NCBI GenBank assembly: GCA_015059305.1
Contig: SVAQ01000003.1
Span: 105,925 to 169,924 of the forward strand
Source: Bacillota bacterium
GTDB taxonomy: Bacteria; Bacillota_I; Bacilli_A; RF39; UBA660
DNA: 64,000 nucleotides
Reading direction: 5' to 3'
A model generated the notes under the pieces. It did no database searches. It saw only the letters and a list, made by a program, of their open reading frames with translations, and was not told the DNA's origin. Both the position numbers and the translations under genes were made by a program. Of the stretch, positions 1 through 64,000 are shown in pieces (the first letter of the stretch is position 1; each line of letters starts with the position of its first letter).

Positions 1-2
1 AT

Positions 3-1184
3 AAATACTTAAAAAAATATTTAGTAAAAAAATATTCAAAAGAATTTAAAGACTTAAAGATAATCGGTTTAACCGGTACCAATGGTAAAACCACAACAGG
101 TTATATGACCTATCAGCTATTAAGAAAAATTGGAGTAAATGTTGCTTATATTGGTACAATAGGATTTTATTATAATGATGAATTTGAAAAAACTCTAAAT
201 ACTACGCCAGATATTTTAAGTCTTTACAATTATTTGTTTAAAGCTAAGGAAAATGATTGTAAAATTGTCATTGTTGAGGCAAGTAGTATCGGTTTAAAAG
301 AAGGTCGATTAGCAGGATTAAAATTTCAAACGGCCGTATTTACTAATCTAACTCATGATCATTTAGATTATCATAAAACAATGAGAGAATATATGATTGC
401 TAAATTAGAACTATTTAGAAATCTAAAGAAAAATGGTACTGCCATTGTCAATATTGATAATAGGTATGGTAAATTTTTTATAGTTAAAAGAAAAACTATA
501 ACATATGGCTTTAAAAATGCTAATATCTGTTGTAAAAAACATGATGAGTCATATTCTAATTTTACATATGAATACGATGGCAAAGCATATGAATTACACA
601 GTCCACTTTTCGGAAAATATAATATTTATAATGTAATGGCTTCGATTGGTATATTGTTAAAATTAGGGATAAATATTGAGCAAATTAATGAAAATTACGA
701 AAAATTAGAACCGCCAAAAGGTAGAATAAATATAATTGATTATAAAACTAATAAAATTATTATTGACTATGCACATACGCCAGACGGAATGAAACAAGTT
801 TTAACTTCCGCTAGCAAATTAACCAGTGGAAAAACATATGTAGTATTTGGTTGCCCTGGAAATAGAGATCGGGCAAAAAGACCTTTAATGAGCAAAATGG
901 CTAATAAATATTCTGATTATTTTATTTTAACCAATGATGATCCCCACTATGAAGATGAAATGCAAATTATTAATGATGCCATTAAGGGATTAGAATCTGA
1001 CAAATACGATATAATTATAGATCGTAAAAAAGCTATTAACAAAGGAATCAAATTACTTAAAGAAAATGATACTTTATTGATTCTTGGTAAAGGTCATGAA
1101 GATGCAATTATTATTAAAGATAAAGAGGTTCCTCATAATGACGCTAAATATGTAACTGAAGTTATTTCTAAAATGACTAAATAG
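3..1184 (+). CDS. MurE-like Mur ligase, 5'-truncated by the window edge
   Basis: Mur ligase family enzyme, expected to add an amino acid to a UDP-MurNAc peptide in the cytoplasm. The reading frame is open from base 3. The ATP-binding loop GTNGKTT lies upstream of the first in-frame ATG at 105, so the true start is left of the window and the gene is partial. Downstream are the central-domain block FTNLTHDHLDYH, the YMIAKL lysine that is carbamylated in Mur ligases, and DYAHTP and GKGHED of the C-terminal domain. It differs from its tandem neighbour at 1231: the MurE block VSSHAL reads ASSIGL here, and the DNPR-type substrate loop reads NDDPHYED. A different amino-acid or ligand specificity is therefore possible (inference). 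Family certain, exact substrate unknown. Confidence 0.9.
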   Translation, partial: KYLKKYLVKKYSKEFKDLKIIGLTGTNGKTTTGYMTYQLLRKIGVNVAYIGTIGFYYNDEFEKTLNTTPDILSLYNYLFKAKENDCKIVIVEASSIGLKEGRLAGLKFQTAVFTNLTHDHLDYHKTMREYMIAKLELFRNLKKNGTAIVNIDNRYGKFFIVKRKTITYGFKNANICCKKHDESYSNFTYEYDGKAYELHSPLFGKYNIYNVMASIGILLKLGINIEQINENYEKLEPPKGRINIIDYKTNKIIIDYAHTPDGMKQVLTSASKLTSGKTYVVFGCPGNRDRAKRPLMSKMANKYSDYFILTNDDPHYEDEMQIINDAIKGLESDKYDIIIDRKKAINKGIKLLKENDTLLILGKGHEDAIIIKDKEVPHNDAKYVTEVISKMTK

Positions 1185-1230
1185 CATAAAACCCAAAATT
1201 AAAAATACCTTTTAATAGAGGTGTTTTTTT

Positions 1231-2580
1231 ATGCAATTTGAAACAAATTCAAAATTAGTAAAACCAAATGATATTTTTGTTGCTCTGAAAGGAGAACATT
1301 ATGATGGACACCAGTTCATTGATGAAGCTATTAAAAATGGGGCAATAAAAATAATTGGTGAAAACGATATTAAAGGGATTAAAAACTATCACAAAGTAAA
1401 AAACTCCAAGCTTTATTTAACTAAAGTAATGGGTAGACAAAATAAAAAATTAACTAAAGACTTCAAAATCATTGGAATTACTGGAACCAAAGGAAAATCT
1501 ACAACAGCTATGATTTTATATCAAATGCTAAAATTATTAAATGTTAATTGTGCTTATATTGGTACTCTTGGTTTGTATTATAAGAATACAGTAATCAATT
1601 TGGATAATACTACTCCGGATGCTTTAACGTTAAATAAACTTTTTAAGAAACTCAAAGAAGAAAATATCACCCATATCATCATGGAAGTATCGTCGCACGC
1701 ATTAGTGGAATCACGGATTAAAGGATTAAAGCTGACTGCTGCTGCTTTTACTAATTTAAGTCAGGATCATTTAGATTTTCATGACAATATGCAAAATTAT
1801 TTAAAAGCTAAACTAAAAATCCTTAAATATCTTGATGGAAAAATTATTCTTAATAATGACGATAGCGCATCATGTTACTTTAAAAAGAAAACTAATAAAT
1901 ATATAACAATTGGATCACTTGGAAATTATAAAATTGAATCGTATACTTTATATCAAACTAGCACAATAATTAATTTTGAACACCAATATAGTAAATATAC
2001 AGTTGCTACTCCTTTTGTAGGTAAACATAATATTTATAATTATTTGACTGCCGTAGCTTTATGTTCACATTTAGGCTATGATCTTTTAGATATTATTAAT
2101 ATAACAAATAGTCTAAAAGGAGTTAAAGGTAGAAACGAATTGATTAAGTCAGAAAAAGGATATGCCGTTATTGATTATGCCCACTCTCCTATGTCAGTAA
2201 AAGAAACTTTAATAACCTATAATGAATTAAAGAAGGGTAAAATCATTACCATCTTAGGCTGCGGAGGAAATAGAGACAAGACCAAAAGACCAATTATGGC
2301 TTCATTTGCAACCCAGTACTCAGATTATGTTATATTTACCAGTGATAATCCCAGAGATGAAGATCCAAAAGAAATTTTAAAAGAAATGACAAACGATTTA
2401 AAAAATAAAAATTATGAAGTTATTGAATCTCGCTCTAAAGCAATTAAAAAAGGAGTTAAACTCCTTAAAAAATATGATTATCTTCTTATCCTAGGTAAAG
2501 GACATGAAAATTATCAATTAATAAAAAATGTTAAATATCATTTCGATGATAAAGAAGAAGTATTAAAATACTTAAGTTAA
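1231..2580 (+). CDS. murE: UDP-N-acetylmuramyl-tripeptide synthetase MurE
   Basis: Adds the third residue of the peptidoglycan stem peptide to UDP-MurNAc-L-Ala-D-Glu, using ATP, in the cytoplasm. At 449 residues it is close to normal MurE length, with a short N-terminal domain (KPNDIFVALKG, DGHQFI). The P-loop GTKGKST is at about residues 85-91, VSSHAL follows, TNLSQDHLDFH is the central block, and YLKAKL (about residue 192) carries the carbamylated lysine. DNPR at about residue 372 is the motif of meso-diaminopimelate-adding MurE; lysine-adding enzymes usually have another residue at the arginine. GKGHE is near the end. The SD AGAGGTG lies before ATG 1231. It follows the first MurE-like gene by 46 bp and is probably co-transcribed. 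Confidence 0.92.
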   Translation: MQFETNSKLVKPNDIFVALKGEHYDGHQFIDEAIKNGAIKIIGENDIKGIKNYHKVKNSKLYLTKVMGRQNKKLTKDFKIIGITGTKGKSTTAMILYQMLKLLNVNCAYIGTLGLYYKNTVINLDNTTPDALTLNKLFKKLKEENITHIIMEVSSHALVESRIKGLKLTAAAFTNLSQDHLDFHDNMQNYLKAKLKILKYLDGKIILNNDDSASCYFKKKTNKYITIGSLGNYKIESYTLYQTSTIINFEHQYSKYTVATPFVGKHNIYNYLTAVALCSHLGYDLLDIINITNSLKGVKGRNELIKSEKGYAVIDYAHSPMSVKETLITYNELKKGKIITILGCGGNRDKTKRPIMASFATQYSDYVIFTSDNPRDEDPKEILKEMTNDLKNKNYEVIESRSKAIKKGVKLLKKYDYLLILGKGHENYQLIKNVKYHFDDKEEVLKYLS

Positions 2581-2582
2581 AT

Positions 2583-3185
2583 TTACTTTTTACTTTCAAT
2601 TGCTTCTTTAATCATGTTTCTGAATCTTTCATTTACTTCTTCTAAATTTTCGTCTTTTCCTACTTTAAAAGGTTCTAAGAAAGTTACAGTTAAATTATTT
2701 TTCCAAAATTTATATTTTCCCGTAATTGCAAATGGTACGATAGTTGCTCCAGTCTTTTGCGCCATAGAAACAGCCCCCATTTTAAATGGCAATAAAGTAT
2801 CATCAGTTCTATTTCTTGTTCCTTCTGGGAATAAACCTAAAGCCCATCCGTTATTTAATACTTCCAAAGCTTTTTCCTTAGCTTCTGAATCATGAATAGA
2901 ACGATTAACGCTTATACAACCAGCGGCTTTGAAAAACCAAGCAAATTTACCATCAAAATATTCTTTTTTAGCCATATAATGAACCATTCTTTTTGTAGCC
3001 ATAATCGGAGCACATTGATCTAACATATTTATATGATTACCGCACATAATAATTGGGCCATCTTTTGGAATTACCTTTTTATTTACAATCTTTGGTCTAA
3101 AATAAAGCCAAAACACAATTCCAAGTGTACCTTTAAGTAATTTAAATCTAAATAAATTATTTTCTTTTTTTATTTCTTTTGTCAT
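2583..3185 (-). CDS. plsC: 1-acyl-sn-glycerol-3-phosphate acyltransferase (PlsC family)
   Basis: Membrane-associated acyltransferase, expected to put the second acyl chain on lysophosphatidic acid to give phosphatidic acid. The 200-residue protein has an N-terminal hydrophobic stretch (about 18-30), the catalytic NHINMLD (H51, D56, the HX4D motif) and FPEGTR (119-124), the phosphate-binding motif. It is the last gene of a leftward lipid operon. Its start overlaps the end of the second plsC-like gene by 29 bp, which implies translational coupling. SD GGAAGAAG precedes the ATG. It converges tail-to-tail with murE with 2 bp between stops. Confidence 0.9.
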   Translation of the reverse strand: MTKEIKKENNLFRFKLLKGTLGIVFWLYFRPKIVNKKVIPKDGPIIMCGNHINMLDQCAPIMATKRMVHYMAKKEYFDGKFAWFFKAAGCISVNRSIHDSEAKEKALEVLNNGWALGLFPEGTRNRTDDTLLPFKMGAVSMAQKTGATIVPFAITGKYKFWKNNLTVTFLEPFKVGKDENLEEVNERFRNMIKEAIESKK

Positions 3186-3786
3186 AACTTCTTCCTTCCT
3201 TAATTAGTTCAATAACTTTTTTTTCTAGTAATTTGGTTTCTTTTTCGTAATCATCGCTTTTTACATAAAATGGGTCTCCCAATAAAACTTTAACTTTATA
3301 ATTAAATAATTTAGGACCCCCTACAAAAGCAAATGGTACTATTGGTTTACCCGATTTATAGGCAAATGATACAGCACCATATTTAAACGGCAAAATATAA
3401 TCATCTGTTTTATTGATCGTTCCTTCCGGAAAAATACATATTATTTTATCTTTTTTTAAATATTCTACAGCACTTTCTACCGCTTGAGGATTCTTCTTAG
3501 ATCTATCAATTCTAATAAATCCCATGGCCCTTAATATTGGGCCTAAAAATTTAACATCCATAATTTCTTTTTTAGCTAAAAAATGTAAAGGTCTTAAAGT
3601 AGTACATCCTATCAAAAAAGAATCATAATAACTCGTATGTGTACCAGCAAATATAAAGCCTGTTTTTTTAGGAATACGATTCTTATGAATAATTTTAGGG
3701 TTGATAAAAATTACTAAAAACAACCATAGAAACGGCCTAATTATTGAATATAATATATTACTTATTATTAGACTTGATTTTTTCAT
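3157..3786 (-). CDS. PlsC-family lysophospholipid acyltransferase, paralogue
   Basis: Second PlsC-fold acyltransferase of the operon (about 209 residues). It has an N-terminal membrane segment (about 10-29), HTSYYD (H50, D55, the HX4D motif) and FPEGT (119-123). An upstream TTG at 3825 is also in frame, but ATG 3786 is preferred because a GA-rich SD (GAAAGAGAAG) lies just upstream. The start lies 29 bp inside the end of the acyl-CoA synthetase gene, so the two are probably translated together. Two different acyltransferases side by side suggest two acceptor or acyl specificities, for example the two positions of a glycerolipid (inference). Confidence 0.88.
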   Translation of the reverse strand: MKKSSLIISNILYSIIRPFLWLFLVIFINPKIIHKNRIPKKTGFIFAGTHTSYYDSFLIGCTTLRPLHFLAKKEIMDVKFLGPILRAMGFIRIDRSKKNPQAVESAVEYLKKDKIICIFPEGTINKTDDYILPFKYGAVSFAYKSGKPIVPFAFVGGPKLFNYKVKVLLGDPFYVKSDDYEKETKLLEKKVIELIKEGRSYDKRNKKRK

Positions 3787-5497
3787 TTTCTTCTCTTTCA
3801 AGTTCTTTAAATGCAACTTTACCAACTAGCGTTTTAGGTAATTTATCCCTAAATTCATATTCAGCAGGTAATGCATATTTTGCAACATGTTTTGCTAATA
3901 ATTCTTTAATTTCTTTTTCAATTTGTTTATTGGCCTTATATCCATCTTTTAATACAACAAAAGCTTTTGCCACTTGACCTTTATATGAATGTGGAATACC
4001 AATTACAGTTGATGTTAAAACAGCATCATGAGAATTAATGATTGTTTCCAAATATGTTGGATAAATGTTATATCCACTAGAAATAATAATGCGTTTTATT
4101 CTTTGTGAAAAATAAATTAATCCATCTTCCCCAAGATAACCTACATCCCCCGTATGAAGCCATAATTTTCCATCATTATGATACCTTAAAGCTTGCATAG
4201 TTTCCGCATCATCGTTTAAATATCCCATCATTGTAAGTGGTCCATTTATACATATTTCTCCATCAATACCAATAGGTGCTTTTTCATGCGTTCCTGGAAT
4301 TACGATTTTAAAATACATATCTGGGAACGGTGCACCAATTAATCCATCATTAAAAATATGTTCTGGAGACAGACAAGTTGCTCCAGTAGATTCTGTTAAA
4401 CCATAACCAACACGAATTTTGGCTGTTGAACCATGTTCCTGTAAATAATTATTTACTTTATCTCTTAATGTTTTATTTAAAGCATCTCCACCACATATTG
4501 CAGCTTTTACACAAGCTAAATCATTTGGAGACATATTATTTTCTAGTAAACCTTCATACAAAGTAGGAACTCCCGCAATAAAGTTAGGTTGATTTTTACG
4601 AATTATATCACCAAATTTTTTATAGTTAAACTGAGGTATTAAAATACATCCCATTCCAATACAAAGTGGTGTATGAATACAAACTCCTAATCCAAACCCA
4701 TGGAAAATTGGCAAAATTGATAACACTGTAGCTCCCGGGATTGCTTGGTCAATAACAGTTGTGGCCATCACTCCTAATGCATTTAAGTTTAGATTTGATA
4801 GCAGTATTCCTTTAGGAGCGCCTGTAGTACCTCCACTATATAAAATAACGGCTGGATCATAAGCTTTACGTGGTTCATGATAGTCACCTTGATAACCTTT
4901 TGAACTATAAATAAAGTCTTCCCAAAGAACAATACTACTATCGTTTTTAGGGATTTTTATTTTTCTTCCTTTAAGCATCCAATAAGCTCCAGCCATGGCT
5001 AAGTTCATTTCCCCCGATGCTTTAGCAACAATAATCTTTTTTAAATTAGTACTATCTTTTAGCTTGTATACCTTTTCAAAAGCAACATCAATTACTAAAA
5101 TATATCTACTATCTGCAGCATTAATATAATATTCAAGTTCTTTTTCACTTGAAAGTGGATGGACCATGTTACATATTGCCCCAACCATATTTACTGCATA
5201 TACCATTGTAATACCTTCCGGAGTATTTGGCATACAAATTGTTACTTTATCGTTTTCTTTAACGCCGTAACTTTTTAGTGCACGTGCTGTGACTCTTATT
5301 TTTTCAACGAATTCCCGATAAGTTACTTTTCCACCATAATAAGAATAAGCCATATTATTTGGCCATTTCTCTGCGGATTCCAGTATCATATCTACCATAG
5401 CATAATCTGGATATTTTAAATTCGCCGGAACATCACCGTAATGTTTTAACCACGGTCTTAATTCCTTATCTAATTTCTCCTGTTTTGATTTTCTCAT
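3758..5497 (-). CDS. Acyl-CoA synthetase (AMP-forming, long-chain fatty acid ligase type)
   Basis: ANL-superfamily adenylating enzyme of 579 residues, expected to activate a fatty acid as acyl-AMP and then acyl-CoA. The adenylation P-loop SGGTTGAPKG is at about residue 220. GYGLTEST (A5-type motif), LHTGDVGY and the hinge region RIKRIIISSGYNIYP follow in order, and the C-terminal lysine sits in LPKTLVGKVAFK. It lies between a CAT/E2-fold protein (32-bp overlap upstream) and two PlsC genes. This makes a compact set for taking up fatty acids and esterifying them into lipid (inference). A close paralogue lies at 44219-45931. SD GGAGG precedes the start. Confidence 0.9.
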   Translation of the reverse strand: MRKSKQEKLDKELRPWLKHYGDVPANLKYPDYAMVDMILESAEKWPNNMAYSYYGGKVTYREFVEKIRVTARALKSYGVKENDKVTICMPNTPEGITMVYAVNMVGAICNMVHPLSSEKELEYYINAADSRYILVIDVAFEKVYKLKDSTNLKKIIVAKASGEMNLAMAGAYWMLKGRKIKIPKNDSSIVLWEDFIYSSKGYQGDYHEPRKAYDPAVILYSGGTTGAPKGILLSNLNLNALGVMATTVIDQAIPGATVLSILPIFHGFGLGVCIHTPLCIGMGCILIPQFNYKKFGDIIRKNQPNFIAGVPTLYEGLLENNMSPNDLACVKAAICGGDALNKTLRDKVNNYLQEHGSTAKIRVGYGLTESTGATCLSPEHIFNDGLIGAPFPDMYFKIVIPGTHEKAPIGIDGEICINGPLTMMGYLNDDAETMQALRYHNDGKLWLHTGDVGYLGEDGLIYFSQRIKRIIISSGYNIYPTYLETIINSHDAVLTSTVIGIPHSYKGQVAKAFVVLKDGYKANKQIEKEIKELLAKHVAKYALPAEYEFRDKLPKTLVGKVAFKELEREENEKIKSNNK

Positions 5498-6356
5498 CTG
5501 CTCTTACCTCCAATAATTCAGGATTGTCAAATAAATATTGTAACATTTGAACACACTTAGCAAAATAATAACCATCAGCTATTCTTTCATCTAAGTTAAT
5601 TCCAAACTCACATAACATTTGAATCTCTTTATCACCATTTTCATTGATAACTTCTTCAGGTTTAATTTCTCCCATCGTCGCTAGTGACGAACACGAGCCA
5701 AAATTGGTAAGATTATGAAAAATTGCTCCACATTTTATTGATCCTAAATTTGAAACAATTATACTACTATAATACAAATTATCTTTAACTAAAGATGCTG
5801 GTAATACGCCTTTTTTATCACACCACTTAAAAACCCCAACAATAGGCACTCTTAAAATATTAGGTAGTTTGCCCAATATATCAATAGCGTTATTAGCTCC
5901 TTCTTTAGTGATTTTTTCTTTTTTAGTTCTTATACTATTTACTTTTTCTTTTATTTTTTTACTAATTGTTGTTAAGGTATCTTCTGGTTTAATATCAGTT
6001 AATATCATCATTTCTTCGGCGTGGTCATCAAAACTAATTTTAGCCACAAAAGAAACTACAACATCATTATGTTCGTAAACATGTCTATTAGCAACAAAAC
6101 GATTTAATTTTGGACGATTATATAAAACCTTACCTATTGCGGTTACAAAAGCGTGAAAATATGATATATCTTCACCTAAGGCTTTTTTATTTTCAATATA
6201 TTTCACTAATTTAGTTAAATTCATTTTTTGATTTATATAGACATCACTTACACTACGATTCGGCTTTAAATCCATAGATATTTGAGCCATTCCAGTAATA
6301 TCTCTAACACGACGGGCATCTTTTCTATCGCCCCATCTTCTTTTATATTGCGCCAT
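5466..6356 (-). CDS. CAT/E2-fold acyltransferase-like protein with altered active-site motif
   Basis: This 296-residue protein resembles the catalytic domain of 2-oxoacid dehydrogenase E2 and chloramphenicol acetyltransferase, enzymes that move acyl groups from CoA or lipoate. Recognisable blocks are DLKPNRS, YFHAFVTAIGKVLYNRP, SNLGSI and LDERIADGYYFAK near residue 255. The last block corresponds to the HxxxDG catalytic motif, but the histidine is glutamate here. There is no lipoyl domain and no E1/E3 gene nearby, so it is not a normal dehydrogenase subunit. First gene of the acyl-CoA synthetase/PlsC operon, with SD AAGGGAG. It may act on acyl-CoA or be a non-catalytic partner; chemistry undetermined. 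Confidence 0.7.
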   Translation of the reverse strand: MAQYKRRWGDRKDARRVRDITGMAQISMDLKPNRSVSDVYINQKMNLTKLVKYIENKKALGEDISYFHAFVTAIGKVLYNRPKLNRFVANRHVYEHNDVVVSFVAKISFDDHAEEMMILTDIKPEDTLTTISKKIKEKVNSIRTKKEKITKEGANNAIDILGKLPNILRVPIVGVFKWCDKKGVLPASLVKDNLYYSSIIVSNLGSIKCGAIFHNLTNFGSCSSLATMGEIKPEEVINENGDKEIQMLCEFGINLDERIADGYYFAKCVQMLQYLFDNPELLEVRADEKIKTGEIR

Positions 6357-6425
6357 TTAATTTGACTCCCTTACTAACTATATATATAAATACTAACATA
6401 ATTTCATTTTTTTAACAATAAAATG

Positions 6426-6453
6426 TTGAATTTTAACTTTTTTGTGGTATAAT
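6426..6453 (+). promoter_or_regulatory. Promoter of tRNA-Gly
   Basis: -35 TTGAAT (6426-6431), 16-bp spacer, extended -10 TGG-TATAAT (TATAAT 6448-6453), 12 bp before the tRNA. The TGTGGTAT core recurs in the promoter at 32896. Confidence 0.7.
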
Positions 6454-6465
6454 TTAACTTGTATC

Positions 6466-6539
6466 GCGGGTGTAGTTTAATGGTAGAACATCAGCCTTCC
6501 AAGCTAATGACGGGAGTTCGATTCTCCTCACCCGCTCCA
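6466..6539 (+). tRNA. tRNA-Gly (UCC)
   Basis: 74-nt cloverleaf with encoded CCA. The 7-bp acceptor stem pairs GCGGGTG (6466-6472) with CACCCGC (6529-6535), the discriminator is U, and the TTCGATT T-loop is present. The seven-base anticodon loop CTTCCAA puts TCC at 6498-6500. The anticodon stem has one C-A mismatch (6492/6506). An independent promoter lies upstream and a terminator downstream. Confidence 0.96.
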
Positions 6540-6579
6540 TTGATATTTCTGTTCAATTTTTTTGAACATTTAATAGAAG

Positions 6580-6605
6580 TCATCTCAGTATGAGATGATT
6601 TTTTT
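6580..6605 (+). terminator. Rho-independent terminator after tRNA-Gly
   Basis: Perfect 8-bp stem TCATCTCA/TGAGATGA with a 3-nt loop, followed by T7. A second small hairpin (GTTCAA/TTGAAC, 6551-6567) lies between it and the tRNA. Confidence 0.85.
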
Positions 6606-6693
6606 GTTGAAAAGTCTTTGCTAACATGCTGTGCTTAATATTAAAATTGCTTTTTAAAATAATATACAGTTCGCATTAAGATACTGAAAGCAA

Positions 6694-6734
6694 AAAAAAG
6701 ATGATTACACATTTGCTTTGTAATCACCTTTTTT
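6694..6734. terminator. Terminator hairpin downstream of the surface-protein gene
   Basis: Long stem AAAAAAGATGATTACA / TGTAATCACCTTTTTT with one mismatch and a 9-nt loop. It sits immediately after the stop of the leftward gene at 6736 and has T-runs on both strands. Confidence 0.8.
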
Positions 6735-6735
6735 A

Positions 6736-7410
6736 TTATATATTTTTTCTTTTTGTTGTTAACTTTGTAATTAGTATTATCATAATTATTAAACTAATAA
6801 CACAATATGATAACACTATCATTTCAAACAAATTATTATCTTTATTAATATTTGTTTCTTCGCTTTCATTTGAACTAGAATTATTATTTTCTTCGGTAAT
6901 TGTATTTGAACTTTCATTATCCTTTATATTTGAAGGTTCAATTGTTACAGTAGTCGTCACACTATAATTTGCCTTATCTATTTCAGTAACTGTATAATCA
7001 CTGTTAATAATATCCCCACTACCAATCGGAACCGCTGCATTTATGGTAAGTTTACCATCGCCAATAAATACAATAGGAGCATTAGAAATTATTCCAACCC
7101 CTTTATCAACAGTTATTTTATTATCACCAACTAATTTAATTGCAAAAACATGTCCCAAATCTGTTCCATGGCAATCAATTTTTAATTGACCACCATTATA
7201 ATTATTTAATGTTAAAACACCTCCAGTATAATTAACATCATCCATCCAAGAGGCATTACCAGATTTATTAGAAGAACCTCTGGTTATTCTTTCTCCATCA
7301 ATTGTCCAACTATAAGCATAAGCAGCATCAACATTTGTTATTGAAAAAATACTAGTAAGACTAAAAATCATTATAGTTATCAAAATATTTAGTTTAAAAT
7401 ATTTCTTCAT
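6736..7410 (-). CDS. Predicted membrane-anchored surface protein, function unknown
   Basis: 224 residues. An N-terminal signal sequence (about 1-30, hydrophobic ILITIMIFSLTSIFSI, then DAAYA) is followed by an extracellular region with GGVLTLNNYNGG, IGDGKLTIN and other short beta-strand-like repeats, as in beta-helix surface proteins. A low-complexity Asn/Ser/Glu linker (about 160-190) leads to a C-terminal membrane helix (about 195-217) with a TKRKN positive tail. There is no LPxTG motif, so it is held by the transmembrane segment. It is transcribed alone, with SD GGGAAG and its own terminator. I do not recognise a specific family. Confidence 0.75.
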   Translation of the reverse strand: MKKYFKLNILITIMIFSLTSIFSITNVDAAYAYSWTIDGERITRGSSNKSGNASWMDDVNYTGGVLTLNNYNGGQLKIDCHGTDLGHVFAIKLVGDNKITVDKGVGIISNAPIVFIGDGKLTINAAVPIGSGDIINSDYTVTEIDKANYSVTTTVTIEPSNIKDNESSNTITEENNNSSSNESEETNINKDNNLFEMIVLSYCVISLIIMIILITKLTTKRKNI

Positions 7411-7627
7411 TAAATCACTTCCCTTTCATTATTATCAATATATACTATTTGTGATTTACTTTCAATTATAAAAGTAAAAATGTTGTTTTTATTTACATTT
7501 TATGTTACACCCTAAAATGGGACATAAATATAGATTGTCTTTTTAGAATTTAAATTTTTATTGCTATTATGCAAATTTACAATATGATATAATTATTACA
7601 TCAATAAATGAAAGTTGAGGTACCTAT

Positions 7628-8524
7628 ATGTTTAAAGATCTTAAAATTTTTGTAGATAAAAAAAAGACAAATTATAACATAGATATAAATCATGGCACAA
7701 TTACAGGTTCATTATTTATAGAAGATAATTCTAATATTTTAAATATAGTATTTGACGAAAATATTTATGACAATATATCATTTATAGAAGATATTTCTTT
7801 TGAAGTAATAAATAAACACAAAATAGAAGTTGATTTAAAATCTTTAACAAACAAATTAATAACATTTAAATTAGAAGTTAACTTTAAGTTTTTCATAAAA
7901 TCTGTTTACAAATTTATTAACGATTTTATTGACATAGAAGCACTACAATTTGAATTAAATATTTTTAAAAGTTCAATTAACGGAAATATATACAAAAAAC
8001 AAATAGATACAATAATAAATGAAATTGATAAAATGACAATCGACGAATTAATTTTAGCGGATGAAGAAGAGAAATATAGAATAGAAAATATCCTCTTAAA
8101 TAGCGAGCTATATTCTAATTTAATTAATAAAATGACTGCCAAAGATTTAATGTTATTAATTACAGAATATATTAGTTGTAATAAACCATTTAATATTAAC
8201 CAAGAGACATTCGATGAATTATTAAAAGCTGCAGTTGATTATGATGATTCACTTGAAAACGTATGGCGTTTAGCTATGAATTATGACGAAAGAGGATTAA
8301 ATTTTGATTTATTGGAGTATTTTTTTGTCAAGAGCAAAGACTGTTGGTATTTATGTGAATATATATCTGGAGTTTTTCAAGCGAATCAAGAAAATATAAT
8401 AAATTTAATAGTCGCCACTAAAGATAAATCATTTATAAATAGTTTATTAAAAGATTATTTTGATCATAGTAATTTTGATAAAAAATATAAAACTATTCTA
8501 ATTGAAGAATTAAATAATTTATAA
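7628..8524 (+). CDS. Hypothetical protein, no recognised domain
   Basis: 298-residue soluble protein with no signal peptide or membrane segment. It is acidic, Ile/Asn/Lys-rich and apparently mixed beta (first about 100 residues) then alpha-helical (about 100-298, with repeats such as MTIDELILADEEEKY). SD GTTGAGG lies before the ATG, a TATAAT about 45 bp upstream may be its -10, and a strong bidirectional terminator follows. No homology is recognised. The isolated monocistronic setting gives no functional hint. Confidence 0.7.
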   Translation: MFKDLKIFVDKKKTNYNIDINHGTITGSLFIEDNSNILNIVFDENIYDNISFIEDISFEVINKHKIEVDLKSLTNKLITFKLEVNFKFFIKSVYKFINDFIDIEALQFELNIFKSSINGNIYKKQIDTIINEIDKMTIDELILADEEEKYRIENILLNSELYSNLINKMTAKDLMLLITEYISCNKPFNINQETFDELLKAAVDYDDSLENVWRLAMNYDERGLNFDLLEYFFVKSKDCWYLCEYISGVFQANQENIINLIVATKDKSFINSLLKDYFDHSNFDKKYKTILIEELNNL

Positions 8525-8534
8525 ATATATTCTA

Positions 8535-8567
8535 AAAAAGCTAGTGTTTTTTTTACACTAGCTTTTT
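8535..8567. terminator. Bidirectional terminator
   Basis: 13-bp stem AAAAAGCTAGTGT/ACACTAGCTTTTT with a 7-nt T-loop, between the convergent genes ending at 8524 and 8576. T-runs are present on both strands. Confidence 0.9.
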
Positions 8568-8575
8568 AAATTAAT

Positions 8576-9487
8576 TTATCTTTTGGGCTGATCAGTATCC
8601 AATGATTCACTTAGCTCAGGCAGTATCTCTTGAACATTATCTTGGAAATAACGTTCAAAATCTCCATTATATCTTTCTTGACAATCATATAAAACACATT
8701 CCACGACGAAATGAAGCATTGGTATTTTGGCTCCATTTTTCAAAACCACATAGCCACTGGATGGGATATTTGGAAAAATATACCTTTTTAAATATTCTAT
8801 TGCTGGTATCTGTATACCAAGAGGAGTTAATAATTTTTTATTTAATAAATCAGGAGCTATTTTAGATAACAATAGATTTTCATTATAGTTTTTTTCCAAA
8901 AGTTCTAGTTCTTCTTCACTTATTGGAAATTCCCAATTTACTTCTTCAATTATTTTTTTATATTCTCGAGCACCAATAGCTTCTTGAATCAAATTAAAGT
9001 AATTTTGTTTTATTCTTAAAAATAGTCCATCCTGCTGATCTTGCGTTAAATATTCATAATAATTAGAATTCATCGTAAAAGAATCTTCTCTAGCATCATA
9101 GTATCCCATAACAAATTCAGGCATTACATAAGGGGAATTAGTTAATGAAAACTGTTCCTGTAATTCTAATGAAGGAATATAATAATACGCTGCATCTCCC
9201 AAATTATATGTACCAATACCGGGCGAATCTAAAATACGGTATTTATTAGGTAAAGAAATAATTATAATAATATTAGAGTCTTTATGAGGCCACTTCTTAA
9301 GAAGGCCATTAACACTATCATCTATATTTTGCCCCATCCCTAAAGCTACACTTGTATAATATAACGAACCATGACTACATCTAAGACCATTATTTAAAAT
9401 TGATTGTATTTTTTCCATAGTCTCTGGTCCTATACCATGTCCATGATAAATGTTATTTGGATTATTAAAAATTTCATTAATATTCAT
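8576..9487 (-). CDS. Hypothetical protein with ADP-ribosyltransferase-like motif order
   Basis: 303-residue soluble protein. The N-terminus reads IYHGHG (H15), ILNNGL, then SLYYTS (Y43/Y44) and a hydrophobic strand IIIIISLP (about 73-80). MPEFVMGYYD follows with E124. The order His, Tyr, later Glu on strand-like segments is that of the H-Y-E group of ADP-ribosyltransferases (PARP-type), where IYHG and a late PE(F/Y)V are typical. This is an inference from motif shape only. The C-terminal half (about 150-303) is helical and charged, with no recognised domain. Monocistronic, with no toxin or antitoxin partner visible beside it. Confidence 0.65.
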   Translation of the reverse strand: MNINEIFNNPNNIYHGHGIGPETMEKIQSILNNGLRCSHGSLYYTSVALGMGQNIDDSVNGLLKKWPHKDSNIIIIISLPNKYRILDSPGIGTYNLGDAAYYYIPSLELQEQFSLTNSPYVMPEFVMGYYDAREDSFTMNSNYYEYLTQDQQDGLFLRIKQNYFNLIQEAIGAREYKKIIEEVNWEFPISEEELELLEKNYNENLLLSKIAPDLLNKKLLTPLGIQIPAIEYLKRYIFPNIPSSGYVVLKNGAKIPMLHFVVECVLYDCQERYNGDFERYFQDNVQEILPELSESLDTDQPKR

Positions 9488-9589
9488 AAGCTTATACCCT
9501 ATTATATTATATCATAGTTATAAAATTTATATTTTGGAAATATCATATTTTACATTAATGATTACTTTACTTAAATCATATATATAAAT

Positions 9590-10543
9590 ATGAAAAAAGC
9601 ATTTTTAATTAAAAATCAAGAAGTATTTCAAGGTCAGAAAAACATAAAAAAAAAGAAACAATACTTTGAAGGATGGTATTTTAAAAACAGCAGTAATAAT
9701 TACTCCATTGCATTTATTCCGGGTATTAATGTTATAGATAATATTAAAGAAGCATTTATTCAAATAATAACTAATAACACTTCGTATTTTATAAAATATA
9801 ATTTCGATGATTTTGAATATGGCTATGATCCCTTTTATATTAAAATTGGTAAAAATTATTTTACTAAAGAATTTATTCATATTGATATTAAAGATTCAAA
9901 TCAAAATATCCGCATTTTTGGTAATATTGATTACACTAACCTACATAATATTAAAAGTACTTTTATTAGTCCAAATATCATGGGACCTTTTTCATATCTA
10001 CCTTTTATGGAATGTAATCATGCAATAATAGCAATGAAAGCCACAGCAAACGGAATAATTAAGTTTAATAAGCAAACAATTAAATTTATTAATAATACTG
10101 TTTACATTGAAAAAGATTGGGGAAGTTCTTTTCCTAAAACATATATCTGGTGTCAAGCTAATAACTTTGATAATCCTAAGGTATCCATGATGATTTCTAT
10201 TGCTGATATACCATTTAAATTGTTTCATTTTGTTGGTTTTATTTGTATTTTAAAAACAGATAGTAAAGAATACAAATTTACAACATATAATTTTGCTAGA
10301 ATTATAAAAAAGAAAATAACAACCAATCAAATCGATATTACGCTTAAGAAAAGAAATTATACCTTACATATTCAATCATTTGTTAACAATAGCCATAATT
10401 TATCAGCTCCAATTAAGGGGAAAATGACTAAAACAATTAATGAAAGTATTACAGCAAACACATATATAACGCTTAAAAAAAGTAATAATCTAATATATTC
10501 TGGTATTAGTAATAATTGTGGTTTAGAAATTGTTGAAAAATAA
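9590..10543 (+). CDS. Tocopherol-cyclase-family protein
   Basis: 317 residues with the signature blocks of the tocopherol cyclase-like family: FEGWYFK near residue 27, SPNIMGPFSYLPFMECNH near residue 128 and YIEKDWGSSFPKTYIW near residue 170. In plants and cyanobacteria the family makes tocopherol. Homologues in fermentative Firmicutes have no known role, and no tocopherol pathway gene is seen here. No signal peptide. No SD is visible; the ATG follows an AT-rich TATATATAAATATG stretch, so weak or leaderless initiation is possible. It shares a terminator with the convergent patatin gene. Confidence 0.75.
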   Translation: MKKAFLIKNQEVFQGQKNIKKKKQYFEGWYFKNSSNNYSIAFIPGINVIDNIKEAFIQIITNNTSYFIKYNFDDFEYGYDPFYIKIGKNYFTKEFIHIDIKDSNQNIRIFGNIDYTNLHNIKSTFISPNIMGPFSYLPFMECNHAIIAMKATANGIIKFNKQTIKFINNTVYIEKDWGSSFPKTYIWCQANNFDNPKVSMMISIADIPFKLFHFVGFICILKTDSKEYKFTTYNFARIIKKKITTNQIDITLKKRNYTLHIQSFVNNSHNLSAPIKGKMTKTINESITANTYITLKKSNNLIYSGISNNCGLEIVEK

Positions 10544-10570
10544 ATAGACTTATTATTAAAGCCTATTTTA
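10542..10570. terminator. Probable terminator between convergent genes
   Basis: Imperfect stem AAATAGACTT/AAGCCTATTT with one A-C mismatch, lying at the end of the rightward gene and overlapping the last codons of the leftward one. Confidence 0.5.
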
Positions 10571-11414
10571 AATAATCTTTCAAATTTTTCATAATATTTT
10601 TAGCGTCTTTAACCCCCAAATCGTAAACTTCTTGTAATTTATCAGGGTTTCGTTCAATTACTTTCACATTGATACTTTCCGATGGTCTAACAACAAAAAT
10701 TTCTTTTTTATTTTCCATATCAATTATTTTCTCAATAGTTTTGTTATATTCTTTATGACGATTTTCCATCACCTTAACAAGGTTTGGATATTTATTATAT
10801 CGTAATTTTACTAATTTTAATTTTTTATTAGATAATGGCTCTTTACGATAATCAATGGGTCTAGTTAAAACAACAATAATTTTATCATATCCTAGTTGCT
10901 TAATTTTTTCTACGGGAATACTATCAGATACTCCACCGTCAAGATATTTTTTTTCGTTTATTTTAACCATTTTTGAAACCAATGGAATTGCAGAGGTCGC
11001 TCTTAACATTTCCATATCTTCAAGAATATTATTTACTTTGAGGTATTCAGCTTTTCCGGTTTCCACATTAGTTGCAGTAACATAAAAACCAGTATTATTT
11101 CGCATAAATGTTTCATTATCAAAAATATCATATTTTGTAGTAACATCATAAAATGCAAATTTTCTACTTATTGCGTTACCAGTAAACAAAAAATTTAAAA
11201 GACTCATATACCGATGATTTTTACAAAATCTTTTATTATATCTAATTACTCGACCTTTTTGTCCCGAGAAATAGTTAGGTCCAAATAAAGCTCCTGCCGA
11301 AACGCCTATGATGCAATCCACCTTAATTTTATTATCCATAAAAGTATCTAAAACGCCTGCTGTATACATACCACGCATAGCGCCACCTTCTAAAACCAAT
11401 CCTGTTTTTGTCAT
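10563..11414 (-). CDS. Patatin-like phospholipase / acyl hydrolase
   Basis: Patatin-fold serine lipase, expected to hydrolyse acyl esters of phospholipids. The oxyanion block GLVLEGGAMRGMYTAGVLD is at the N-terminus, the nucleophile elbow GVSAG comes about 40 residues later, and the catalytic Asp sits in LDGGVSDSIP. The order matches the YjjU/RssA-type bacterial patatins. I prefer ATG 11414 because AGGGGA sits 7 bp upstream; a farther in-frame ATG at 11444 has no comparable SD. The protein is then 283 residues, with no signal peptide. It could serve lipid turnover together with the acyl-CoA synthetases and PlsC proteins in the window (inference). Confidence 0.9.
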   Translation of the reverse strand: MTKTGLVLEGGAMRGMYTAGVLDTFMDNKIKVDCIIGVSAGALFGPNYFSGQKGRVIRYNKRFCKNHRYMSLLNFLFTGNAISRKFAFYDVTTKYDIFDNETFMRNNTGFYVTATNVETGKAEYLKVNNILEDMEMLRATSAIPLVSKMVKINEKKYLDGGVSDSIPVEKIKQLGYDKIIVVLTRPIDYRKEPLSNKKLKLVKLRYNKYPNLVKVMENRHKEYNKTIEKIIDMENKKEIFVVRPSESINVKVIERNPDKLQEVYDLGVKDAKNIMKNLKDYLK

Positions 11415-11532
11415 TTTAATTCCCCTACCTTTACGCATTACCATAGGATATTTCTATTTCATTAATTAAAAACTCCTATCCCATATAAGTATATATTATA
11501 ATTTTAAATAAATAAAATCTATTTTTAAGAAA

Positions 11533-11556
11533 AAAGAATAGTATTACCTATTCTTT
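11533..11556 (-). terminator. Terminator of the hydrogenase gene
   Basis: 9-bp perfect stem AAAGAATAG/CTATTCTTT overlapping the TAG stop at 11548-11550. On the minus strand it is followed by a T-rich run. Confidence 0.75.
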
Positions 11557-12891
11557 AAGATCACTAGAACGATCAATGTAATAAGTATGCAATAAAGTTT
11601 CTGCTTCCTTACTCAATGGTTCTTTCAAGAATTCATTATATATTTGAACAATATTTTGATTTTGGTGACTAAGTCTAATTTTTTGATTTTGATCTTTTGT
11701 ATATAGCGAATCCATTCTTCGTTGTTTTACGTCTTGTTCATTTTCAATCGTCGTCCTTGGTTGACCACCACCGCCTATACAACCACCATAACAATTCATA
11801 ATTTCAATATAATGATACTTACTAATTCCCTTTTTTACTTCCTCTAATAAAGGAATTGCACTAGCCATTTGATTTACAACCGCTACATTTAACTTAATAC
11901 CACCGATATCTATTTTTAACTCTTTTACATTATTTAAGCCGCGAACTTCTTTATACATTAATTTTTCCTGCGATAAATTTTCATTAGTCAATATTTTATA
12001 AACTGTTCTAATTGAAGCTTCCATTACTCCACCGGTATTCCCAAAAATCATTCCAGCACCAGACCCTTCGCCCAGTAAGTTATCAAAGTTACCATCCTCT
12101 AAATTCTTAAAGTCAATATTTTCTAACTTAATTAAGTCGATTAATTCTTTAGTAGTAATGACTGCATCAGTCCCAGGCAATTCTTCTCTTGCAACTTCGT
12201 ATTTTTTAGAGGTACAAGGGGTAATTGCCACTGTAAAAACATTATTTTTATCCAAATTTAGTTTTTGACAAAAGTATTCCTTAACTATTGAACCTAGCAT
12301 GCTAATTGGACTTTTACAAGTGGATAAGTATGGAAGTAATTCTGGATAAAAAGTTTCAGCATATTTTACCCATGATGGACAGCAACTTGTAAACATTGGT
12401 AATTTGCCATTATTCTTAATTCGCTTTACCAATTCTGCTGCTTCTTCAACTATTGTTAAATCTGCACCCGATGTAACATCTAGAACATAATTAAATCCCA
12501 ATTTTCGCAAAACTGTTACTAATTTTCCTTGAACAAATTCTCCTTTTGGCATGTCAAACGCTTCACCAATTGCAACTCTTACAGCAGGAGCAGTATAAGC
12601 AATACATATTTTTTTATTATTTAATGCAAGTTTAAAACGAAAAACATCATTTTTAGGTACTAACGCATTAACTGGGCAAGCTTGAATACATTGTCCACAA
12701 TAAACACAAGCCTTTCCCTTACAAATATCCTTGATTCCTTCACGGATTTGACATGTCGTCTTACATAAGCCACAGTCAATACATTTCTCTAAAATTCTTT
12801 CAATAGCAATATTTTCCTTATCAATTGTTATTGCATTATAAAATTTTATATCATCGGGAATTTCCGTATGGTTAATATCTATATTACGCAT
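11548..12891 (-). CDS. [FeFe] hydrogenase
   Basis: Iron-only hydrogenase that reduces protons with electrons from ferredoxin, disposing of fermentation electrons in the cytoplasm. The N-terminus (about 31-75) is a two-cluster ferredoxin domain with cysteines at about 37, 40, 43, 47, 57, 62, 65, 68 and 72. All three H-cluster signatures are present: TSCCPSW, TPCTSKKYE (second position T where VMPC is common) and EIMNCYGGCIGGGGQP. The C-terminal region (about 390-440) resembles the small-subunit tail. At 447 residues it is one of the shorter forms. No HydE/F/G maturases or NuoE/F-like partner genes are in the window. Single gene with SD GAGGAG. Confidence 0.93.
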   Translation of the reverse strand: MRNIDINHTEIPDDIKFYNAITIDKENIAIERILEKCIDCGLCKTTCQIREGIKDICKGKACVYCGQCIQACPVNALVPKNDVFRFKLALNNKKICIAYTAPAVRVAIGEAFDMPKGEFVQGKLVTVLRKLGFNYVLDVTSGADLTIVEEAAELVKRIKNNGKLPMFTSCCPSWVKYAETFYPELLPYLSTCKSPISMLGSIVKEYFCQKLNLDKNNVFTVAITPCTSKKYEVAREELPGTDAVITTKELIDLIKLENIDFKNLEDGNFDNLLGEGSGAGMIFGNTGGVMEASIRTVYKILTNENLSQEKLMYKEVRGLNNVKELKIDIGGIKLNVAVVNQMASAIPLLEEVKKGISKYHYIEIMNCYGGCIGGGGQPRTTIENEQDVKQRRMDSLYTKDQNQKIRLSHQNQNIVQIYNEFLKEPLSKEAETLLHTYYIDRSSDLKE

Positions 12892-12954
12892 TTTTATACT
12901 CCTCTATTCTTATGTTAATATTATAACATCAAAGAGGATAAAATTATAAATAAT

Positions 12955-14001
12955 TTACCTTATTCGTCGATAATTTTGCAAATAATCTTTTATCGTCCAA
13001 TAAACTCCAGAAGTTAATTCACTGGTTGTTTGTTGATCAAAAATTTCACCTTCATATCTAGTACCAAATCCTTGATTAAATTTTTCAATTTCTAGTTTTA
13101 TGGCGTTTGGATCTTGTTTATATAAAAAAAACCAATACATTCCAAGAATTCCTGAAAGCAGAAGAGTATCACTACTAAGATTTTTTCCATATCCTAAAGA
13201 AGATATTCCACCATTAGGAGTATAAATTATATCTTGAACTGCCTGATATAAAGTTGCATTATAATCTAAATTACATAAAAAGCCATTAATTTTATTTGCT
13301 TCTTGCGCAAATGCTTGCTTTCGATATTTTGTATTTTTTAAATAATCCCAAAAAACATATTCAACAAAAATTGGATAAGCTTCGCCAAAAAGAGAATAAA
13401 GACATTTTTGCATTTCTTCAACACTTGTTTTACCAATAAGCTGGGCTGCATGAGCTAGCTCATGGGGAAGAATTGATATTGAATTAAATCGATTATTAAA
13501 ACGGCTTGAAATATACGTATTGCCCTCACTCACTAACGGGTAACATCTACCTCTACACGTTGCAGAGTCATGCAAATTAGTATTTAACTCAATTCTCTCT
13601 TCTTTTTGATACTCAAGATATAAACGTAATAAATTCTCATCGAAATATTCTAAAAACTCATATAGTAAATTATGATTTTCTTGATCAGAAATAGATTTAA
13701 AAGCGCTGCCTCTACTACCAACATGATGAAAATATGAGGCACTATAAAGTTCTCTTGCTAAACTAGAACTGTTTTTTTTCAAAGACTCAACCATTTCTTC
13801 AAGATGCTGTTTATCTAATATTGCATAACTACGCAACGCTTTTATATCATAAATTTTTTTACCACTTTTGTAATTAACCATTTCCTTTAAATTACGTAAA
13901 TCTATTTCCAACCCCATTAATATAGTGGGGTCCGATATAGTTTGGATTTGCGATTCTAAAAATTCAATTTTTAACTTAAGTTCATTTATATTCCAAGCCA
14001 T
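12955..14001 (-). CDS. Putative zinc metallopeptidase-like protein (HExxH)
   Basis: 348 residues, no signal peptide. HELAHAAQ at about residues 182-189 gives a HExxH zinc site; FGEAYPIFVEYVFW about 30 residues later offers the third glutamate ligand of gluzincins. The preceding segment (TYISSRFNNRFNSISILP) sits where M3 oligopeptidases have a similar strand. The N-terminal 90 residues are helical and charged. Monocistronic. The protein at 29859-30941 has a similar size and layout but a degenerate HSLAH. Substrate unknown; family assignment is inference. Confidence 0.7.
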   Translation of the reverse strand: MAWNINELKLKIEFLESQIQTISDPTILMGLEIDLRNLKEMVNYKSGKKIYDIKALRSYAILDKQHLEEMVESLKKNSSSLARELYSASYFHHVGSRGSAFKSISDQENHNLLYEFLEYFDENLLRLYLEYQKEERIELNTNLHDSATCRGRCYPLVSEGNTYISSRFNNRFNSISILPHELAHAAQLIGKTSVEEMQKCLYSLFGEAYPIFVEYVFWDYLKNTKYRKQAFAQEANKINGFLCNLDYNATLYQAVQDIIYTPNGGISSLGYGKNLSSDTLLLSGILGMYWFFLYKQDPNAIKLEIEKFNQGFGTRYEGEIFDQQTTSELTSGVYWTIKDYLQNYRRIR

Positions 14002-14068
14002 TATTATCCCCCAATCTCAAATTTTTAAGTATCATACCATAATTATATTTAAATATCCAGCAAATAAA

Positions 14069-14088
14069 AATAGTGATTGCTCACTATT
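14069..14088 (-). terminator. Terminator of the DedA-like gene
   Basis: 8-bp stem AATAGTGA/TCACTATT with a TTGC loop, overlapping the TAG stop at 14084; T-rich on the minus strand beyond. Confidence 0.7.
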
Positions 14089-14659
14089 TATCACCTATAA
14101 ATTTTTTCACAAATGAACTTATTAAATAAGCCAACACTATCATTAATGATATTTTAATTATAATTATTGGGGAGGAAAAACTTTCAACTATTCCTACACC
14201 AACATATCCCCAAAAGTATACCATGAATATTTTACTAATTAAAATAGACCAAAAAAACTTTTTAAAGTTCATATTAACCATTCCGGCAGCAATATTAATC
14301 ATAAATGCTGGAGTAAATGGCATAGCAAGTAAAGTTGTAAACGAAGGCATCGATAAATTATTTACATAATTAAGACAATTATCTAATAGTGGTGCTGTTT
14401 TCATCCGCGTTTCATACCAATTTCGAATCCCCTTTTTTACAAGGTAATAAGATAAAAAACAGCCTAAACATGTAAAAAACCAAGATATAATAAAACCACC
14501 TATTGTACCAAAACTAATAAAATTAATTGTAATAAACGTACAAAGAGGTAAAATTGGTATCATTGATTCTATTAAGATGAGCGAACATGCAAAGAAAGGA
14601 GCAAATACTCCCATGTTTGAAATAAATTGTTCAATTGTTTCAGTAACTCCTGCTAGCAC
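14084..14659 (-). CDS. DedA / TVP38-type (VTT domain) membrane protein
   Basis: Polytopic inner-membrane protein of the VTT/SNARE-associated family; members are thought to move lipids or protect membrane energetics. Visible hydrophobic segments follow the family pattern, with an Ile/Pro-rich re-entrant loop (LIESMIPILPL), GTIGGFIISWFFTCLGC and LLAMPFTPAFMINIAAGM as the second re-entrant region. Start choice: ATG 14740 overlaps the rhodanese gene but has no SD. GTG 14659 has AGGTG 5 bp upstream and gives a normal N-terminus, so it is preferred; the longer form is possible through translational coupling. It forms an operon with the rhodanese gene. Confidence 0.8.
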   Translation of the reverse strand: MLAGVTETIEQFISNMGVFAPFFACSLILIESMIPILPLCTFITINFISFGTIGGFIISWFFTCLGCFLSYYLVKKGIRNWYETRMKTAPLLDNCLNYVNNLSMPSFTTLLAMPFTPAFMINIAAGMVNMNFKKFFWSILISKIFMVYFWGYVGVGIVESFSSPIIIIKISLMIVLAYLISSFVKKFIGDK

Positions 14660-14708
14660 TCTATCACCTATGTTTATATTATAATACTTTTTATGTGTTT
14701 TTAATATA

Positions 14709-14963
14709 CTAATATGTAACTTGGACAACGTTATAGCCATAATAGGATAACGTAGTAACTACACGTTTACTGAGTCTCCCTTTATCACAAATAATATAAT
14801 ATATTTCAGTTTTATTAAGATATTTTTTATGATTCATTATTAACTTATCAGCATATATATTTACACTTCGTGGGTCATGTTTTTTCTTATAATCTAAAGG
14901 ATGCTGAACATCTATAAGTTTTCCCATACTTTCATTATAATCATATATACTTATTGTCTTCAT
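14709..14963 (-). CDS. Rhodanese-like domain protein
   Basis: Single-domain rhodanese of 84 residues, a sulfur-transfer fold. LIDVQHPLDYKKKH, SVNIYADKL and the active-site loop CDKGRLSKRV with the catalytic Cys near residue 59 are all visible, followed by LSYYGYNVVQV. In the family the loop Cys carries a persulfide. First gene of a two-gene operon with the DedA-like gene. Its SD (TGAGG) lies in one arm of the terminator hairpin at 14967-14994, so read-through mRNA would hide the ribosome site. Confidence 0.85.
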   Translation of the reverse strand: MKTISIYDYNESMGKLIDVQHPLDYKKKHDPRSVNIYADKLIMNHKKYLNKTEIYYIICDKGRLSKRVVTTLSYYGYNVVQVTY

Positions 14964-14966
14964 ATA

Positions 14967-14994
14967 AAAACCTCACAATATTTTATGAGGTTTT
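14967..14994 (-). terminator. Terminator after virD4, with the rhodanese SD in its stem
   Basis: 9-bp stem AAAACCTCA/TGAGGTTTT with a 10-nt loop. It ends the virD4 transcript and on the minus strand is followed by TTTTTAT. The second minus-strand arm contains GTGAGG, the SD of the next gene. Confidence 0.75.
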
Positions 14995-15018
14995 CTAGTC
15001 TAGTGTAACTTTATAAGC

Positions 15019-17337
15019 CTAATCATCAAAGAAATCATCAAAATATTCGTCATCAGTTACAATGTTTTCATTAATTACTACGCTATCTTTATCAACATTA
15101 ATTATTGGTTGTCTAATATCATCCAGTTTTATTTCTTGCGTCAAATCTAATTCTTCTTCTTTTTCTAATAACTCATTACTTTCAATTTTCTTTAAAGCTT
15201 CCTCAATTGATGAAAAATCATCTTTATTAGATTCAATCATTGGCTTTTCAACAATTGGCGTAACAATAGTTTCTTGCTTTTCTTCAATAGTTGGACTGAT
15301 TGTTGATTTTTTTAACTGTTGTTCATTTTTTTCTTCTTTAATTGCATTATTAGAAACTATCGATTCCTTTTCTTCATTTTTTTGAATTGTATCTTTTTTA
15401 GACATTTCTTCTTCGTCTAACGCCTTTAATTTTTTTTCGATATCCTTAACCATATCATCAATATCTTTTGTACTAACACCAGCGTATGGATTTGGTTGTA
15501 CCGGCTGATTTATACTAGGACTAGTATTAAACTGACTTCTATTATTTTGTAAGAATGGATTAAAATTATTATTTCCTCCTAAAAATGGATTAACACCTGG
15601 CATCATCGAAGGATTATTTAAAGTCTCGTCCTTTTTCTTCTCAGAGACAAATTTTTTTATATCAAATAACTCTATTTTTTGTGATTGTCTTAAAGGTAAT
15701 TTTGCTTTTCCATAATTAATTCCCCAGTCAATTTTGAAATCAGGGGTTAATTTAGTTTTAAAAGGATTTTTTCTCCAGCGAATAATTATTGCTTCAAATA
15801 ATTTTAATTTTTGTAAGTCTGACACTGTAACAAGTGGAGTAGAAGCTGTTTTATCTTTTTCTTTAGACTTAACTTCACCACACATCTTGCTAATTTCCTC
15901 TAAAGCTTTTAATTCAGTAGAAATTAAATATATTAAATTACCACAATTTCCTTTAATAACTTGAGCAATTTCTTCTCCATATACGTCATTTAATTGCGCA
16001 AAATTTTGAATAATAAAAGTAAATCTAATATCCCTACTTCTTGCTGCTGTAACCATTGAATCGACATCTTTAAGCGGAGGCATATTAGGGAACTCATCTA
16101 AAATAAAATTTGTACGATACTCTAATTTTCCACCATTGGCTTGAGCACAATCAATTAATGTTTCATAACATTGCTTTATAAAAATTGTCATTAATCCATG
16201 ATATGTTTTCTTTTCATCATGGATAATCATGAATACAGCTGTTTTTTGTTTCCCAATATCACGCATATCAAAATCACTATACGCTAACATTTCACTCAAC
16301 GACTCTCTAGTAGAAAACATCCTTATCTTTTGTCTAAAAGTTGATAAAATACCACCTTTTGTTTCGTTTGGAGCATTAATTGTATTAGATGCAAAAATAT
16401 ATGCCGATGACTCTTCTCCTTTTAATGCAAAATATTCTTTAATATAAGGTGTAGTTCCTCTTCGCTCATCACCAGCTATAGACATTTGGTTAATACTATT
16501 TAAATTAACTTGTTTTTCACTAGCGTCCATAAATAAACCAAGTGCTAAACCCGAAAAATAATCCGCAGCACTCTTTTCCCAGAATGGGTCTGATTTAGAA
16601 TCTTTATTGTAAATAATATTTAAAGCAACGTCATCTAAAAGTTCTATCCCTTTATCTTGATCACCACTTTTATAATATTGGTATGGTAATGTTAATGGAT
16701 TCCAAGAATTACCCTTTTCAGGTTCACGGAAGTTTAGAATAACAATTTTATATCCTTGGCTTTTTAAATATTCACCACAATATTCATATATTTCACCTTT
16801 AGGGTCTGTAATAACCATGCTTTCACCTTTTTTAGAAAGTAGGTTAACTAAGGGTTTAACAACACATTCAGTCTTACCTGATCCAGTAGCCCCAATTATT
16901 AAATTATGATATTCACCATTATCTACCCAAATTTCACTTCCCTTATTAATAAGAGGAATCCCAGCTGCTGCTATATCTTTATCTTGGGGTGATACTTTAA
17001 CAATTCCTTTATCAGTTTTAATATCTTTTTCAGAAGCCCACTTTGAATAACCATCACTAGATTTCTCTGAAATCCGCAAACCGAATCCTGGCCCTTTATC
17101 TTTATCAAAAATATACGAAGACACATTTGAAAAAATAAATAATAAAACTGCTACAAACAAACCAAAAGTATATCCAATATATTCAAATGTAAAAGCTTTA
17201 AATGGAAGCAAACCGTAAAAAGTCCCGTCATTTGAAAATGATACAAAATTTAATACAGCTATTGCACAAAAGTATAATAAGATTACACAATAAAAGACAA
17301 ATAACATTAAATCTTTTGGGGTAACTTTAAATTTCAT
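15019..17337 (-). CDS. virD4: VirD4/TraG-type IV secretion coupling ATPase
   Basis: 772-residue coupling protein that docks substrates at a type IV secretion channel. Two N-terminal membrane helices (about 11-31 and 49-69) are followed by the ATPase domain with Walker A GATGSGKTE (about residues 148-156) and Walker B FILDEFPNMPP (about 410-420). The end of the ATPase domain carries the TraG-like DSMVTAARSRDIRF block. The C-terminal 220 residues (about 550-772) are low-complexity, first Asn/Pro-rich, then very acidic and Lys/Glu-rich, a plausible substrate-binding tail. It has its own promoter (17362-17390) and SD AAAGGAGG, separated by a terminator from the rest of the secretion genes. Confidence 0.92.
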   Translation of the reverse strand: MKFKVTPKDLMLFVFYCVILLYFCAIAVLNFVSFSNDGTFYGLLPFKAFTFEYIGYTFGLFVAVLLFIFSNVSSYIFDKDKGPGFGLRISEKSSDGYSKWASEKDIKTDKGIVKVSPQDKDIAAAGIPLINKGSEIWVDNGEYHNLIIGATGSGKTECVVKPLVNLLSKKGESMVITDPKGEIYEYCGEYLKSQGYKIVILNFREPEKGNSWNPLTLPYQYYKSGDQDKGIELLDDVALNIIYNKDSKSDPFWEKSAADYFSGLALGLFMDASEKQVNLNSINQMSIAGDERRGTTPYIKEYFALKGEESSAYIFASNTINAPNETKGGILSTFRQKIRMFSTRESLSEMLAYSDFDMRDIGKQKTAVFMIIHDEKKTYHGLMTIFIKQCYETLIDCAQANGGKLEYRTNFILDEFPNMPPLKDVDSMVTAARSRDIRFTFIIQNFAQLNDVYGEEIAQVIKGNCGNLIYLISTELKALEEISKMCGEVKSKEKDKTASTPLVTVSDLQKLKLFEAIIIRWRKNPFKTKLTPDFKIDWGINYGKAKLPLRQSQKIELFDIKKFVSEKKKDETLNNPSMMPGVNPFLGGNNNFNPFLQNNRSQFNTSPSINQPVQPNPYAGVSTKDIDDMVKDIEKKLKALDEEEMSKKDTIQKNEEKESIVSNNAIKEEKNEQQLKKSTISPTIEEKQETIVTPIVEKPMIESNKDDFSSIEEALKKIESNELLEKEEELDLTQEIKLDDIRQPIINVDKDSVVINENIVTDDEYFDDFFDD

Positions 17338-17361
17338 GATTGCCTCCTTTAATCTAGAAAT

Positions 17362-17390
17362 ATTATACTACAAATGTTTAATTGCTCCAA
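17362..17390 (-). promoter_or_regulatory. Promoter of virD4
   Basis: -35 TTGGAG (17385-17390), 17-bp spacer, -10 TATAAT (17362-17367), then the SD and ATG 17337. It lies just after the terminator of the upstream secretion operon. Confidence 0.75.
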
Positions 17391-17425
17391 CTATATTTTC
17401 AACTTTCTTGGAATTTACTCCATGA

Positions 17426-17451
17426 AAAAAGCCAAATGTTTTTGGCTTTTT
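17426..17451 (-). terminator. Terminator of the main secretion operon
   Basis: 11-bp stem AAAAAGCCAAA/TTTGGCTTTTT with a 4-nt loop, overlapping the stop of the gene at 17450 and followed by a minus-strand T-run. Confidence 0.85.
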
Positions 17452-18454
17452 ATTTTGATATATCTACTGTATATTCCATAATTCCATTTTCATAAAAATC
17501 AGTTCGAGTTTGGTTTATCCCCATCGCTGATAATATTTTTTTACCCTCTTCTCCTCGTGCAGAGTAACTTAATAAATTAGTAGATAACTTTTCATATAAT
17601 TCATATAATCCATTAACAAATTCTTCATAAGAAGTATATAACGCTTTTGATTGCGAAGTAAGCATATTATATGCTTTTTCCGTATTTAAATATAATATTG
17701 TTTTAAAATAGTTTAAATAGTATATTGTTACATCTTCATCATCCACTAAAGATAATTTATAGGTATTATTGTCATTACTTTCTATTTTAGTACTATTCAT
17801 TTTATAATCTTGAGCTAAATCGAATAATTCATTTGATGAAACCAAAGGAGTAACGCTGTATGTATCATTTGCTTGATCAACAATAACTAAATAATTAATC
17901 CCTTCTTTTTCAGTTAAAATTTCTGCTGCAAAATCATATAATTGTTCTTCACCATTTACAAAATAATATAGCTTATTGTTAGCTCCTTTAACATACATAT
18001 ATTTACTAACATATGTTATACTTTCATAATTTTGTTGCATAAAATTTTTTACATTATTCTTAGTAATATTATGGGTTTTAATATATGCTTTATCTAAAAT
18101 ATTTAATATTGCATTTTTATTATCTTCAACCATTTTAGAATAATAATCATTTAAAATATTATTTATTGTAAAAAATGAGTTATAGTCTTTTACGTTAGAT
18201 AATGAAACTCTATTATTAGTTACACCTGAACCAGGTGTAGTATTATTTGATGTTGTATTATTGTTACTTCCTCCATTACCATTATTAGGTTTATTTCCTG
18301 AAGTAGTATTATTATTTAGCAAAGTATTATTATTTTTATTCCCGTTAACTTGCAAAGAAGACGATGAAGAATCACTAAAATAATAAAATGCTAACGCTAC
18401 AATTATTGCAACGATAATACCCATTATTACTATAAAAAATTTATCTGATTTCAT
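17450..18454 (-). CDS. Secretion-operon membrane protein, possible VirB8/TcpC analogue
   Basis: 334 residues. One N-terminal helix (about 5-27), then a Ser/Asn/Gly/Thr linker (about 28-85) and an exported globular region (about 90-334) with several alternating strand and helix segments. This bitopic layout with an outside domain is that of VirB8/TcpC scaffold proteins of type IV secretion systems, but I see no diagnostic sequence motif. The VirB8 role is inferred from topology and position as the last gene of the operon. SD AAGGAGG lies 3 bp ahead of ATG, directly after the wall hydrolase gene. Confidence 0.7.
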   Translation of the reverse strand: MKSDKFFIVIMGIIVAIIVALAFYYFSDSSSSSLQVNGNKNNNTLLNNNTTSGNKPNNGNGGSNNNTTSNNTTPGSGVTNNRVSLSNVKDYNSFFTINNILNDYYSKMVEDNKNAILNILDKAYIKTHNITKNNVKNFMQQNYESITYVSKYMYVKGANNKLYYFVNGEEQLYDFAAEILTEKEGINYLVIVDQANDTYSVTPLVSSNELFDLAQDYKMNSTKIESNDNNTYKLSLVDDEDVTIYYLNYFKTILYLNTEKAYNMLTSQSKALYTSYEEFVNGLYELYEKLSTNLLSYSARGEEGKKILSAMGINQTRTDFYENGIMEYTVDISK

Positions 18455-18463
18455 TAGTCCTCC

Positions 18464-21091
18464 TTACTGACAACCATTGTTAACGTATGCTTCATATTTT
18501 GCCGCAGAGCGATTTGCTCTATTTGGGCAATTGGTATAACGATTAGCAGGAACTTCAAAATGAATGCAAAAATATTCTGCCATTTTCCAAGCGCTATTAT
18601 TGCTTAATAAATAATTGTATACACCTTTATAGGAATTTTGTAATTCATAAATTAAATATGATAATTGACATTTAACAGTAGAATACTCACTACCACAGTA
18701 ATTTTTTAATTTTGTATATCTACCATTATGCCATTGACACAATCCGTAGCTAGTACCACTATCTCCAAGGGCAGTAGTTCTAAAATTACTTTCTGATTCC
18801 ATATTTACCATTAATGCTGCTACTGCATTATTTGAAAAGCCACTTTGTCTTAAAGTTAAACAAACACTTTGTTTATTACTGTTTCCTTCTTGATATCCAA
18901 TTGTAACACTTGAAGATGGGCGCGGATTACTTGCACTTACATATTGTAATGGATCAACTCTTTGACCGCTTACACGGATTTCAAAATGTAAATGCGATCC
19001 AGTTGAACTACCACTTGATCCCATCATTCCTAATTTTTGACCTTGTTTAACAGTTGCTCCTTTAGTTACAACAATTGAGTCTTTATACATATGTGCATAT
19101 ACCGAAGAAGTTCCATCACCATGATCAATTATAACGTAGTTTCCATAGCCTCCACCACAACTGCTTCCATAAGATCCAACACTTGCGCAACCATCTGATA
19201 CAGTTGTTACTGTTCCAGATTTAGTAGCTATTATAACATGTTGGTTTAATGCACCTGATATATCAATACCATAATGATATCCACTAGATCCTTGAATGGT
19301 TCTAGGACCAAATTTACTTGATACGCTTGTTGTTGTAGGAGCACCACTATACACCCCATTACTTTCAGATGAACCACCAATAGGCCACCAATAAGCACTA
19401 CTATTTGAATAATTATATTTCATCGCGTAATCTTCTAAATTATAAATTTTCAAATCACTATAACCATCAGTTGAAGGCACAATCTTATCATACGATTTAT
19501 TTTTACTAGCCTGATTTACCCAGTATTTTACAACGTCTTGGTTATATTTAACATTACCATAGTTATATTTTTCTAATAGCGTATTTAAACTTTTTGGAGT
19601 TACTATTTCGTACCTAGTATCATTATAGGCTTTAAATATAATAGTTTGATCAGCTAAAGGTAAAGGATCCATTGATGTAATTACTTCACCTTGAACAAGA
19701 TCAGCATAAGCTTTAGATACATAAGTAGTAGCACCATTATTTTTTAAAATTATACAACCATTGTCTACATCACAATACGGAGCTCCACCCGAACCACTTT
19801 GAATAGTTATTTCTTTTGTTTGATAATCGTAACCACCAATATTAAAAATTAATGCCTTCGCTGAAACCATAAAAGCTTTATAGGCTTCTAATTTCTCCTC
19901 GTCACTCAAATCTTTTACATTATCATATAATTCTGCGTAGGCCATACCAGCTAAGAAATCAGCTAATAACAATCTATCAAAGTTTACTAATTCGCTAGCA
20001 TTAGTATATGAATTTGTTAAATTAACCATTGTTTGAGAAAAATCATATGTTGGATCAATAAATGAACTATCTGACTCTTCAGCCGTCGCACCCGCTAAAA
20101 TAAATAGTAAAATTATTATTATTAAAAATAAGAGTACAAATCCACCTACTATCCATAAGATCCAAGGGTTAGACATAATGAATCTTATAAATCTTTTTTT
20201 CTCTTTCTTCTTTTCTCTTTCTTTTTTTCTCTCAATCAACCCTTTTTGAGCTTCTTCAGCTTGTTTTTGAGCTTGTTGATTTTGAACCGCTTGCTGTGCT
20301 TGTTGTTGTAGTTCCTGTTTTGCTTTTTCACTTAAGCCTTGCTTTCCAGCCTGTTCAGCAGCACCTTCCGCCGCTTTTTTTTCTACTTGTTTAGCAGCTT
20401 CTTTTCCGGCTTGTTGCGCGGCTTGGTTTCCAGCCTGTTGCGCAGCCTGATTTCCAGCCTGTTCAGCAGCTTGTCCACCAGCAGATGAACCGCCACCTTT
20501 TGAACCCGCAATATCCAAAGCCGTTTGAATAGCATCCATTCCCCCTTTTTGATCCAATTTTCTAAAAGCGCCTTGAATTGCGCGACCTCCTGGTGCAATT
20601 TTATTTAAATCATTAACACTATCCGCAACTTCTTCATGAATAGGATCTGCTATCCCTGACTTATTAACAGCACTTACAGCTTTTCCTGCCGCAGGACCAC
20701 CAAAATAAGATGCAATCGCTTGAGATGCAATTTTAGAAGCTTTTTTGTTAGCTTCTAGGTTTTGCTCTTCTTCGACCAATTTCATCAATTCTTTTTGATC
20801 GACTGGCTCAGCTTGATATGAAGAAGGTTCTGATCCTATAGTATAATCAGAACCTTCATAATCAAAATTATGTTCATTTTGGTCAATATCATTATTATGT
20901 TGTTGCTTAGGATTATTTTGGGGAGCTTCGCTCGTTACTTCAGTTACTGGCTTAGCAGTTGATCCAGCAGATAATTCTTTTGAAGCAGGTTTGGATTCTG
21001 TAACTGGTTTCGTAGTTTGAACATCAGGCTTACTTACAGGCGTACTTTTTGGTGCGCTTGATGTTGTTTTAACAGCTTTATCTGCACTCAT
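18464..21091 (-). CDS. Bifunctional peptidoglycan hydrolase of the type IV secretion system (M23 + phage-tail-lysozyme-like)
   Basis: 875-residue VirB1/CwlT-role protein. A cytoplasmic N-terminal region (1-300) is Pro/Thr/Lys-rich at first and then contains long Gln/Ala repeats (QAGNQAAQQAG type, about 200-290). A membrane helix (about 310-334) follows. The outside part holds an M23 LytM endopeptidase domain (about 590-710) with HYGID and HLHFE zinc ligands and GDGTSSVYAHM. The C-terminal phage-tail-lysozyme-like domain (about 725-875) carries VAALMVNMESES, with the likely catalytic Glu, and GLCQWH. The two activities would open the wall for the channel. Its place between virB4 and the VirB8-like gene supports this. 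Confidence 0.88.
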   Translation of the reverse strand: MSADKAVKTTSSAPKSTPVSKPDVQTTKPVTESKPASKELSAGSTAKPVTEVTSEAPQNNPKQQHNNDIDQNEHNFDYEGSDYTIGSEPSSYQAEPVDQKELMKLVEEEQNLEANKKASKIASQAIASYFGGPAAGKAVSAVNKSGIADPIHEEVADSVNDLNKIAPGGRAIQGAFRKLDQKGGMDAIQTALDIAGSKGGGSSAGGQAAEQAGNQAAQQAGNQAAQQAGKEAAKQVEKKAAEGAAEQAGKQGLSEKAKQELQQQAQQAVQNQQAQKQAEEAQKGLIERKKEREKKKEKKRFIRFIMSNPWILWIVGGFVLLFLIIIILLFILAGATAEESDSSFIDPTYDFSQTMVNLTNSYTNASELVNFDRLLLADFLAGMAYAELYDNVKDLSDEEKLEAYKAFMVSAKALIFNIGGYDYQTKEITIQSGSGGAPYCDVDNGCIILKNNGATTYVSKAYADLVQGEVITSMDPLPLADQTIIFKAYNDTRYEIVTPKSLNTLLEKYNYGNVKYNQDVVKYWVNQASKNKSYDKIVPSTDGYSDLKIYNLEDYAMKYNYSNSSAYWWPIGGSSESNGVYSGAPTTTSVSSKFGPRTIQGSSGYHYGIDISGALNQHVIIATKSGTVTTVSDGCASVGSYGSSCGGGYGNYVIIDHGDGTSSVYAHMYKDSIVVTKGATVKQGQKLGMMGSSGSSTGSHLHFEIRVSGQRVDPLQYVSASNPRPSSSVTIGYQEGNSNKQSVCLTLRQSGFSNNAVAALMVNMESESNFRTTALGDSGTSYGLCQWHNGRYTKLKNYCGSEYSTVKCQLSYLIYELQNSYKGVYNYLLSNNSAWKMAEYFCIHFEVPANRYTNCPNRANRSAAKYEAYVNNGCQ

Positions 21092-21129
21092 ACATAATTC
21101 TCCTTTACTTCTACCTATTTAAAACTTAA

Positions 21130-22917
21130 TTATAATCCGCCACCTGAACCAAACGAATCAAGTTCTTCTTGCGTTAAAATAACACGCATATTCATTCTTC
21201 GGTTTCCACATACAAATAGTGCTTCACCTTGATTATAGTATTTAATACCTTCTTTTTCATTGTCATTTAAATCTATTAGTCTTGCTAAATCATCAACCGC
21301 TTGTTTACGTAATCCCATTACTAAATAATAAGATGCATTGTCAAATATTGCCTTACCATGCATTATTAAATTTGGAGCAGCAAAGTCTGTAGGTTGTTGG
21401 GTAATAACGATTGTTCCCGTGTTATATTTACGACTACGTCTTTGAATTTGTGCTAAGAATTCCGCTCCTAATTCATTATGACTCGATAAAAGAACGTGAG
21501 CTTCATCAATCATCATTGCAGTATTAACATTTTTATCTAAACATAAGCCCCATGCATATTTCAAAATATTAAAGAATAATGCATTTTTAATATTTTCATC
21601 ACTATTCATTAATTCTTTAATGTTAAATACGATAAAGTCGCTATCTATTTTTAAGGTTGTATGTCCTGAGAAATAATATCTTAATTCTTTAACTAAAGGT
21701 CTAATCTTTAGTTCCAATCTTTCCATTACATCTCTTTCATGAGTTGCATCTGTCATTGATAATAAACGCCCTTTAATTGTGGCATATACATCATCAAAAG
21801 TTGGATAATCTGCACTTGTTAATTTTGTGTAATCCGTATCATAATCAATTTTATATCTTTTATAAGTGTCTTGTACAACTTCACTAAATAGCGTTAATAC
21901 GTCTTCTTCGATTGAAGGATTATAATACTTCATAAAAGCTTTTAGTTGTTGTAGCGTTCTAGTTAAAACAGTATAACCTAAACCTTGTTCTATTTCTTCT
22001 TCATCGGCATCTACTACGATTTCTAGTGGATTAATCATCCCGAAATCTCCACCTTTTCCTAGGTCTAAGAAATCTCCATGAACATTATTAACCATTTCTT
22101 CAAGTTCACCTTCAGGGTCAATACAAACACACTTCAGCCCATTTCTTAAATGAGTTCTAAGCATTAATTTTGCAGCTGTACTTTTACCACTTCCTGATGT
22201 ACCTAATATGATTAAATTAGCATTGTTACGATTATTTTCCTTTTGAATTTGATACAAAAATTGATTAAATAATACTACACCACCAGAAGCATCAACGCCA
22301 AGTAATGTACCATTACCTGGATCTTTAATACTATCAAATATAAAAGGATACATTCCTGCTAAAGTTACTGATGGCAGCGGAATTCCTATACGATTTTCTA
22401 TGTCTTGGGCAGGGAAAATCGGAATAATACTTTTTAATGCCTTTTCTTGTTCAAACATTAAAGATACAGATCTCATTCCCATAGCATCTAAATAGTTACG
22501 TACTTGCATCTTTCTCATTTCTAGTTCTTCTTTATTATCACCTGAAACTAACAAATGCATTTGAAAGTCAAAAATTCTTGCTTGCGTTGAAGCTAACATA
22601 GAAATAAATTGTTCTAAAGATTCATAATCTTGTCGAATTCTTTCTTGGGTAGTTTGATCTTTTTCTGTTTGATATCTCATTTTTAAATCTGCTATCTCTT
22701 TATTTAGCATCTTTTTTAAGATTTCAAAAGAAATAGGAATATGTTTAATAGCTAATCTTACACCAGCCATGTTTGTAATGCCAGCTAAATAGCCTGGATA
22801 AATAGCCCGAGGATAAGAGACAATTGTCATTACAGTATAATATTTACCACCTAACATAAAATCTGTAGGTTTAAAATACATACCTTTTGGTGCCACTTCA
22901 CTTTTAATTTTTGCCAT
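21130..22917 (-). CDS. virB4: VirB4 ATPase, main ATPase part
   Basis: 595 residues covering most of VirB4, the ATPase that powers substrate translocation and pilus assembly. Walker A GTSGSGKST is at about residues 240-248 and Walker B MMIDEAHVLLS near 465. ITQQPTDF and the RRSRKYNTG arginine-finger region follow. It starts one base after the TAA of the 190-residue gene at 22919, in another frame, with SD AGGGCGGTG inside that gene. The two together equal one normal VirB4 (about 785 residues), so VirB4 is encoded as two polypeptides. Both halves look intact, which argues against a simple decayed gene. Confidence 0.92.
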   Translation of the reverse strand: MAKIKSEVAPKGMYFKPTDFMLGGKYYTVMTIVSYPRAIYPGYLAGITNMAGVRLAIKHIPISFEILKKMLNKEIADLKMRYQTEKDQTTQERIRQDYESLEQFISMLASTQARIFDFQMHLLVSGDNKEELEMRKMQVRNYLDAMGMRSVSLMFEQEKALKSIIPIFPAQDIENRIGIPLPSVTLAGMYPFIFDSIKDPGNGTLLGVDASGGVVLFNQFLYQIQKENNRNNANLIILGTSGSGKSTAAKLMLRTHLRNGLKCVCIDPEGELEEMVNNVHGDFLDLGKGGDFGMINPLEIVVDADEEEIEQGLGYTVLTRTLQQLKAFMKYYNPSIEEDVLTLFSEVVQDTYKRYKIDYDTDYTKLTSADYPTFDDVYATIKGRLLSMTDATHERDVMERLELKIRPLVKELRYYFSGHTTLKIDSDFIVFNIKELMNSDENIKNALFFNILKYAWGLCLDKNVNTAMMIDEAHVLLSSHNELGAEFLAQIQRRSRKYNTGTIVITQQPTDFAAPNLIMHGKAIFDNASYYLVMGLRKQAVDDLARLIDLNDNEKEGIKYYNQGEALFVCGNRRMNMRVILTQEELDSFGSGGGL

Positions 22918-22918
22918 A

Positions 22919-23488
22919 TTACATCACCGCCCTAAAATTAGTCGTTTGACCATCATTTAAGTAATTATCTAATATCATTCTTAAATCTCCATTACTAGTT
23001 TGAGAAGCTTGTAATCCAGCGTTTGCAAGCCCACTAATCAAATTGTGAATTTTCTTTTGGACAAGTTCCATTTTCTTTTCTTTAAATAGTATATAATATT
23101 CAGTATCCACAACACTATATTGTTGACTCATAAATAAATTGGCTTTATTAATGTCTTGCATAATAAGCTTTCTTATTGCGCCATTTGTACTTTGATTATA
23201 TTGAACTTGTAATTGAGCTAAATAAACATCTATATCAACAGGACGATCTGCAATTAATAACCAGAACTCATAATCAATCGTATTATAAAAGTTACCCATA
23301 TTATATAAGATATTATTTTGACTTCCTTGATCTAAAATGAAAATGTTTTTTGGAGTAATCTTAACTCCAGTAACATAATAACCGTCATCAGTTTGAATCA
23401 TCCCATTAGCAATAGCTCTAATAGGTAGCCAGTCTTCTGAATATTTTGAATCATAACTTGTATTGTTATTACTATTCGTTTGCGTCAT
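22919..23488 (-). CDS. VirB4 N-terminal domain as a separate protein
   Basis: 190 residues matching the N-terminal, ATPase-free region of VirB4/TraC-type proteins: WLPIRAIANGMIQTDDGYYVTGVKI, then IDVYLAQLQ and a helical second half. ATG 23488 is preferred; it lies 17 bp inside the end of prgI. A longer in-frame start at 23530 would duplicate much of prgI. It ends at TAA with the ATPase part starting 2 bases on. It probably binds the ATPase part and VirB6-like and PrgI partners at the inner membrane (inference). Confidence 0.85.
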   Translation of the reverse strand: MTQTNSNNNTSYDSKYSEDWLPIRAIANGMIQTDDGYYVTGVKITPKNIFILDQGSQNNILYNMGNFYNTIDYEFWLLIADRPVDIDVYLAQLQVQYNQSTNGAIRKLIMQDINKANLFMSQQYSVVDTEYYILFKEKKMELVQKKIHNLISGLANAGLQASQTSNGDLRMILDNYLNDGQTTNFRAVM

Positions 23489-23783
23489 CTTTAACACACC
23501 AACCCTTCCAATAATATTTTTTTCTGCCAAACATATAATTAAAAATGTTTGTTAATAATTGCATTACATTATGATAATGCGCTATCGGGAACACTAACAT
23601 TGCTGCAGTTAAAAGTGGAATTACCGCCAGTATAAGTTCAAATGTTGATGGCTCCTTAAGTATAACTAACAAAATAATTGTTAAACCCGCGCCTATAGCA
23701 CACGCAATTAAATCCGGAATAGTAAAAAAACCAAAGATCAACTGTGATTTTTTACTATTAGCAGGAACTAAATATTGATTCAC
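23472..23783 (-). CDS. prgI: PrgI-family membrane protein (VirB3-like)
   Basis: 103-residue protein with two membrane helices (about 21-41 and 48-72) and a basic tail, typical of the PrgI family of Gram-positive type IV secretion systems, which takes the VirB3 place next to VirB4. Start codon GTG 23783 with AGGAGG 8 bp upstream. It lies directly before the split virB4, the expected VirB3-VirB4 order. It would sit in the inner membrane as part of the channel base. Confidence 0.88.
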   Translation of the reverse strand: MNQYLVPANSKKSQLIFGFFTIPDLIACAIGAGLTIILLVILKEPSTFELILAVIPLLTAAMLVFPIAHYHNVMQLLTNIFNYMFGRKKYYWKGWCVKDDANE

Positions 23784-23803
23784 TTTTTATTCCTCCTTTT
23801 ATA

Positions 23804-26149
23804 TTATTTCTTATCATCTTTACGCATTGCTGCTTGTTGTCTAATACGAGCAGATTGTGTAGCAGCATCTTTTCCTCTTTTCTTATAAGCAGATGCAATA
23901 TCATCCATTGTATGACCAGCTGAATGAGCATGATCAATTCTTGAAAATTCTTTAGATGGATCGTCAGGGTCTACAACATGGCTACCATGTGCCTTAAATA
24001 ACTCTTCAAACTCACTTGCAGCAGAAACGATATCTCTATAGTCACTAGCTTTAGTACCAGCTGCATAATCTCCAGACATAGCTCTATCTTGAATAATAAG
24101 TCTAGATTCCTTCCATAATTGAGTATACATTGAATCTAAATCAGCGATTCTCTTACCATGCTCAGTTGCAACTGCTTCAATAGCCGCTTGATATCCATCA
24201 TTATCAAATGTTCTAAACGAAGCTTCTTGAACGGCTTCTCTAGCAGCTTTACAAGCATCATCATATTTTTTCTTATCAAATACTCCACCTACATTAAATT
24301 CAGCAGAATTTTTATCAATCGCTGCTACGGCGTCTCTCCTAGCAGCTTCTAACGCAGTATAGTCAACTGCCGAATAGAATCTGTTCTTATCAACCATACT
24401 TGCAAAATCTGTAGCGCCTCTTTGGCGGGCTATATCAGCTTCTATTGCAGCTAAACTCATACCGCTATCTCTATATTGTTGATATAGTTGCATATAACGA
24501 GCAACTTGATCATCTGATCCTTTAAATTTACTTGGATCCATATCAGCAACCAAAGCAACATTAGATTTGAATTTACCCATCATTTTTTCAGTAGCAGATT
24601 CCATTGCACTTGCTTTTGCATCAAAGTCTTTACCTAATTGAATTGCACCGTCATATTGTTCGGCTCCGCCAGTAGCCCAGTCCTTAATATCATGTCCCCA
24701 GTCAGAAAGACGACCAGTTACAAAATTTTTGCCAGAGGCTCTATATCTCAAATTCCTTGCTTCACGAACATCTCTTGCTCTTACAGTTTCATCTGCACTT
24801 CTTGACGCAGCCATGACAGTTTCTGACCAAGATCCAGCATTTTGTCCTGAGACCGCACCCCTATACGCACCAGTTGCACCACCAGCTATAGTACTTCCGA
24901 TTCCTCTAAAAACTGCTCCAGTTTTGGCTTTTCCACCTTTTGCTTCTTTAACATTATCAGCTGCATGTTTTGCATTTCTAACCATTGATGTTACTCCGCT
25001 TCCAAGTGCAGCTCCGGCAGCAAATGCTCCTCCACCTTTAAGTTTTTCTTTAATACCAAGGCTTACATCGCCAAAGCCAAAAATCTTATCTAGCAATTTT
25101 GATGCTTCTTTCATAAACATGATTATACCCATTATGATAAAGGCATTTCCTAAAAGTTCTACGCCCCATGAGCAATCCGCACAGTTTGCACCAAAGAAAT
25201 TTAATTCACTAACAATCCTAATTAAGTATAAACCAAGATGCATAATAAATATTCTAATAAATACAGATATAAAAGTTTGAACTGTAGCTTTGCGCCAATT
25301 ACCAAATATATCATTATCTGGAATTACACGTGCAGCGATAGTAATTGGAGATATAATCTGATAAAAAGCTAACCTACACACGCGAAGTGCTAGGTCAAAA
25401 CAGAAAGATAATATTACATAAACTAAAAACCCACCTGCTATAAGTGAAACAAACCAGCTAAAGTCGACTCCACCATTTCCCGCATTAAGAGCAAACGCTT
25501 TATAAGCATTAAAGCCAATTCCATTTTGAACACCAACTTTTAATTCTGCTAAACTACATCCGCCCTTTGATGAACAGTCGATTTTTACTGTTTGACCAGC
25601 TTCATTTTTATATGAATATACCTTTGTCTTACTTTCATTAGTTGTCGATTTATCTGCAGCTGAGCTATTACCACTAGTAGAAACGAAGAATGCTTCAAAT
25701 ACAGTAGCAGCCATTTTAACACCTTGTTGTTCAATTGATTTATTTGCATTAGAATTTGCAGAAGTAGTACTATTAAAAAATTTATTAATAACATCAGATT
25801 CGATAATTGCTTCTTGTACATTAAAAGCAAAGGAAAAAATTGATGGCATTATTACAATTAAAATAAATGACGTAACAATGTTTTTAATCATTTTTTCAAC
25901 ACTTGAACCGCCTTTATTTTTATCCGGGTCTACTACTAATAGCAAGAAGTTATATGCCATAATAAACAGCATTACTACGCCTAAAATAATATAAACCTTT
26001 TCCGTTAACGCTTGATAATGATGATTTTCAAAAATATTAGTATTTGCTAAAACTGAAAAAATTTGGAATAAATATCCCGCAATATTATATAAAACAGCTA
26101 CTAGCATAATTAAAAATCCATAAAGTAATTCTATAAGCCAATCCCACAT
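23804..26149 (-). CDS. VirB6/TrbL-type polytopic channel protein
   Basis: 781 residues. The N-terminal half (about 1-390) has some seven hydrophobic segments, for example LYGFLIMLVAVLYNIAGYLF, VYIILGVVMLFIMAYNFLLL, LVYVILSFCFDLAL and FIIMGIIMFM. A long outer loop (about 130-220) carries two cysteines. The C-terminal half is soluble, starts with an Ala/Gly-rich stretch (KLKGGGAFAAGAALGSG) and becomes charged and helical. This is the layout of VirB6/TrbL proteins, which form the inner-membrane pore. SD GGGAGG precedes the ATG. The 400-residue cytoplasmic tail is longer than in simple VirB6 proteins. Confidence 0.85.
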   Translation of the reverse strand: MWDWLIELLYGFLIMLVAVLYNIAGYLFQIFSVLANTNIFENHHYQALTEKVYIILGVVMLFIMAYNFLLLVVDPDKNKGGSSVEKMIKNIVTSFILIVIMPSIFSFAFNVQEAIIESDVINKFFNSTTSANSNANKSIEQQGVKMAATVFEAFFVSTSGNSSAADKSTTNESKTKVYSYKNEAGQTVKIDCSSKGGCSLAELKVGVQNGIGFNAYKAFALNAGNGGVDFSWFVSLIAGGFLVYVILSFCFDLALRVCRLAFYQIISPITIAARVIPDNDIFGNWRKATVQTFISVFIRIFIMHLGLYLIRIVSELNFFGANCADCSWGVELLGNAFIIMGIIMFMKEASKLLDKIFGFGDVSLGIKEKLKGGGAFAAGAALGSGVTSMVRNAKHAADNVKEAKGGKAKTGAVFRGIGSTIAGGATGAYRGAVSGQNAGSWSETVMAASRSADETVRARDVREARNLRYRASGKNFVTGRLSDWGHDIKDWATGGAEQYDGAIQLGKDFDAKASAMESATEKMMGKFKSNVALVADMDPSKFKGSDDQVARYMQLYQQYRDSGMSLAAIEADIARQRGATDFASMVDKNRFYSAVDYTALEAARRDAVAAIDKNSAEFNVGGVFDKKKYDDACKAAREAVQEASFRTFDNDGYQAAIEAVATEHGKRIADLDSMYTQLWKESRLIIQDRAMSGDYAAGTKASDYRDIVSAASEFEELFKAHGSHVVDPDDPSKEFSRIDHAHSAGHTMDDIASAYKKRGKDAATQSARIRQQAAMRKDDKK

Positions 26150-26163
26150 ATTTTTTACCTCCC

Positions 26164-26586
26164 TTACATTATTCCACAGGTATCATAAGCACCTATTAAT
26201 AATAATATAGTTTTTACAACCATAGGTAAGAAAAACAACATAACAGCATATGCTAAACGTGTAAATGCTGTTTTTGCTAATGGTTTATACATTTCTTTAT
26301 CATCACCTAGTAAGGCTTTTGCAAAGTCAACAATTGTTAAAAGAATGCATAAAACAATACCAGCATACTTAATAATATCTAAAATCATTTGTAAATAATA
26401 TGCTAACGTTCCATCTTCATTAGGATTACCAAACATACTTTTACATTCCGCACTTACATTTGCTAAAACCTCCATGGTTTCTTCATTTTGCATTAAAATT
26501 TCGCCTTGTTTTTCATGTGCTGACACACTAGTCAAACCTAAAAACATGGTAAATAGGGCCAAAAATAATAATGTTATTTTTTTCAT
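26164..26586 (-). CDS. Pilin-like (VirB2/TrbC-type) secretion protein
   Basis: 140 residues. Signal sequence (about 1-23, MKKITLLFLALFTMFLGL then VSAHE), a short polar stretch with a Cys, and two hydrophobic helices (about 70-90 and 112-132) separated by a charged loop GDDKEMYK. This is the VirB2/TrbC pilin pattern. It pairs with the similar gene at 26649; both contain VSAHE at the cleavage site and an FLP(M)V / FIPTIV block in the second helix, so they are probably diverged duplicates. A conserved terminal Cys could form a disulfide outside the cell. Confidence 0.82.
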   Translation of the reverse strand: MKKITLLFLALFTMFLGLTSVSAHEKQGEILMQNEETMEVLANVSAECKSMFGNPNEDGTLAYYLQMILDIIKYAGIVLCILLTIVDFAKALLGDDKEMYKPLAKTAFTRLAYAVMLFFLPMVVKTILLLIGAYDTCGIM

Positions 26587-26648
26587 AAGACAACTACCTT
26601 CCTACTATACGCTTATAGTATATATCATTTTTTTATTTTTCGAAATAA

Positions 26649-27098
26649 TTATTTTGAATATTTTGATATTAAATTATTACAAGAACTTATTGATGTTAAA
26701 CATTTACCGCAATCAGTAAATTTCGCTTTTGTTGTATCATAGCCTTGTGCTACAGACAAGATTGCATAAACAATGGTTGGAATGAAAAACACAAATACGC
26801 CAGTACAAAATCTCGCTAGAAAAAGAGGAAAAAATTTTTTAATATCTCCGTCATCCCCTTCGATAACTGCTTTTGCTAAATCCTTTATACCCATTATAAT
26901 AAGTAGTACAGGTACCATTACTTTAATTACTATTATAACTATCGCTATAATTCGCATAGCTTTTAATACTCCAACATCATGACAAACAACATTTCCAGTA
27001 TTTATCGCCAAATTTAAACCCATTTCATGCGCAGACACCATTGTTACTCCTAAGAAAAACATGATTAATACTAACGCTATTTTTTTGGTAATCTTCAT
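26649..27098 (-). CDS. Pilin-like (VirB2/TrbC-type) secretion protein, first gene of operon
   Basis: 149 residues from ATG 27098; an in-frame TTG at 27107 is too close to the SD AGAAGG (27111-27116). Signal sequence to VSAHE, two membrane helices (about 50-72 and 94-118) around a charged EGDDGDIKK loop, then a Cys-rich tail with CGKCLTSISSC. Two-helix pilin shape, as in the neighbour at 26164. First gene of the secretion operon, 30 bp after a strong promoter. The extra cysteines are unusual for pilins of this type and may stabilise the outer surface (inference). Confidence 0.8.
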   Translation of the reverse strand: MKITKKIALVLIMFFLGVTMVSAHEMGLNLAINTGNVVCHDVGVLKAMRIIAIVIIVIKVMVPVLLIIMGIKDLAKAVIEGDDGDIKKFFPLFLARFCTGVFVFFIPTIVYAILSVAQGYDTTKAKFTDCGKCLTSISSCNNLISKYSK

Positions 27099-27127
27099 AT
27101 TATGCAAGTACCTTCTTTCTCTATCTA

Positions 27128-27156
27128 ATTATAAACTATCCACAAATACTTTACAA
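27128..27156 (-). promoter_or_regulatory. Promoter of the type IV secretion operon
   Basis: -35 TTGTAA (27151-27156), 17-bp spacer, -10 TATAAT (27128-27133), followed by SD AGAAGG and the first pilin gene. Read leftwards it drives 26649 to 17450. Confidence 0.75.
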
Positions 27157-27160
27157 GTAA

Positions 27161-27186
27161 AAACCCCTATTCTTTTTTAGGGGTTT
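27161..27186 (-). terminator. Terminator of the ABC/CPBP operon
   Basis: 9-bp stem AAACCCCTA/TAGGGGTTT, overlapping the TAG stop at 27167 and followed by TTTTTAC on the minus strand. It lies right before the -35 of the secretion operon. Confidence 0.85.
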
Positions 27187-29104
27187 CTAAAATATAAATA
27201 GCTAAAATTGTAAGAATTAATGCACTTATAACAAGATAAATTCCACAACCTGAAGATATTGAAAAATTTAACACTTCATAATGATTAACTAACACTGCAA
27301 TTAAATTATTAATAAAATGAAGAATTATTGGTACAAATAATGATCCTGATTTTAAATATACATATGCTAGTGAAAGACCTAAAATAAATGCAAACAATCC
27401 TTGAAGCCAGTTCATATGATAAACGCCAAAAATTAAAGCACTAACTAAAATTGCTACCATTGCTCCATATTTTTTATTAAAAGAATTGAATATAACGCCT
27501 CTAAATAAAATTTCTTCAGCAATAGCAGGCAATAAAGCTGTAACTAATATAGCTAAAACTAAATTGTCAAAATTCAAAAATGATTCAATTAAACTGTAAT
27601 CTGTAACTATACTTGGAAATAATCTGCCGATGATGTTAATCACTAAATTTGCTAGAATATAGATTCCAACATACAGCATAAAGCTATGGAAAAATTTTGA
27701 AAAATGAAATTTATTAAATTTAAAAGATTTTTTGAAGTCTAATTTAATTATTAAACCAGCTATAAATATAACCAAAACTATGGTAATAGGCATAATTGCA
27801 CTTAAAAAGTACACTGATTTGTTTATAAAGACCAATGAAAAATACATTGCTAGTAAATAAATAACAATTGCAATAAACATTGATGTTAATACGCTAAAAC
27901 AAATTGATTTGCTCTTACCATTTTTAAAAGTTAAATAATTCATACTTTTAGTATTAAATAATATATCTTCTTGATTATAAATTTTGGAAACAACTGTTAT
28001 TAACAAAATGGAATATATAATCGTAGAACCAAATGTTAACAGAACAAATATAAGATCAATATTCGAAGACAATGCATTATTAAATAGTAAGGAAATATTT
28101 ACAAAAGGGATTACTGAATATTTTATAGATGCATTTACCCCAAACATAGGAAGCATCGAAATAAATGTTACAAATAATTCAAGTGGATATAAAGAATTTT
28201 GTGCTTCTTTTAAATTTTTTGAGAAAATAGTTACACTTAACAGCAATCCACTAAATAATAACGAAATTAAAACAATTGCTACTAAATAGATGACTAAAAC
28301 TTTCGGACTAACAGATATGCCTGAAACTCCTAAAAGTGATAATATGTTACCTGATAATGCTAAGGTTCCAAATAATGAAATATAGGTTAATATTCCCGAC
28401 ATACATGATAATACAAATACAGTTATAAATTTACTAGTAATTAATTCTGCTTTTTTAATAGGTAAACTTAACAGAGTTTCAAGAGTCCCTTTTTCTTTTT
28501 CTGAAGTAGAAACATCGATAGCTACGGAAAAGCAAACTGATGAAATAATCATGATAAGGGCCATCGAAATAATAGAGGGAATAAAGCTTCCCATCTCGGT
28601 AACACTTTCTTGAACAAAGGTGATTTCAAATGATTTTTTTATTTCATCATAATCGACACCTATATTTGTTAAAGTATTTGCAATATATTCTTCTTTATAA
28701 TCATTATATATATTTTCTACTATTGCGCTACTTGCAAGAAAAGTAGTATTATTTTCATCATAATGAATTTCATATGTATTTTCTTTCTTTATTACATATA
28801 CACCTAATTCATCACTGTCAAACTTTTCTTCTAACGCTTTTTGAGAATCATAAATTATTTCAATATCATAATTTTCAGAATAATTTTCAACAAATTTCTT
28901 GAAATCCTCGCTTATTTCGTAATTTACTCCAAATTTGATCACATCATCAACTTTAGTAAAACTAGTTAACATTACGCTAACCAAACCAATTAAAAGCGGA
29001 AATATTAAAAGCGGAAGTAATATCATTATAATAAACGATTTACGATCACGAATAATATTTAAAAATTCTTTTTTTAATAAAGATAAAACTACTCTAATTC
29101 TCAT
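27167..29104 (-). CDS. ABC-2 type permease fused to a CPBP intramembrane protease
   Basis: 645 residues. The first about 400 form a NatB/ABC-2-type exporter permease: helix at about 22-45, a large outside domain (about 50-170), then five helices, with EKEKGTLETLLSLPIKKAEL typical of the family. The last 250 form a CPBP (Abi) metalloprotease-like domain with EEILFRG, FGVYHMN and HFINN, all three motifs intact. This fusion is known from Firmicutes ABC exporters; its substrate is unknown. It overlaps the ATPase gene by 11 bp and forms one exporter with it. Sodium or antibiotic/peptide export is possible, but nothing here decides. Confidence 0.87.
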   Translation of the reverse strand: MRIRVVLSLLKKEFLNIIRDRKSFIIMILLPLLIFPLLIGLVSVMLTSFTKVDDVIKFGVNYEISEDFKKFVENYSENYDIEIIYDSQKALEEKFDSDELGVYVIKKENTYEIHYDENNTTFLASSAIVENIYNDYKEEYIANTLTNIGVDYDEIKKSFEITFVQESVTEMGSFIPSIISMALIMIISSVCFSVAIDVSTSEKEKGTLETLLSLPIKKAELITSKFITVFVLSCMSGILTYISLFGTLALSGNILSLLGVSGISVSPKVLVIYLVAIVLISLLFSGLLLSVTIFSKNLKEAQNSLYPLELFVTFISMLPMFGVNASIKYSVIPFVNISLLFNNALSSNIDLIFVLLTFGSTIIYSILLITVVSKIYNQEDILFNTKSMNYLTFKNGKSKSICFSVLTSMFIAIVIYLLAMYFSLVFINKSVYFLSAIMPITIVLVIFIAGLIIKLDFKKSFKFNKFHFSKFFHSFMLYVGIYILANLVINIIGRLFPSIVTDYSLIESFLNFDNLVLAILVTALLPAIAEEILFRGVIFNSFNKKYGAMVAILVSALIFGVYHMNWLQGLFAFILGLSLAYVYLKSGSLFVPIILHFINNLIAVLVNHYEVLNFSISSGCGIYLVISALILTILAIYILETPKKE

Positions 29105-29846
29105 GATGACCTCCTACTATTTTAAAAAAGGCATCTCTTAAATTTGTAGTTTTTGTATCTTTCATTATTTTCTTCGGGGTACCTTCTAAAATTTTTTTGC
29201 CATGATCAATAAAAACAACTTTATCACATATATTTTCAGCCTCTTCCATATAATGGGTAGAATATAATATTGTTTTTCCACGTTTCTTTTCCTTTTTAAT
29301 AAAATCTATAATGATTTGGCTACTCATTACATCTAAACCTGCGGTAGCTTCATCTAAAATATAATATTTTGGATCGTGAATAAAACAGCGGGCTATATTG
29401 GTTCTTTGCACCTGTCCTGTAGATAAATTACTAATCTTATTATCTTGAAATGACTTCATATCTAAAAGCTCTACTACTTCGGTTATCCTAGAGGCAAGTT
29501 TGCTTTTTTCAATTCCATATACTTTCCCAAAAATACTTAGCAACTCTCTTGGCGTAATATTTTCATACAATTTGGTATTACCTGATAAAAATGCTATATC
29601 ATTTTTTATAAAATCAGCATGATCATTATATTTTAACCCATCTACAGTAATACTTCCCTTTGTTGGAGACATAATCCCTGAAACCATTCGAAGAAGAGTT
29701 GTTTTTCCAGCTCCATTTTGTCCCAAAATACCATAAATTTTGCCATCTTTGATATCTAAAGAAAAGTCATTTACAGCATAAAATTCTGTACTTTTCTTAC
29801 CATGGTTTGCTATAAACCTTTTATATACTTTTTCTATTTTTATCAT
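29094..29846 (-). CDS. ABC transporter ATP-binding protein (NatA type)
   Basis: 250-residue ATPase of the exporter whose permease overlaps its 3' end. Walker A GQNGAGKTT (about residues 41-49), the signature LSTGQ (usual LSGGQ with Thr) and Walker B YYILDEATAGLD are intact. H-loop STHYMEE is present. SD AGGAAAGGA lies upstream. It follows the degenerate HExxH-like gene at 29859 by 12 bp and is probably transcribed with it. Confidence 0.92.
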   Translation of the reverse strand: MIKIEKVYKRFIANHGKKSTEFYAVNDFSLDIKDGKIYGILGQNGAGKTTLLRMVSGIMSPTKGSITVDGLKYNDHADFIKNDIAFLSGNTKLYENITPRELLSIFGKVYGIEKSKLASRITEVVELLDMKSFQDNKISNLSTGQVQRTNIARCFIHDPKYYILDEATAGLDVMSSQIIIDFIKKEKKRGKTILYSTHYMEEAENICDKVVFIDHGKKILEGTPKKIMKDTKTTNLRDAFFKIVGGHHEN

Positions 29847-29858
29847 ATTATTCCTTTC

Positions 29859-30941
29859 CTAGGATACTTTTTTATCAACCATATTAACATTATATACATC
29901 TCCAAGTTGCGGATATAAATTTATTAAACTGCTTTCTTGCGCAACTGCACTATTAAACAAATTATCAACAGTGTCACTATTACCACCAATTTTACGATAT
30001 TCACTGTCTGCTTGAACTGATAATTCAAGAAGCTGTGGAATATATGGATTTTTACCATTTTTAAAATTTATGCCAAACCTATCAAATAATCTAATAAGTT
30101 CTATAATACTAAATACTTCTGCCTCTACTTCATAAGATAACTGTTGTGAATTTCCTTCGTAATACCCTGGGCAAAAACTAGATAACACTTCTTCTTTTAT
30201 TTGTTTTATAATAAATGGACTATCTTTTTTCGCAAGCACAATATCGCTATACTGCTTAACATGAGCTAAGGAATGGAACATTGATTTTATAACTTTAAAT
30301 ACACCAGAGGAATATAATTCTTCTATATCTTCACGACATAAAAAAATTGTATCTTTAAAAACCTTGTCATCTTTTTTTGGAAATTCCTTTTCACATATTA
30401 CCTCGCATTTAGGATTGGGCACATAAACTGCCATTCTTTTTTTTGTATAGTCAATTAATAATGCTACTAAGGTATCAAAATTTAGATCTGATTCCTTCAT
30501 AAGAACTTCTTTTAAAAAATACTCAAATACTAACTCTTCATCTGGTACCAAATGATTCAAAATTAAAAATTCAATACATAATTTTTCATAATTAGATAGT
30601 CTACTTTTTAGAGTGATTTTTCTTAAAACATTTATATACTCAACTTCAATAACATCTTTATAATTGAATTGACAAAGTAAGTTATTAACTTCTTTAATTC
30701 CTAAATTACGCAATAAGTATAGTTCATTAAAAAAGCCATTGATAGGTACTCTCTTAATTTTCATCGTTGCTAATATTTGTTCTATTTCTTTTATTAAAAA
30801 TTTTACTCGTTCAATGTAGTTTTGTATTTCCTTTTGTGAAACACTCGCATTAAGAATTCTAGGAACATAAAAAGACAAAGTCGAACTTTTACTATTTAAG
30901 AAATTATAGATATATCTTTCCTTATCCGCTAAATCAGTCAT
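29859..30941 (-). CDS. Hypothetical protein with a degenerate zincin-like motif (HSLAH)
   Basis: 360 residues, no signal or membrane segment. MFHSLAHVKQ sits near residue 220 where a HExxH would be expected; the Glu is Ser. About 55 residues later SYEVEAEVFS looks like the Glu-containing helix of zincins. The first 170 residues are helical. Start ATG 30941 is preferred over an in-frame GTG at 30950 because AGGTG is 6 bp upstream. It precedes the ABC exporter genes and may be a regulator or inactive peptidase relative (inference). It looks distantly similar to the HELAH protein at 12955. Confidence 0.65.
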   Translation of the reverse strand: MTDLADKERYIYNFLNSKSSTLSFYVPRILNASVSQKEIQNYIERVKFLIKEIEQILATMKIKRVPINGFFNELYLLRNLGIKEVNNLLCQFNYKDVIEVEYINVLRKITLKSRLSNYEKLCIEFLILNHLVPDEELVFEYFLKEVLMKESDLNFDTLVALLIDYTKKRMAVYVPNPKCEVICEKEFPKKDDKVFKDTIFLCREDIEELYSSGVFKVIKSMFHSLAHVKQYSDIVLAKKDSPFIIKQIKEEVLSSFCPGYYEGNSQQLSYEVEAEVFSIIELIRLFDRFGINFKNGKNPYIPQLLELSVQADSEYRKIGGNSDTVDNLFNSAVAQESSLINLYPQLGDVYNVNMVDKKVS

Positions 30942-31013
30942 CCTAGTCACCTATTCTACGTCAATAATAACATAAATTATTAAAAAAGGGAATTGAATTT
31001 AATCCATAAAAAA

Positions 31014-31033
31014 AAGACAAATTATTTTGTCTT
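31014..31033 (-). terminator. Terminator of the 37-residue peptide gene
   Basis: 8-bp stem AAGACAAA/TTTGTCTT with the TAA stop (31022-31024) in the loop, followed by a T8 run on the minus strand. Confidence 0.8.
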
Positions 31034-31135
31034 CTTTGTTTTCTTTTTAAGTGGAACTAATTTTACTTTAACTCCCTTAACTAGTGCAAATTGTTTTTTT
31101 ACACCTTCAGGTAAATTTTTCTTTAATACTTTCAT
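31022..31135 (-). CDS. 37-residue very basic small protein
   Basis: A short ORF of 37 residues starting MKVLKKNLPEGVKKQFALVK and ending KKKTKKTK; about a third of the residues are lysine. A perfect SD AAGGAG (31143-31148) lies 7 bp before the ATG, and a terminator overlaps its stop, so it is a well-framed single-gene transcript. No membrane segment. Size and charge would suit an RNA-, DNA- or ribosome-binding peptide, but I recognise no family and do not assign a function. Confidence 0.65.
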   Translation of the reverse strand: MKVLKKNLPEGVKKQFALVKGVKVKLVPLKKKTKKTK

Positions 31136-31218
31136 TTTTTCACTCCTTGCTCACCAAATTATAGCATAAAAACTAGAAAGTATATAGTATTTTTACGGGA
31201 ATAAAAATATCTAAAGCT

Positions 31219-31800
31219 TTATTTTTTTCTTGAAAAAAGCACTAAAGCTACTCCACCACCGATTATTAACGCAAAAATGCCTAAGATAATTATCGTATCA
31301 TATGTAGTATCTCTTTCTACCACAATAATTTCTTCTTCAACACAAGAATCATACAAACTTTGTTCTTGAGCACTTTCATGCTTTTCAGCCACTTCAGCAA
31401 CTAAATCCACGTATGAATCACTTTGATATTCTTGTAATGCAGCTTCAATCATATCTTCACCTAGTGTATCTAAAAAACCGTTTTCAGAATACGTGTTTCC
31501 AATAACGATATAAGGAACGCCAGTTAATTCATCTCCCATTTTTTCAGCCACTTCAAGCATCAAATCGCTATTATATTGATTTTCCCAAACTTCATACGTT
31601 TTAACTTCTATGTAGTCAGAGTATTTATCCGCATTTTCATTAAAGTATACTAAAGCATTTCTACAAAAACCACATCCATTACCCCTAAAAATATAGATTG
31701 TAACCTTTTCATGATCAGTTACTTCGGGAAGTTCAACGGCACTAACATTTAAGAATCCAAAAGCTATCAAACAAATTATAGCAATTAAAAATTTCTTCAT
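31219..31800 (-). CDS. Membrane-anchored extracellular thioredoxin-like protein
   Basis: 193 residues: signal sequence (1-20), thioredoxin fold with active site CGFC near residue 43 (GNGCGFCRN) and the cis-proline loop GVPYIVIG near residue 94, then a helical part and a C-terminal membrane helix (about 169-188) with SRKK. It would act outside the membrane on disulfides of exported proteins. Several exported proteins here contain cysteine pairs, such as the pilin-like protein at 26649 and the wall hydrolase at 18464, and could be clients (inference). SD AGGAGG. Monocistronic. Confidence 0.85.
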   Translation of the reverse strand: MKKFLIAIICLIAFGFLNVSAVELPEVTDHEKVTIYIFRGNGCGFCRNALVYFNENADKYSDYIEVKTYEVWENQYNSDLMLEVAEKMGDELTGVPYIVIGNTYSENGFLDTLGEDMIEAALQEYQSDSYVDLVAEVAEKHESAQEQSLYDSCVEEEIIVVERDTTYDTIIILGIFALIIGGGVALVLFSRKK

Positions 31801-31986
31801 TTCTACCTCCTATTACAATTTTAGCAAAACAATTTCTTTTTAACAAGTTTTATTATAAAATGCAACGCGCTACCACAAATACGCAAAAAATAAAATATTT
31901 TCTTACCCTTACATACATAGTGCCCTTCCACTTTTCCACATAATTTATCTAATTTTTTATCCAACATATTAAAAAGCAACTCTTAC

Positions 31987-32625
31987 TTATTTAAATGTTA
32001 TTTCTTTTTTATCATGTTCAATTATAATTTTTTTTGGAGCTTCTCCTTTTTGAATAGATTCATAAAATTCAATAAATTCCATTTGGTATTTCTGTAATAT
32101 ATCAAGTATTTGTTTTCTCTCCTTATTATTAAATATTTCTTCAAATTTTCTTTTGTCGCCTTTCATTTGTGTTAATGTATTTAATTCGATTCTTATGCAA
32201 TCATTGTTACCCTTTTTATATAGATGAACATGCGGTGTATCTTTATGTTTTCCTTCATTTGCATTTATTCTTATATTAGCTAATTCACTAATTAATGCAC
32301 CATTTCCACCGCCAAGCCCTATAATATAGTGAACAAAAATTTTTTTATCAATACCATTTAAGGTTAAAAATTTTTGTAAGTTAAAATTTATATTAGGGTT
32401 TATATATTTGTTTGCTACTTTGATTCTAAACCTTTCTTGTAACTCAATATTATCAGGAATATATCCAATATCCAAACACTTATATATATACAATAAAAAG
32501 TTTTTTATTGTTGTTTTCGAACGAAAGGTATATTCATACGAGTTACTTATTCTTTTAAAAAAACTTTCTTCGCAACAATCATTATCAATATCTTCATCTA
32601 CAAACTCAATCGTTATTTTTCCCAT
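31987..32625 (-). CDS. Hypothetical protein with a possible DUF4160-like segment
   Basis: 212 residues, soluble and charged. The region around residues 125-150 has HKDTPHVHLYKKGN then RIELN, which recalls the PHVHV-type motif of the small DUF4160 family found near toxin-antitoxin genes. The rest is not recognised. A glycine-rich LGGGNGA precedes it. SD GAGGAGA. Next to a 185-bp gap (31801-31986) in which I see nothing. Function unknown. Confidence 0.6.
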   Translation of the reverse strand: MGKITIEFVDEDIDNDCCEESFFKRISNSYEYTFRSKTTIKNFLLYIYKCLDIGYIPDNIELQERFRIKVANKYINPNINFNLQKFLTLNGIDKKIFVHYIIGLGGGNGALISELANIRINANEGKHKDTPHVHLYKKGNNDCIRIELNTLTQMKGDKRKFEEIFNNKERKQILDILQKYQMEFIEFYESIQKGEAPKKIIIEHDKKEITFK

Positions 32626-32699
32626 TTCTATCTCCTCATATTTAATATCTCATTTATTTTATTTCTTTTTGATGGAATTATAGATTTTATGCAAAATTA

Positions 32700-32720
32700 A
32701 AAACAGCATATTTGCTGTTT
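32700..32720 (-). terminator. Terminator of tRNA-Trp
   Basis: 8-bp stem AAACAGCA/TGCTGTTT just downstream of the leftward tRNA, followed by TTTTTAATTTTG on the minus strand. Confidence 0.8.
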
Positions 32721-32729
32721 AAATTCAAA

Positions 32730-32803
32730 TGGCAGGGGCGGAGAGAATCGAACTCCCATCAAAAGTTTTGGAGACTCCTATGCTACCATTATACCACGCC
32801 CCT
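32730..32803 (-). tRNA. tRNA-Trp (CCA)
   Basis: 74 nt with encoded CCA. Acceptor AGGGGCG/CGCCCCT with discriminator G, the TTCGATT T-loop and anticodon loop CTCCAAA, which places CCA at 34-36. It reads UGG only; no UCA-anticodon tRNA is seen. Confidence 0.95.
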
Positions 32804-32895
32804 AAGCGCATAAAAATTATATCATAGCCTTCTTCTTTGTGCAACATAAAGTATCATATAAGTCAAGATAAATCATATATTAAATATGTCAACAC

Positions 32896-32924
32896 TAGAC
32901 ATTTCAACAAAAATGTGGTATTAT
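32896..32924 (+). promoter_or_regulatory. Promoter of the large structured RNA
   Basis: -35 TAGACA (32896-32901), 17-bp spacer, extended -10 TGG-TATTAT (32919-32924). Predicted start near 32931. The promoter at 33439 is almost the same sequence. Confidence 0.75.
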
Positions 32925-32930
32925 TATCGG

Positions 32931-33431
32931 CGTGGTGCATTATGCTAGTCACAAACACCATTTGAAGACGGGGCTAAAAATCCGTCAATTGATTTCGACA
33001 CTTTATATATTTGCTTCTTCGGCCCAAGTTGGGGTGAGTATATAATTTTAAATATTAGGGAAGGCGTAATGGCATACGACTGAACCCCTACTATTAGATA
33101 ACAGAAACTTAAAATCATGTTGTGCGTGGTTATGAGGGATTAAACTAATTAGATCTGTTTATGAAATTGTAACTGCAAAAGCAAATAAGAATGATTTGTT
33201 TGTGTCAGAGAAAATCTCTAGCGTGTAGCTTACCATAAGGATTGAAGTGCGGACTATGTGGCAATCGAGTAATTATTTAGGTGACTAATAATTATATTCC
33301 ATAAAGGAGAAATCGCCTACGGGTAACCAAGGGAAGGTTTATAGAGAAATTCAACTCGACCAAAGCCGTAAAATTAATTTATGGTAAACCATAGCTTTAC
33401 TGCGTTATAACTATGTTATAACGTTTTTTTT
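32931..33431 (+). ncRNA. Large structured non-coding RNA, probable OLE RNA
   Basis: About 500 nt with no plausible ORF, its own promoter and a strong terminator. Local helices are visible: TGGTG/CACCA around a GCAT/ATGC hairpin (32934-32972), GACGG/CCGTC (about 32967-32987), GGGGT near 33030 against ACCCC near 33090, and ATGGT/ACCAT (33381-33392). The next gene encodes a small membrane protein resembling the DUF21-like OapA, the protein partner of OLE RNA in other anaerobic Firmicutes. OLE RNA is about 600 nt, so the size fits. tmRNA, RNase P and group I intron were considered and do not fit. The identification rests on size, structure and neighbour, not on an alignment; an Rfam covariance search (RF01071) would decide. 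Confidence 0.65.
33403..33431 (+). terminator. Terminator of the large RNA
   Basis: Perfect 9-bp stem CGTTATAAC/GTTATAACG, 3-nt loop, then T8. It closes the non-coding transcript 8 bp before the next -35. Confidence 0.92.
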
Positions 33432-33438
33432 GTGCAAT

Positions 33439-33467
33439 TAGACATTTTATATAAAATATGGTATTAT
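33439..33467 (+). promoter_or_regulatory. Promoter of the OapA-like gene
   Basis: -35 TAGACA (33439-33444), 17-bp spacer, extended -10 TGG-TATTAT (33462-33467). Nearly the same as the RNA promoter at 32896, including the flanking TAGACATTT and GGTATTATTA. Confidence 0.75.
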
Positions 33468-33507
33468 TACATGCGCAATTGATTTTAATTGCAAGGAGGA
33501 AAAAAGA

Positions 33508-34026
33508 ATGAAAAAAAATAACTGGATATATCAAGTGTTCTTATGGACATTTATATTATCTATAGTATTCAGTTATGGAACCAATATAATATCTTCTAAT
33601 TCATCTACTATAATTAATATAATAATTATTTTATGCGTAATTGCAATTGGAATATTATTTGATATGCTTGGCACAAGTTCCCTTACAAGCAAAGAATCTT
33701 CTTTTCACGCTATGAACGCAAAAAAAATTAAAGGAGCTAAGCAAGCTATTAGTTTAATTCGTAATAGCGTAAAAGTTTCAAGTGTATGTAACGACATTGT
33801 AGGCGATATTTGCGGTATTATTTCTGGTGGTTTGGGGGCTGTGTTAGCAATTGATCTTGCTAGTAAGTTTGATATTAACATTACTTTAATCACAATAATT
33901 GTATCCGCAATTGTTTCAGCGTTTACCGTAGGTGGAAAAGCAATATTTAAACGAGTTGCTGTGAGAAATTCTGATAAAATATTATTTGCATTAAGTAAAT
34001 TTATCTACTTTTTCAAAAGAAAATAA
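33508..34026 (+). CDS. oapA: Small DUF21-like membrane protein, probable OapA (OLE-associated protein)
   Basis: 172 residues with about four membrane segments (about 10-28, 35-53, 90-112, 122-145). The central part (GILFDMLGTSSLTSKESSF, then AKKIKGAKQAISLIRN and NDIVGDICGIISGGLGA) follows the pattern of DUF21, the CNNM-type membrane domain linked to magnesium handling. In Firmicutes with OLE RNA the gene immediately downstream encodes such a protein, OapA, which binds the RNA and holds it at the membrane. SD AAGGAGG. It lies 77 bp after the RNA terminator and has a matching promoter. The OapA call depends on the RNA being OLE; the membrane and DUF21-like character is seen directly. Confidence 0.72.
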   Translation: MKKNNWIYQVFLWTFILSIVFSYGTNIISSNSSTIINIIIILCVIAIGILFDMLGTSSLTSKESSFHAMNAKKIKGAKQAISLIRNSVKVSSVCNDIVGDICGIISGGLGAVLAIDLASKFDINITLITIIVSAIVSAFTVGGKAIFKRVAVRNSDKILFALSKFIYFFKRK

Positions 34027-34066
34027 CACAAATCATCTTTAATCATACTATAAATTAGGTGATTAA

Positions 34067-34486
34067 ATGATTGTCTCATACACTACCAAAGATGTAGAGT
34101 TACTAGCCCGTATTATAAGAGCCGAAGCTTTAGCCGAGGGAGATCTTGGTATGTTGATGGTTGGAAACGTAGTTGTTAACCGCGTTTTAGCAGATTGCTT
34201 AACTTTTAAAAATATTAATACTGTTTATGATGCTATTTATCAAAAAAATCAATTTGTTGGCACCGAAAGCTCTTTATTTCAAGCTAGTCCTACTGCCAAA
34301 GAAAAAGAACTTGCTCGACGCGTACTTAACGGTGAATATTATTACCCTGCTACTAACTCGTTATGGTTCTACGCTCCTGGAAACGTTTCTTGTAGAAAAA
34401 CTTGGTATGATCAAGCTTTAGCAGGATCATATAAAAACCATTGTTTTTATAAACCAGATCCAGGCATTTGCAATGAAATACATTAA
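34067..34486 (+). CDS. Cell-wall hydrolase, SleB/CwlJ family
   Basis: 139 residues, all of it a Hydrolase_2 (SleB-type) domain: LLARIIRAEALAEGD contains the catalytic Glu, then VGNVVVNRVL and NSLWFYAPG with the aromatic/Pro pattern of the family. In spore formers such enzymes degrade cortex peptidoglycan. Here there is no signal peptide and no cell-wall binding domain. Forty bp after the OapA-like gene, in the same direction and possibly co-transcribed. SD TAGGTG. The export route is unclear. Confidence 0.88.
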   Translation: MIVSYTTKDVELLARIIRAEALAEGDLGMLMVGNVVVNRVLADCLTFKNINTVYDAIYQKNQFVGTESSLFQASPTAKEKELARRVLNGEYYYPATNSLWFYAPGNVSCRKTWYDQALAGSYKNHCFYKPDPGICNEIH

Positions 34487-34516
34487 AAAACATTTCTTAA
34501 AATAGAAATGTTTTTT
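34485..34516. terminator. Bidirectional terminator
   Basis: 13-bp stem AAAAAACATTTCT/AGAAATGTTTTTT between the convergent genes ending at 34486 and 34516. Confidence 0.9.
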
Positions 34517-35040
34517 TATATTGTAATCGAATCTATTATTTCACCAGAAACGGAATAAATTGTAAATGTATGATTCTCATAGATGCAAAAACTAGCTTCA
34601 CTGCCAAATCTAGGCCTTGAAATCGACCCCACACAAATGTAGATAATGTCATTAACTTTTTCTATATACGGAACATGCTCGTGCCCATATATAATTACAC
34701 CTTCAGTTCCTAAATAACTAAGATTATGGAAATTATACCGATGTCCATGAGTACAATAAATATTTAGATTATTGTCTTCTAGTTTTAAATAGTCACTAAC
34801 AACTGGAATATTCAATTTTTTATAATCATACTCACTATCGCAATTACCTTTAACACAAACGATCTTATCACGATTAGACAAAATAAATTGTTTTACCGCT
34901 TCATCATCTACTTCAGGATTATTAAAATAACCATTATCATATAAATCGCCTAAAAAGATAATCTTATCGCACTGATAATTATTAAGTATATTTAAATTTG
35001 TCTTAATCCCGTGAATATCTGATATAAACATTAACTTCAT
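34516..35040 (-). CDS. YfcE-type metallophosphoesterase
   Basis: 174-residue calcineurin-fold phosphodiesterase with all metal motifs: DIHG, GDLYDNG, GNCDSE, THGHRY and YGHEH. Proteins of this subgroup cleave phosphodiesters with two bound metals (often Mn2+), with unclear natural substrate. ATG 35040 is chosen because GAGGA is 7 bp upstream; the in-frame TTG at 35046 lies between the SD and the ATG. Monocistronic, with a terminator upstream that closes the amidase gene. Confidence 0.92.
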   Translation of the reverse strand: MKLMFISDIHGIKTNLNILNNYQCDKIIFLGDLYDNGYFNNPEVDDEAVKQFILSNRDKIVCVKGNCDSEYDYKKLNIPVVSDYLKLEDNNLNIYCTHGHRYNFHNLSYLGTEGVIIYGHEHVPYIEKVNDIIYICVGSISRPRFGSEASFCIYENHTFTIYSVSGEIIDSITI

Positions 35041-35074
35041 ATGCAATCCTCTTTAAAAATATTATATCAAAGAA

Positions 35075-35099
35075 AAAAAGATTTTATAAAAATCTTTTT
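35075..35099 (-). terminator. Terminator of the LysM amidase gene
   Basis: 10-bp stem AAAAAGATTT/AAATCTTTTT overlapping the TAA at 35098, with T7 on the minus strand. Confidence 0.8.
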
Positions 35100-36270
35100 A
35101 ATTTGGAATAGTCAACTTTTGACCAATACTTAAATTATTTGTTGTAAGGTTGTTTATCCTCTTAATTGCATCTACAGTTGTATTATATCTTCTTGCAATA
35201 TCATAAAGCGTATCTCCTGAAACAACTGTATATATTAAGTTTTTACTAATTGTAGGAACATTTAATTTTTGACCTATCGTTAAATTTGTCGTCATTAAGT
35301 TATTTAAATTAATTAAATCATTAACAGTAGTATTAAATTTACTAGCAATAGCATAAAGCGTATCACCTTTTTGGACAGTATAATTTCCACTACTAGATGC
35401 CTTAGGAAGTTTTAGTTTCTGTCCAATTGATAAATTCGTTGTTGACAAGTTGTTTAAATTCATTAGAGTAGCAACTGTTATTCCATATTTATTAGCTATC
35501 GCATATAAACTATCACCTTTTTGAACTATATAATAATCGCCTGAATCTTCCATTGGAATGCTAGTTAATAGTTTTTGGCCAATACTCAAAAAATTTGTTG
35601 ATAAGTTGTTCAAATCTTTTAATTTGTCAACAGTAGTATCAAATTTTTTAGCAATACTCCATAACGAATCACCTTTTTTAACAATATAATAATTTTCACC
35701 TTGTACCGAATATGGAACGCCAATATAATTTGCTAGCCCTTTAACAACAGCTTCTGCCAAACTTTCCCAATTGTTTTTTATCTGTGAAACATCATCGCCG
35801 GTACTATCCGTAAAACCATACTCAACAATTATAGTTTCATTATTAGGAGTGTCTCTTAATAAATAATAGTAGTCTTTGGCAGGGTTACTTGGGAGTCTTC
35901 TTTGATAATATTTTCGAACATTTTGTCCTGCATTTTCAAATTCAGCGGCAATTTTTCTTGAAAGGGCATCACTATTTCTAAGTGCGTAGATAATCTCCGC
36001 TCCATCGCCACCGCCTGCATTTAAATGATTTGAAACAACAATTACATCACTACCACTTCCATAAAAACTTTGTGCTCTTTGTGGCCTAGTAGTCTGATTT
36101 AAAAGTTCATCACTAGTTCTAGTCATACTGTTTTCAATTCCTAAGTCATCTAACCTATTTTTAATATAATTACTTATTTTTAAAGCGTACTCTTTCTCGA
36201 CAATTCCGTTATTAACGGTACCACTATCAGCGCCACCATGACCTGCATCAATAACCACTTTTTTTGCCAT
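35098..36270 (-). CDS. N-acetylmuramoyl-L-alanine amidase (Amidase_3) with four LysM repeats
   Basis: 390 residues. The N-terminal Amidase_3 domain (about 3-183) has zinc ligands in DAGHGG, EKEYAL, SNHLNAG and VEYGFTD. Four LysM modules follow, each starting with Y(I/T)V..GD(S/T)L and ending IGQKL (about residues 195-240, 245-290, 293-337, 343-388). It would cut the glycan-peptide amide bond of peptidoglycan. It starts MAKKVVIDAGHGG with no signal peptide, unlike the amidase at 55561, so release may depend on lysis, sporulation-like compartments or a non-Sec route (inference). SD AGGTG. Confidence 0.93.
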   Translation of the reverse strand: MAKKVVIDAGHGGADSGTVNNGIVEKEYALKISNYIKNRLDDLGIENSMTRTSDELLNQTTRPQRAQSFYGSGSDVIVVSNHLNAGGGDGAEIIYALRNSDALSRKIAAEFENAGQNVRKYYQRRLPSNPAKDYYYLLRDTPNNETIIVEYGFTDSTGDDVSQIKNNWESLAEAVVKGLANYIGVPYSVQGENYYIVKKGDSLWSIAKKFDTTVDKLKDLNNLSTNFLSIGQKLLTSIPMEDSGDYYIVQKGDSLYAIANKYGITVATLMNLNNLSTTNLSIGQKLKLPKASSSGNYTVQKGDTLYAIASKFNTTVNDLINLNNLMTTNLTIGQKLNVPTISKNLIYTVVSGDTLYDIARRYNTTVDAIKRINNLTTNNLSIGQKLTIPN

Positions 36271-36333
36271 TTATATCACCTATGATAGTTTATGTGAAGG
36301 CAAGAAATAAGTGAATGCTATCCCAAATAAAAA

Positions 36334-36353
36334 AACACATGTTTCCACGTGTT
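36334..36353 (-). terminator. Terminator of the nucleotide-metabolism operon
   Basis: Stem AACACATG/CACGTGTT with one mismatch just after the dut stop at 36352, followed by T7 on the minus strand. Confidence 0.75.
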
Positions 36354-36807
36354 ATTTATCAGTAGAACCAAATCCTCCGGTTCTCGTCCCTTCAGCAGCA
36401 TCATTATCTGCTAACAGGTATTTTTGAAATATTACTTGGCCAATAACATCACCTTTTTTAACAATTAAATCATTTAAACCAAAGTTATAATATTGAAAAT
36501 AGAAATGGCCATCATTCGTTTCGTTTTCATAATAATCCGAATCTATAATGCCAATACTATTAGCCATAACAAATCCCTTTTTAGGTCCAGAACTCCGATT
36601 GGCTAGCATGTACCATTCATCTTCCTTACAATATGCTTTTAAGCCTGTAGGGATTAAAGTTGGCTTTTGTCCAGGTTTATAAGGTGGAATAACAGTGTCT
36701 TCAGCAGCTTCTACATCATATCCTGCAGAATTCCTTGTTTTCCTTATAGGAAGATGAATATTCTTTTCTTCCCATCCTTTTGCAATTTCAAATCCTCTTT
36801 GTTTCAT
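36352..36807 (-). CDS. dut: dUTP diphosphatase
   Basis: 151-residue trimeric-type dUTPase, converting dUTP to dUMP and PPi to keep uracil out of DNA and supply dTMP synthesis. Motifs 1, 2, 3 and 5 are clear: AGYDVEAAED, NRSSGPKKGF, GIIDSDYYE and RTGGFGST. Start ATG 36807 is preferred; GGGGAG lies 7 bp upstream, while the in-frame upstream Met at 36822 overlaps the SD. Last gene of the ribonucleotide-reduction operon, 19 bp after trxB. Confidence 0.95.
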   Translation of the reverse strand: MKQRGFEIAKGWEEKNIHLPIRKTRNSAGYDVEAAEDTVIPPYKPGQKPTLIPTGLKAYCKEDEWYMLANRSSGPKKGFVMANSIGIIDSDYYENETNDGHFYFQYYNFGLNDLIVKKGDVIGQVIFQKYLLADNDAAEGTRTGGFGSTDK

Positions 36808-36826
36808 GTTAAATCTCCCCATTTAA

Positions 36827-37720
36827 CTAATTTTCATTAATATAATCAATCGCTAATAAAGCGGCAATTGTACCATCATTTACTGCAGTTGTTAATTGTC
36901 TTATTTCTTTTTCCCGACAATCTCCTGCAACAAAAACTCCTTTAATATTCGTTTTACAATCGGTACTTTGAATGTATCCATTTGTTCCTAAATCCAAAAA
37001 TTCTTTTGCTAAATCATTATTTGGATCAAGGCCAATTGAAATAAACATTCCGTCTACATTTATTTTTCTATTTGAACCATTTTCATCTACTACTATAGAT
37101 TCCAATTCTTCTCCATTTATTTTTTTCACATTAGAATTATACAAAATTTCAACATTAGGTAAGCTTTCTAATTTTTGAATTAATTTCTTTTCACACCTCA
37201 ATTTATCTTTGCGGCATATCAAATAAACTTTTTTACATAAAGAAGACAGATAAATAGTATTTTCAACTGCGGTATTTGCACCACCTATTACTGCTACGTT
37301 TTTATCTTTATAAAAAGCTCCATCACATGTTGTGCAAAAATGAACTCCCCTACCAATAAAATCAATTTCTCTTTCTAATCCCAATAATCTATGTCTTGCT
37401 CCCGTAGCTAATATTACAGTTTTAGCCTCATACTCTGATTCATCGGTAATCACCTTTTTTACTATACCATCTTCTATTTTTTTTACTTCTTCTATTTCAA
37501 AATCTGCACCTAATGCAATTACTTGGTTAAAAAAATTATTCGACAGTTCTGATCCGCTAATTTCCTCAAATCCCGGATAATTTTCTACTAATGGTGAAGA
37601 AGATATTTGGCCACCAATAGATTCTTTTTCTAAAATTAAAGTTTTCAAGTTAGCTCTACGGGCATAAATGCCTGCAGTTAATCCTGCAGGCCCTGCCCCA
37701 ATTATAATTACATCATACAT
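36827..37720 (-). CDS. trxB: Thioredoxin reductase
   Basis: 297-residue low-molecular-weight thioredoxin-reductase-type flavoprotein with FAD-binding GAGPAGLTAG (residues 8-17), redox pair CTTC in HFCTTCDGAFYKD (about 133-136), a second Rossmann motif VIGGANTAVE, and the FAD-ribityl motif VFVAGDCR. It passes NADPH electrons to thioredoxin or to a fused thiol domain. It lies between nrdD, with a thiol-redox C-terminal domain, and dut, so the likely client is that domain of NrdD (inference). Starts 2 bp after the nrdD stop. Confidence 0.93.
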   Translation of the reverse strand: MYDVIIIGAGPAGLTAGIYARRANLKTLILEKESIGGQISSSPLVENYPGFEEISGSELSNNFFNQVIALGADFEIEEVKKIEDGIVKKVITDESEYEAKTVILATGARHRLLGLEREIDFIGRGVHFCTTCDGAFYKDKNVAVIGGANTAVENTIYLSSLCKKVYLICRKDKLRCEKKLIQKLESLPNVEILYNSNVKKINGEELESIVVDENGSNRKINVDGMFISIGLDPNNDLAKEFLDLGTNGYIQSTDCKTNIKGVFVAGDCREKEIRQLTTAVNDGTIAALLAIDYINEN

Positions 37721-37722
37721 AA

Positions 37723-40062
37723 TTAAATTTTGAATTCTCCAATAGCTTTTTTGATATTTGATAAATTACAAATTGTCTCGGCTTCACCATTTTTCAAAAT
37801 TACTAATGTTGGAGCTTGTTTAATTTTATATTTTTTTGAAAGATCAGGATTTTCTTCAGCATCTATCCATTTATAATCAATTTTTGCTTTTTCTAATAAA
37901 CTTTTAGCAACAGTGCAATTTGGACATGTCTTAGTTCCAAATAACATTATTGTATCCTCACATTTGCAGTCATTATCTTTTTTCTTCATTTTTGATTTTT
38001 TCATGTCATACACTTCACGCATTTGATATTCTTTAGCTTTACCATCATTCCAATTTTTAACAGGGCGATAATAACCAGTTATACGACTATATACTTCAGT
38101 TTCTTCACCACAATCAGGACAGGTCCATACTTCGCCTCTAATGTAACCATGTTTTTTACATACAGAATATGTTGGAGACATTGTGTAATATGGAAGTTTA
38201 TAATTTTCTGCTATCTTGCGAACTAAATTTGCAGCAGCTTCCCAATCATTCAATCTTTCTCCTAAGAACGCATGGAATACAGTTCCTGATGTATATAATG
38301 TTTGCAATTCATCTTGAATATCTAGCGCTTCAAAAATATCATTAGTATAACCAACTGGTAAATGACTTGAGTTTGTATAATATGGAGTTTCATCATCAGA
38401 GGCAGTTATAATGTCCGGATATAATGATTTATCCTTTTTAGCTAATCTATATGAAGTAGATTCTGCTGGAGTTGCCTCTAGATTATATAAATCACCATAT
38501 TCTTCTTGATAATCAGATAACTTTTCTCTCATGAAATTCAATACATCTTTAGTAAATTTTTGAGCCTTTTCTTGAGTTAAGTCTTCTTTAATCCATTTGG
38601 CATTTAAACAAGCTTCATTCATTCCAAGCAAACCAATTGTTGAAAAGTGGTTTGCAAAAGTTCCTAAATATCGTTTTGTATAAGGATATAATCCTTCATC
38701 TAATAATTTGGTAATAACATTTCTTTTAATTTTTAAAGAACGAGCAGCTACATTCATTAATTTTTCTAAACGATCATAGAAATCTTTTTCATCTTCAGCA
38801 AGATAAGCAATTCGTGGCATATTAATTGTTACTACACCGACAGAACCAGTAGATTCTCCACTACCAAAGAAACCTCCACTTTTTTTTCTAAGTTCTCTTA
38901 AATCTAGTCTCAAACGGCAGCACATACTTCTTACATCAGATGGTTCCATATCACTGTTAATATAATTTGAGAAGTATGGAGTTCCATATTTAGCAGTCAT
39001 TTCAAATAACAATTTATTATTTTCTGTCTCTTTCCAATTAAAATCTTTTGTAATGGAATAAGTTGGAATCGGATATTGAAATCCACGTCCATTAGCATCG
39101 CCCTCAATCATAATTTCTATGAAAGCTTTGTTAATCATGTCCATTTCTTTTTGACAATCTTTATATTTAAAATCTTGTTCTTCACCACCAATAATTGCAT
39201 TTAGTTCTGCTAAATCATTGGGAACAGTCCAATCTAATGTAACATTTGTAAAAGGTGCTTGCGTACCCCATCTTGAAGGTGTATTAACTCCATATACAAA
39301 AGATTGAATACATTGTTTAACTTCTTTTTGAGTTAGTTTGTCTTTTTTTACAAATGGTGCTAAATATGTATCAAATGAAGAGAATGCTTGCGCTCCTGCC
39401 CATTCATTTTGCATAATACCTAAAAAGTTTACCATTTGATTACATAAAGTACTCAAATGTTTTGCTGGACTACTTGTAATTTTACCTGGTACTCCGCCTA
39501 GCCCCTCTTGAATAAGCTGTTTTAAGCTCCATCCGGCACAATATCCTGTAAGCATAGATAAGTCATGTAAATGAATATCGCAATTACGATGAGCATTAGC
39601 AATTTCTTCGTCATATACTTCTGATAACCAGTAATTAGCAGTAATTGCACCAGAGTTACTTAATATTAATCCACCTACTGAATATGTAACGGTTGAATTT
39701 TCTTTAACTCTCCAGTCAGTTACATTAATATAACTGTTAACAACTTGTTTATAATCTAAAATTGTCGATTGCATTGCTCTTTGTTTTTCATGAAGTTTAC
39801 GATATAAAATATATGCTTTTGCAACATCTGTATATCCCGCCTTTGATAAAACTCTTTCAACACTATCTTGAATATCTTCAACGCCAATAATATTATCTTT
39901 TACCTTAGAAGCAAAATCTGCGGTAACTTTTAATGCTAGAAAATCCACTACTCCTTCATCATAGTTTACCTCTTCCGCTTCAAAAGCCTTAATTATAGCA
40001 TCAGTAATTTTTGCTATATCAAATGGAACTATTTTCCCATCTCTTTTTCTTACTTTATACAT
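37723..40062 (-). CDS. nrdD: Anaerobic (class III) ribonucleoside-triphosphate reductase with C-terminal thioredoxin-fold domain
   Basis: 779 residues. An N-terminal ATP-cone (about 1-90) and the glycyl-radical barrel are followed by a zinc site (CKKHGYI with TCPDCGEE) and the radical loop SRITGYYRPV near residue 675. This reduces NTPs to dNTPs without oxygen. After the radical domain comes an extra domain of about 75 residues (about 705-779) starting MLFGTKTCPNCTVAK with a CPNC active site and QAPTLVIL, a glutaredoxin/thioredoxin fold. A built-in thiol donor for an enzyme that usually uses formate or thioredoxin is notable. SD GAGGAGGAG; between nrdG and trxB. Confidence 0.95.
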   Translation of the reverse strand: MYKVRKRDGKIVPFDIAKITDAIIKAFEAEEVNYDEGVVDFLALKVTADFASKVKDNIIGVEDIQDSVERVLSKAGYTDVAKAYILYRKLHEKQRAMQSTILDYKQVVNSYINVTDWRVKENSTVTYSVGGLILSNSGAITANYWLSEVYDEEIANAHRNCDIHLHDLSMLTGYCAGWSLKQLIQEGLGGVPGKITSSPAKHLSTLCNQMVNFLGIMQNEWAGAQAFSSFDTYLAPFVKKDKLTQKEVKQCIQSFVYGVNTPSRWGTQAPFTNVTLDWTVPNDLAELNAIIGGEEQDFKYKDCQKEMDMINKAFIEIMIEGDANGRGFQYPIPTYSITKDFNWKETENNKLLFEMTAKYGTPYFSNYINSDMEPSDVRSMCCRLRLDLRELRKKSGGFFGSGESTGSVGVVTINMPRIAYLAEDEKDFYDRLEKLMNVAARSLKIKRNVITKLLDEGLYPYTKRYLGTFANHFSTIGLLGMNEACLNAKWIKEDLTQEKAQKFTKDVLNFMREKLSDYQEEYGDLYNLEATPAESTSYRLAKKDKSLYPDIITASDDETPYYTNSSHLPVGYTNDIFEALDIQDELQTLYTSGTVFHAFLGERLNDWEAAANLVRKIAENYKLPYYTMSPTYSVCKKHGYIRGEVWTCPDCGEETEVYSRITGYYRPVKNWNDGKAKEYQMREVYDMKKSKMKKKDNDCKCEDTIMLFGTKTCPNCTVAKSLLEKAKIDYKWIDAEENPDLSKKYKIKQAPTLVILKNGEAETICNLSNIKKAIGEFKI

Positions 40063-40089
40063 ATATACTCCTCCTCATTTTGTATAAAT

Positions 40090-40779
40090 TTATATTCCTC
40101 TAACGCTTACGTTAGGAAAATTTTTTCTTAATATACCTTGAATGTTTATTAACATATCTGCAGTAAACGATACTAATGATTTGTCTAACACCGCTTCGCT
40201 GTCTTCGAAATTTTGCAAATAATATTTTTCTTCCTCTCCTAAATACTCACAGATCCTGGTTAATTTATCAATATCATGATAATTTTTCATTATCGTCGTT
40301 CTAAACTCATGATCTATCGATGAATTTTTAATAATCTCAATACTTTGCTTAATATTTTCAACATTCACTTTTTTTAAATTAACAATTGGATCATATTCAT
40401 CAAAAATATTTTTTACATCCATCGCTATATAATCGATTAGTTTCTCATCAACCAACCTTTTTAGAATTTCAGGATTACTCCCATTAGTATCTAATTTAAC
40501 TAAAAAACCCATCTCTTTAATATCTTTTACAAAGCCATATAAATCAGGTTGAATAGTAGGCTCACCGCCACTTATAACCACGCCTTCAATAATATTTTTC
40601 CTTTTTTTTAAATAGTTAAATATTTCTTGACGAGCAATTAGATTGTTCTTATTACATTTAATCAAACCCGAATTTTGACAAAAAGCACAATTATAATTAC
40701 ATCCTTGAGTAAAAATAATACACGCTATTTTTTTAGGATAATCTATAAGAGTTAATTTTGTAAAACCACTAATATTCAT
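40090..40779 (-). CDS. nrdG: Anaerobic ribonucleotide reductase activating protein (radical SAM)
   Basis: 229-residue radical SAM activase that makes the glycyl radical on NrdD using S-adenosylmethionine and a [4Fe-4S] cluster. The cluster motif CNYNCAFC is near residue 27, GGEPT near residue 72, and an iron-sulfur-friendly N-terminus (LTLIDYPKK) is typical. It overlaps the nrdD-like gene upstream by 11 bp and lies 27 bp before nrdD. The overlap with the paralogue suggests they are made together. Confidence 0.94.
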   Translation of the reverse strand: MNISGFTKLTLIDYPKKIACIIFTQGCNYNCAFCQNSGLIKCNKNNLIARQEIFNYLKKRKNIIEGVVISGGEPTIQPDLYGFVKDIKEMGFLVKLDTNGSNPEILKRLVDEKLIDYIAMDVKNIFDEYDPIVNLKKVNVENIKQSIEIIKNSSIDHEFRTTIMKNYHDIDKLTRICEYLGEEEKYYLQNFEDSEAVLDKSLVSFTADMLINIQGILRKNFPNVSVRGI

Positions 40780-42706
40780 TTTTACCTACCACCATTTTTG
40801 CAAATTCAACATTGTTAGCTTTAAGATTTTCTAAAGTATCTGCAATTTTCTTTATATTAATTTTTCCAGGCAAATTTATTATAATCAACTTCCCAGAAGA
40901 GAAACTTTTTTGTATTTTTGCTAATTCAGCATAATCCCCCATAATATCAACATCTAGTAAATCATACCTTTTTTTATCTGTTACATCTGGTACCAAACCA
41001 TAGATTGCTTTATCAATCGCCAATAATTTTGTTCTTGCATGACAACTAATTGGTTCATATAATCCAAAGTTTAGTTTTGTATCCGTTGTATAAACCTGGC
41101 ATTTTTCTCTTAGAAATTCAATTATTTCATTAAGCAACTTTTTCCTTTTATTTTCATTTTTTTCTAAACAGGTGACGCATTCTTTAAGACCAATAACACC
41201 AATATTTAAGCATCCATTTTTAATAACCTTACGGATTTTTTGACCATTTTCAAGCTTTTCATCTTCATAAACATTTCCATGAAATAGTGCGCGATAATAT
41301 TCTTTATATTTGCTACCAATAGTTTCAAAAGATAATAGCAACTCATTTTTAACTAATTCCACTATATTTGATAATTCCTCATAAAATTCTTCTTTACTTT
41401 TATTCTGAAACTTTAGTCCCAATCTCGCTAAGTTTATTGAAGAAGAACTTACTACCATTCTTCCATTAGATAATGGTGAAACATCATTAGTATTATCATA
41501 TATTTTGACCCCGTCAACAAAATAATCTATAGCCTTTTCGTTTCCTACAAAATGAATGCATACCGAATTATTACTATCAAATAATTTTGCAATTTTATTG
41601 ATTATATCCATATTCAAGATATTTATTTTTACAATTAAATTAATTTTTTTATAAGTATTTTTACTTAAAATAGTGAATATTCTTGTATTAACCATTTTTC
41701 CAATTTCACTGCTATTTAACCCGAAACTCAATGTATAAGTAGTATTTCTCTCTGCCCGATTTTCTAAGCTAAGAAGAATCTTTAAAATAACGTTATCACA
41801 TACTTTATTTATATAATCCCAAGCATCTGTTTTTGCAGTTTCAAAAACATTTTTAAGTTGAGCATTTACCAGAATTTGTTGATAATTTTCGATATTAATA
41901 GCAACTGTTTTTTCTAAACTTATTTGTTCTTCTAACTTTTTAAAATTTATTAATTCAAGAAAACCTAACAATTTCAAATATTTATATAAATTTTGAACAA
42001 AACTTTTCTTAAATCGCCTTAAAATAAACGGTTCAATTAAATCATCAAAATTATTAAGTCCAATTTCACCATAAACTTCTCTTTCTGCATTTACAATGTC
42101 ATTAATTAAAATATCAACATCATAATCATCAGTAAGTTTTCTTTTTAATTTCAAATGTAAATTTGGAAACATTCCTAATGTAAAATAATCTAAATCATGA
42201 ATATAAATATTTCCTTCTTCTGCTGCTCTGACTGATTTAGTATCCAAAATATACGATTTGGTATATTCGCTAGAAATTATTTTTCCAAAATCAAATATTA
42301 AATCATCAGCACATTTAGAATTATCTTTGTTAAGAGTACTCTCTTCTATTTTTTCAATTGCCTTAACAAATTTATGTTGTTGTTTTTCTGCAAAAACCTT
42401 TCTAGACAAAGCACGTTTTTGACGATATTCTTTAAATGCATTATAAACATTATATACTTTTTCATTATATAAAGTATTTTCTATTATATCTTGAATATCT
42501 TCGACATTAATAGTTTTTCTATCCTTATAATTTTCATTAATAAAATTTAGAACCTTTTCAAAAATTTTAAAGACTTTTTTGTCATCAGCAAAGCCGACAC
42601 CATCAAAAGCTTTTTTTATAGCTATGGCCACTTTTGATGCATTGAAGTTAACCCTTTGACCACTTCTTTTTACGACTACAAGATCCTCTAATACTTCATT
42701 ATGCAT
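40769..42706 (-). CDS. NrdD-like protein lacking the zinc and glycyl-radical region
   Basis: 645 residues. It has an N-terminal ATP-cone (VVKRSGQRVNFNASKVAIAI) and a body similar to anaerobic ribonucleotide reductase (for example IYIHDLDYFTLGM, ARLGLKFQ, NIGVIGLKECV). It then stops at about the place where the zinc ribbon and the GY radical loop should begin (it ends VEFAKMVVGKNEY). No in-frame continuation exists, because the stop lies inside the nrdG start. Start ATG 42706 follows SD AGAGGTG and a promoter; an upstream in-frame start at 42889 is disfavoured. Possible regulatory or structural partner of NrdD, or a different glycyl-radical-independent activity. Confidence 0.85.
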   Translation of the reverse strand: MHNEVLEDLVVVKRSGQRVNFNASKVAIAIKKAFDGVGFADDKKVFKIFEKVLNFINENYKDRKTINVEDIQDIIENTLYNEKVYNVYNAFKEYRQKRALSRKVFAEKQQHKFVKAIEKIEESTLNKDNSKCADDLIFDFGKIISSEYTKSYILDTKSVRAAEEGNIYIHDLDYFTLGMFPNLHLKLKRKLTDDYDVDILINDIVNAEREVYGEIGLNNFDDLIEPFILRRFKKSFVQNLYKYLKLLGFLELINFKKLEEQISLEKTVAINIENYQQILVNAQLKNVFETAKTDAWDYINKVCDNVILKILLSLENRAERNTTYTLSFGLNSSEIGKMVNTRIFTILSKNTYKKINLIVKINILNMDIINKIAKLFDSNNSVCIHFVGNEKAIDYFVDGVKIYDNTNDVSPLSNGRMVVSSSSINLARLGLKFQNKSKEEFYEELSNIVELVKNELLLSFETIGSKYKEYYRALFHGNVYEDEKLENGQKIRKVIKNGCLNIGVIGLKECVTCLEKNENKRKKLLNEIIEFLREKCQVYTTDTKLNFGLYEPISCHARTKLLAIDKAIYGLVPDVTDKKRYDLLDVDIMGDYAELAKIQKSFSSGKLIIINLPGKINIKKIADTLENLKANNVEFAKMVVGKNEY

Positions 42707-42739
42707 CTCATCACCTCTTCCTATGTTAAGCTTAAATCT

Positions 42740-42768
42740 ATCATAGCATTTTGCAACTAACACTTCAA
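42740..42768 (-). promoter_or_regulatory. Promoter of the nrd operon
   Basis: -35 TTGAAG (42763-42768), 17-bp spacer, extended -10 TGC-TATGAT (42740-42745), 33 bp before ATG 42706. No clear NrdR box pair is seen. Confidence 0.65.
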
Positions 42769-42882
42769 TGTTTTTTTGCTCCATTTTTCTTTTTTTAGAG
42801 TTTTGTGTAAAATTTCCTTTTTGAATTTTTGGCCTAAAAAAACATACGCCTTGTACTTTAGGGATTTTTCTAGCATCATAAA

Positions 42883-42918
42883 AAAACAATCTGCAAATTA
42901 TACTTTACAGACTGTTTT
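42883..42918 (-). terminator. Terminator of the coiled-coil gene
   Basis: 11-bp stem AAAACAATCTG/CAGACTGTTTT with one mismatch, between 42943 and the nrd promoter, T-rich on the minus strand. Confidence 0.7.
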
Positions 42919-42942
42919 GACATCCAACTTTACTATTTATAT

Positions 42943-43467
42943 TTAATTATCAAAATTATCAATTTTTTCATTGAAATTACTTACTATTTTTTCAAACTGT
43001 TCATAATTTTTAGTAAGTATTTTCTTGTTTCTTTCTATAAGAGACAATTGCTCTTGGCGATATTTCTCAAATGCTATTTTATCCTTCTCTAAAAGTTCTC
43101 TGGCACTTTGTATTTCATTAAAGGTTTTTGTTTTTTCTTGCTCAAAATCAATTTTTAAATCATTTAAACGTTGATGTTCTTCTCTCATTTTCCTTTCAAA
43201 AGCAAAGTTCATTTCGTCAATTTCTTTTTGCATCAGAGACAAACTTTTTCTTTCAAGCTCAAGAGTTTCCTTAAGAGATAATATGCTTGATACATTATCA
43301 TCTACATTACTCACTTGTTTGTTAAGTTCCTCTAATCTTTCTGAAAGATTATCAAAATGATCAATTTGCGTTTCTTTATCATTTACACTTCCAATTAAAC
43401 ATTTTGGAAAACTTACTTCTGCCACTTTAGAAAAATCAATATCATTACTAAATCTATCGTCTATCAT
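42943..43467 (-). CDS. Coiled-coil protein, function unknown
   Basis: 174 residues. After about 40 residues it is one long heptad-rich helix (about 40-170, rich in Glu, Lys, Leu, Asn), with no membrane segment or signal peptide. Single-gene transcript with SD AGAGGG and its own terminator. Similar coiled-coil proteins can be structural or partition factors, but no family is recognisable here. Confidence 0.7.
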   Translation of the reverse strand: MIDDRFSNDIDFSKVAEVSFPKCLIGSVNDKETQIDHFDNLSERLEELNKQVSNVDDNVSSILSLKETLELERKSLSLMQKEIDEMNFAFERKMREEHQRLNDLKIDFEQEKTKTFNEIQSARELLEKDKIAFEKYRQEQLSLIERNKKILTKNYEQFEKIVSNFNEKIDNFDN

Positions 43468-43526
43468 AGCACACCCTCTTATTCTTATATAATTTTACTA
43501 CATTAACTATTTTTTATCAATGAAAA

Positions 43527-43547
43527 AGCACCTATTCTCTAGGTGCT
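43527..43547 (-). terminator. Terminator of the gene at 43532
   Basis: 8-bp stem AGCACCTA/TAGGTGCT overlapping the TAG stop at 43532, followed by TTTTTCATTG on the minus strand. Confidence 0.75.
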
Positions 43548-44131
43548 ACATTTTCTAAACTTCTAACCAAAGCTCTTTCGCGCAAGTTTTTGTCATAAAG
43601 ACTCGTTACTTGCCATCTAGTGTCCTCTTCATCTAAATCATAACCTAATTCATTTACGGAAGTTTCAAAAGCATCATCATACTTAGGTACTTCAAAAGTA
43701 AGTAGTTCTATATCTTTTAAACCGCTAACTGCTTCTTCAACCCCTTTAATGAAACTAGCATATAATTCTGTTTTTTGTGCATCAGTCATATTTTCATCAA
43801 TAATAATTGTTTCGCCGACTATAGCATTTGATTTATTGCTTGGTAAGCCAAGTTTAATACGCCCTACTGCAAGAAGATGACCTTCTAAATCATAAATACC
43901 TAACATTACATTATCAAAACTATGATGTACAGAATTTACCGCATTGACAGCCTTATCATAACAATCATCAAGTTTGCCAATAATAACTGGCACCTTTTCA
44001 CCTTTTTCTAATAATGTTTCTATATATCTAGCAAAAACAGTTTTTCCATACATTTTTTGAAAAAATCTATAATAAGGTAGATATAATGTTCCAAGTTCAG
44101 CATATTGAACTATTCTTAATTCAGTTTCCAT
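43532..44131 (-). CDS. Hypothetical protein, possible GNAT-like fold
   Basis: 199 residues from ATG 44131; the in-frame ATG at 44143 lies inside the SD GGAGGGG. The strand-rich middle (VMLGIYDLEGHLLAVGRIKLG, AIVGETIIID) and the helix that follows recall an acetyltransferase fold, but no CoA-binding loop is clear. Followed by a terminator. Name kept neutral. Confidence 0.6.
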   Translation of the reverse strand: METELRIVQYAELGTLYLPYYRFFQKMYGKTVFARYIETLLEKGEKVPVIIGKLDDCYDKAVNAVNSVHHSFDNVMLGIYDLEGHLLAVGRIKLGLPSNKSNAIVGETIIIDENMTDAQKTELYASFIKGVEEAVSGLKDIELLTFEVPKYDDAFETSVNELGYDLDEEDTRWQVTSLYDKNLRERALVRSLENVAPRE

Positions 44132-44190
44132 TTGCCCCTCCATAAAAGCAAGGAATATTCTAACACAAATTTTCTTTTTGGTCTACTATA

Positions 44191-44220
44191 AAAAAACTTA
44201 GACCCAAATCTAAGTTTTTT
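44191..44220. terminator. Terminator of the second acyl-CoA synthetase gene
   Basis: 12-bp stem AAAAAACTTAGA/TCTAAGTTTTTT with CCCAAA loop, directly after the stop at 44219. Confidence 0.9.
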
Positions 44221-45931
44221 ATTCCTCTTCTTGTAATTTTTTAAAATCTATTTTCCCCATTTTTGTTTTAGGCAATGATTTTCTAAAATCATATTTAAAG
44301 GGTTGTTCAAATTTAGCTAAATGCTTTTCGCAATATTGCTTAATACTTGCTCTCACAATAGGCGTATCAATATAATCATTTTTTAGAACTATACAAGCTT
44401 TTGCAACTTCCACTTTATATGGATGCGGAATTCCAACAACAGTACAACTTAAAACCGCTTCATGGCTTTCGATTACATCCTCAATATGTTTAGGATAAAC
44501 ATTATATCCACTAGTAATTATCATTCGTTTTAAACGTTGTTTATAAAAAATCATACCATTCTTATCTATTGAACCTATATCACCAGTATGTAGCCATAAA
44601 TAACCATCATCGTGGATTTGTAGAACATTGTTAGTTTCTTCCTCATTATTTAAATATCCTAACATCATAGTAGGACCACTGATACAAATTTCACCATCTT
44701 CGCCATCTTTAACTTCTTTTTGGCTAAAAGGTTCTACAATTTTAATATCTGTTCCAGGAGTAGGAATGCCAATACACCCAGGTTCTGATGATTTATCAAT
44801 ATTAATTACTACCCCTGCAGCACTTTCAGTCATACCATATCCTTGAGAAATCGTTATTTTTGCACCGTGTTTTTTAAAATAGTCGTTAATTCTTTCTTGA
44901 AGGCTACCAGAAAGGCTATCCCCGCCACAAATGGCATATTTCAAGAACGATAAATCTAGATTATCATCTTCATTTTTTAACAAACCTTCATAAAGAGTTG
45001 GAACTCCAAAAACAACATTTGGTTTGTTTTTATTAATAATTTTCGCAAATTCATCTACTTTAAATCTAGGTATTAATATTTCTTCACAACCAAGACACAA
45101 AGGTGTATGAATACCTAAAACCAAACCAAATCCATGAAATACTGGTAATATTCCAAGAACTCTATCTTGAACTTTTAAGTTCTTAACAATTACTTTAGCT
45201 TGCAACACCATGGCATTAACACTACTATTAGATAATACAATTCCTTTGGCAACACCAGTTGTTCCACCACTTTGTAAAATTAAAGCAGGTTCTTCTCTTA
45301 CATCCGAAACTCTTCTTAAATTTACTTTTTCACTTTTTAAACGTAAAAACTTTTTCCAAGACATAAACATTTGTTTATTAGGTTTTTTAAACTTTCCAAT
45401 TGTAGATAATTTATAACCCAGTTTTAAATAAAAAGGCATACTATTACCAGCACTAACGCCAATAATTTTTTCCACTTTTGTTTCTTTTAGTGAATGATTA
45501 ATTTTAGCATACGATGCATCTATAACTATCACAATCTTACTTTCAGTATTTTTTAAACAAGTGTCTATTTCTACTTCACTTGATAAAGGGTGAATAATAT
45601 TACTTACAGCTCCCACTTTATTAATTGCGTAAAAAGCAATTAGCGCTTCCGGGGTATTTGGCATAATAACAGTAACTATGTCATATTTTTCAACGCCTAA
45701 GCTCATTAGTGAATCTGCAACATCATCAATTTGTTTTAACATTTTTCCAAAAGTTACTCTTTTGCCAAAATAATTTAGGGCTTTATGTTCCGGATGTTTC
45801 CTAGCATGTTCACATAACATTTCATATATTGTTAAATTAGGTACATTAATTTTTCTTTCATCTTTAGAATAATACTTATTCCATCTTGAATAAGCTTTAA
45901 TTTTTCTTTTAATCTTACTTAAAATAATCAT
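44219..45931 (-). CDS. Acyl-CoA synthetase (AMP-forming), second paralogue
   Basis: 570-residue ANL ligase, closely similar in layout to the one at 3758. SGGTTGVAKG (A3) is near residue 219, GYGMTESA (A5) follows, LHTGDIGS and RLKRMIITSGYNVYPKH form the hinge, and the C-terminal lysine lies in LPKTKMGKIDFK. No membrane segment. It is expected to activate a fatty or other carboxylic acid. SD AAGGAG. Transcribed alone, unlike the first copy. Two copies suggest different chain length or use, for instance scavenging host fatty acids (inference). Confidence 0.9.
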   Translation of the reverse strand: MIILSKIKRKIKAYSRWNKYYSKDERKINVPNLTIYEMLCEHARKHPEHKALNYFGKRVTFGKMLKQIDDVADSLMSLGVEKYDIVTVIMPNTPEALIAFYAINKVGAVSNIIHPLSSEVEIDTCLKNTESKIVIVIDASYAKINHSLKETKVEKIIGVSAGNSMPFYLKLGYKLSTIGKFKKPNKQMFMSWKKFLRLKSEKVNLRRVSDVREEPALILQSGGTTGVAKGIVLSNSSVNAMVLQAKVIVKNLKVQDRVLGILPVFHGFGLVLGIHTPLCLGCEEILIPRFKVDEFAKIINKNKPNVVFGVPTLYEGLLKNEDDNLDLSFLKYAICGGDSLSGSLQERINDYFKKHGAKITISQGYGMTESAAGVVINIDKSSEPGCIGIPTPGTDIKIVEPFSQKEVKDGEDGEICISGPTMMLGYLNNEEETNNVLQIHDDGYLWLHTGDIGSIDKNGMIFYKQRLKRMIITSGYNVYPKHIEDVIESHEAVLSCTVVGIPHPYKVEVAKACIVLKNDYIDTPIVRASIKQYCEKHLAKFEQPFKYDFRKSLPKTKMGKIDFKKLQEEE

Positions 45932-46016
45932 ATATACTCCTTTTTAAAATTATTATAACACTAATTTTATTAATTAAAAAAACATATTTACAATATTTTA
46001 AGAAAAATGACCCCAA

Positions 46017-46044
46017 TTTAAGAAAAGTGTGATATTATTATAAT
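46017..46044 (+). promoter_or_regulatory. Probable promoter of the 90-residue protein gene
   Basis: -10 TATAAT (46039-46044) and a weak -35 TTTAAG (46017-46022) with a 16-bp spacer, just ahead of SD GAAGGTG. Confidence 0.45.
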
Positions 46045-46059
46045 AGAAGGTGAATAATC

Positions 46060-46332
46060 ATGAAAATGGATATTAATATAGCATATTCAAATTTTTTAAA
46101 AGCAATTGAAAACTTAAATAGCGTAGGTAACATAGTAGCTTACAAAGATTCACATCCAAGTGAATTCTCATCTTTAATGTTATCTGTTGCTAGTTTTTTC
46201 ATGTACATTAAAAGACATGCTAGCGAAAGTCAAGAAATAACTAGTAATTCATATCAAATTATAATAAACACATTATCTAAGTATCCAGAACTAGAGGGAC
46301 TTAAAAATACACTACTAATTGATACTTTATAA
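46060..46332 (+). CDS. Small hypothetical protein (90 residues)
   Basis: 90 residues, soluble and helical (INIAYSNFLKAIENLN, then SSLMLSVASFFMYIKRH). Well-framed single gene: -10 TATAAT, SD GAAGGTG 7 bp before ATG, and a terminator right after the stop. Initiation could also be at the ATG at 46066 (Met3). No family recognised. Confidence 0.6.
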   Translation: MKMDINIAYSNFLKAIENLNSVGNIVAYKDSHPSEFSSLMLSVASFFMYIKRHASESQEITSNSYQIIINTLSKYPELEGLKNTLLIDTL

Positions 46333-46358
46333 TCATTAGCCAAGCTAATGATTTTTTC
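46331..46358 (+). terminator. Terminator of the 90-residue protein gene
   Basis: 10-bp stem AATCATTAGC/GCTAATGATT with a 3-nt loop, then T5 (46354 on). Confidence 0.85.
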
Positions 46359-46400
46359 AACAAAAAACCATTGTATTTTTACACAATGGTTATTTTTATT

Positions 46401-46474
46401 TGGAGGAACCGGCCGGATTCGAACCGGCGCTCAGGGTGTTGCAGACCCACGCCTTACCACTTGGCTACGGTTCC
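46401..46474 (-). tRNA. tRNA-Cys (GCA)
   Basis: 74 nt with encoded CCA and U73. Acceptor GGAACCG/CGGTTCC, D-region AGCCAAGTGGTAAGGC as in bacterial tRNA-Cys, anticodon loop CTGCAAC (GCA), and the TTCGAAT T-loop. One T-T mismatch in the outer anticodon stem pair. Confidence 0.95.
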
Positions 46475-46550
46475 GTAATACAATATATGACTTTTTTCAA
46501 AGTAATATTATTGTATTATATTTTTTTTATACTGTCAACTTTCAAGCGCT

Positions 46551-48164
46551 TTAATTTATAACTTTTAAATTAATAATGTATTCTTTATTTCTTATAGTAA
46601 TAATTATTTGGATTATATTTGCATTTTCAATTTCATTAGGCACTTCGAAAGCTATTAAGTTTGACACTTTTAATGGAGTAACATTTTTACCAGCATCAGA
46701 ATAGACTTTATCACCTACTTTATATTGTACTTTTACAAAATTCTCAGCAAAGGACGCCAAAGAATTATAACTAGAATTATACGCTGTACTTACATCTTGT
46801 AAATAATCTACCGATAATATAATTAACTTATTATCATAGCGATTATCTTTGATTGGTATTGTTATAGCATCATAATATTCCTTACATTCTTCTTTTGCAC
46901 ATACTTCATATTTATAAATATACTTTTTATCAATAAAGTAAGAATTAAAAGTTATTTCTGAATTACCTAAATAAGTATCTTCAAATGAGATCTTATCATA
47001 TAATTTATAATTCCCTACAATATTCAAATCCGCTATTCTTTTGGGATTAATATTGATAAAAATACGCTTATCGATGTATTCACCTTTATCATAGACGTTT
47101 CCATTATGAATCTTTATATGCATGCCTTTTCTCGTTTGAGAAACATTCAACTTGTATGCTAAAGCAAAAGTTTTATCTGAATTATGAGATATCGATAACG
47201 GGACATTACTCGGTGCATAATCTATAAAATTCACTGAATCATTTATAGTAGGATTAATTGTATCTCTACCAACTTCCAATTTAAAATTATTATAGTCTAC
47301 ATTTATAGCATATCCTGAAGTATTTTTAATTTTTACTTTCAATACTAAATAATAATTATCAAGTGTGTTACCCTGATAATCTAAATTTGTAATAACTGCA
47401 TCTTCTACAGTAATATTTAATTTATTATAAGTAAATGATTTTCCCGTTCGGTATGTCAAATCATAATTGCTATGAATATTATTATAAATATATATAGCAA
47501 GTGCAGCACTTAAAGCTAAAAGTACACAAATAACAATAAATTTATTTTCCTTAATATAATATATAATCTCTCGAAAAGTTCTATTAATCTTTTGTTTAAA
47601 TCGATACCCCTGGAAATTAACATTAATTTCAAATTCTTCGTTATCGAGACTATCACTATCCATTGATTGTCGTTCATCTGCAAACTCGAATTTTTTTACG
47701 TTAAACCCAATCGTTCTCAGCAAAATAAAAACTATAAATATAAACTGAGGAATATAAACAATTACTAAAACATCACGCAAACTACGAGATAAAGTGGAAG
47801 ATAACAATTCCTTTTCAAAACTTTGAAGAATTCCACTAATATAAAATAAACCAATAAAAATCAGTAAGTAATAAATAACCATCATAATATATAATTTCGC
47901 TGGTTTCTTTTTATGAACTAATAATATTAATATTGCCATTATTAACAATATAATTAATAAAATTATAATAAACAGCGAAGCTGGAGTATATAATTTTTCA
48001 AGGTCGGTAACAACCGTTGTCATATATCCGTTTTTTACATAATTGTTAAAGAATCTAACTGTATCAAGCAAACGATAAGCACCAACACCTAAAAGAAAGG
48101 CTAATGCCAAATGGATTATCCGATAATATTTAATTAGAAATGCAAACGGTTTCTTTAGTATCAC
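46551..48164 (-). CDS. Polytopic membrane protein with extracytoplasmic C-terminal domain, unknown
   Basis: 537 residues with four helices in the first 145 (about 14-30, 56-81, 87-107, 128-148) and another at about 208-228, and a long outside part (about 230-537) of strand-rich character with one Cys pair (CAKEEC). No catalytic motif. Start codon GTG 48164 with AGGTG 7 bp upstream. Nothing recognisable as a family; it may be a surface sensor or anchor. Next to the LysM protein at 48220, same strand, 55 bp apart. Confidence 0.65.
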   Translation of the reverse strand: MILKKPFAFLIKYYRIIHLALAFLLGVGAYRLLDTVRFFNNYVKNGYMTTVVTDLEKLYTPASLFIIILLIILLIMAILILLVHKKKPAKLYIMMVIYYLLIFIGLFYISGILQSFEKELLSSTLSRSLRDVLVIVYIPQFIFIVFILLRTIGFNVKKFEFADERQSMDSDSLDNEEFEINVNFQGYRFKQKINRTFREIIYYIKENKFIVICVLLALSAALAIYIYNNIHSNYDLTYRTGKSFTYNKLNITVEDAVITNLDYQGNTLDNYYLVLKVKIKNTSGYAINVDYNNFKLEVGRDTINPTINDSVNFIDYAPSNVPLSISHNSDKTFALAYKLNVSQTRKGMHIKIHNGNVYDKGEYIDKRIFININPKRIADLNIVGNYKLYDKISFEDTYLGNSEITFNSYFIDKKYIYKYEVCAKEECKEYYDAITIPIKDNRYDNKLIILSVDYLQDVSTAYNSSYNSLASFAENFVKVQYKVGDKVYSDAGKNVTPLKVSNLIAFEVPNEIENANIIQIIITIRNKEYIINLKVIN

Positions 48165-48219
48165 TCTAGTTCACCTATCATAATTGTAGCACAAAAAAAA
48201 TATGGTGCAAAGACCATAA

Positions 48220-48672
48220 TTATTTTCGTTCACTAACTAGTATTTGACCAGGCATTAAATAAATCGTTTCATTTTCTCTTACAATTGCATCTTTATTTTT
48301 CTTAAACATATCTGCTACTAAATCTAATGTATCGCCTTCTTTTGTTATATAATAGCTATAATTTGCTACAGGCAATAATATAACTTGATTTGGATATATA
48401 TAATCATTTAAATTTAGACCATTTAAAGCCGCTAATAATTCAGGATTAATATTATACTTTTTACTTATAGCATATAAACTATCTCCAGCATTAATTGTGT
48501 ATGTATCAAAGTATTTCTCCTTATTTTTAGGAACTATAATATCCATTCCTTGTCTTAACGACTCATTAAAGTATAAATTATTTAAATCCTCAAGATACGA
48601 TCTATTAGTATGAAACTTTCTTGCGATATCATCAAGTGTTTCATTTCCTTTAACACGATATTTATCAAACAT
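48220..48672 (-). CDS. Protein of three LysM modules without a signal peptide
   Basis: 150 residues made of three LysM-like repeats: KYRVKGNETLDDIARKF, TYTINAGDSLYAISKKY and YYITKEGDTLDLVADMF, each followed by a second half-repeat. LysM binds the glycan of peptidoglycan or chitin. ATG 48672 is preferred; SD AGGAG is 8 bp upstream and the GTG at 48681 is unsupported. It has no export signal, like the amidase at 35098. In spore formers such proteins belong to coat or spore-wall layers; this is only an analogy. Confidence 0.8.
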   Translation of the reverse strand: MFDKYRVKGNETLDDIARKFHTNRSYLEDLNNLYFNESLRQGMDIIVPKNKEKYFDTYTINAGDSLYAISKKYNINPELLAALNGLNLNDYIYPNQVILLPVANYSYYITKEGDTLDLVADMFKKNKDAIVRENETIYLMPGQILVSERK

Positions 48673-48718
48673 TTTTCTCACTCCTACTATAGGATATGTT
48701 TTTCAAAATTATATGTTA

Positions 48719-49762
48719 TTAAAAAATATAAATATTATTATTGGTAAAATTCCATTCGCTATAACGCATAACTTTGCTAATTCCTTTGTCTAAATGTACA
48801 TAGTAAAGAGTATCTCCTGCAACGTAGAAAGCTTCTTTTTCATTGGATTCCACAATATTAGCAACATTATCATTTGTTATAAGAATTTTAGAATTTATCG
48901 TTTTATAATACAACTTATCATTTTCAAGAAAATATTCAAATAATTTATCATCTTTAAATTCTACATTTTTTTTATTTAATTTATTAACACTTACTGCTTC
49001 CCACTTTTGATTCACGCGGATCTGATAAGCATTTTTAGCAATCTCTTCTTTAAAAGGATTTATTTTATATTCTTTTTCAGTCTGTAAATCGTATAAATAA
49101 ATATTTTTCTTATGCGTACCAAGAATATAACTATTAAAATAGATATCTTTATTTAGATTTGATTCTTTAACCTCGTTATTTTTAGAATTTATTAAATATA
49201 ACTTATTAAATTTATATTTTTGATTGTAATCAGCAATTACTAAATGATTGTTTAGTTTAGTTATTATTTCTAATTCATATACATCTTTATCAAACAATTC
49301 AATTTGCTTTTTTTCTTTTTCATTTATTGCTAGCATTTCCGTATAATTCCATATATAAAACTTTTTTTCTTTCAAATCATAAATATCCACTAATTGAAAG
49401 GTATCTTTTATATTGCCACCAACATCTTCATATGCATACGTTGTGTAATAGTTATCATTTTCCTTGCAAACTGAAAAATCGTTTAAAATTTTAGATTTAA
49501 CATTTAAACAATTATCTTTAATAATTGCCTTATCAAGCAAGCCTCTTTTTTTGATATATTTATGCGCTAAAGAATAAACAAATTTTTTGTTTCCCTTTTC
49601 TATCTTAAACAAATAAATTTTTTCTTTCTTCTTATAAGATTCAGTTATTTTTATTTTATTTATATCATATTTAAACACATAGTTCTTTGGAGTTAAAGAA
49701 ACTACTATAAATAATACAAAAATACAAAGAAAAAATAGAATTAAATTACGAAGTTTATTCAT
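48719..49762 (-). CDS. Membrane-anchored hypothetical protein
   Basis: 347 residues: N-terminal helix (about 6-24, LRNLILFFLCIFVLFIVVSL) and a long exported, strand-rich region with YF/YLD repeats but no recognised domain. It starts 8 bp inside the end of the PH-domain gene, so both are translated together. ATG 49762 is preferred over GTG 49768. Function unknown. Confidence 0.65.
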   Translation of the reverse strand: MNKLRNLILFFLCIFVLFIVVSLTPKNYVFKYDINKIKITESYKKKEKIYLFKIEKGNKKFVYSLAHKYIKKRGLLDKAIIKDNCLNVKSKILNDFSVCKENDNYYTTYAYEDVGGNIKDTFQLVDIYDLKEKKFYIWNYTEMLAINEKEKKQIELFDKDVYELEIITKLNNHLVIADYNQKYKFNKLYLINSKNNEVKESNLNKDIYFNSYILGTHKKNIYLYDLQTEKEYKINPFKEEIAKNAYQIRVNQKWEAVSVNKLNKKNVEFKDDKLFEYFLENDKLYYKTINSKILITNDNVANIVESNEKEAFYVAGDTLYYVHLDKGISKVMRYSEWNFTNNNIYIF

Positions 49763-50189
49763 TATCACGATAATTTTTCTTTTCGCGCATCATAAAATCA
49801 GAAATTGCCGTTTCAATTTCATCTAAAGCATGTTTAGATAGATTTGTTAGAACGATTTCCTCTTTAACAGTATCTATGGTAATACGACCAAACAATAGTC
49901 CACGATAAATTTGCATATCGTTATACATATCTGGAGTAATTTGATTATAAAAACTACCCCATACGACTCTTTTTTGTCCTATTAATAGCCTTTTATCTGT
50001 TAGCACTAATACCGCACTAGAAAATACATCGCACCAATTGTCATTTTTTTGGCCACAAAAAGCATAAATCACTTCTTCATCAGGATTGATATAATTTTCT
50101 ATAACTCTGGCATGTTTTTTTAATCTCCATGCAACTGTATCAGGATATCTTGATTTAAACGCTTTAACCATTTCATAAACACTTAACAT
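49755..50189 (-). CDS. YokE-like PH-domain protein
   Basis: 144 residues; the middle carries the short bacterial PH-type core (AVLVLTDKRLLIGQK, then ITIDTVKEEIVLTN). These domains occur in many Gram-positive proteins of unknown function. No membrane segment. SD AGGTG. Translationally coupled to the membrane protein at 48719. Confidence 0.7.
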   Translation of the reverse strand: MLSVYEMVKAFKSRYPDTVAWRLKKHARVIENYINPDEEVIYAFCGQKNDNWCDVFSSAVLVLTDKRLLIGQKRVVWGSFYNQITPDMYNDMQIYRGLLFGRITIDTVKEEIVLTNLSKHALDEIETAISDFMMREKKNYRDNE

Positions 50190-50242
50190 ATTTACATCAC
50201 CTATTTATATTTTAACGTAAGCCCTATAAATAAGCAAATAAA

Positions 50243-50263
50243 AAGCGAATATTTTACTCGCTT
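50243..50263 (-). terminator. Terminator of the MacB-like gene
   Basis: Stem AAGCGA/TCGCTT with a 9-nt loop that contains the TAA stop at 50254; T-rich on the minus strand. Confidence 0.55.
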
Positions 50264-52731
50264 CTTAATGCTTCCACAGGATCTTTTTTACTAGCCATTC
50301 TCGAAGGAATAAGACCGGCAATAATAGTTAGTATCATACTAATTGCTACTAAAACAATAGCTCCATTTATCGGCAATGATGCAATGCCTTTAATTCCAGA
50401 TAATTTAACTATAATCATGTTTATTGGGATGTTTAATAAGAATGTAACTACAACACCAATTAATCCAGCTAAAGTCCCTACAATAAAAGTTTCAGCATTG
50501 AATACACGTGAAATATCCTTCTTACTAGCCCCAATACTTCTTAAAATACCAATTTCTTTAGTTCTTTCAAGGACAGAAATATAGGTTATAATTCCAATCA
50601 TAATTGATGATACCACTAACGATACAGAAACAAATGCTATAAGCACATAACTGATTACATCAACGATTGTCGTAACACTTTCCATAAGAAGACCAACATA
50701 GTCTGTATAGCTGATTACTTCATTGTCTTTACCATTTTCTTTTTTATCATCGTTATATTCATCAATGATTTCTTTAATTTTATCTTTACTGTGGAAATCT
50801 TTTGGATAAATATTAATTACACTTGGATTTTCCAAATCAACAATACCTAGAGCCAATAAATTCCCCTCATAAGATGAAGAATATGTTAATCCTTCGTATG
50901 CAATATCACTCATTCCAAATTCTTTACCAGTAAATACATTAATTTCTTTATTAGCAGTTTGTTCTTTAGCAATTTTTGATGCATTTATTTTATTAATAAC
51001 ATATTCTGTTAAATCGTGAGTATAACCTACTCCACCATATGATGATGCAGTATTTAGTACTGAAGATTCATCGTATTTAACAATCCCAACGACTTTAATT
51101 TCTAAAGCCTTTTCTAATTGATTTTTAATATAGCTCTTATCATTTTCCATATTAACCCAAATACCATTAGTTTTTTTGTAATAATCAGTATTTAATAATA
51201 CTTTAAATGATAGATTTAATAACTCATCATATGTATAAGAACTTTGTGTAAATTCCGACTCTGTTCCTGTCATTATATCTTGCATTACTTTTTCTAGTTC
51301 TTTTTTATCTTTCAAACCTAAGGAATATGCAGTGTAATCACTTATCATATTATTTTTATCTACAATTATAACTACTTCATCATAGTTCTCCGGCATTTTC
51401 CCAGCAAGAACCTCATATTGATCTTTAAGTAATTCGTCATTGTCTAAAAATTCACTAAAAACATTATTTGCCATTGAAGCGTATAATTCATTCATTTGGA
51501 AGCCAAATGATGACATGATGTTATTAGGATTTAATTTTTCAATTGAATTAGAATCATTTTTATATATTTGCAAATTCAAATTATAACTATATTTTATTGC
51601 ATTTGTATATTTATTTATCTCCTTTTCATTATCCTCTAAAAAGTTTTTAAATGTTTCTAAATCATTAGATTCTATTTCTTTTGTCATGATACTAATCATA
51701 TTACCCATTATGTCATTGGTAACTATTGTTTCTTTCTTAGTATTAGCCTTAATATTATTAGAATTTCTAAACGATTCCATTAAACTTGCTGCATCAATTT
51801 TTTGCGACTCTATAGTAAGCGGATAACTAGATAATGTATCTTCTTCAACATTGTTAATATATTTATCAACACCATTTGAAATACTGAGTACTAATGCAAT
51901 ACCTATAATCCCAATTGCTCCGGCAAAAGCGGTTAATATTGTTCTTCCTTTTTTTGTTGCTAAATTATTCAGACTTAAGCTAAGAGCTGTTTTAAAAGAC
52001 ATAAAATTCTTTTTACTTGTCTTTTTTATTGCTGATTTCTTTTTTTCTTCGCCATCATATGGATCTGAATCGCTAATTACTTTACCATCTGATAAATTAA
52101 TTATTCTTGTAGAATATTTCTTTGCTAAATCTGGATTATGGGTAACCATAATAACTAAACGATCTTTAGAAATTTCTTTCAACAATTCCATAATTTGAAT
52201 ACTTGTTTCACTATCTAAAGCTCCTGTAGGTTCATCCGCCAGTAAAATGTCCGGATCATTAACTAAGGCTCTAGCAATCGCTATTCTTTGAGTTTGCCCA
52301 CCTGACATTTGATTAGGTTTTTTATAAAGTTGGTCTTCAAGACCTACTTTCTTTAAAACTTCAATTGCCCTCTTGCGACGATTTGTTTTATTAACGCCTG
52401 AAAGAGTAAGTGCTAATTCAACATTTGACAAAGCATTTTGATGAGGAATTAAATTATAGCTTTGGAAAACAAATCCAACACTATGATTACGATATAAATC
52501 CCAGTCATAATCGCTATATTCTTTAGTAGTTCTCCCATTAATGGTGAGATCTCCGTCAGTATAATTATCTAACCCTCCAATAATATTTAAAAGCGTTGTT
52601 TTACCACTTCCTGATGTTCCTAAAATAGAAACAAATTCATTTTTGCGGAACTTAATATTTACATTAGTTAAAGCCATTACTTTAATATCCTCAGTCGCAT
52701 AGACTTTACTAATGTTTTTTAGTTCTAACAT
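50254..52731 (-). CDS. MacB/FtsX-type ABC transporter, ATPase and permease in one chain
   Basis: 825 residues. The ATPase domain (about 1-220) has Walker A GTSGSGKTT, signature MSGGQ and Walker B LLADEPTGALD. The permease (about 225-825) has one membrane segment near 265-285, a large extracellular domain (about 290-690) and three segments near the C-terminus (about 695-720, 755-775, 788-808), the FtsX/MacB pattern. It would move signals or lipoprotein-like substrates across the membrane. The RDD gene upstream overlaps it by 7 bp. Confidence 0.9.
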   Translation of the reverse strand: MLELKNISKVYATEDIKVMALTNVNIKFRKNEFVSILGTSGSGKTTLLNIIGGLDNYTDGDLTINGRTTKEYSDYDWDLYRNHSVGFVFQSYNLIPHQNALSNVELALTLSGVNKTNRRKRAIEVLKKVGLEDQLYKKPNQMSGGQTQRIAIARALVNDPDILLADEPTGALDSETSIQIMELLKEISKDRLVIMVTHNPDLAKKYSTRIINLSDGKVISDSDPYDGEEKKKSAIKKTSKKNFMSFKTALSLSLNNLATKKGRTILTAFAGAIGIIGIALVLSISNGVDKYINNVEEDTLSSYPLTIESQKIDAASLMESFRNSNNIKANTKKETIVTNDIMGNMISIMTKEIESNDLETFKNFLEDNEKEINKYTNAIKYSYNLNLQIYKNDSNSIEKLNPNNIMSSFGFQMNELYASMANNVFSEFLDNDELLKDQYEVLAGKMPENYDEVVIIVDKNNMISDYTAYSLGLKDKKELEKVMQDIMTGTESEFTQSSYTYDELLNLSFKVLLNTDYYKKTNGIWVNMENDKSYIKNQLEKALEIKVVGIVKYDESSVLNTASSYGGVGYTHDLTEYVINKINASKIAKEQTANKEINVFTGKEFGMSDIAYEGLTYSSSYEGNLLALGIVDLENPSVINIYPKDFHSKDKIKEIIDEYNDDKKENGKDNEVISYTDYVGLLMESVTTIVDVISYVLIAFVSVSLVVSSIMIGIITYISVLERTKEIGILRSIGASKKDISRVFNAETFIVGTLAGLIGVVVTFLLNIPINMIIVKLSGIKGIASLPINGAIVLVAISMILTIIAGLIPSRMASKKDPVEALRSE

Positions 52732-53357
52732 ATTTCCACCACCCTTGTCTTACAAATTAAATCTCTTATAGAACGATTATCTTTCCTTACAAATGAAGTT
52801 ATTATATCTGCATAACAATAAATATTTAAAATATATGTAATTAGAAGATTAGCATACAAGTAACTAATATCTTTAAAAACAAATAAAGTTAATATATTTA
52901 ATATCGTAGTTATAACATTGTATAAAATTATATTAGCAAATATGGGAATGAATAAAGCCCGTATGAAATGTTTCCAAAGTGATACTTCCTCTTTTTCGTT
53001 TGATACCACTTTAATTTTAAATAGTCTTTTACCAATTGTCTGATTATTATTAAAATAAGGAAACAATGTAAAATACATTAAAATTACAATGATTTCTATT
53101 AAAGTATTACTTAGAGCATAATAATTTAAATCATAAATATATCCTGCATATTCATCATTAATTAAATCATCGGTCTCTATTGTTGTGACATTACCAAAAT
53201 TAACTTCATAGTATTCATTATATTCATTAACTACATTTTGATACTTATCTTGATTAGGATTTAAAAAATTAATTTGCCCAATCATAACTACTAACAAAGA
53301 TACAACAAACAAATCAATTAGATATGCACCGCATCTTTTTAACTTAAAATTCGCCAT
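52725..53357 (-). CDS. RDD-family membrane protein
   Basis: 210 residues: RCGAYLIDLFVVSLL at the N-terminus and NQTIGKRLFKIKVV in the middle, typical of RDD proteins, with three or four membrane segments (about 10-25, 85-105, 135-160, 165-190). Members may be ion or transport accessory proteins. It overlaps the MacB-like ABC gene by 7 bp, so the two probably work together. SD GGGAGG. Confidence 0.8.
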   Translation of the reverse strand: MANFKLKRCGAYLIDLFVVSLLVVMIGQINFLNPNQDKYQNVVNEYNEYYEVNFGNVTTIETDDLINDEYAGYIYDLNYYALSNTLIEIIVILMYFTLFPYFNNNQTIGKRLFKIKVVSNEKEEVSLWKHFIRALFIPIFANIILYNVITTILNILTLFVFKDISYLYANLLITYILNIYCYADIITSFVRKDNRSIRDLICKTRVVEIC

Positions 53358-53415
53358 AAGGCCTCCCTATCTGCATTATTATTTTATAAATACTAGTTCC
53401 AATTGTCAAATGAAA

Positions 53416-53437
53416 AGAAGTGATATGTTTCACTTCT
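53416..53437 (-). terminator. Terminator of the HtrA gene
   Basis: Hairpin AGAAGTGA/TTCACTTCT just after the HtrA stop at 53436, followed by a T-rich stretch on the minus strand. Confidence 0.65.
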
Positions 53438-54542
53438 AATAAACTTTTTCGTTTGTACTTAATGTTACTGTTGTTGTTTTGGTATCACCATTTCTAATAT
53501 ATGTTATTGTAACTTTATCGCCTACATTATAATTATATAGATAATATCTTAAATAGCCAATACTCACAACATTTTGATCATTAATTTTTATAATGATATC
53601 ACCAGGTTTTAATCCAGCTTTATCTGCAGGTGATTTATCTTCTACACTATATACTATGACACCACTTGTAATATTATATTGAGTAAGATTCTTGTAGTAT
53701 TGTGGATAATAATAACCATCTGTAACATTAATCATTGATACACCTAAATATGGTTGAGTTATTACTTCTCCGGCAATAATTTTTCCAGCATATTCTAAAG
53801 CTACCTCAATTGGAATGGCAAATCCCATACCTTCAACTGATGTATCAACTAATTTTAAAGATGCTACCCCAATTACTTGACCATTAGCATTACACAATGG
53901 ACCGCCGCTATTGCCTGAATTAATCGCAGCATCTGTTTGTAAAACTTTCATAACATAATCGCTAGAATCTGAGGATAATTCTACTTCTACCATCCGATCT
54001 TTACCAGATATTATTCCTCTTGTAACAGTCCAAGAATAAACACTATCAAGCGGAGCCCCTACAGCAAAAGCCGTATCTCCTACTCTTAATTCTTCACTTG
54101 ACCCTAATTCAGCAACCGCTAATATTTCTTTACTATCTACTGATAAAACAGCGATGTCTGAAAGTGCGTCACTACCAACAACATCGGTCTCAATAACTTT
54201 TCCATTTGTAAAAGTAACTGTTACTTTGCTACCCTTTTCAATTACATGGTTATTAGTAATTATATATCCCTTTTTATTATCCTCTTTAAAAACAAAACCA
54301 GTACCAGTCGAATATAACTTATTATCACGATACGTTGATACAATTACAACTGCGTCATATACCTTTTCAACAGATTCTGCTAAACCAGTATCAGTAACCG
54401 TTACATTTTTTTCTAGCTTTGTTATATTTGTAGAAAACAAACTTGGAAAAGAAGCGATTACTGCATACATTGCTCCACAACCTAGAAAAAACACTAGTAA
54501 GGGCACTAAAATTTTGGTTAAATCATTTTCTTTTTTCATCAT
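53436..54542 (-). CDS. htrA: HtrA/DegP-type S1C serine protease with PDZ domain
   Basis: 368 residues, membrane-anchored by one N-terminal helix (about 10-30). The trypsin-like domain has catalytic His in TNNHVI, Asp in LSDIAVL and Ser in GNSGGPL. The C-terminal PDZ domain (about 265-360) starts with QPYLGVSM and contains SPADKAGLKPGDIIIKIN. It degrades or refolds misfolded exported proteins. Either of two adjacent Met codons may start it. It starts 2 bp after the stop of an Abi/HEPN gene, so the two form an operon. Confidence 0.94.
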   Translation of the reverse strand: MMKKENDLTKILVPLLVFFLGCGAMYAVIASFPSLFSTNITKLEKNVTVTDTGLAESVEKVYDAVVIVSTYRDNKLYSTGTGFVFKEDNKKGYIITNNHVIEKGSKVTVTFTNGKVIETDVVGSDALSDIAVLSVDSKEILAVAELGSSEELRVGDTAFAVGAPLDSVYSWTVTRGIISGKDRMVEVELSSDSSDYVMKVLQTDAAINSGNSGGPLCNANGQVIGVASLKLVDTSVEGMGFAIPIEVALEYAGKIIAGEVITQPYLGVSMINVTDGYYYPQYYKNLTQYNITSGVIVYSVEDKSPADKAGLKPGDIIIKINDQNVVSIGYLRYYLYNYNVGDKVTITYIRNGDTKTTTVTLSTNEKVY

Positions 54543-54544
54543 TA

Positions 54545-55477
54545 TTATTTCATCCTTCCTATATCTCTGTAATTAAGTGGGAATCCCATCTCATCGAGAA
54601 TCTTTTCAATGCTTATAGAATTAATTTTACCATCAAGTATGTCTAATTCATAGTTTAATTCACCAAGCATTAATGCAAAATCATCTTCTTTTAAAACTCT
54701 TTTCAAAATTATAATTAATGCAAATAGATCGTTTTTACCATAGATATATTCTCCATTTATTTTTGGGATATTTAATAAATTGTGATATAAAGTATTGCCC
54801 ACAATAGCTTGAGATCTATTTAAATAACATATATCTTCATGTGCACATAAGTTGCGATAATTTGCTAGTATAGGCAAGTATTCCTCTAAACTTTCTACTT
54901 CTACCTTAAAGACATCTGCTATTTCTTTTTGGTCTTGAGGTTGCAATATTGTGTATAATTCCCCTACAATTCCAAATGAGAGTACTTTAACTACTACCCA
55001 TAAAGGAATGTAACCATAGTTAGCTAAATAGTGACTTGTTGCACTATGTTGTTTACCATTGATACTTATTTGTCGTTTCATTTTATGAATCAAATCATTA
55101 ATTTGTCTATTTTTTGAAGAATCATGAACAAAATTATGAGGGTTTAAGTAATTTTTCTCTTTAAATCCATGATTCTTACTAACAATATGAGATAAAACAC
55201 TTTTCAAGTTATTTTCTACAACTAATATATTTTTGAAAAGAATGTTTCTTAATTGACGATCAAAGGAAAACATAGCATATAATTCTTCAAAAGTTGTTCC
55301 CGCAATAAAACGACGATCTTCTGCAGATCGCATAAACAAAAATCTATATCCGGTCAAAAAAAAGTAATTTTCACGAAGTAAAATTTCCTTTGTTTTTAAT
55401 TCGTCATTAATTACAATTCCCTTTGATCGTAAAATAGCGATTTGTTCGTCTAATGATTTAAATGTTTTATCTTTCAC
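54545..55477 (-). CDS. Abi_2-family (AbiD/F-like) HEPN protein
   Basis: 310 residues, similar to Abi_2 proteins linked to phage resistance. The N-terminus has KEILLRENYFFLTGYRFLFM, and the middle FSFDRQLRNILFKNILVVENNLKSVLSH. The HEPN-type RX4H motif is RNLCAH, followed by EDICYLNR, typical of the family. Such proteins are predicted RNases. GTG start at 55477 with AAGGGAG 5 bp upstream. Upstream of and close to htrA, an unusual pairing. No second defence gene is adjacent. Confidence 0.85.
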   Translation of the reverse strand: MKDKTFKSLDEQIAILRSKGIVINDELKTKEILLRENYFFLTGYRFLFMRSAEDRRFIAGTTFEELYAMFSFDRQLRNILFKNILVVENNLKSVLSHIVSKNHGFKEKNYLNPHNFVHDSSKNRQINDLIHKMKRQISINGKQHSATSHYLANYGYIPLWVVVKVLSFGIVGELYTILQPQDQKEIADVFKVEVESLEEYLPILANYRNLCAHEDICYLNRSQAIVGNTLYHNLLNIPKINGEYIYGKNDLFALIIILKRVLKEDDFALMLGELNYELDILDGKINSISIEKILDEMGFPLNYRDIGRMK

Positions 55478-55560
55478 ACTATTCTCCCTTATTATTGCAC
55501 TATCATTATATCATAAATCATTGTAAATATATTAATTATTTTAAATAAAATAAGTGAAGT

Positions 55561-56211
55561 TTATGTGAAATATTCTATTACACCTTTCGTAATGGCTTCA
55601 CTAATTTTTTGTTGATAACTTTCTGAATTTAATTTTTTTCGTTCACTAGCATTAGATAAGAAACCACATTCTATTAATAATCCCGGAACATTTAAACGCT
55701 TATACATATAAGTCTCTGACGGTATTAACTTAATGTTTCTATCACTTTTTGCTACGTTGTTTAATGACTTTTGCAAAATTAGTGCTAATTTTTTCTCGTT
55801 GGTATTATAAAAAACTTGAGGCCCAAAATATGAACTATCAGTTAAATAATTTAAATGTATCGATAAGTATAAATCCGCTTTACTTTCATTAATTAATTTA
55901 ATCCGGTTATCAAAATCGCTTTTCTTACGATAAATAGCATTTGGTGAAGATAAGTCATAATCCGCCTGCCTTGTTATAATTACACTTGCTCCATATTGTT
56001 CTAAAATATTTTTTAAATGCTGACTTATTTCTAAATTCAAATTTTTTTCATATATATCCCCAAAAACAGTACCAGGATCTACTCCGCCATGACCTGGATC
56101 AACAACAATTATTTTACCAACCAAAGGAAAACTATTTTGCGCATTAATATTTCCAAAAGAAATTATCAACATCAAAAATAAAACAAATGTATAAACTATA
56201 TACTTTTTCAT
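55561..56211 (-). CDS. CwlD-type N-acetylmuramoyl-L-alanine amidase (Amidase_3)
   Basis: 216 residues: signal or anchor sequence (about 1-25), Amidase_3 domain with VDPGHGGVDPGT, EKNLNLEIS, SIHLN and LLIECGFLSN. The short, single-domain form resembles CwlD, which makes muramic lactam in spore cortex. It has no SD and starts 24 bp after the AlkD gene end. Spore formation itself cannot be judged from this window. Confidence 0.9.
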   Translation of the reverse strand: MKKYIVYTFVLFLMLIISFGNINAQNSFPLVGKIIVVDPGHGGVDPGTVFGDIYEKNLNLEISQHLKNILEQYGASVIITRQADYDLSSPNAIYRKKSDFDNRIKLINESKADLYLSIHLNYLTDSSYFGPQVFYNTNEKKLALILQKSLNNVAKSDRNIKLIPSETYMYKRLNVPGLLIECGFLSNASERKKLNSESYQQKISEAITKGVIEYFT

Positions 56212-56235
56212 ATTTAATTGTATGAAAAAAACTTT

Positions 56236-56844
56236 TTATTTTATTCTAAAAGAATCCTTAACCTTTCTTTCATACATTTTCCTTATTTCTAAAGATAAGT
56301 TTGTCATATAATTATCAATAGTTGCTTTATTTTTAACTGCTAATTCACACATTAACCAAGCAATCCCCATTTGACAATAATACTCATTATTTTTTATATT
56401 TTTAACTTTTGATAAAATAAGCTTTAGATACTTGCTATCAGTATAGTATTTCAATAACATTACAAGACCAAATCTAATATAAAAAGTTTGATTGTCATCT
56501 AAATAAGAAAGTACCCAATCAAAATATTTATCTAAATCTTTTTTTACAAAAGATAAATTAGAACAAAAAGTATCGCAAATACTCCAGCAATCTATAAATT
56601 TTATATAATCTTTCACCAAATTGAATCTTTTTATTTCATTTTGCACTTTACTAATAATCATGCCATACAAGATGATATCTTCATAGCTATTTAATTTGAA
56701 ATTCGATATATATTCATCAGCATTAATACCTTTGGAAAGTTTTCTTAAAAAAGAAATTTTAACACCTAAAAGGGGATAAGAAGAGATAATAAGTTTTTGA
56801 TGAAAATCACGGTATTTTTTATCTATATATAGTTCTAAATTCAT
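56236..56844 (-). CDS. AlkD-type DNA alkylation repair glycosylase
   Basis: 202 residues, all-helical HEAT-like repeats characteristic of the AlkD family: GVKISFLRKLSK, WSICDTFCSNL, RFGLVMLLKYY and YCQMGIAWLMCELAVKN. AlkD excises bulky or positively charged alkylated bases. The ATG at 56844 lies about 7 bp from a TATAAT box, so the mRNA is probably leaderless. A longer start at 56862 would contain the -10 box and is less likely. In an operon with the cwlD-type gene. Confidence 0.85.
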   Translation of the reverse strand: MNLELYIDKKYRDFHQKLIISSYPLLGVKISFLRKLSKGINADEYISNFKLNSYEDIILYGMIISKVQNEIKRFNLVKDYIKFIDCWSICDTFCSNLSFVKKDLDKYFDWVLSYLDDNQTFYIRFGLVMLLKYYTDSKYLKLILSKVKNIKNNEYYCQMGIAWLMCELAVKNKATIDNYMTNLSLEIRKMYERKVKDSFRIK

Positions 56845-56850
56845 AGAATT

Positions 56851-56878
56851 ATTATACAACATTTAATTATATAAACAA
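56851..56878 (-). promoter_or_regulatory. Promoter of the AlkD gene
   Basis: -35 TTGTTT (56873-56878), 16-bp spacer, -10 TATAAT (56851-56856). Predicted start near 56844, at or next to the ATG. Confidence 0.6.
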
Positions 56879-56882
56879 ATTA

Positions 56883-56905
56883 AAAGAGCACAATTCATGC
56901 TCTTT
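56883..56905 (-). terminator. Terminator of the XRE regulator gene
   Basis: 8-bp stem AAAGAGCA/TGCTCTTT after the stop at 56931, with TTTTAATTTG beyond it on the minus strand. Confidence 0.8.
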
Positions 56906-56930
56906 CCTATTTTAAATATCCAATATAATT

Positions 56931-57488
56931 TTACTTACAAGTGCCGCCACGAGAAGTAACATCTGTTTTTATAGCATTTAAAACTTGTTGAATATTTGTG
57001 TACATAGTTGCATCCACATTTAAATTATTATCAAAAGTAATTATCTTATCTATAATATATGGAGTTTCATTATTAATCCATACTTCGTAACTATATTCAT
57101 TTCCTTCGACTGTACACTCAATACTTTGCATAGAGGCGCTTGGCTGAACATCAAAATATTCTCGGAAGAAAATTATAGATACTAATACTATACTTATAAT
57201 AATGATAAATAAGAGAATAATTTTTAAAACATTGATAATGGATTTAGTTAGTTTTTCTGTATTTGTTACTTTTGTTATAAGAACTGATTTAATATCATTA
57301 TTAGTTAGGTCATCTAAACTCACTTCAAAGAGTTGTGATAATTGTTGTGATTGTTCGAGATCTGGATATGTTTCTCCTAGCTCCCATTTACTTATTGTTT
57401 GTCTTGCCACACCAATCTTATCAGCTAACTGTTCTTGCGAAAGATTATTTTTCTTTCTTAATTCTAATATTTTATTACCGATTTGCAT
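56931..57488 (-). CDS. XRE-family regulator with membrane segment and exported C-terminus
   Basis: 185 residues: N-terminal Cro/XRE helix-turn-helix (about 4-60, LSQEQLADKIGVARQTISKWELG), a membrane helix (about 85-110) and an outside part of about 75 residues with two Cys. The layout is that of a membrane-tethered sensor-regulator, but the signal is unknown. SD AAAGGAGG. Similar XRE/membrane proteins at 59602 and 61250 show that this region is rich in such regulators. Confidence 0.82.
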   Translation of the reverse strand: MQIGNKILELRKKNNLSQEQLADKIGVARQTISKWELGETYPDLEQSQQLSQLFEVSLDDLTNNDIKSVLITKVTNTEKLTKSIINVLKIILLFIIIISIVLVSIIFFREYFDVQPSASMQSIECTVEGNEYSYEVWINNETPYIIDKIITFDNNLNVDATMYTNIQQVLNAIKTDVTSRGGTCK

Positions 57489-57582
57489 TATATCCTCCTT
57501 TCATCAAACATTCTACTATGTTATAAAGTATTGCTCTACCACTTTTAATTGGAACTTTCGCCCGTTTTTTTAACAAATAAAA

Positions 57583-57640
57583 AAGTGTTAATATGTTTAC
57601 CTTAAAGAAATAAAAACATTCTTAGAACATAACAACACTT
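57583..57640 (-). terminator. Long imperfect terminator after the ABC permease
   Basis: Stem AAGTGTT plus ATGTT pairing with AACAT plus AACACTT across a symmetric internal loop, T6 on the minus strand. It follows the stop at 57646. Confidence 0.65.
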
Positions 57641-57645
57641 ATTTA

Positions 57646-58437
57646 TTAATCGACATTAACTCCCTTCTTAAACAATTTTAAATTAACAAAATATAAAACC
57701 AAAATGTTTAATGTATAGATGCTAATTGCTAAGTATAAACATAATTTAATAGTACCTATATTTAACGAATCCATTGTATAAAATAAATTCATTAGGTCTT
57801 TATTAAATAACGCTACTATAAATACCACTAAAATAGTAAATATTTGAGTTAATATGTATGTACCAAATCCTAATAATATACTAAAAGCTATTTTATTATT
57901 ATTTTTTTTATGACCTAATACTATACCTACATACCCTGATAATAATATGTTCATAGTTTCCAAAAAACAAACAAATATAAATGCTAAAATTAGTGATACA
58001 ACTGTACTTTCATAAACCGTGGCAAGTGGCAATAATAAATTTTTAACCATTTCAATGTTAGCTTTAGAATAATATGCAATAAATAATGTAACCACAATTA
58101 CTAAAGCACTTACAAATAGTGTAATAACAGTTGTTAATATTTTAGATAAATATAATGTTTTTTTATTTATAGGAAGAGTATGCGTTAGATAAGATTCATC
58201 ACCATAAAAATTATTTCTAAATCGAACCCACAATCTCATTACATTATTAATTAAAACATTAAAAATCATAGCTATCGTTGTACCACTACATATTTGTCCG
58301 ATTATTTTTATAATGTATGAATTATCAACGCTCAAAAACAATCTAGTTAAAACTGCAAAAAATATAGATAACCCATAGAATACTATTAAAACTTTATTTA
58401 TGTTTTCTATATCATATTTTAGTAACTTTTTTAACAT
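57646..58437 (-). CDS. ABC transporter permease of the GntR/ABC operon
   Basis: 263-residue membrane protein with six hydrophobic segments (about 18-33, 41-64, 103-125, 145-168, 180-210, 235-255), like YtrC/BcrB-type ABC-2 permeases. It overlaps the ATPase gene by 7 bp. Part of a GntR-ATPase-permease operon whose Bacillus relatives respond to cell-wall antibiotics. The substrate is unknown. Confidence 0.82.
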   Translation of the reverse strand: MLKKLLKYDIENINKVLIVFYGLSIFFAVLTRLFLSVDNSYIIKIIGQICSGTTIAMIFNVLINNVMRLWVRFRNNFYGDESYLTHTLPINKKTLYLSKILTTVITLFVSALVIVVTLFIAYYSKANIEMVKNLLLPLATVYESTVVSLILAFIFVCFLETMNILLSGYVGIVLGHKKNNNKIAFSILLGFGTYILTQIFTILVVFIVALFNKDLMNLFYTMDSLNIGTIKLCLYLAISIYTLNILVLYFVNLKLFKKGVNVD

Positions 58438-59126
58438 TTAAACATCCTCCTAAATATTTCATCAATCGAAGCATCTTCTTTTTTTCTTAGTGTATCTGCA
58501 TCTGACTGTAAAATTATTTTTCCCTTATCTATAAAGATTACCTCATCTAAAATTCTTTCGACATCAGCAATTAAATGCGTTGAGATAATAACGCTAGCTC
58601 CTTCATTAAAATTAGTTAAAATTGTATCTAGTATATAGTCACGAGTCGCTGGATCAACTCCTCCTAATGGCTCATCTAAAATATATAAATCTGCTTTCCT
58701 ACTCATAACGAGAACCAATTGTACTTTCTCTTGCATCCCTTTGCTCATTTTAGATAATTTCTGTGTAATATCTATATCCAAATCTTTAAGTAATTTTCTT
58801 GCTTTTTTAGAATCAAAATTATTATAGAAGTTCTCAAAATAAATTATAACTTTTTCTACTGTCATAGATTTATCTAAATAAGTTCTTTCAGGTAAATATG
58901 AGATAATTTTTTTACTTTCTACTCCTACTTCTTTACCATTAACCAATATTTTTCCTGTAGTCGGAGTAAGTAAATCATTTATAAGTTTTATAAGTGTAGA
59001 TTTACCCGTCCCATTTTTACCTAATAGACCAATAATTTTTCCTTTAGGTATAACTAAATTGACATCTTTCAAAACTTTTTTATCACCAAAACTTTTATTA
59101 ATATTGATGCATTCTAATAATTCCAT
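58431..59126 (-). CDS. ABC transporter ATPase of the GntR/ABC operon
   Basis: 231 residues: Walker A GKNGTGKST, signature MSKGMQEK (variant of LSGGQ, common in the YtrB/BcrA group) and Walker B LYILDEPLGGVD, with STHLIADVE. Overlaps gntR (TAATG) and the permease. Together they form an exporter under YtrA-type control. Confidence 0.93.
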   Translation of the reverse strand: MELLECININKSFGDKKVLKDVNLVIPKGKIIGLLGKNGTGKSTLIKLINDLLTPTTGKILVNGKEVGVESKKIISYLPERTYLDKSMTVEKVIIYFENFYNNFDSKKARKLLKDLDIDITQKLSKMSKGMQEKVQLVLVMSRKADLYILDEPLGGVDPATRDYILDTILTNFNEGASVIISTHLIADVERILDEVIFIDKGKIILQSDADTLRKKEDASIDEIFRRMFKC

Positions 59127-59491
59127 TATTTATTTCCTCCTATTTCTTTTAAATAATTTATAGTTTCACATTTATTAAATCCTATACTTTCCATACTAGA
59201 AAAATATTTATTAGATAGATCATTTGCGTATTGTTTTTTATATCTATCAATTAATTTTTGATCATCAGTAACAAATTTACCATTAGTTCTTTCAGTATGT
59301 ATTAATTTTAAACACTCTAATTCTCCTAAAGCTTTTTGCATAGTATTTGGATTTACTTTTGTTTTTAAGGCAAATTCTCTAACTGATGGCAATCTTTCAC
59401 CTGATTTTATTTTTCCGGATATTATATATATTTTTAATTGTTCTACAAGCTGAATATATATTGGAATATTATTATCAAAGTCAAACTTCAT
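59126..59491 (-). CDS. GntR-family repressor (YtrA type)
   Basis: 121 residues: winged helix-turn-helix with IPIYIQLVEQLKIYII, SGERLPSVREFALKTKVNPNTMQKALGEL and a short tail, typical of the small YtrA subgroup of GntR. ATG 59491 is preferred; AAAGGG is 6 bp ahead. It sits first in an operon with its ABC transporter. An inverted repeat covers its promoter (see 59508-59531), so it probably represses itself and the transporter until a ligand appears (inference from the family). Confidence 0.92.
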   Translation of the reverse strand: MKFDFDNNIPIYIQLVEQLKIYIISGKIKSGERLPSVREFALKTKVNPNTMQKALGELECLKLIHTERTNGKFVTDDQKLIDRYKKQYANDLSNKYFSSMESIGFNKCETINYLKEIGGNK

Positions 59492-59507
59492 ATCTAACCC
59501 TTTCTGC

Positions 59508-59531
59508 ATTGTATCACTTGTATAATACAAT
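59508..59531 (-). promoter_or_regulatory. Operator of the GntR repressor
   Basis: Inverted repeat ATTGTAT-N10-ATACAAT, touching the -10 box and covering the predicted transcription start of gntR. Confidence 0.65.
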
Positions 59532-59558
59532 AATACATTTTATATAAAATTTTGTCAA
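59530..59558 (-). promoter_or_regulatory. Promoter of the GntR/ABC operon
   Basis: Consensus -35 TTGACA (59553-59558), 17-bp spacer, -10 TATTAT (59530-59535), overlapping one arm of the operator. Confidence 0.8.
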
Positions 59559-59564
59559 TAAAAA

Positions 59565-59584
59565 AGCAAATTTTTTTATTTGCT
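59565..59584 (-). terminator. Terminator before the GntR/ABC promoter
   Basis: 7-bp stem AGCAAAT/ATTTGCT followed by T5 on the minus strand. It ends transcription from the broken XRE gene upstream. Confidence 0.7.
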
Positions 59585-59601
59585 CTATAATAAAATATAA
59601 T

Positions 59602-60003
59602 TTATCCTTCATAATTTGGTTTAGCACACACTGTTAAATCAACATTTATTGATTCCAAAAATTTTTTAAATACTTATTATCAGCATCAGTAACAAATTCA
59701 TGACAATAATAAAATTAATACATTCTTTGAGTTCTTTTTAATTTTTTCTTTTACCGTCGATATAATTGCTTTTTCTTTAGCTTCTTCACTAATGTCTTTT
59801 TCTCCATTTATAAGTTCTTCAATATTTATACCTAATTCATTACATAACTTTTTATATAGTGACACATCAGGGAAATTTAAACCTCGTTCCCATTTACTTA
59901 TAGCATTTATACTAACTCCCATTTTTTCTGCGAGTTGTTCTTGTGTCATATTTTTTTCTTTTCTTAATTTAGCAATGAATTTACCGCTTTTATCTTGATT
60001 CAT
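59602..60003 (-). pseudogene. Broken XRE-family regulator gene
   Basis: The 101-residue N-terminal part is a good Cro/XRE helix-turn-helix (about 8-64, MTQEQLAEKMGVSINAISKW) that runs into a possible membrane segment (NVLILLLS) and stops at a TGA at 59698. After the stop, other frames encode HEFVTDADNKYLKNF and then INVDLTVCAKPNYEG to a TAA at 59602, so an original longer gene has probably suffered a deletion or frameshifts. SD AAGGAAG is intact, and the head may still be translated as a DNA-binding fragment. The only TGA stop of the window is here. Confidence 0.6.
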
Positions 60004-60086
60004 TTTCTCACTTCCTTAAAAGGACAATATCACTTTTATATAAAAATTAACACACACTGTTGGTTTAATTTTAATTTAAGTACTAT

Positions 60087-60263
60087 ACAAATTACTTTTT
60101 ATCTCTCTACTCGATTATATCAAAAATTTGCAAAAAAATAGAATGATAAAGAAGTAACCCCAGATCGTGTATGTTGGATTTATGTTGGATTTCATTTTCA
60201 AGTTAAACTTTGATTATTTTCATAATTTATTTGCATCAAAAAAGTCCGAAAACACGGACTTTT
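60087..60263 (-). repeat. Intergenic module A (promoter, 11-bp direct repeats, hairpin)
   Basis: Related to module B at 63319-63526. Read on the plus strand it has CAAATTACTTTTTATCTC with a minus-strand TATAAT (60114-60119), direct repeats CGTGTATGTTG and GATTTATGTTG at 60166-60187 (11-bp period), and a terminator stem AAAGTCCG/CGGACTTT (60241-60262). It lies upstream of the broken XRE gene and downstream of the DUF4097 gene, whose transcript the hairpin ends. Confidence 0.65.
60241..60262 (-). terminator. Terminator of the DUF4097/XRE operon
   Basis: 8-bp stem AAAGTCCG/CGGACTTT with a 6-nt loop, 26 bp after the stop at 60288, with TTTTTTGATG on the minus strand. Confidence 0.8.
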
Positions 60264-60287
60264 AAAGGCTTTTTGATACTATAACTT

Positions 60288-61250
60288 TTAATCTATGGTT
60301 ATCTTAATATCTCCTGTATCAGTAATAATTTCGCACTTTTCTTCTGATATAGTTTTTGGAACGTCTATCTTACCGGTATCACTTTGAATAAAAAACACCT
60401 TATTTGTAAGTAAATTTCCTTGAACATCTCCTGTGTTAGTATTAACATATATTTCTTTAGCATCACAATCTTTAAATTTTACCCTTCCTGTGTCTCTCTT
60501 TATTGAAAGTTTTTCTGTCGCAATTACATTGTCTAAATAAATATTACCTGTACTTCCCCTTGATATAATATTTTTACAATTAGTATTAACTATATTTGTT
60601 TTTCCTGTTGAAACTTTAACATTAATATCCGAATGGCAATTTACATTTTCTATATCTACCTTACCAGTTGAAGTAGAAAGATCTAATATATTAGCACTTA
60701 TATTTTCAATGAGAATATTACCTGTAGTAGTCTTTATTTTTATATTGTCACGTACAGATGCATTATTCATTATATTTCCTGTACTCAACAAAACATCTAT
60801 ACTTTTGAATTTAAACTTCTTAGGTATATTAATATCTCCTGTATTAGACTTTATCGAAAGTTTTCCGTATTCACCTTCGGGAAGATAGATTGTTATTTTA
60901 GGAGATTTGAAATTTATACCGATATATTCATACCACTTTCTTGAATCTACAACATCAATTAAAAGTGTATTATCTTTTACTATAACGGAATGTTTTAAAT
61001 TTTTTTGTTCATTACAAACAACCCTACCGTGTGAATCTTCAAAATAAACAAACTCAATATCCGGTGTATTAGTTGTAATCTTTATGTCCTTAAAATTATC
61101 ATTAATCTCGTATTTATTAGTTTCAAATTTATTTGTCGACAATTTAGTAAAATCCCACTTAAACATTGTCATTACACCTCCAAATATTATACATCCAACT
61201 AGCACCAAAGAAGATGCAACAAAAAACCATATTTTTGTTTTTTTATTCAC
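60288..61250 (-). CDS. DUF4097-family membrane-anchored beta-repeat protein
   Basis: 320 residues: N-terminal helix (about 8-30), then a long run of short beta-repeats with TGDI, TGNI, TGKV and TGKT every 15-20 residues, typical of the DUF4097 (adhesin-like) family. Exported. It is coupled to the XRE gene upstream by a GTG inside the TAG-TGA overlap (start GTG 61250; SD AAAAGGAGG). XRE/DUF4097 pairs occur in many Firmicutes and may handle envelope stress (inference). Confidence 0.85.
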   Translation of the reverse strand: MNKKTKIWFFVASSLVLVGCIIFGGVMTMFKWDFTKLSTNKFETNKYEINDNFKDIKITTNTPDIEFVYFEDSHGRVVCNEQKNLKHSVIVKDNTLLIDVVDSRKWYEYIGINFKSPKITIYLPEGEYGKLSIKSNTGDINIPKKFKFKSIDVLLSTGNIMNNASVRDNIKIKTTTGNILIENISANILDLSTSTGKVDIENVNCHSDINVKVSTGKTNIVNTNCKNIISRGSTGNIYLDNVIATEKLSIKRDTGRVKFKDCDAKEIYVNTNTGDVQGNLLTNKVFFIQSDTGKIDVPKTISEEKCEIITDTGDIKITID

Positions 61251-61861
61251 TAGGATTCCTCCTTTTTAGTAAGGTAGTTCTTGATCCATATAACCGATTT
61301 CTTTGTTAATAGTCCTATCCCCTTTGTTGCAACCTTACATCCATAGAACATATAAATAGCCATACCTGCACCAACAATTCCAGCCCCTATCATAGCAAGG
61401 CCAATGAGTTCCTTGAGAGCAAAAGTGTAGACTCCACCAGATAACGTAATAAGCAAAGCACAACATATTAATGAAAAGAATACAGCCCATAAGCATACGA
61501 TTGCAGCCCAAAGTACTATATAAGTAGTTAAAAAGATTGCGATTATTACAATTAGTAAAGACAACCATATAGGAGAGCCTAGAACTAAAAATAATATTTC
61601 CAAAATATTTAATTTTTTAGGAGTTTTTTCTTTGCAAATTGATTCTTTTTTTAAATCATTAAAATAATCATTTTCTAATAATTCATCAACACTGACTTTT
61701 AATTCTTTAGATAATATCTTTAATTGCTCTGCGTTAGGATATGTTTCGCCCATTTCCCAATTTGATATTGTTTGTCTTGAAACATTTATTTTTTCACTAA
61801 GCTGTTCTTGTGAAAGCCCATTATCTTTTCTTGATTTTAAAATGTTTCTGCCTAAAGACAT
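61250..61861 (-). CDS. XRE-family regulator with C-terminal membrane domain
   Basis: 203 residues: helix-turn-helix (about 4-60, LSQEQLSEKINVSRQTISNWEMG) and then about three membrane helices (about 85-110, 115-140, 145-172) with a basic tail. Coupled to the DUF4097 gene. A membrane-bound regulator is implied, its signal unknown. SD AAAGGAAG. Confidence 0.82.
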   Translation of the reverse strand: MSLGRNILKSRKDNGLSQEQLSEKINVSRQTISNWEMGETYPNAEQLKILSKELKVSVDELLENDYFNDLKKESICKEKTPKKLNILEILFLVLGSPIWLSLLIVIIAIFLTTYIVLWAAIVCLWAVFFSLICCALLITLSGGVYTFALKELIGLAMIGAGIVGAGMAIYMFYGCKVATKGIGLLTKKSVIWIKNYLTKKEES

Positions 61862-61962
61862 ATAATACTTCCTTTCACTTATAATTATAAATATTAATTA
61901 TTAGTTTTTCTACCAAAATATTTTGAAAGTTTATCAAAAATCTTTAACATTTATCAAAATTA

Positions 61963-63297
61963 TTATTTATCTTCAAAATCTTTATAAATATGATTATATT
62001 TCCCACTCACTTTATTTACTTGTGGAAGTTCATGTGATAAAAATATCTCAACATCAGTAATATTCTTACTATTCAAAAATTCTTGTAATTCATTTTTAGC
62101 TTTATCAAATGCTATTTCCTTTTCATCAGCAACAAGTCTTAATTCTAATTTTTGATATGACCTTTGTATTAACTGAAATCTAACAATTTCCTTTATTTCT
62201 TCCAATATTTTATAAAAAGACATTGGTGCAATTAAAACACCATTTTCAAACTCTAAAATATCATCTGTTCTTCCTTCTATTTCTAACCAGCAAGAATTTT
62301 TACCACATTTACATTTTTCATTATGAACAATAATACGATCATTTAATTCATATCTTATAAAAGGTTGTATATAATTAGACAAGTTTGTAATCAGGACTTT
62401 GTCTGAACGAACACCATATCCAACAGGATTATTATCTTTATCAACAGGTTCTATAATTAACCAATCTTCATTTATGTGCAAATGTTTTTCAGAACATTCA
62501 CAAGCAACTTCCCCAGCTTCTGTACAAGAATAATGAGTTTGAACATAGCAATTAAATTTATCGGTTAGTTTTTTTCTAATTTCATCTGTTAATAATTCTC
62601 CACCTGTAATTACAACATTAGGTTTTATTGTAAGCTCTTCAAAACTAGATAAAAGCGCAAGATTAGATGGATAACCACTTAACATAGATGGATTAAATTC
62701 ATTCAGTTCTTTTATAATTTGTTCTTCTGATGCATTTACATCAACAGTAATTTTATTTTTCTTTCTAGGCATTTGTAATTGTAAATATCTAGACATTCCA
62801 CAAGCTAAATAAAATCCATAATTTGCAAATACTCCAGCTGTTCTTTTGCCATTTTTCATAAATGCTTTAAAATCTTCTTTTCTTGCAAAAGTTCTAAATG
62901 CTGCCACTGCTGCAGCCACATCAATATTTTGCTTATCATATAACACTATTGCAGGATTTCCTGTTGAACCAGATGTCTTAAATATAAGATATTTGTCATC
63001 TATCATGCGACCGACATTATCTATATTGCTAGTAAATTCTTCTATTTTTTGCATATTAATATTATTGTCTGTTATCCATCTATCAAAGTTTTTCATCATT
63101 TCTATTTTATTTGTTGTAGGTAATTCTTCTAAACTAAAATCATCACCAATTTTTGCATATAAATCTTTAAAATATAGACTATTATTTCTAGCATATTCAA
63201 CAAGTTTTTTTAATCTTTTATATTGTAATTTTTTTATTTCTTCTTTGCTTAAATTATTACCTTTATAAGTTTTTAACATAGCGATTATAAACCTCAT
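61963..63297 (-). CDS. PaaK/CapK-type adenylate-forming ligase
   Basis: About 444 residues: phenylacetate-CoA ligase-like, with the adenylation loop FKTSGSTGNPAIV near residue 105, THYSCTEAGEVAC, LIITNLSNYIQPFIRYELND-type block and a zinc-like cluster CKCGKNSC. The family activates a carboxylate as acyl-AMP, often for surface polysaccharide or lipid modification. ATG 63297 is preferred (AAGGTG 9 bp upstream). Third adenylating enzyme of the window, but of a different subgroup. Monocistronic. Confidence 0.85.
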   Translation of the reverse strand: MRFIIAMLKTYKGNNLSKEEIKKLQYKRLKKLVEYARNNSLYFKDLYAKIGDDFSLEELPTTNKIEMMKNFDRWITDNNINMQKIEEFTSNIDNVGRMIDDKYLIFKTSGSTGNPAIVLYDKQNIDVAAAVAAFRTFARKEDFKAFMKNGKRTAGVFANYGFYLACGMSRYLQLQMPRKKNKITVDVNASEEQIIKELNEFNPSMLSGYPSNLALLSSFEELTIKPNVVITGGELLTDEIRKKLTDKFNCYVQTHYSCTEAGEVACECSEKHLHINEDWLIIEPVDKDNNPVGYGVRSDKVLITNLSNYIQPFIRYELNDRIIVHNEKCKCGKNSCWLEIEGRTDDILEFENGVLIAPMSFYKILEEIKEIVRFQLIQRSYQKLELRLVADEKEIAFDKAKNELQEFLNSKNITDVEIFLSHELPQVNKVSGKYNHIYKDFEDK

Positions 63298-63318
63298 TTT
63301 TTCACACACCTTATCACA

Positions 63319-63526
63319 ACAAATTACTATTTATCTCTATATTCAATTATATCATAAATTCATCGGAAATTAGACCGCTAGAACGACTAGCTTCTATGTT
63401 TTATATGGAATTTTTTAATATTGTGTATGTTGTGTGTATGTTGTATGTTGTATGTTATCTTTAAGTCAAAATTATCTTATTTTTCATGTTTTATTGCAGC
63501 AAAAAAGCCCGTAAATACGAGCTTTT
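63319..63526 (-). repeat. Intergenic module B (promoter, 11-bp direct repeats, hairpin)
   Basis: Related to module A (60087-60263). It has AAATTACTATTTATCTC, a minus-strand TATAAT (63346-63351), two exact copies of TGTGTATGTTG (63422-63443), then TATGTTG and TATGTTA (63444-63457), and a hairpin AAAAGC..GCTTTT (63503-63526). It lies upstream of the PaaK-like gene. The rest of the 63310-63651 gap has no gene; a further pair of 11-mers lies at 63599-63620. Confidence 0.65.
63503..63526 (-). terminator. Probable terminator of the right-edge gene
   Basis: Stem AAAAGCCCGT/ACGAGCTTTT with one C-A mismatch and T-run on the minus strand, about 125 bp after the gene ending at 63652. Confidence 0.55.
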
Positions 63527-63598
63527 GAAACATTGAAATAAGTAATTCTTAACGTTTACTAAATTAGCTTTCCTTTATTTATGCTGGTTTCCAGCGTT

Positions 63599-63620
63599 TG
63601 TGTATGCTGTGTGTATGTTA
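63599..63620. repeat. Third pair of 11-bp direct repeats
   Basis: TGTGTATGCTG followed directly by TGTGTATGTTA, nearly the 11-mer of modules A and B, again with an 11-bp period. Confidence 0.6.
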
Positions 63621-63651
63621 CGCTAAGCGTCTCTGAAGTGTCTTAAATACT

Positions 63652-63999
63652 TTATTTATTTCGATTATTATAGAAGTCTACTACAAGTTGATATAATTGT
63701 GCCAACAATATACTTATTTCTGTTAATGGAATACTTATACTAAATCTTTTTATTATTTTAGGTTTTCTTTTATAATTTTCATTTGTATCAAAAACTGTTA
63801 ACGATTTTCCTGGTTCAAATATAAAGTTTGAATGAGAAACTGCGTTGCGAATATGACCTACAAAATCCCCATCTTTGTAATCATCTGTATTTAAAACATA
63901 AATTTTACTATCTATCTTATCCTTTATAAAATCATTAATTATTTCATATTGCAATTTATCCGCATATATTTCCTTTGGAACGACGAAAAAAATATACAT
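63652..63999 (-). CDS. C-terminal part of a possible HEPN-type protein, cut by window edge
   Basis: 115 residues visible from an ATG at the very edge (63997-63999); this Met may be internal and the gene may begin beyond the window. HIRNAVSHSNF near residue 50 fits the HEPN RX4H motif (RNAVSH), followed by EPGKSLTVFDTNENYK and a hydrophobic helix. HEPN proteins are often RNases in defence or toxin systems. Function unproven. Confidence 0.55.
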   Translation of the reverse strand: MYIFFVVPKEIYADKLQYEIINDFIKDKIDSKIYVLNTDDYKDGDFVGHIRNAVSHSNFIFEPGKSLTVFDTNENYKRKPKIIKRFSISIPLTEISILLAQLYQLVVDFYNNRNK

Positions 64000-64000
64000 T

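What the first reader, a model, noticed from the sequence alone, without database searches (positions are those of the whole stretch)
32896..34026. Probable OLE RNA with its OapA-like membrane protein
Seen directly: a roughly 500-nt ORF-free transcript unit with its own promoter, dense helices and a strong terminator, immediately followed by a 172-residue protein with four hydrophobic segments and a DUF21-like core. Established: OLE RNA (about 600 nt) occurs in anaerobic and extremophilic Firmicutes, and the adjacent oapA product binds it and holds it at the membrane. Inference: this locus is an OLE/OapA system, perhaps a short variant, in a probable gut-type organism outside the extremophiles where it was first described.
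Basis: partly seen in the sequence, partly recalled or inferred. Interest (0 to 1): 0.85.

Follow-up and report, generated by a model that had tools for sequence, protein, structure and literature searches.

The report
Shortened OLE RNA with membrane partner
This is a shortened but otherwise typical copy of OLE, a large structured bacterial RNA whose exact function is unknown, lying next to the gene for the membrane protein it binds; this short form has already been described from uncultured gut bacteria, but relatives show that the RNA can shrink further still.

Summary
Window 32916-33408 (+) matches Rfam RF01071 (OLE) over the whole model: 221.4 bits, cut-off 50, E 4.8e-61. The 172-aa protein behind it is OapA: Pfam CNNM (DUF21) above cut-off, the DxxxD motif, invariant in 46 of 46 aligned relatives, and a CorB/CNNM-like predicted fold. 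The RNA lacks P7, P8 and the k-turn sequences. That is the published 'variant 2' of RF39-type gut bacteria (PMC11332333), so this is a new member of a known kind.

Added here from relatives: three genomes carry a 378-381-nt OLE that lacks P5 and P6 as well; P7-P8 loss recurred (at least five changes on an OapA tree), while the A-rich P4 loop, P3 and domain 2 persist; ole-oapA is missing as a unit from the same site in two relatives; 0 of 145 genomes of the surrounding family matched MpfA's CorC_HlyC domain or OapC's L7Ae family, although only 97 of 145 had OLE, so MpfA does not stand in for OLE there.

Most likely working: an OapA-anchored RNA dimer for stress and Mg2+ homeostasis, without OapC. 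Moderate interest.

The parts
32896..32924 (+). promoter-like site of ole (TAGACA, 17 nt, TATTAT, extended -10)
   Evidence: the motif TAGACA-N17-TATTAT occurs at only two places on both strands of the 64 kb, here and before oapA. Consensus match only.
32916..33408 (+). OLE RNA, short form without P7 and P8
   Evidence: RF01071, 221.4 bits, E 4.8e-61, model 1-616
32941..32948 (+). P3, 5' strand (pairs with 33218-33225)
   Evidence: 8 of 8 pairs in the window; consensus pairs with compensatory changes
32967..32986 (+). P4 hairpin with the A-rich loop (CUAAAAA), published dimer contact
   Evidence: sequence; UAAAA found in 99 of 100 OLE sequences scored
33022..33026 (+). L5 GCCCA, published kissing-loop partner of L6
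   Evidence: sequence; kept in 46 of 47 short forms
33068..33075 (+). L6 AAUGGCAU
   Evidence: sequence; GGCAU kept in 47 of 47 short forms
33218..33225 (+). P3, 3' strand
33402..33424 (+). intrinsic terminator-like hairpin of ole, T-run behind it
33439..33467 (+). promoter-like site of oapA, 29 of 37 bases identical with that of ole
33508..34026 (+). oapA, 172 aa, CNNM/DUF21 membrane protein with DxxxD (D96, D100)

Best explanation
An OLE ribonucleoprotein locus of the short ('variant 2') kind. A structured RNA of about 490 nt is made from its own promoter and ends at its own terminator; oapA follows with a promoter of nearly the same sequence. OapA, a CNNM-fold membrane protein, holds the RNA at the membrane. 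The RNA probably pairs with a second copy through the A-rich P4 loop and the P5-P6 loop contacts, with its P3/P3.1 helix (12 pairs) at or across the membrane, and works in adaptation to stress and Mg2+. It does so without the k-turn that OapC binds and probably without OapC. Shown here: identity of RNA and protein, which RNA elements are kept or lost, the pair as a unit, no OapC or MpfA match in the surrounding family. Taken from the literature on full-length OLE: OapA binding, membrane localisation, dimer, stress and Mg2+ phenotypes. Inferred: that these hold for the short form.
Against: No expression, binding or phenotype data for any short OLE. The short form has lost the P9.3 GGCC kissing loop (0 of 55 short against 22 of 37 full), one of the published dimer contacts; the palindrome AGAUCU in the window's loop is absent from its nearest relative L001. 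Kretsch et al. also name L7 in a dimer contact, and P7 is gone. Within the genus of the nearest relative only 4 of 10 genomes have OLE, so it is dispensable there. The fold of OapA stays below Foldseek E 0.001 (best 3.8e-3), and the profile search of solved structures found no CNNM (best E 0.82, another protein).
Confidence: 0.85

Rival explanations
1. A decaying OLE: the short RNA is a relic on its way out in reduced genomes and no longer functions.
For: P7, P8, the k-turn and most of P9.3 are missing; ole-oapA is absent altogether in 6 of 10 genomes of the genus, with two clean empty sites.
Against: Long runs of invariant sequence in 46 short forms, compensatory changes in 71 of 111 pairs, intact oapA with invariant motif residues, promoter and terminator in place.
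Confidence: 0.06
2. The protein is a minimal Mg2+ transporter of the CNNM kind and the RNA serves mainly as a leader that regulates it.
For: CNNM fold; in the mini loci the RNA runs into oapA with no terminator; MpfA's CorC_HlyC domain matched in 0 of 145 genomes.
Against: In the window a terminator and a second promoter part the two; in 5 of 72 loci the RNA lies more than 500 nt from oapA; published OLE acts in trans as an RNP (PMC9723947 passages). The sequence cannot tell whether OapA moves ions.
Confidence: 0.06
3. A different RNA family that resembles OLE by chance.
For: None; the only other Rfam match in the stretch is tsr24 at E 0.75.
Against: E 4.8e-61 over the whole model next to an OapA-like gene.
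Confidence: 0.01

Closest known systems
OLE variant 2 of RF39-type bacteria (Fernando and Breaker 2024, PMC11332333)
   Same: OLE RNA without P7 and P8, with OapA, without OapC; gut-type MAGs as nearest relatives.
   Different: No difference found in kind.
Full-length OLE RNP of Halalkalibacterium halodurans and Clostridium
   Same: P3, A-rich P4 loop, L5, L6, P10 to the 3' end, and OapA with DxxxD.
   Different: No P7, P8, k-turn or long P9.3 arm; OapA lacks the K/R-rich N-terminal tail that those paired with full-length OLE have (median 27 and 25 residues more).
MpfA/CorB (CNNM Mg2+ exporters)
   Same: Fold of the transmembrane domain.
   Different: An extra first helix, no CBS or CorC_HlyC domain, and the DxxxD motif that PMC11332333 gives as distinctive of OapA.

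Membership tests
OLE RNA (RF01071) | covariance-model score above the curated cut-off | tested here: met
   221.4 against 50 bits, model 1-616
OLE RNA (RF01071) | ole and oapA in tandem | tested here: met
   99 nt between match end 33408 and oapA start 33508
OLE variant 2 | P7 and P8 entirely missing | tested here: met
   Rfam alignment replaces those positions by 7+7 nt; alignment with full forms; P8 signature 0 of 47 short forms including the window
OLE variant 2 | host in the RF39 clade | not testable with these tools
   no genome of the window is held; relatives reached through loci carry no GTDB names
OapA | CNNM-like (DUF21) membrane domain | tested here: met
   32.2 against 28.4 bits; fold
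OapA | DxxxD motif | tested here: met
   D96 and D100 invariant in 46 of 46
OapA | binds OLE RNA at the membrane | not testable with these tools
   needs a binding assay
OLE RNP with OapC | k-turn at J4a/5 with J6/7 and an L7Ae-family OapC | tested here: not met
   k-turn motif and J6/7 absent in the window; L7Ae 0 of 145 family genomes, 0 of 10 of the nearest genus. The window's own genome could not be searched.
OLE RNP with OapB | OapB gene and its P13 site | not tested
   no OapB query was run; absence in RF39 is from PMC11332333

The most novel reading that the evidence does not exclude
The three 378-381-nt relatives (L027, L029, L032) define a minimal OLE, a third reduced class: P5-P8 are gone, leaving P3, the A-rich P4 loop, a remodelled P9 with a UGAUCA palindrome in 3 of 3, and domain 2, still beside oapA. 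With the window's form they make a natural deletion ladder (P7-P8 first, then the P9.3 kissing loop, then P5-P6), which says that the core device is the membrane helix P3 plus domain 2 plus OapA, and that the P5-P6 dimer contact, OapC and MpfA can all be absent.
Probability: 0.5. Interest if true: 0.6.

Novelty: new member of a known kind. Interest (0 to 1): 0.42.

Why it matters
OLE is one of the largest conserved bacterial RNAs without a known biochemical function. The window's member is ordinary for its clade, but the clade shows which parts can go. Fernando and Breaker left the variant-bearing species out of their correlation analysis (PMC11332333, section 5), and the forms here fill that gap: a natural series of deletions that points to the smallest working RNA, one small enough (about 380 nt) to make structure work on domain 2 easier.

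Tried and rejected
P9.3 kissing loop in the window: AGAUCU lies in the loop, but L001 (78% OapA identity) has no palindrome there, so it is not claimed. A first parser of the P7-P9 stretch misplaced anchors in many short forms; its numbers are not used, one search replaced it. In one search the mini forms lack the anchor UGCAAAA, so their P9.3 palindromes were not scored there; the UGAUCA statement is from reading.

OapA tail and P7-P8 as a coupled pair: suggested (K/R-rich N-terminal tail with full-length OLE, none with short or mini), but L110 and L113 lack P7-P8 and keep tails of 23 and 29 residues, so strict coupling is rejected. K-turn loss as a result of OapC loss: rejected, since full-length OLEs of the same family keep the 5' k-turn motif (14 of 14) although L7Ae was found in 0 of 145 genomes.

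MpfA as a stand-in where OLE is missing: CorC_HlyC 0 of 145, CNNM in 0 of 6 OLE-negative genomes of the genus. That CNNM search also missed the OapA of G004, so it is not fully sensitive for OapA; the 12 of 14 control genomes that rang show it works for MpfA-like proteins.

The longer shared-promoter pattern that I wrote matched nowhere, not even at the two sites, because it was written wrongly; one search replaced it. A phage origin: no match in 50,697 phage records. Solved structures by sequence profile: only an unrelated chain at E 0.82.

Rows dropped: of 80 OapA loci, L010, L026 and L080 gave no OLE, L071 and L073 only pieces at contig ends, L076 an OLE outside the held stretch, L013 and L078 places that did not read as OLE; 72 loci plus the window were used. 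L011 was left out of alignment A1. L028 (stop in the stretch given), L014 and L048 were left out of protein alignment A2. In one search five of 83 rows had no OapA start that could be scored: L061, L070, L058, L077, L094.

The claim that the mini form is not in print rests in the open library; only PMC11332333 holds both 'OLE RNA' and 'RF39'. Supplements could not be read and most subscription papers are not held.

Full report
IDENTITY. cmscan of the whole window against Rfam 15 finds OLE (RF01071) at 32916-33408 (+), 221.4 bits against a gathering score of 50, E 4.8e-61, model positions 1-616. In the stretch 32850-33480 the only other match is at E 0.75. The alignment shows the 5' GUGGUGCA box, the P4 hairpin with CUAAAAA, L5 GCCCA, L6 AAUGGCAU and the conserved 3' half in place, while two blocks of 44 and 36 model positions are replaced by 7 and 7 nt and a block of 37 by 6 nt. 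These are P7, P8 and the end of the P9 arm; the stem names are fitted from the order of stems in the papers cited below. The ORF at 33508-34026 matches Pfam CNNM (formerly DUF21) at 32.2 bits, cut-off 28.4, and nothing usable in NCBIfam.

SIGNALS. A promoter-like site at 32896-32924, a terminator-like hairpin at 33402-33424 with a T-run, and a second promoter-like site at 33439-33467 suggest separate transcripts. The exact motif TAGACA-N17-TATTAT occurs at only these two places on both strands of the window, and the two sites agree at 29 of 37 bases, so similar control of ole and oapA is likely but untested. The promoter scan of the region as a whole is not above chance. In L052 and in the three mini loci the RNA appears to run into oapA without a terminator (by eye).

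COMPANY. Of the 80 genomes behind these loci, 38 of 40 and 39 of 40 have an OLE match; this set was chosen through OapA. In 67 of 72 loci scored, ole ends within 500 nt upstream of oapA. Among 80 loci no other neighbour of the window is shared beyond L001, L004 and L052, apart from scattered ABC-protein matches and one NrdD match, so the pair itself is the unit. In the genus of the nearest relative 4 of 10 genomes have OLE. In L001 and L052 ole-oapA lies between tRNA-Trp and a SleB-like hydrolase, as in the window. In G085 and G086, without OLE, the same tRNA and hydrolase are about 110 bp apart with nothing between; in G087 an unrelated 377-aa ORF lies there, without a Pfam match. In the other three OLE-negative genomes the hydrolase was not found and the site could not be read.

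PARTNERS. In the GTDB family that contains this genus (G085 is listed in it), 97 of 145 genomes drawn have OLE. In 145 genomes of the same family L7Ae, the family of OapC, was found in 0 and CorC_HlyC, a domain of MpfA, in 0, while 7 and 11 of 14 control genomes rang. The answers list only 20 of the genomes without a match; the listed handles agree with those. Of 24 genomes chosen by hand, 2 had L7Ae, both with full-length OLE and Clostridia-type names. So here OLE losses are not balanced by MpfA, which qualifies the anticorrelation reported for Bacillota in PMC11332333. OapB was not tested.

WHAT THE SHORT FORM KEEPS AND LOSES. Sequences were sorted by length into short (47 with the window), mini (3) and full (23), with 8 more short, 5 intermediate and 14 full from the family. 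By simple motifs: A-rich P4 loop UAAAA 99 of 100; P8 signature 37 of 37 full and 0 of 63 others; 5' k-turn motif 37 of 37 and 7 of 63; J6/7 motif 32 of 37 and 1 of 63; L5 46 of 47 short, 8 of 8, 5 of 5, 0 of 3 mini; L6 GGCAU 47 of 47, 8 of 8, 5 of 5, 0 of 3 mini; GGCC in the P9.3 arm 22 of 37 full, 4 of 5 intermediate, 0 of 55 short, not scorable in mini. P3 is paired at 8 of 8 positions in 55 of 55 short and 3 of 3 mini forms; P3.1 at 4 of 4 in 36 of 55 short (12 with three, 6 with two, 1 not parsed). In the 30 full forms the same script finds 5 to 8 P3 pairs, 7 in most. In 46 short forms 71 of 111 consensus pairs have changes on both sides that keep the pair.

HISTORY. On the OapA tree of 56 rows the labels full, short and mini need 2 changes, the least possible, and the mini forms are one clade (100/100) inside the short group. 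With 19 more family members (75 rows, 44 without P7-P8) the loss of P7-P8 needs at least 5 changes, 5-6 in bootstrap trees: L108, L110 and L113 lie among full forms, apart from the large short clade, and L109 and L111 join the full-length L049. Three of these keep a GGCC loop by reading together with L111, which fits the order P7-P8 first, P9.3 kissing loop next, P5-P6 last. The assignment of the five intermediates rests on the P8 signature and on reading the sequences.

THE MINI FORM. L027, L029 and L032 (isolate names begin with Lapin; rabbit gut is an inference) have OLE matches of 378, 378 and 381 nt at 134-139 bits. P5 and P6 are gone in all three, P9 is remodelled, domain 2 is nearly unchanged. 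L029 folds better than all but 1 of 100 shuffles, z -2.22. [quoted passage not shown]

MECHANISM. From the papers: OapA binds OLE and brings it to the membrane; OLE forms dimers in cryo-EM through the P4 A-rich loops, P5-P6 loops and the P9 kissing loops (PMC12265935 section 4; PMC12286853 section 5, which also names L7); the P3/P3.1 helix, typically 12 bp, is proposed to cross the membrane; P7 and P8 are said not to be dimer contacts. The window's RNA keeps P3 and P3.1 (8+4 pairs), the P4 loop and L5-L6, and lacks the P9 arch, so a dimer held by three of four published contacts is predicted. The mini form would keep the P4 contact and perhaps a new P9 loop. Stress and Mg2+ roles are carried over from H. 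halodurans (PMC11332333 and PMC9723947, passages).

VERDICT. Real, correctly named, and already known as a kind. Its value is as part of a series that strips OLE down. Papers: PMC11332333 abstract, passages, sections 5 and 9; PMC12286853 passages and section 5; PMC9723947 passages; PMC12265935 passages and section 4; others only as search listings.

Noticed in passing
L027, L029, L032: OLE matches of only 378-381 nt without P5-P8, directly in front of oapA.
   Followed up: partly
L103 332-1465: A 377-aa protein without a Pfam match at E 0.01 lies between tRNA-Trp and the SleB-like hydrolase, where relatives have ole-oapA.
   Followed up: partly
L096 (G110:C3:69000-70423): A second OLE in a genome that also has a full-length one (G110:C14); the match lacks model positions 1-53 and runs to the contig end, so it may be a broken copy or an assembly effect.
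   Followed up: partly
34067-34486 (+): SleB-like cell wall hydrolase (PF07486) 40 bp behind oapA, kept there in L001 and L052; published work links OLE with sporulation genes, so the neighbourhood may be worth a look.
   Followed up: no
31987-32625 (-): Protein with a DUF4160 match just above cut-off (PF13711, 23.2 against 23 bits) and a weak match to the DhiT toxin family, E 0.0063, far below that model's cut-off.
   Followed up: no
23804-27107 (-): Three membrane-protein ORFs; the first has a sub-threshold TrbL match (E 0.0031), the other two no Pfam match, perhaps parts of a conjugation-like system.
   Followed up: no
family of G029: Full-length and short OLE occur side by side in one GTDB family, and 48 of 145 genomes have none.
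   Followed up: partly
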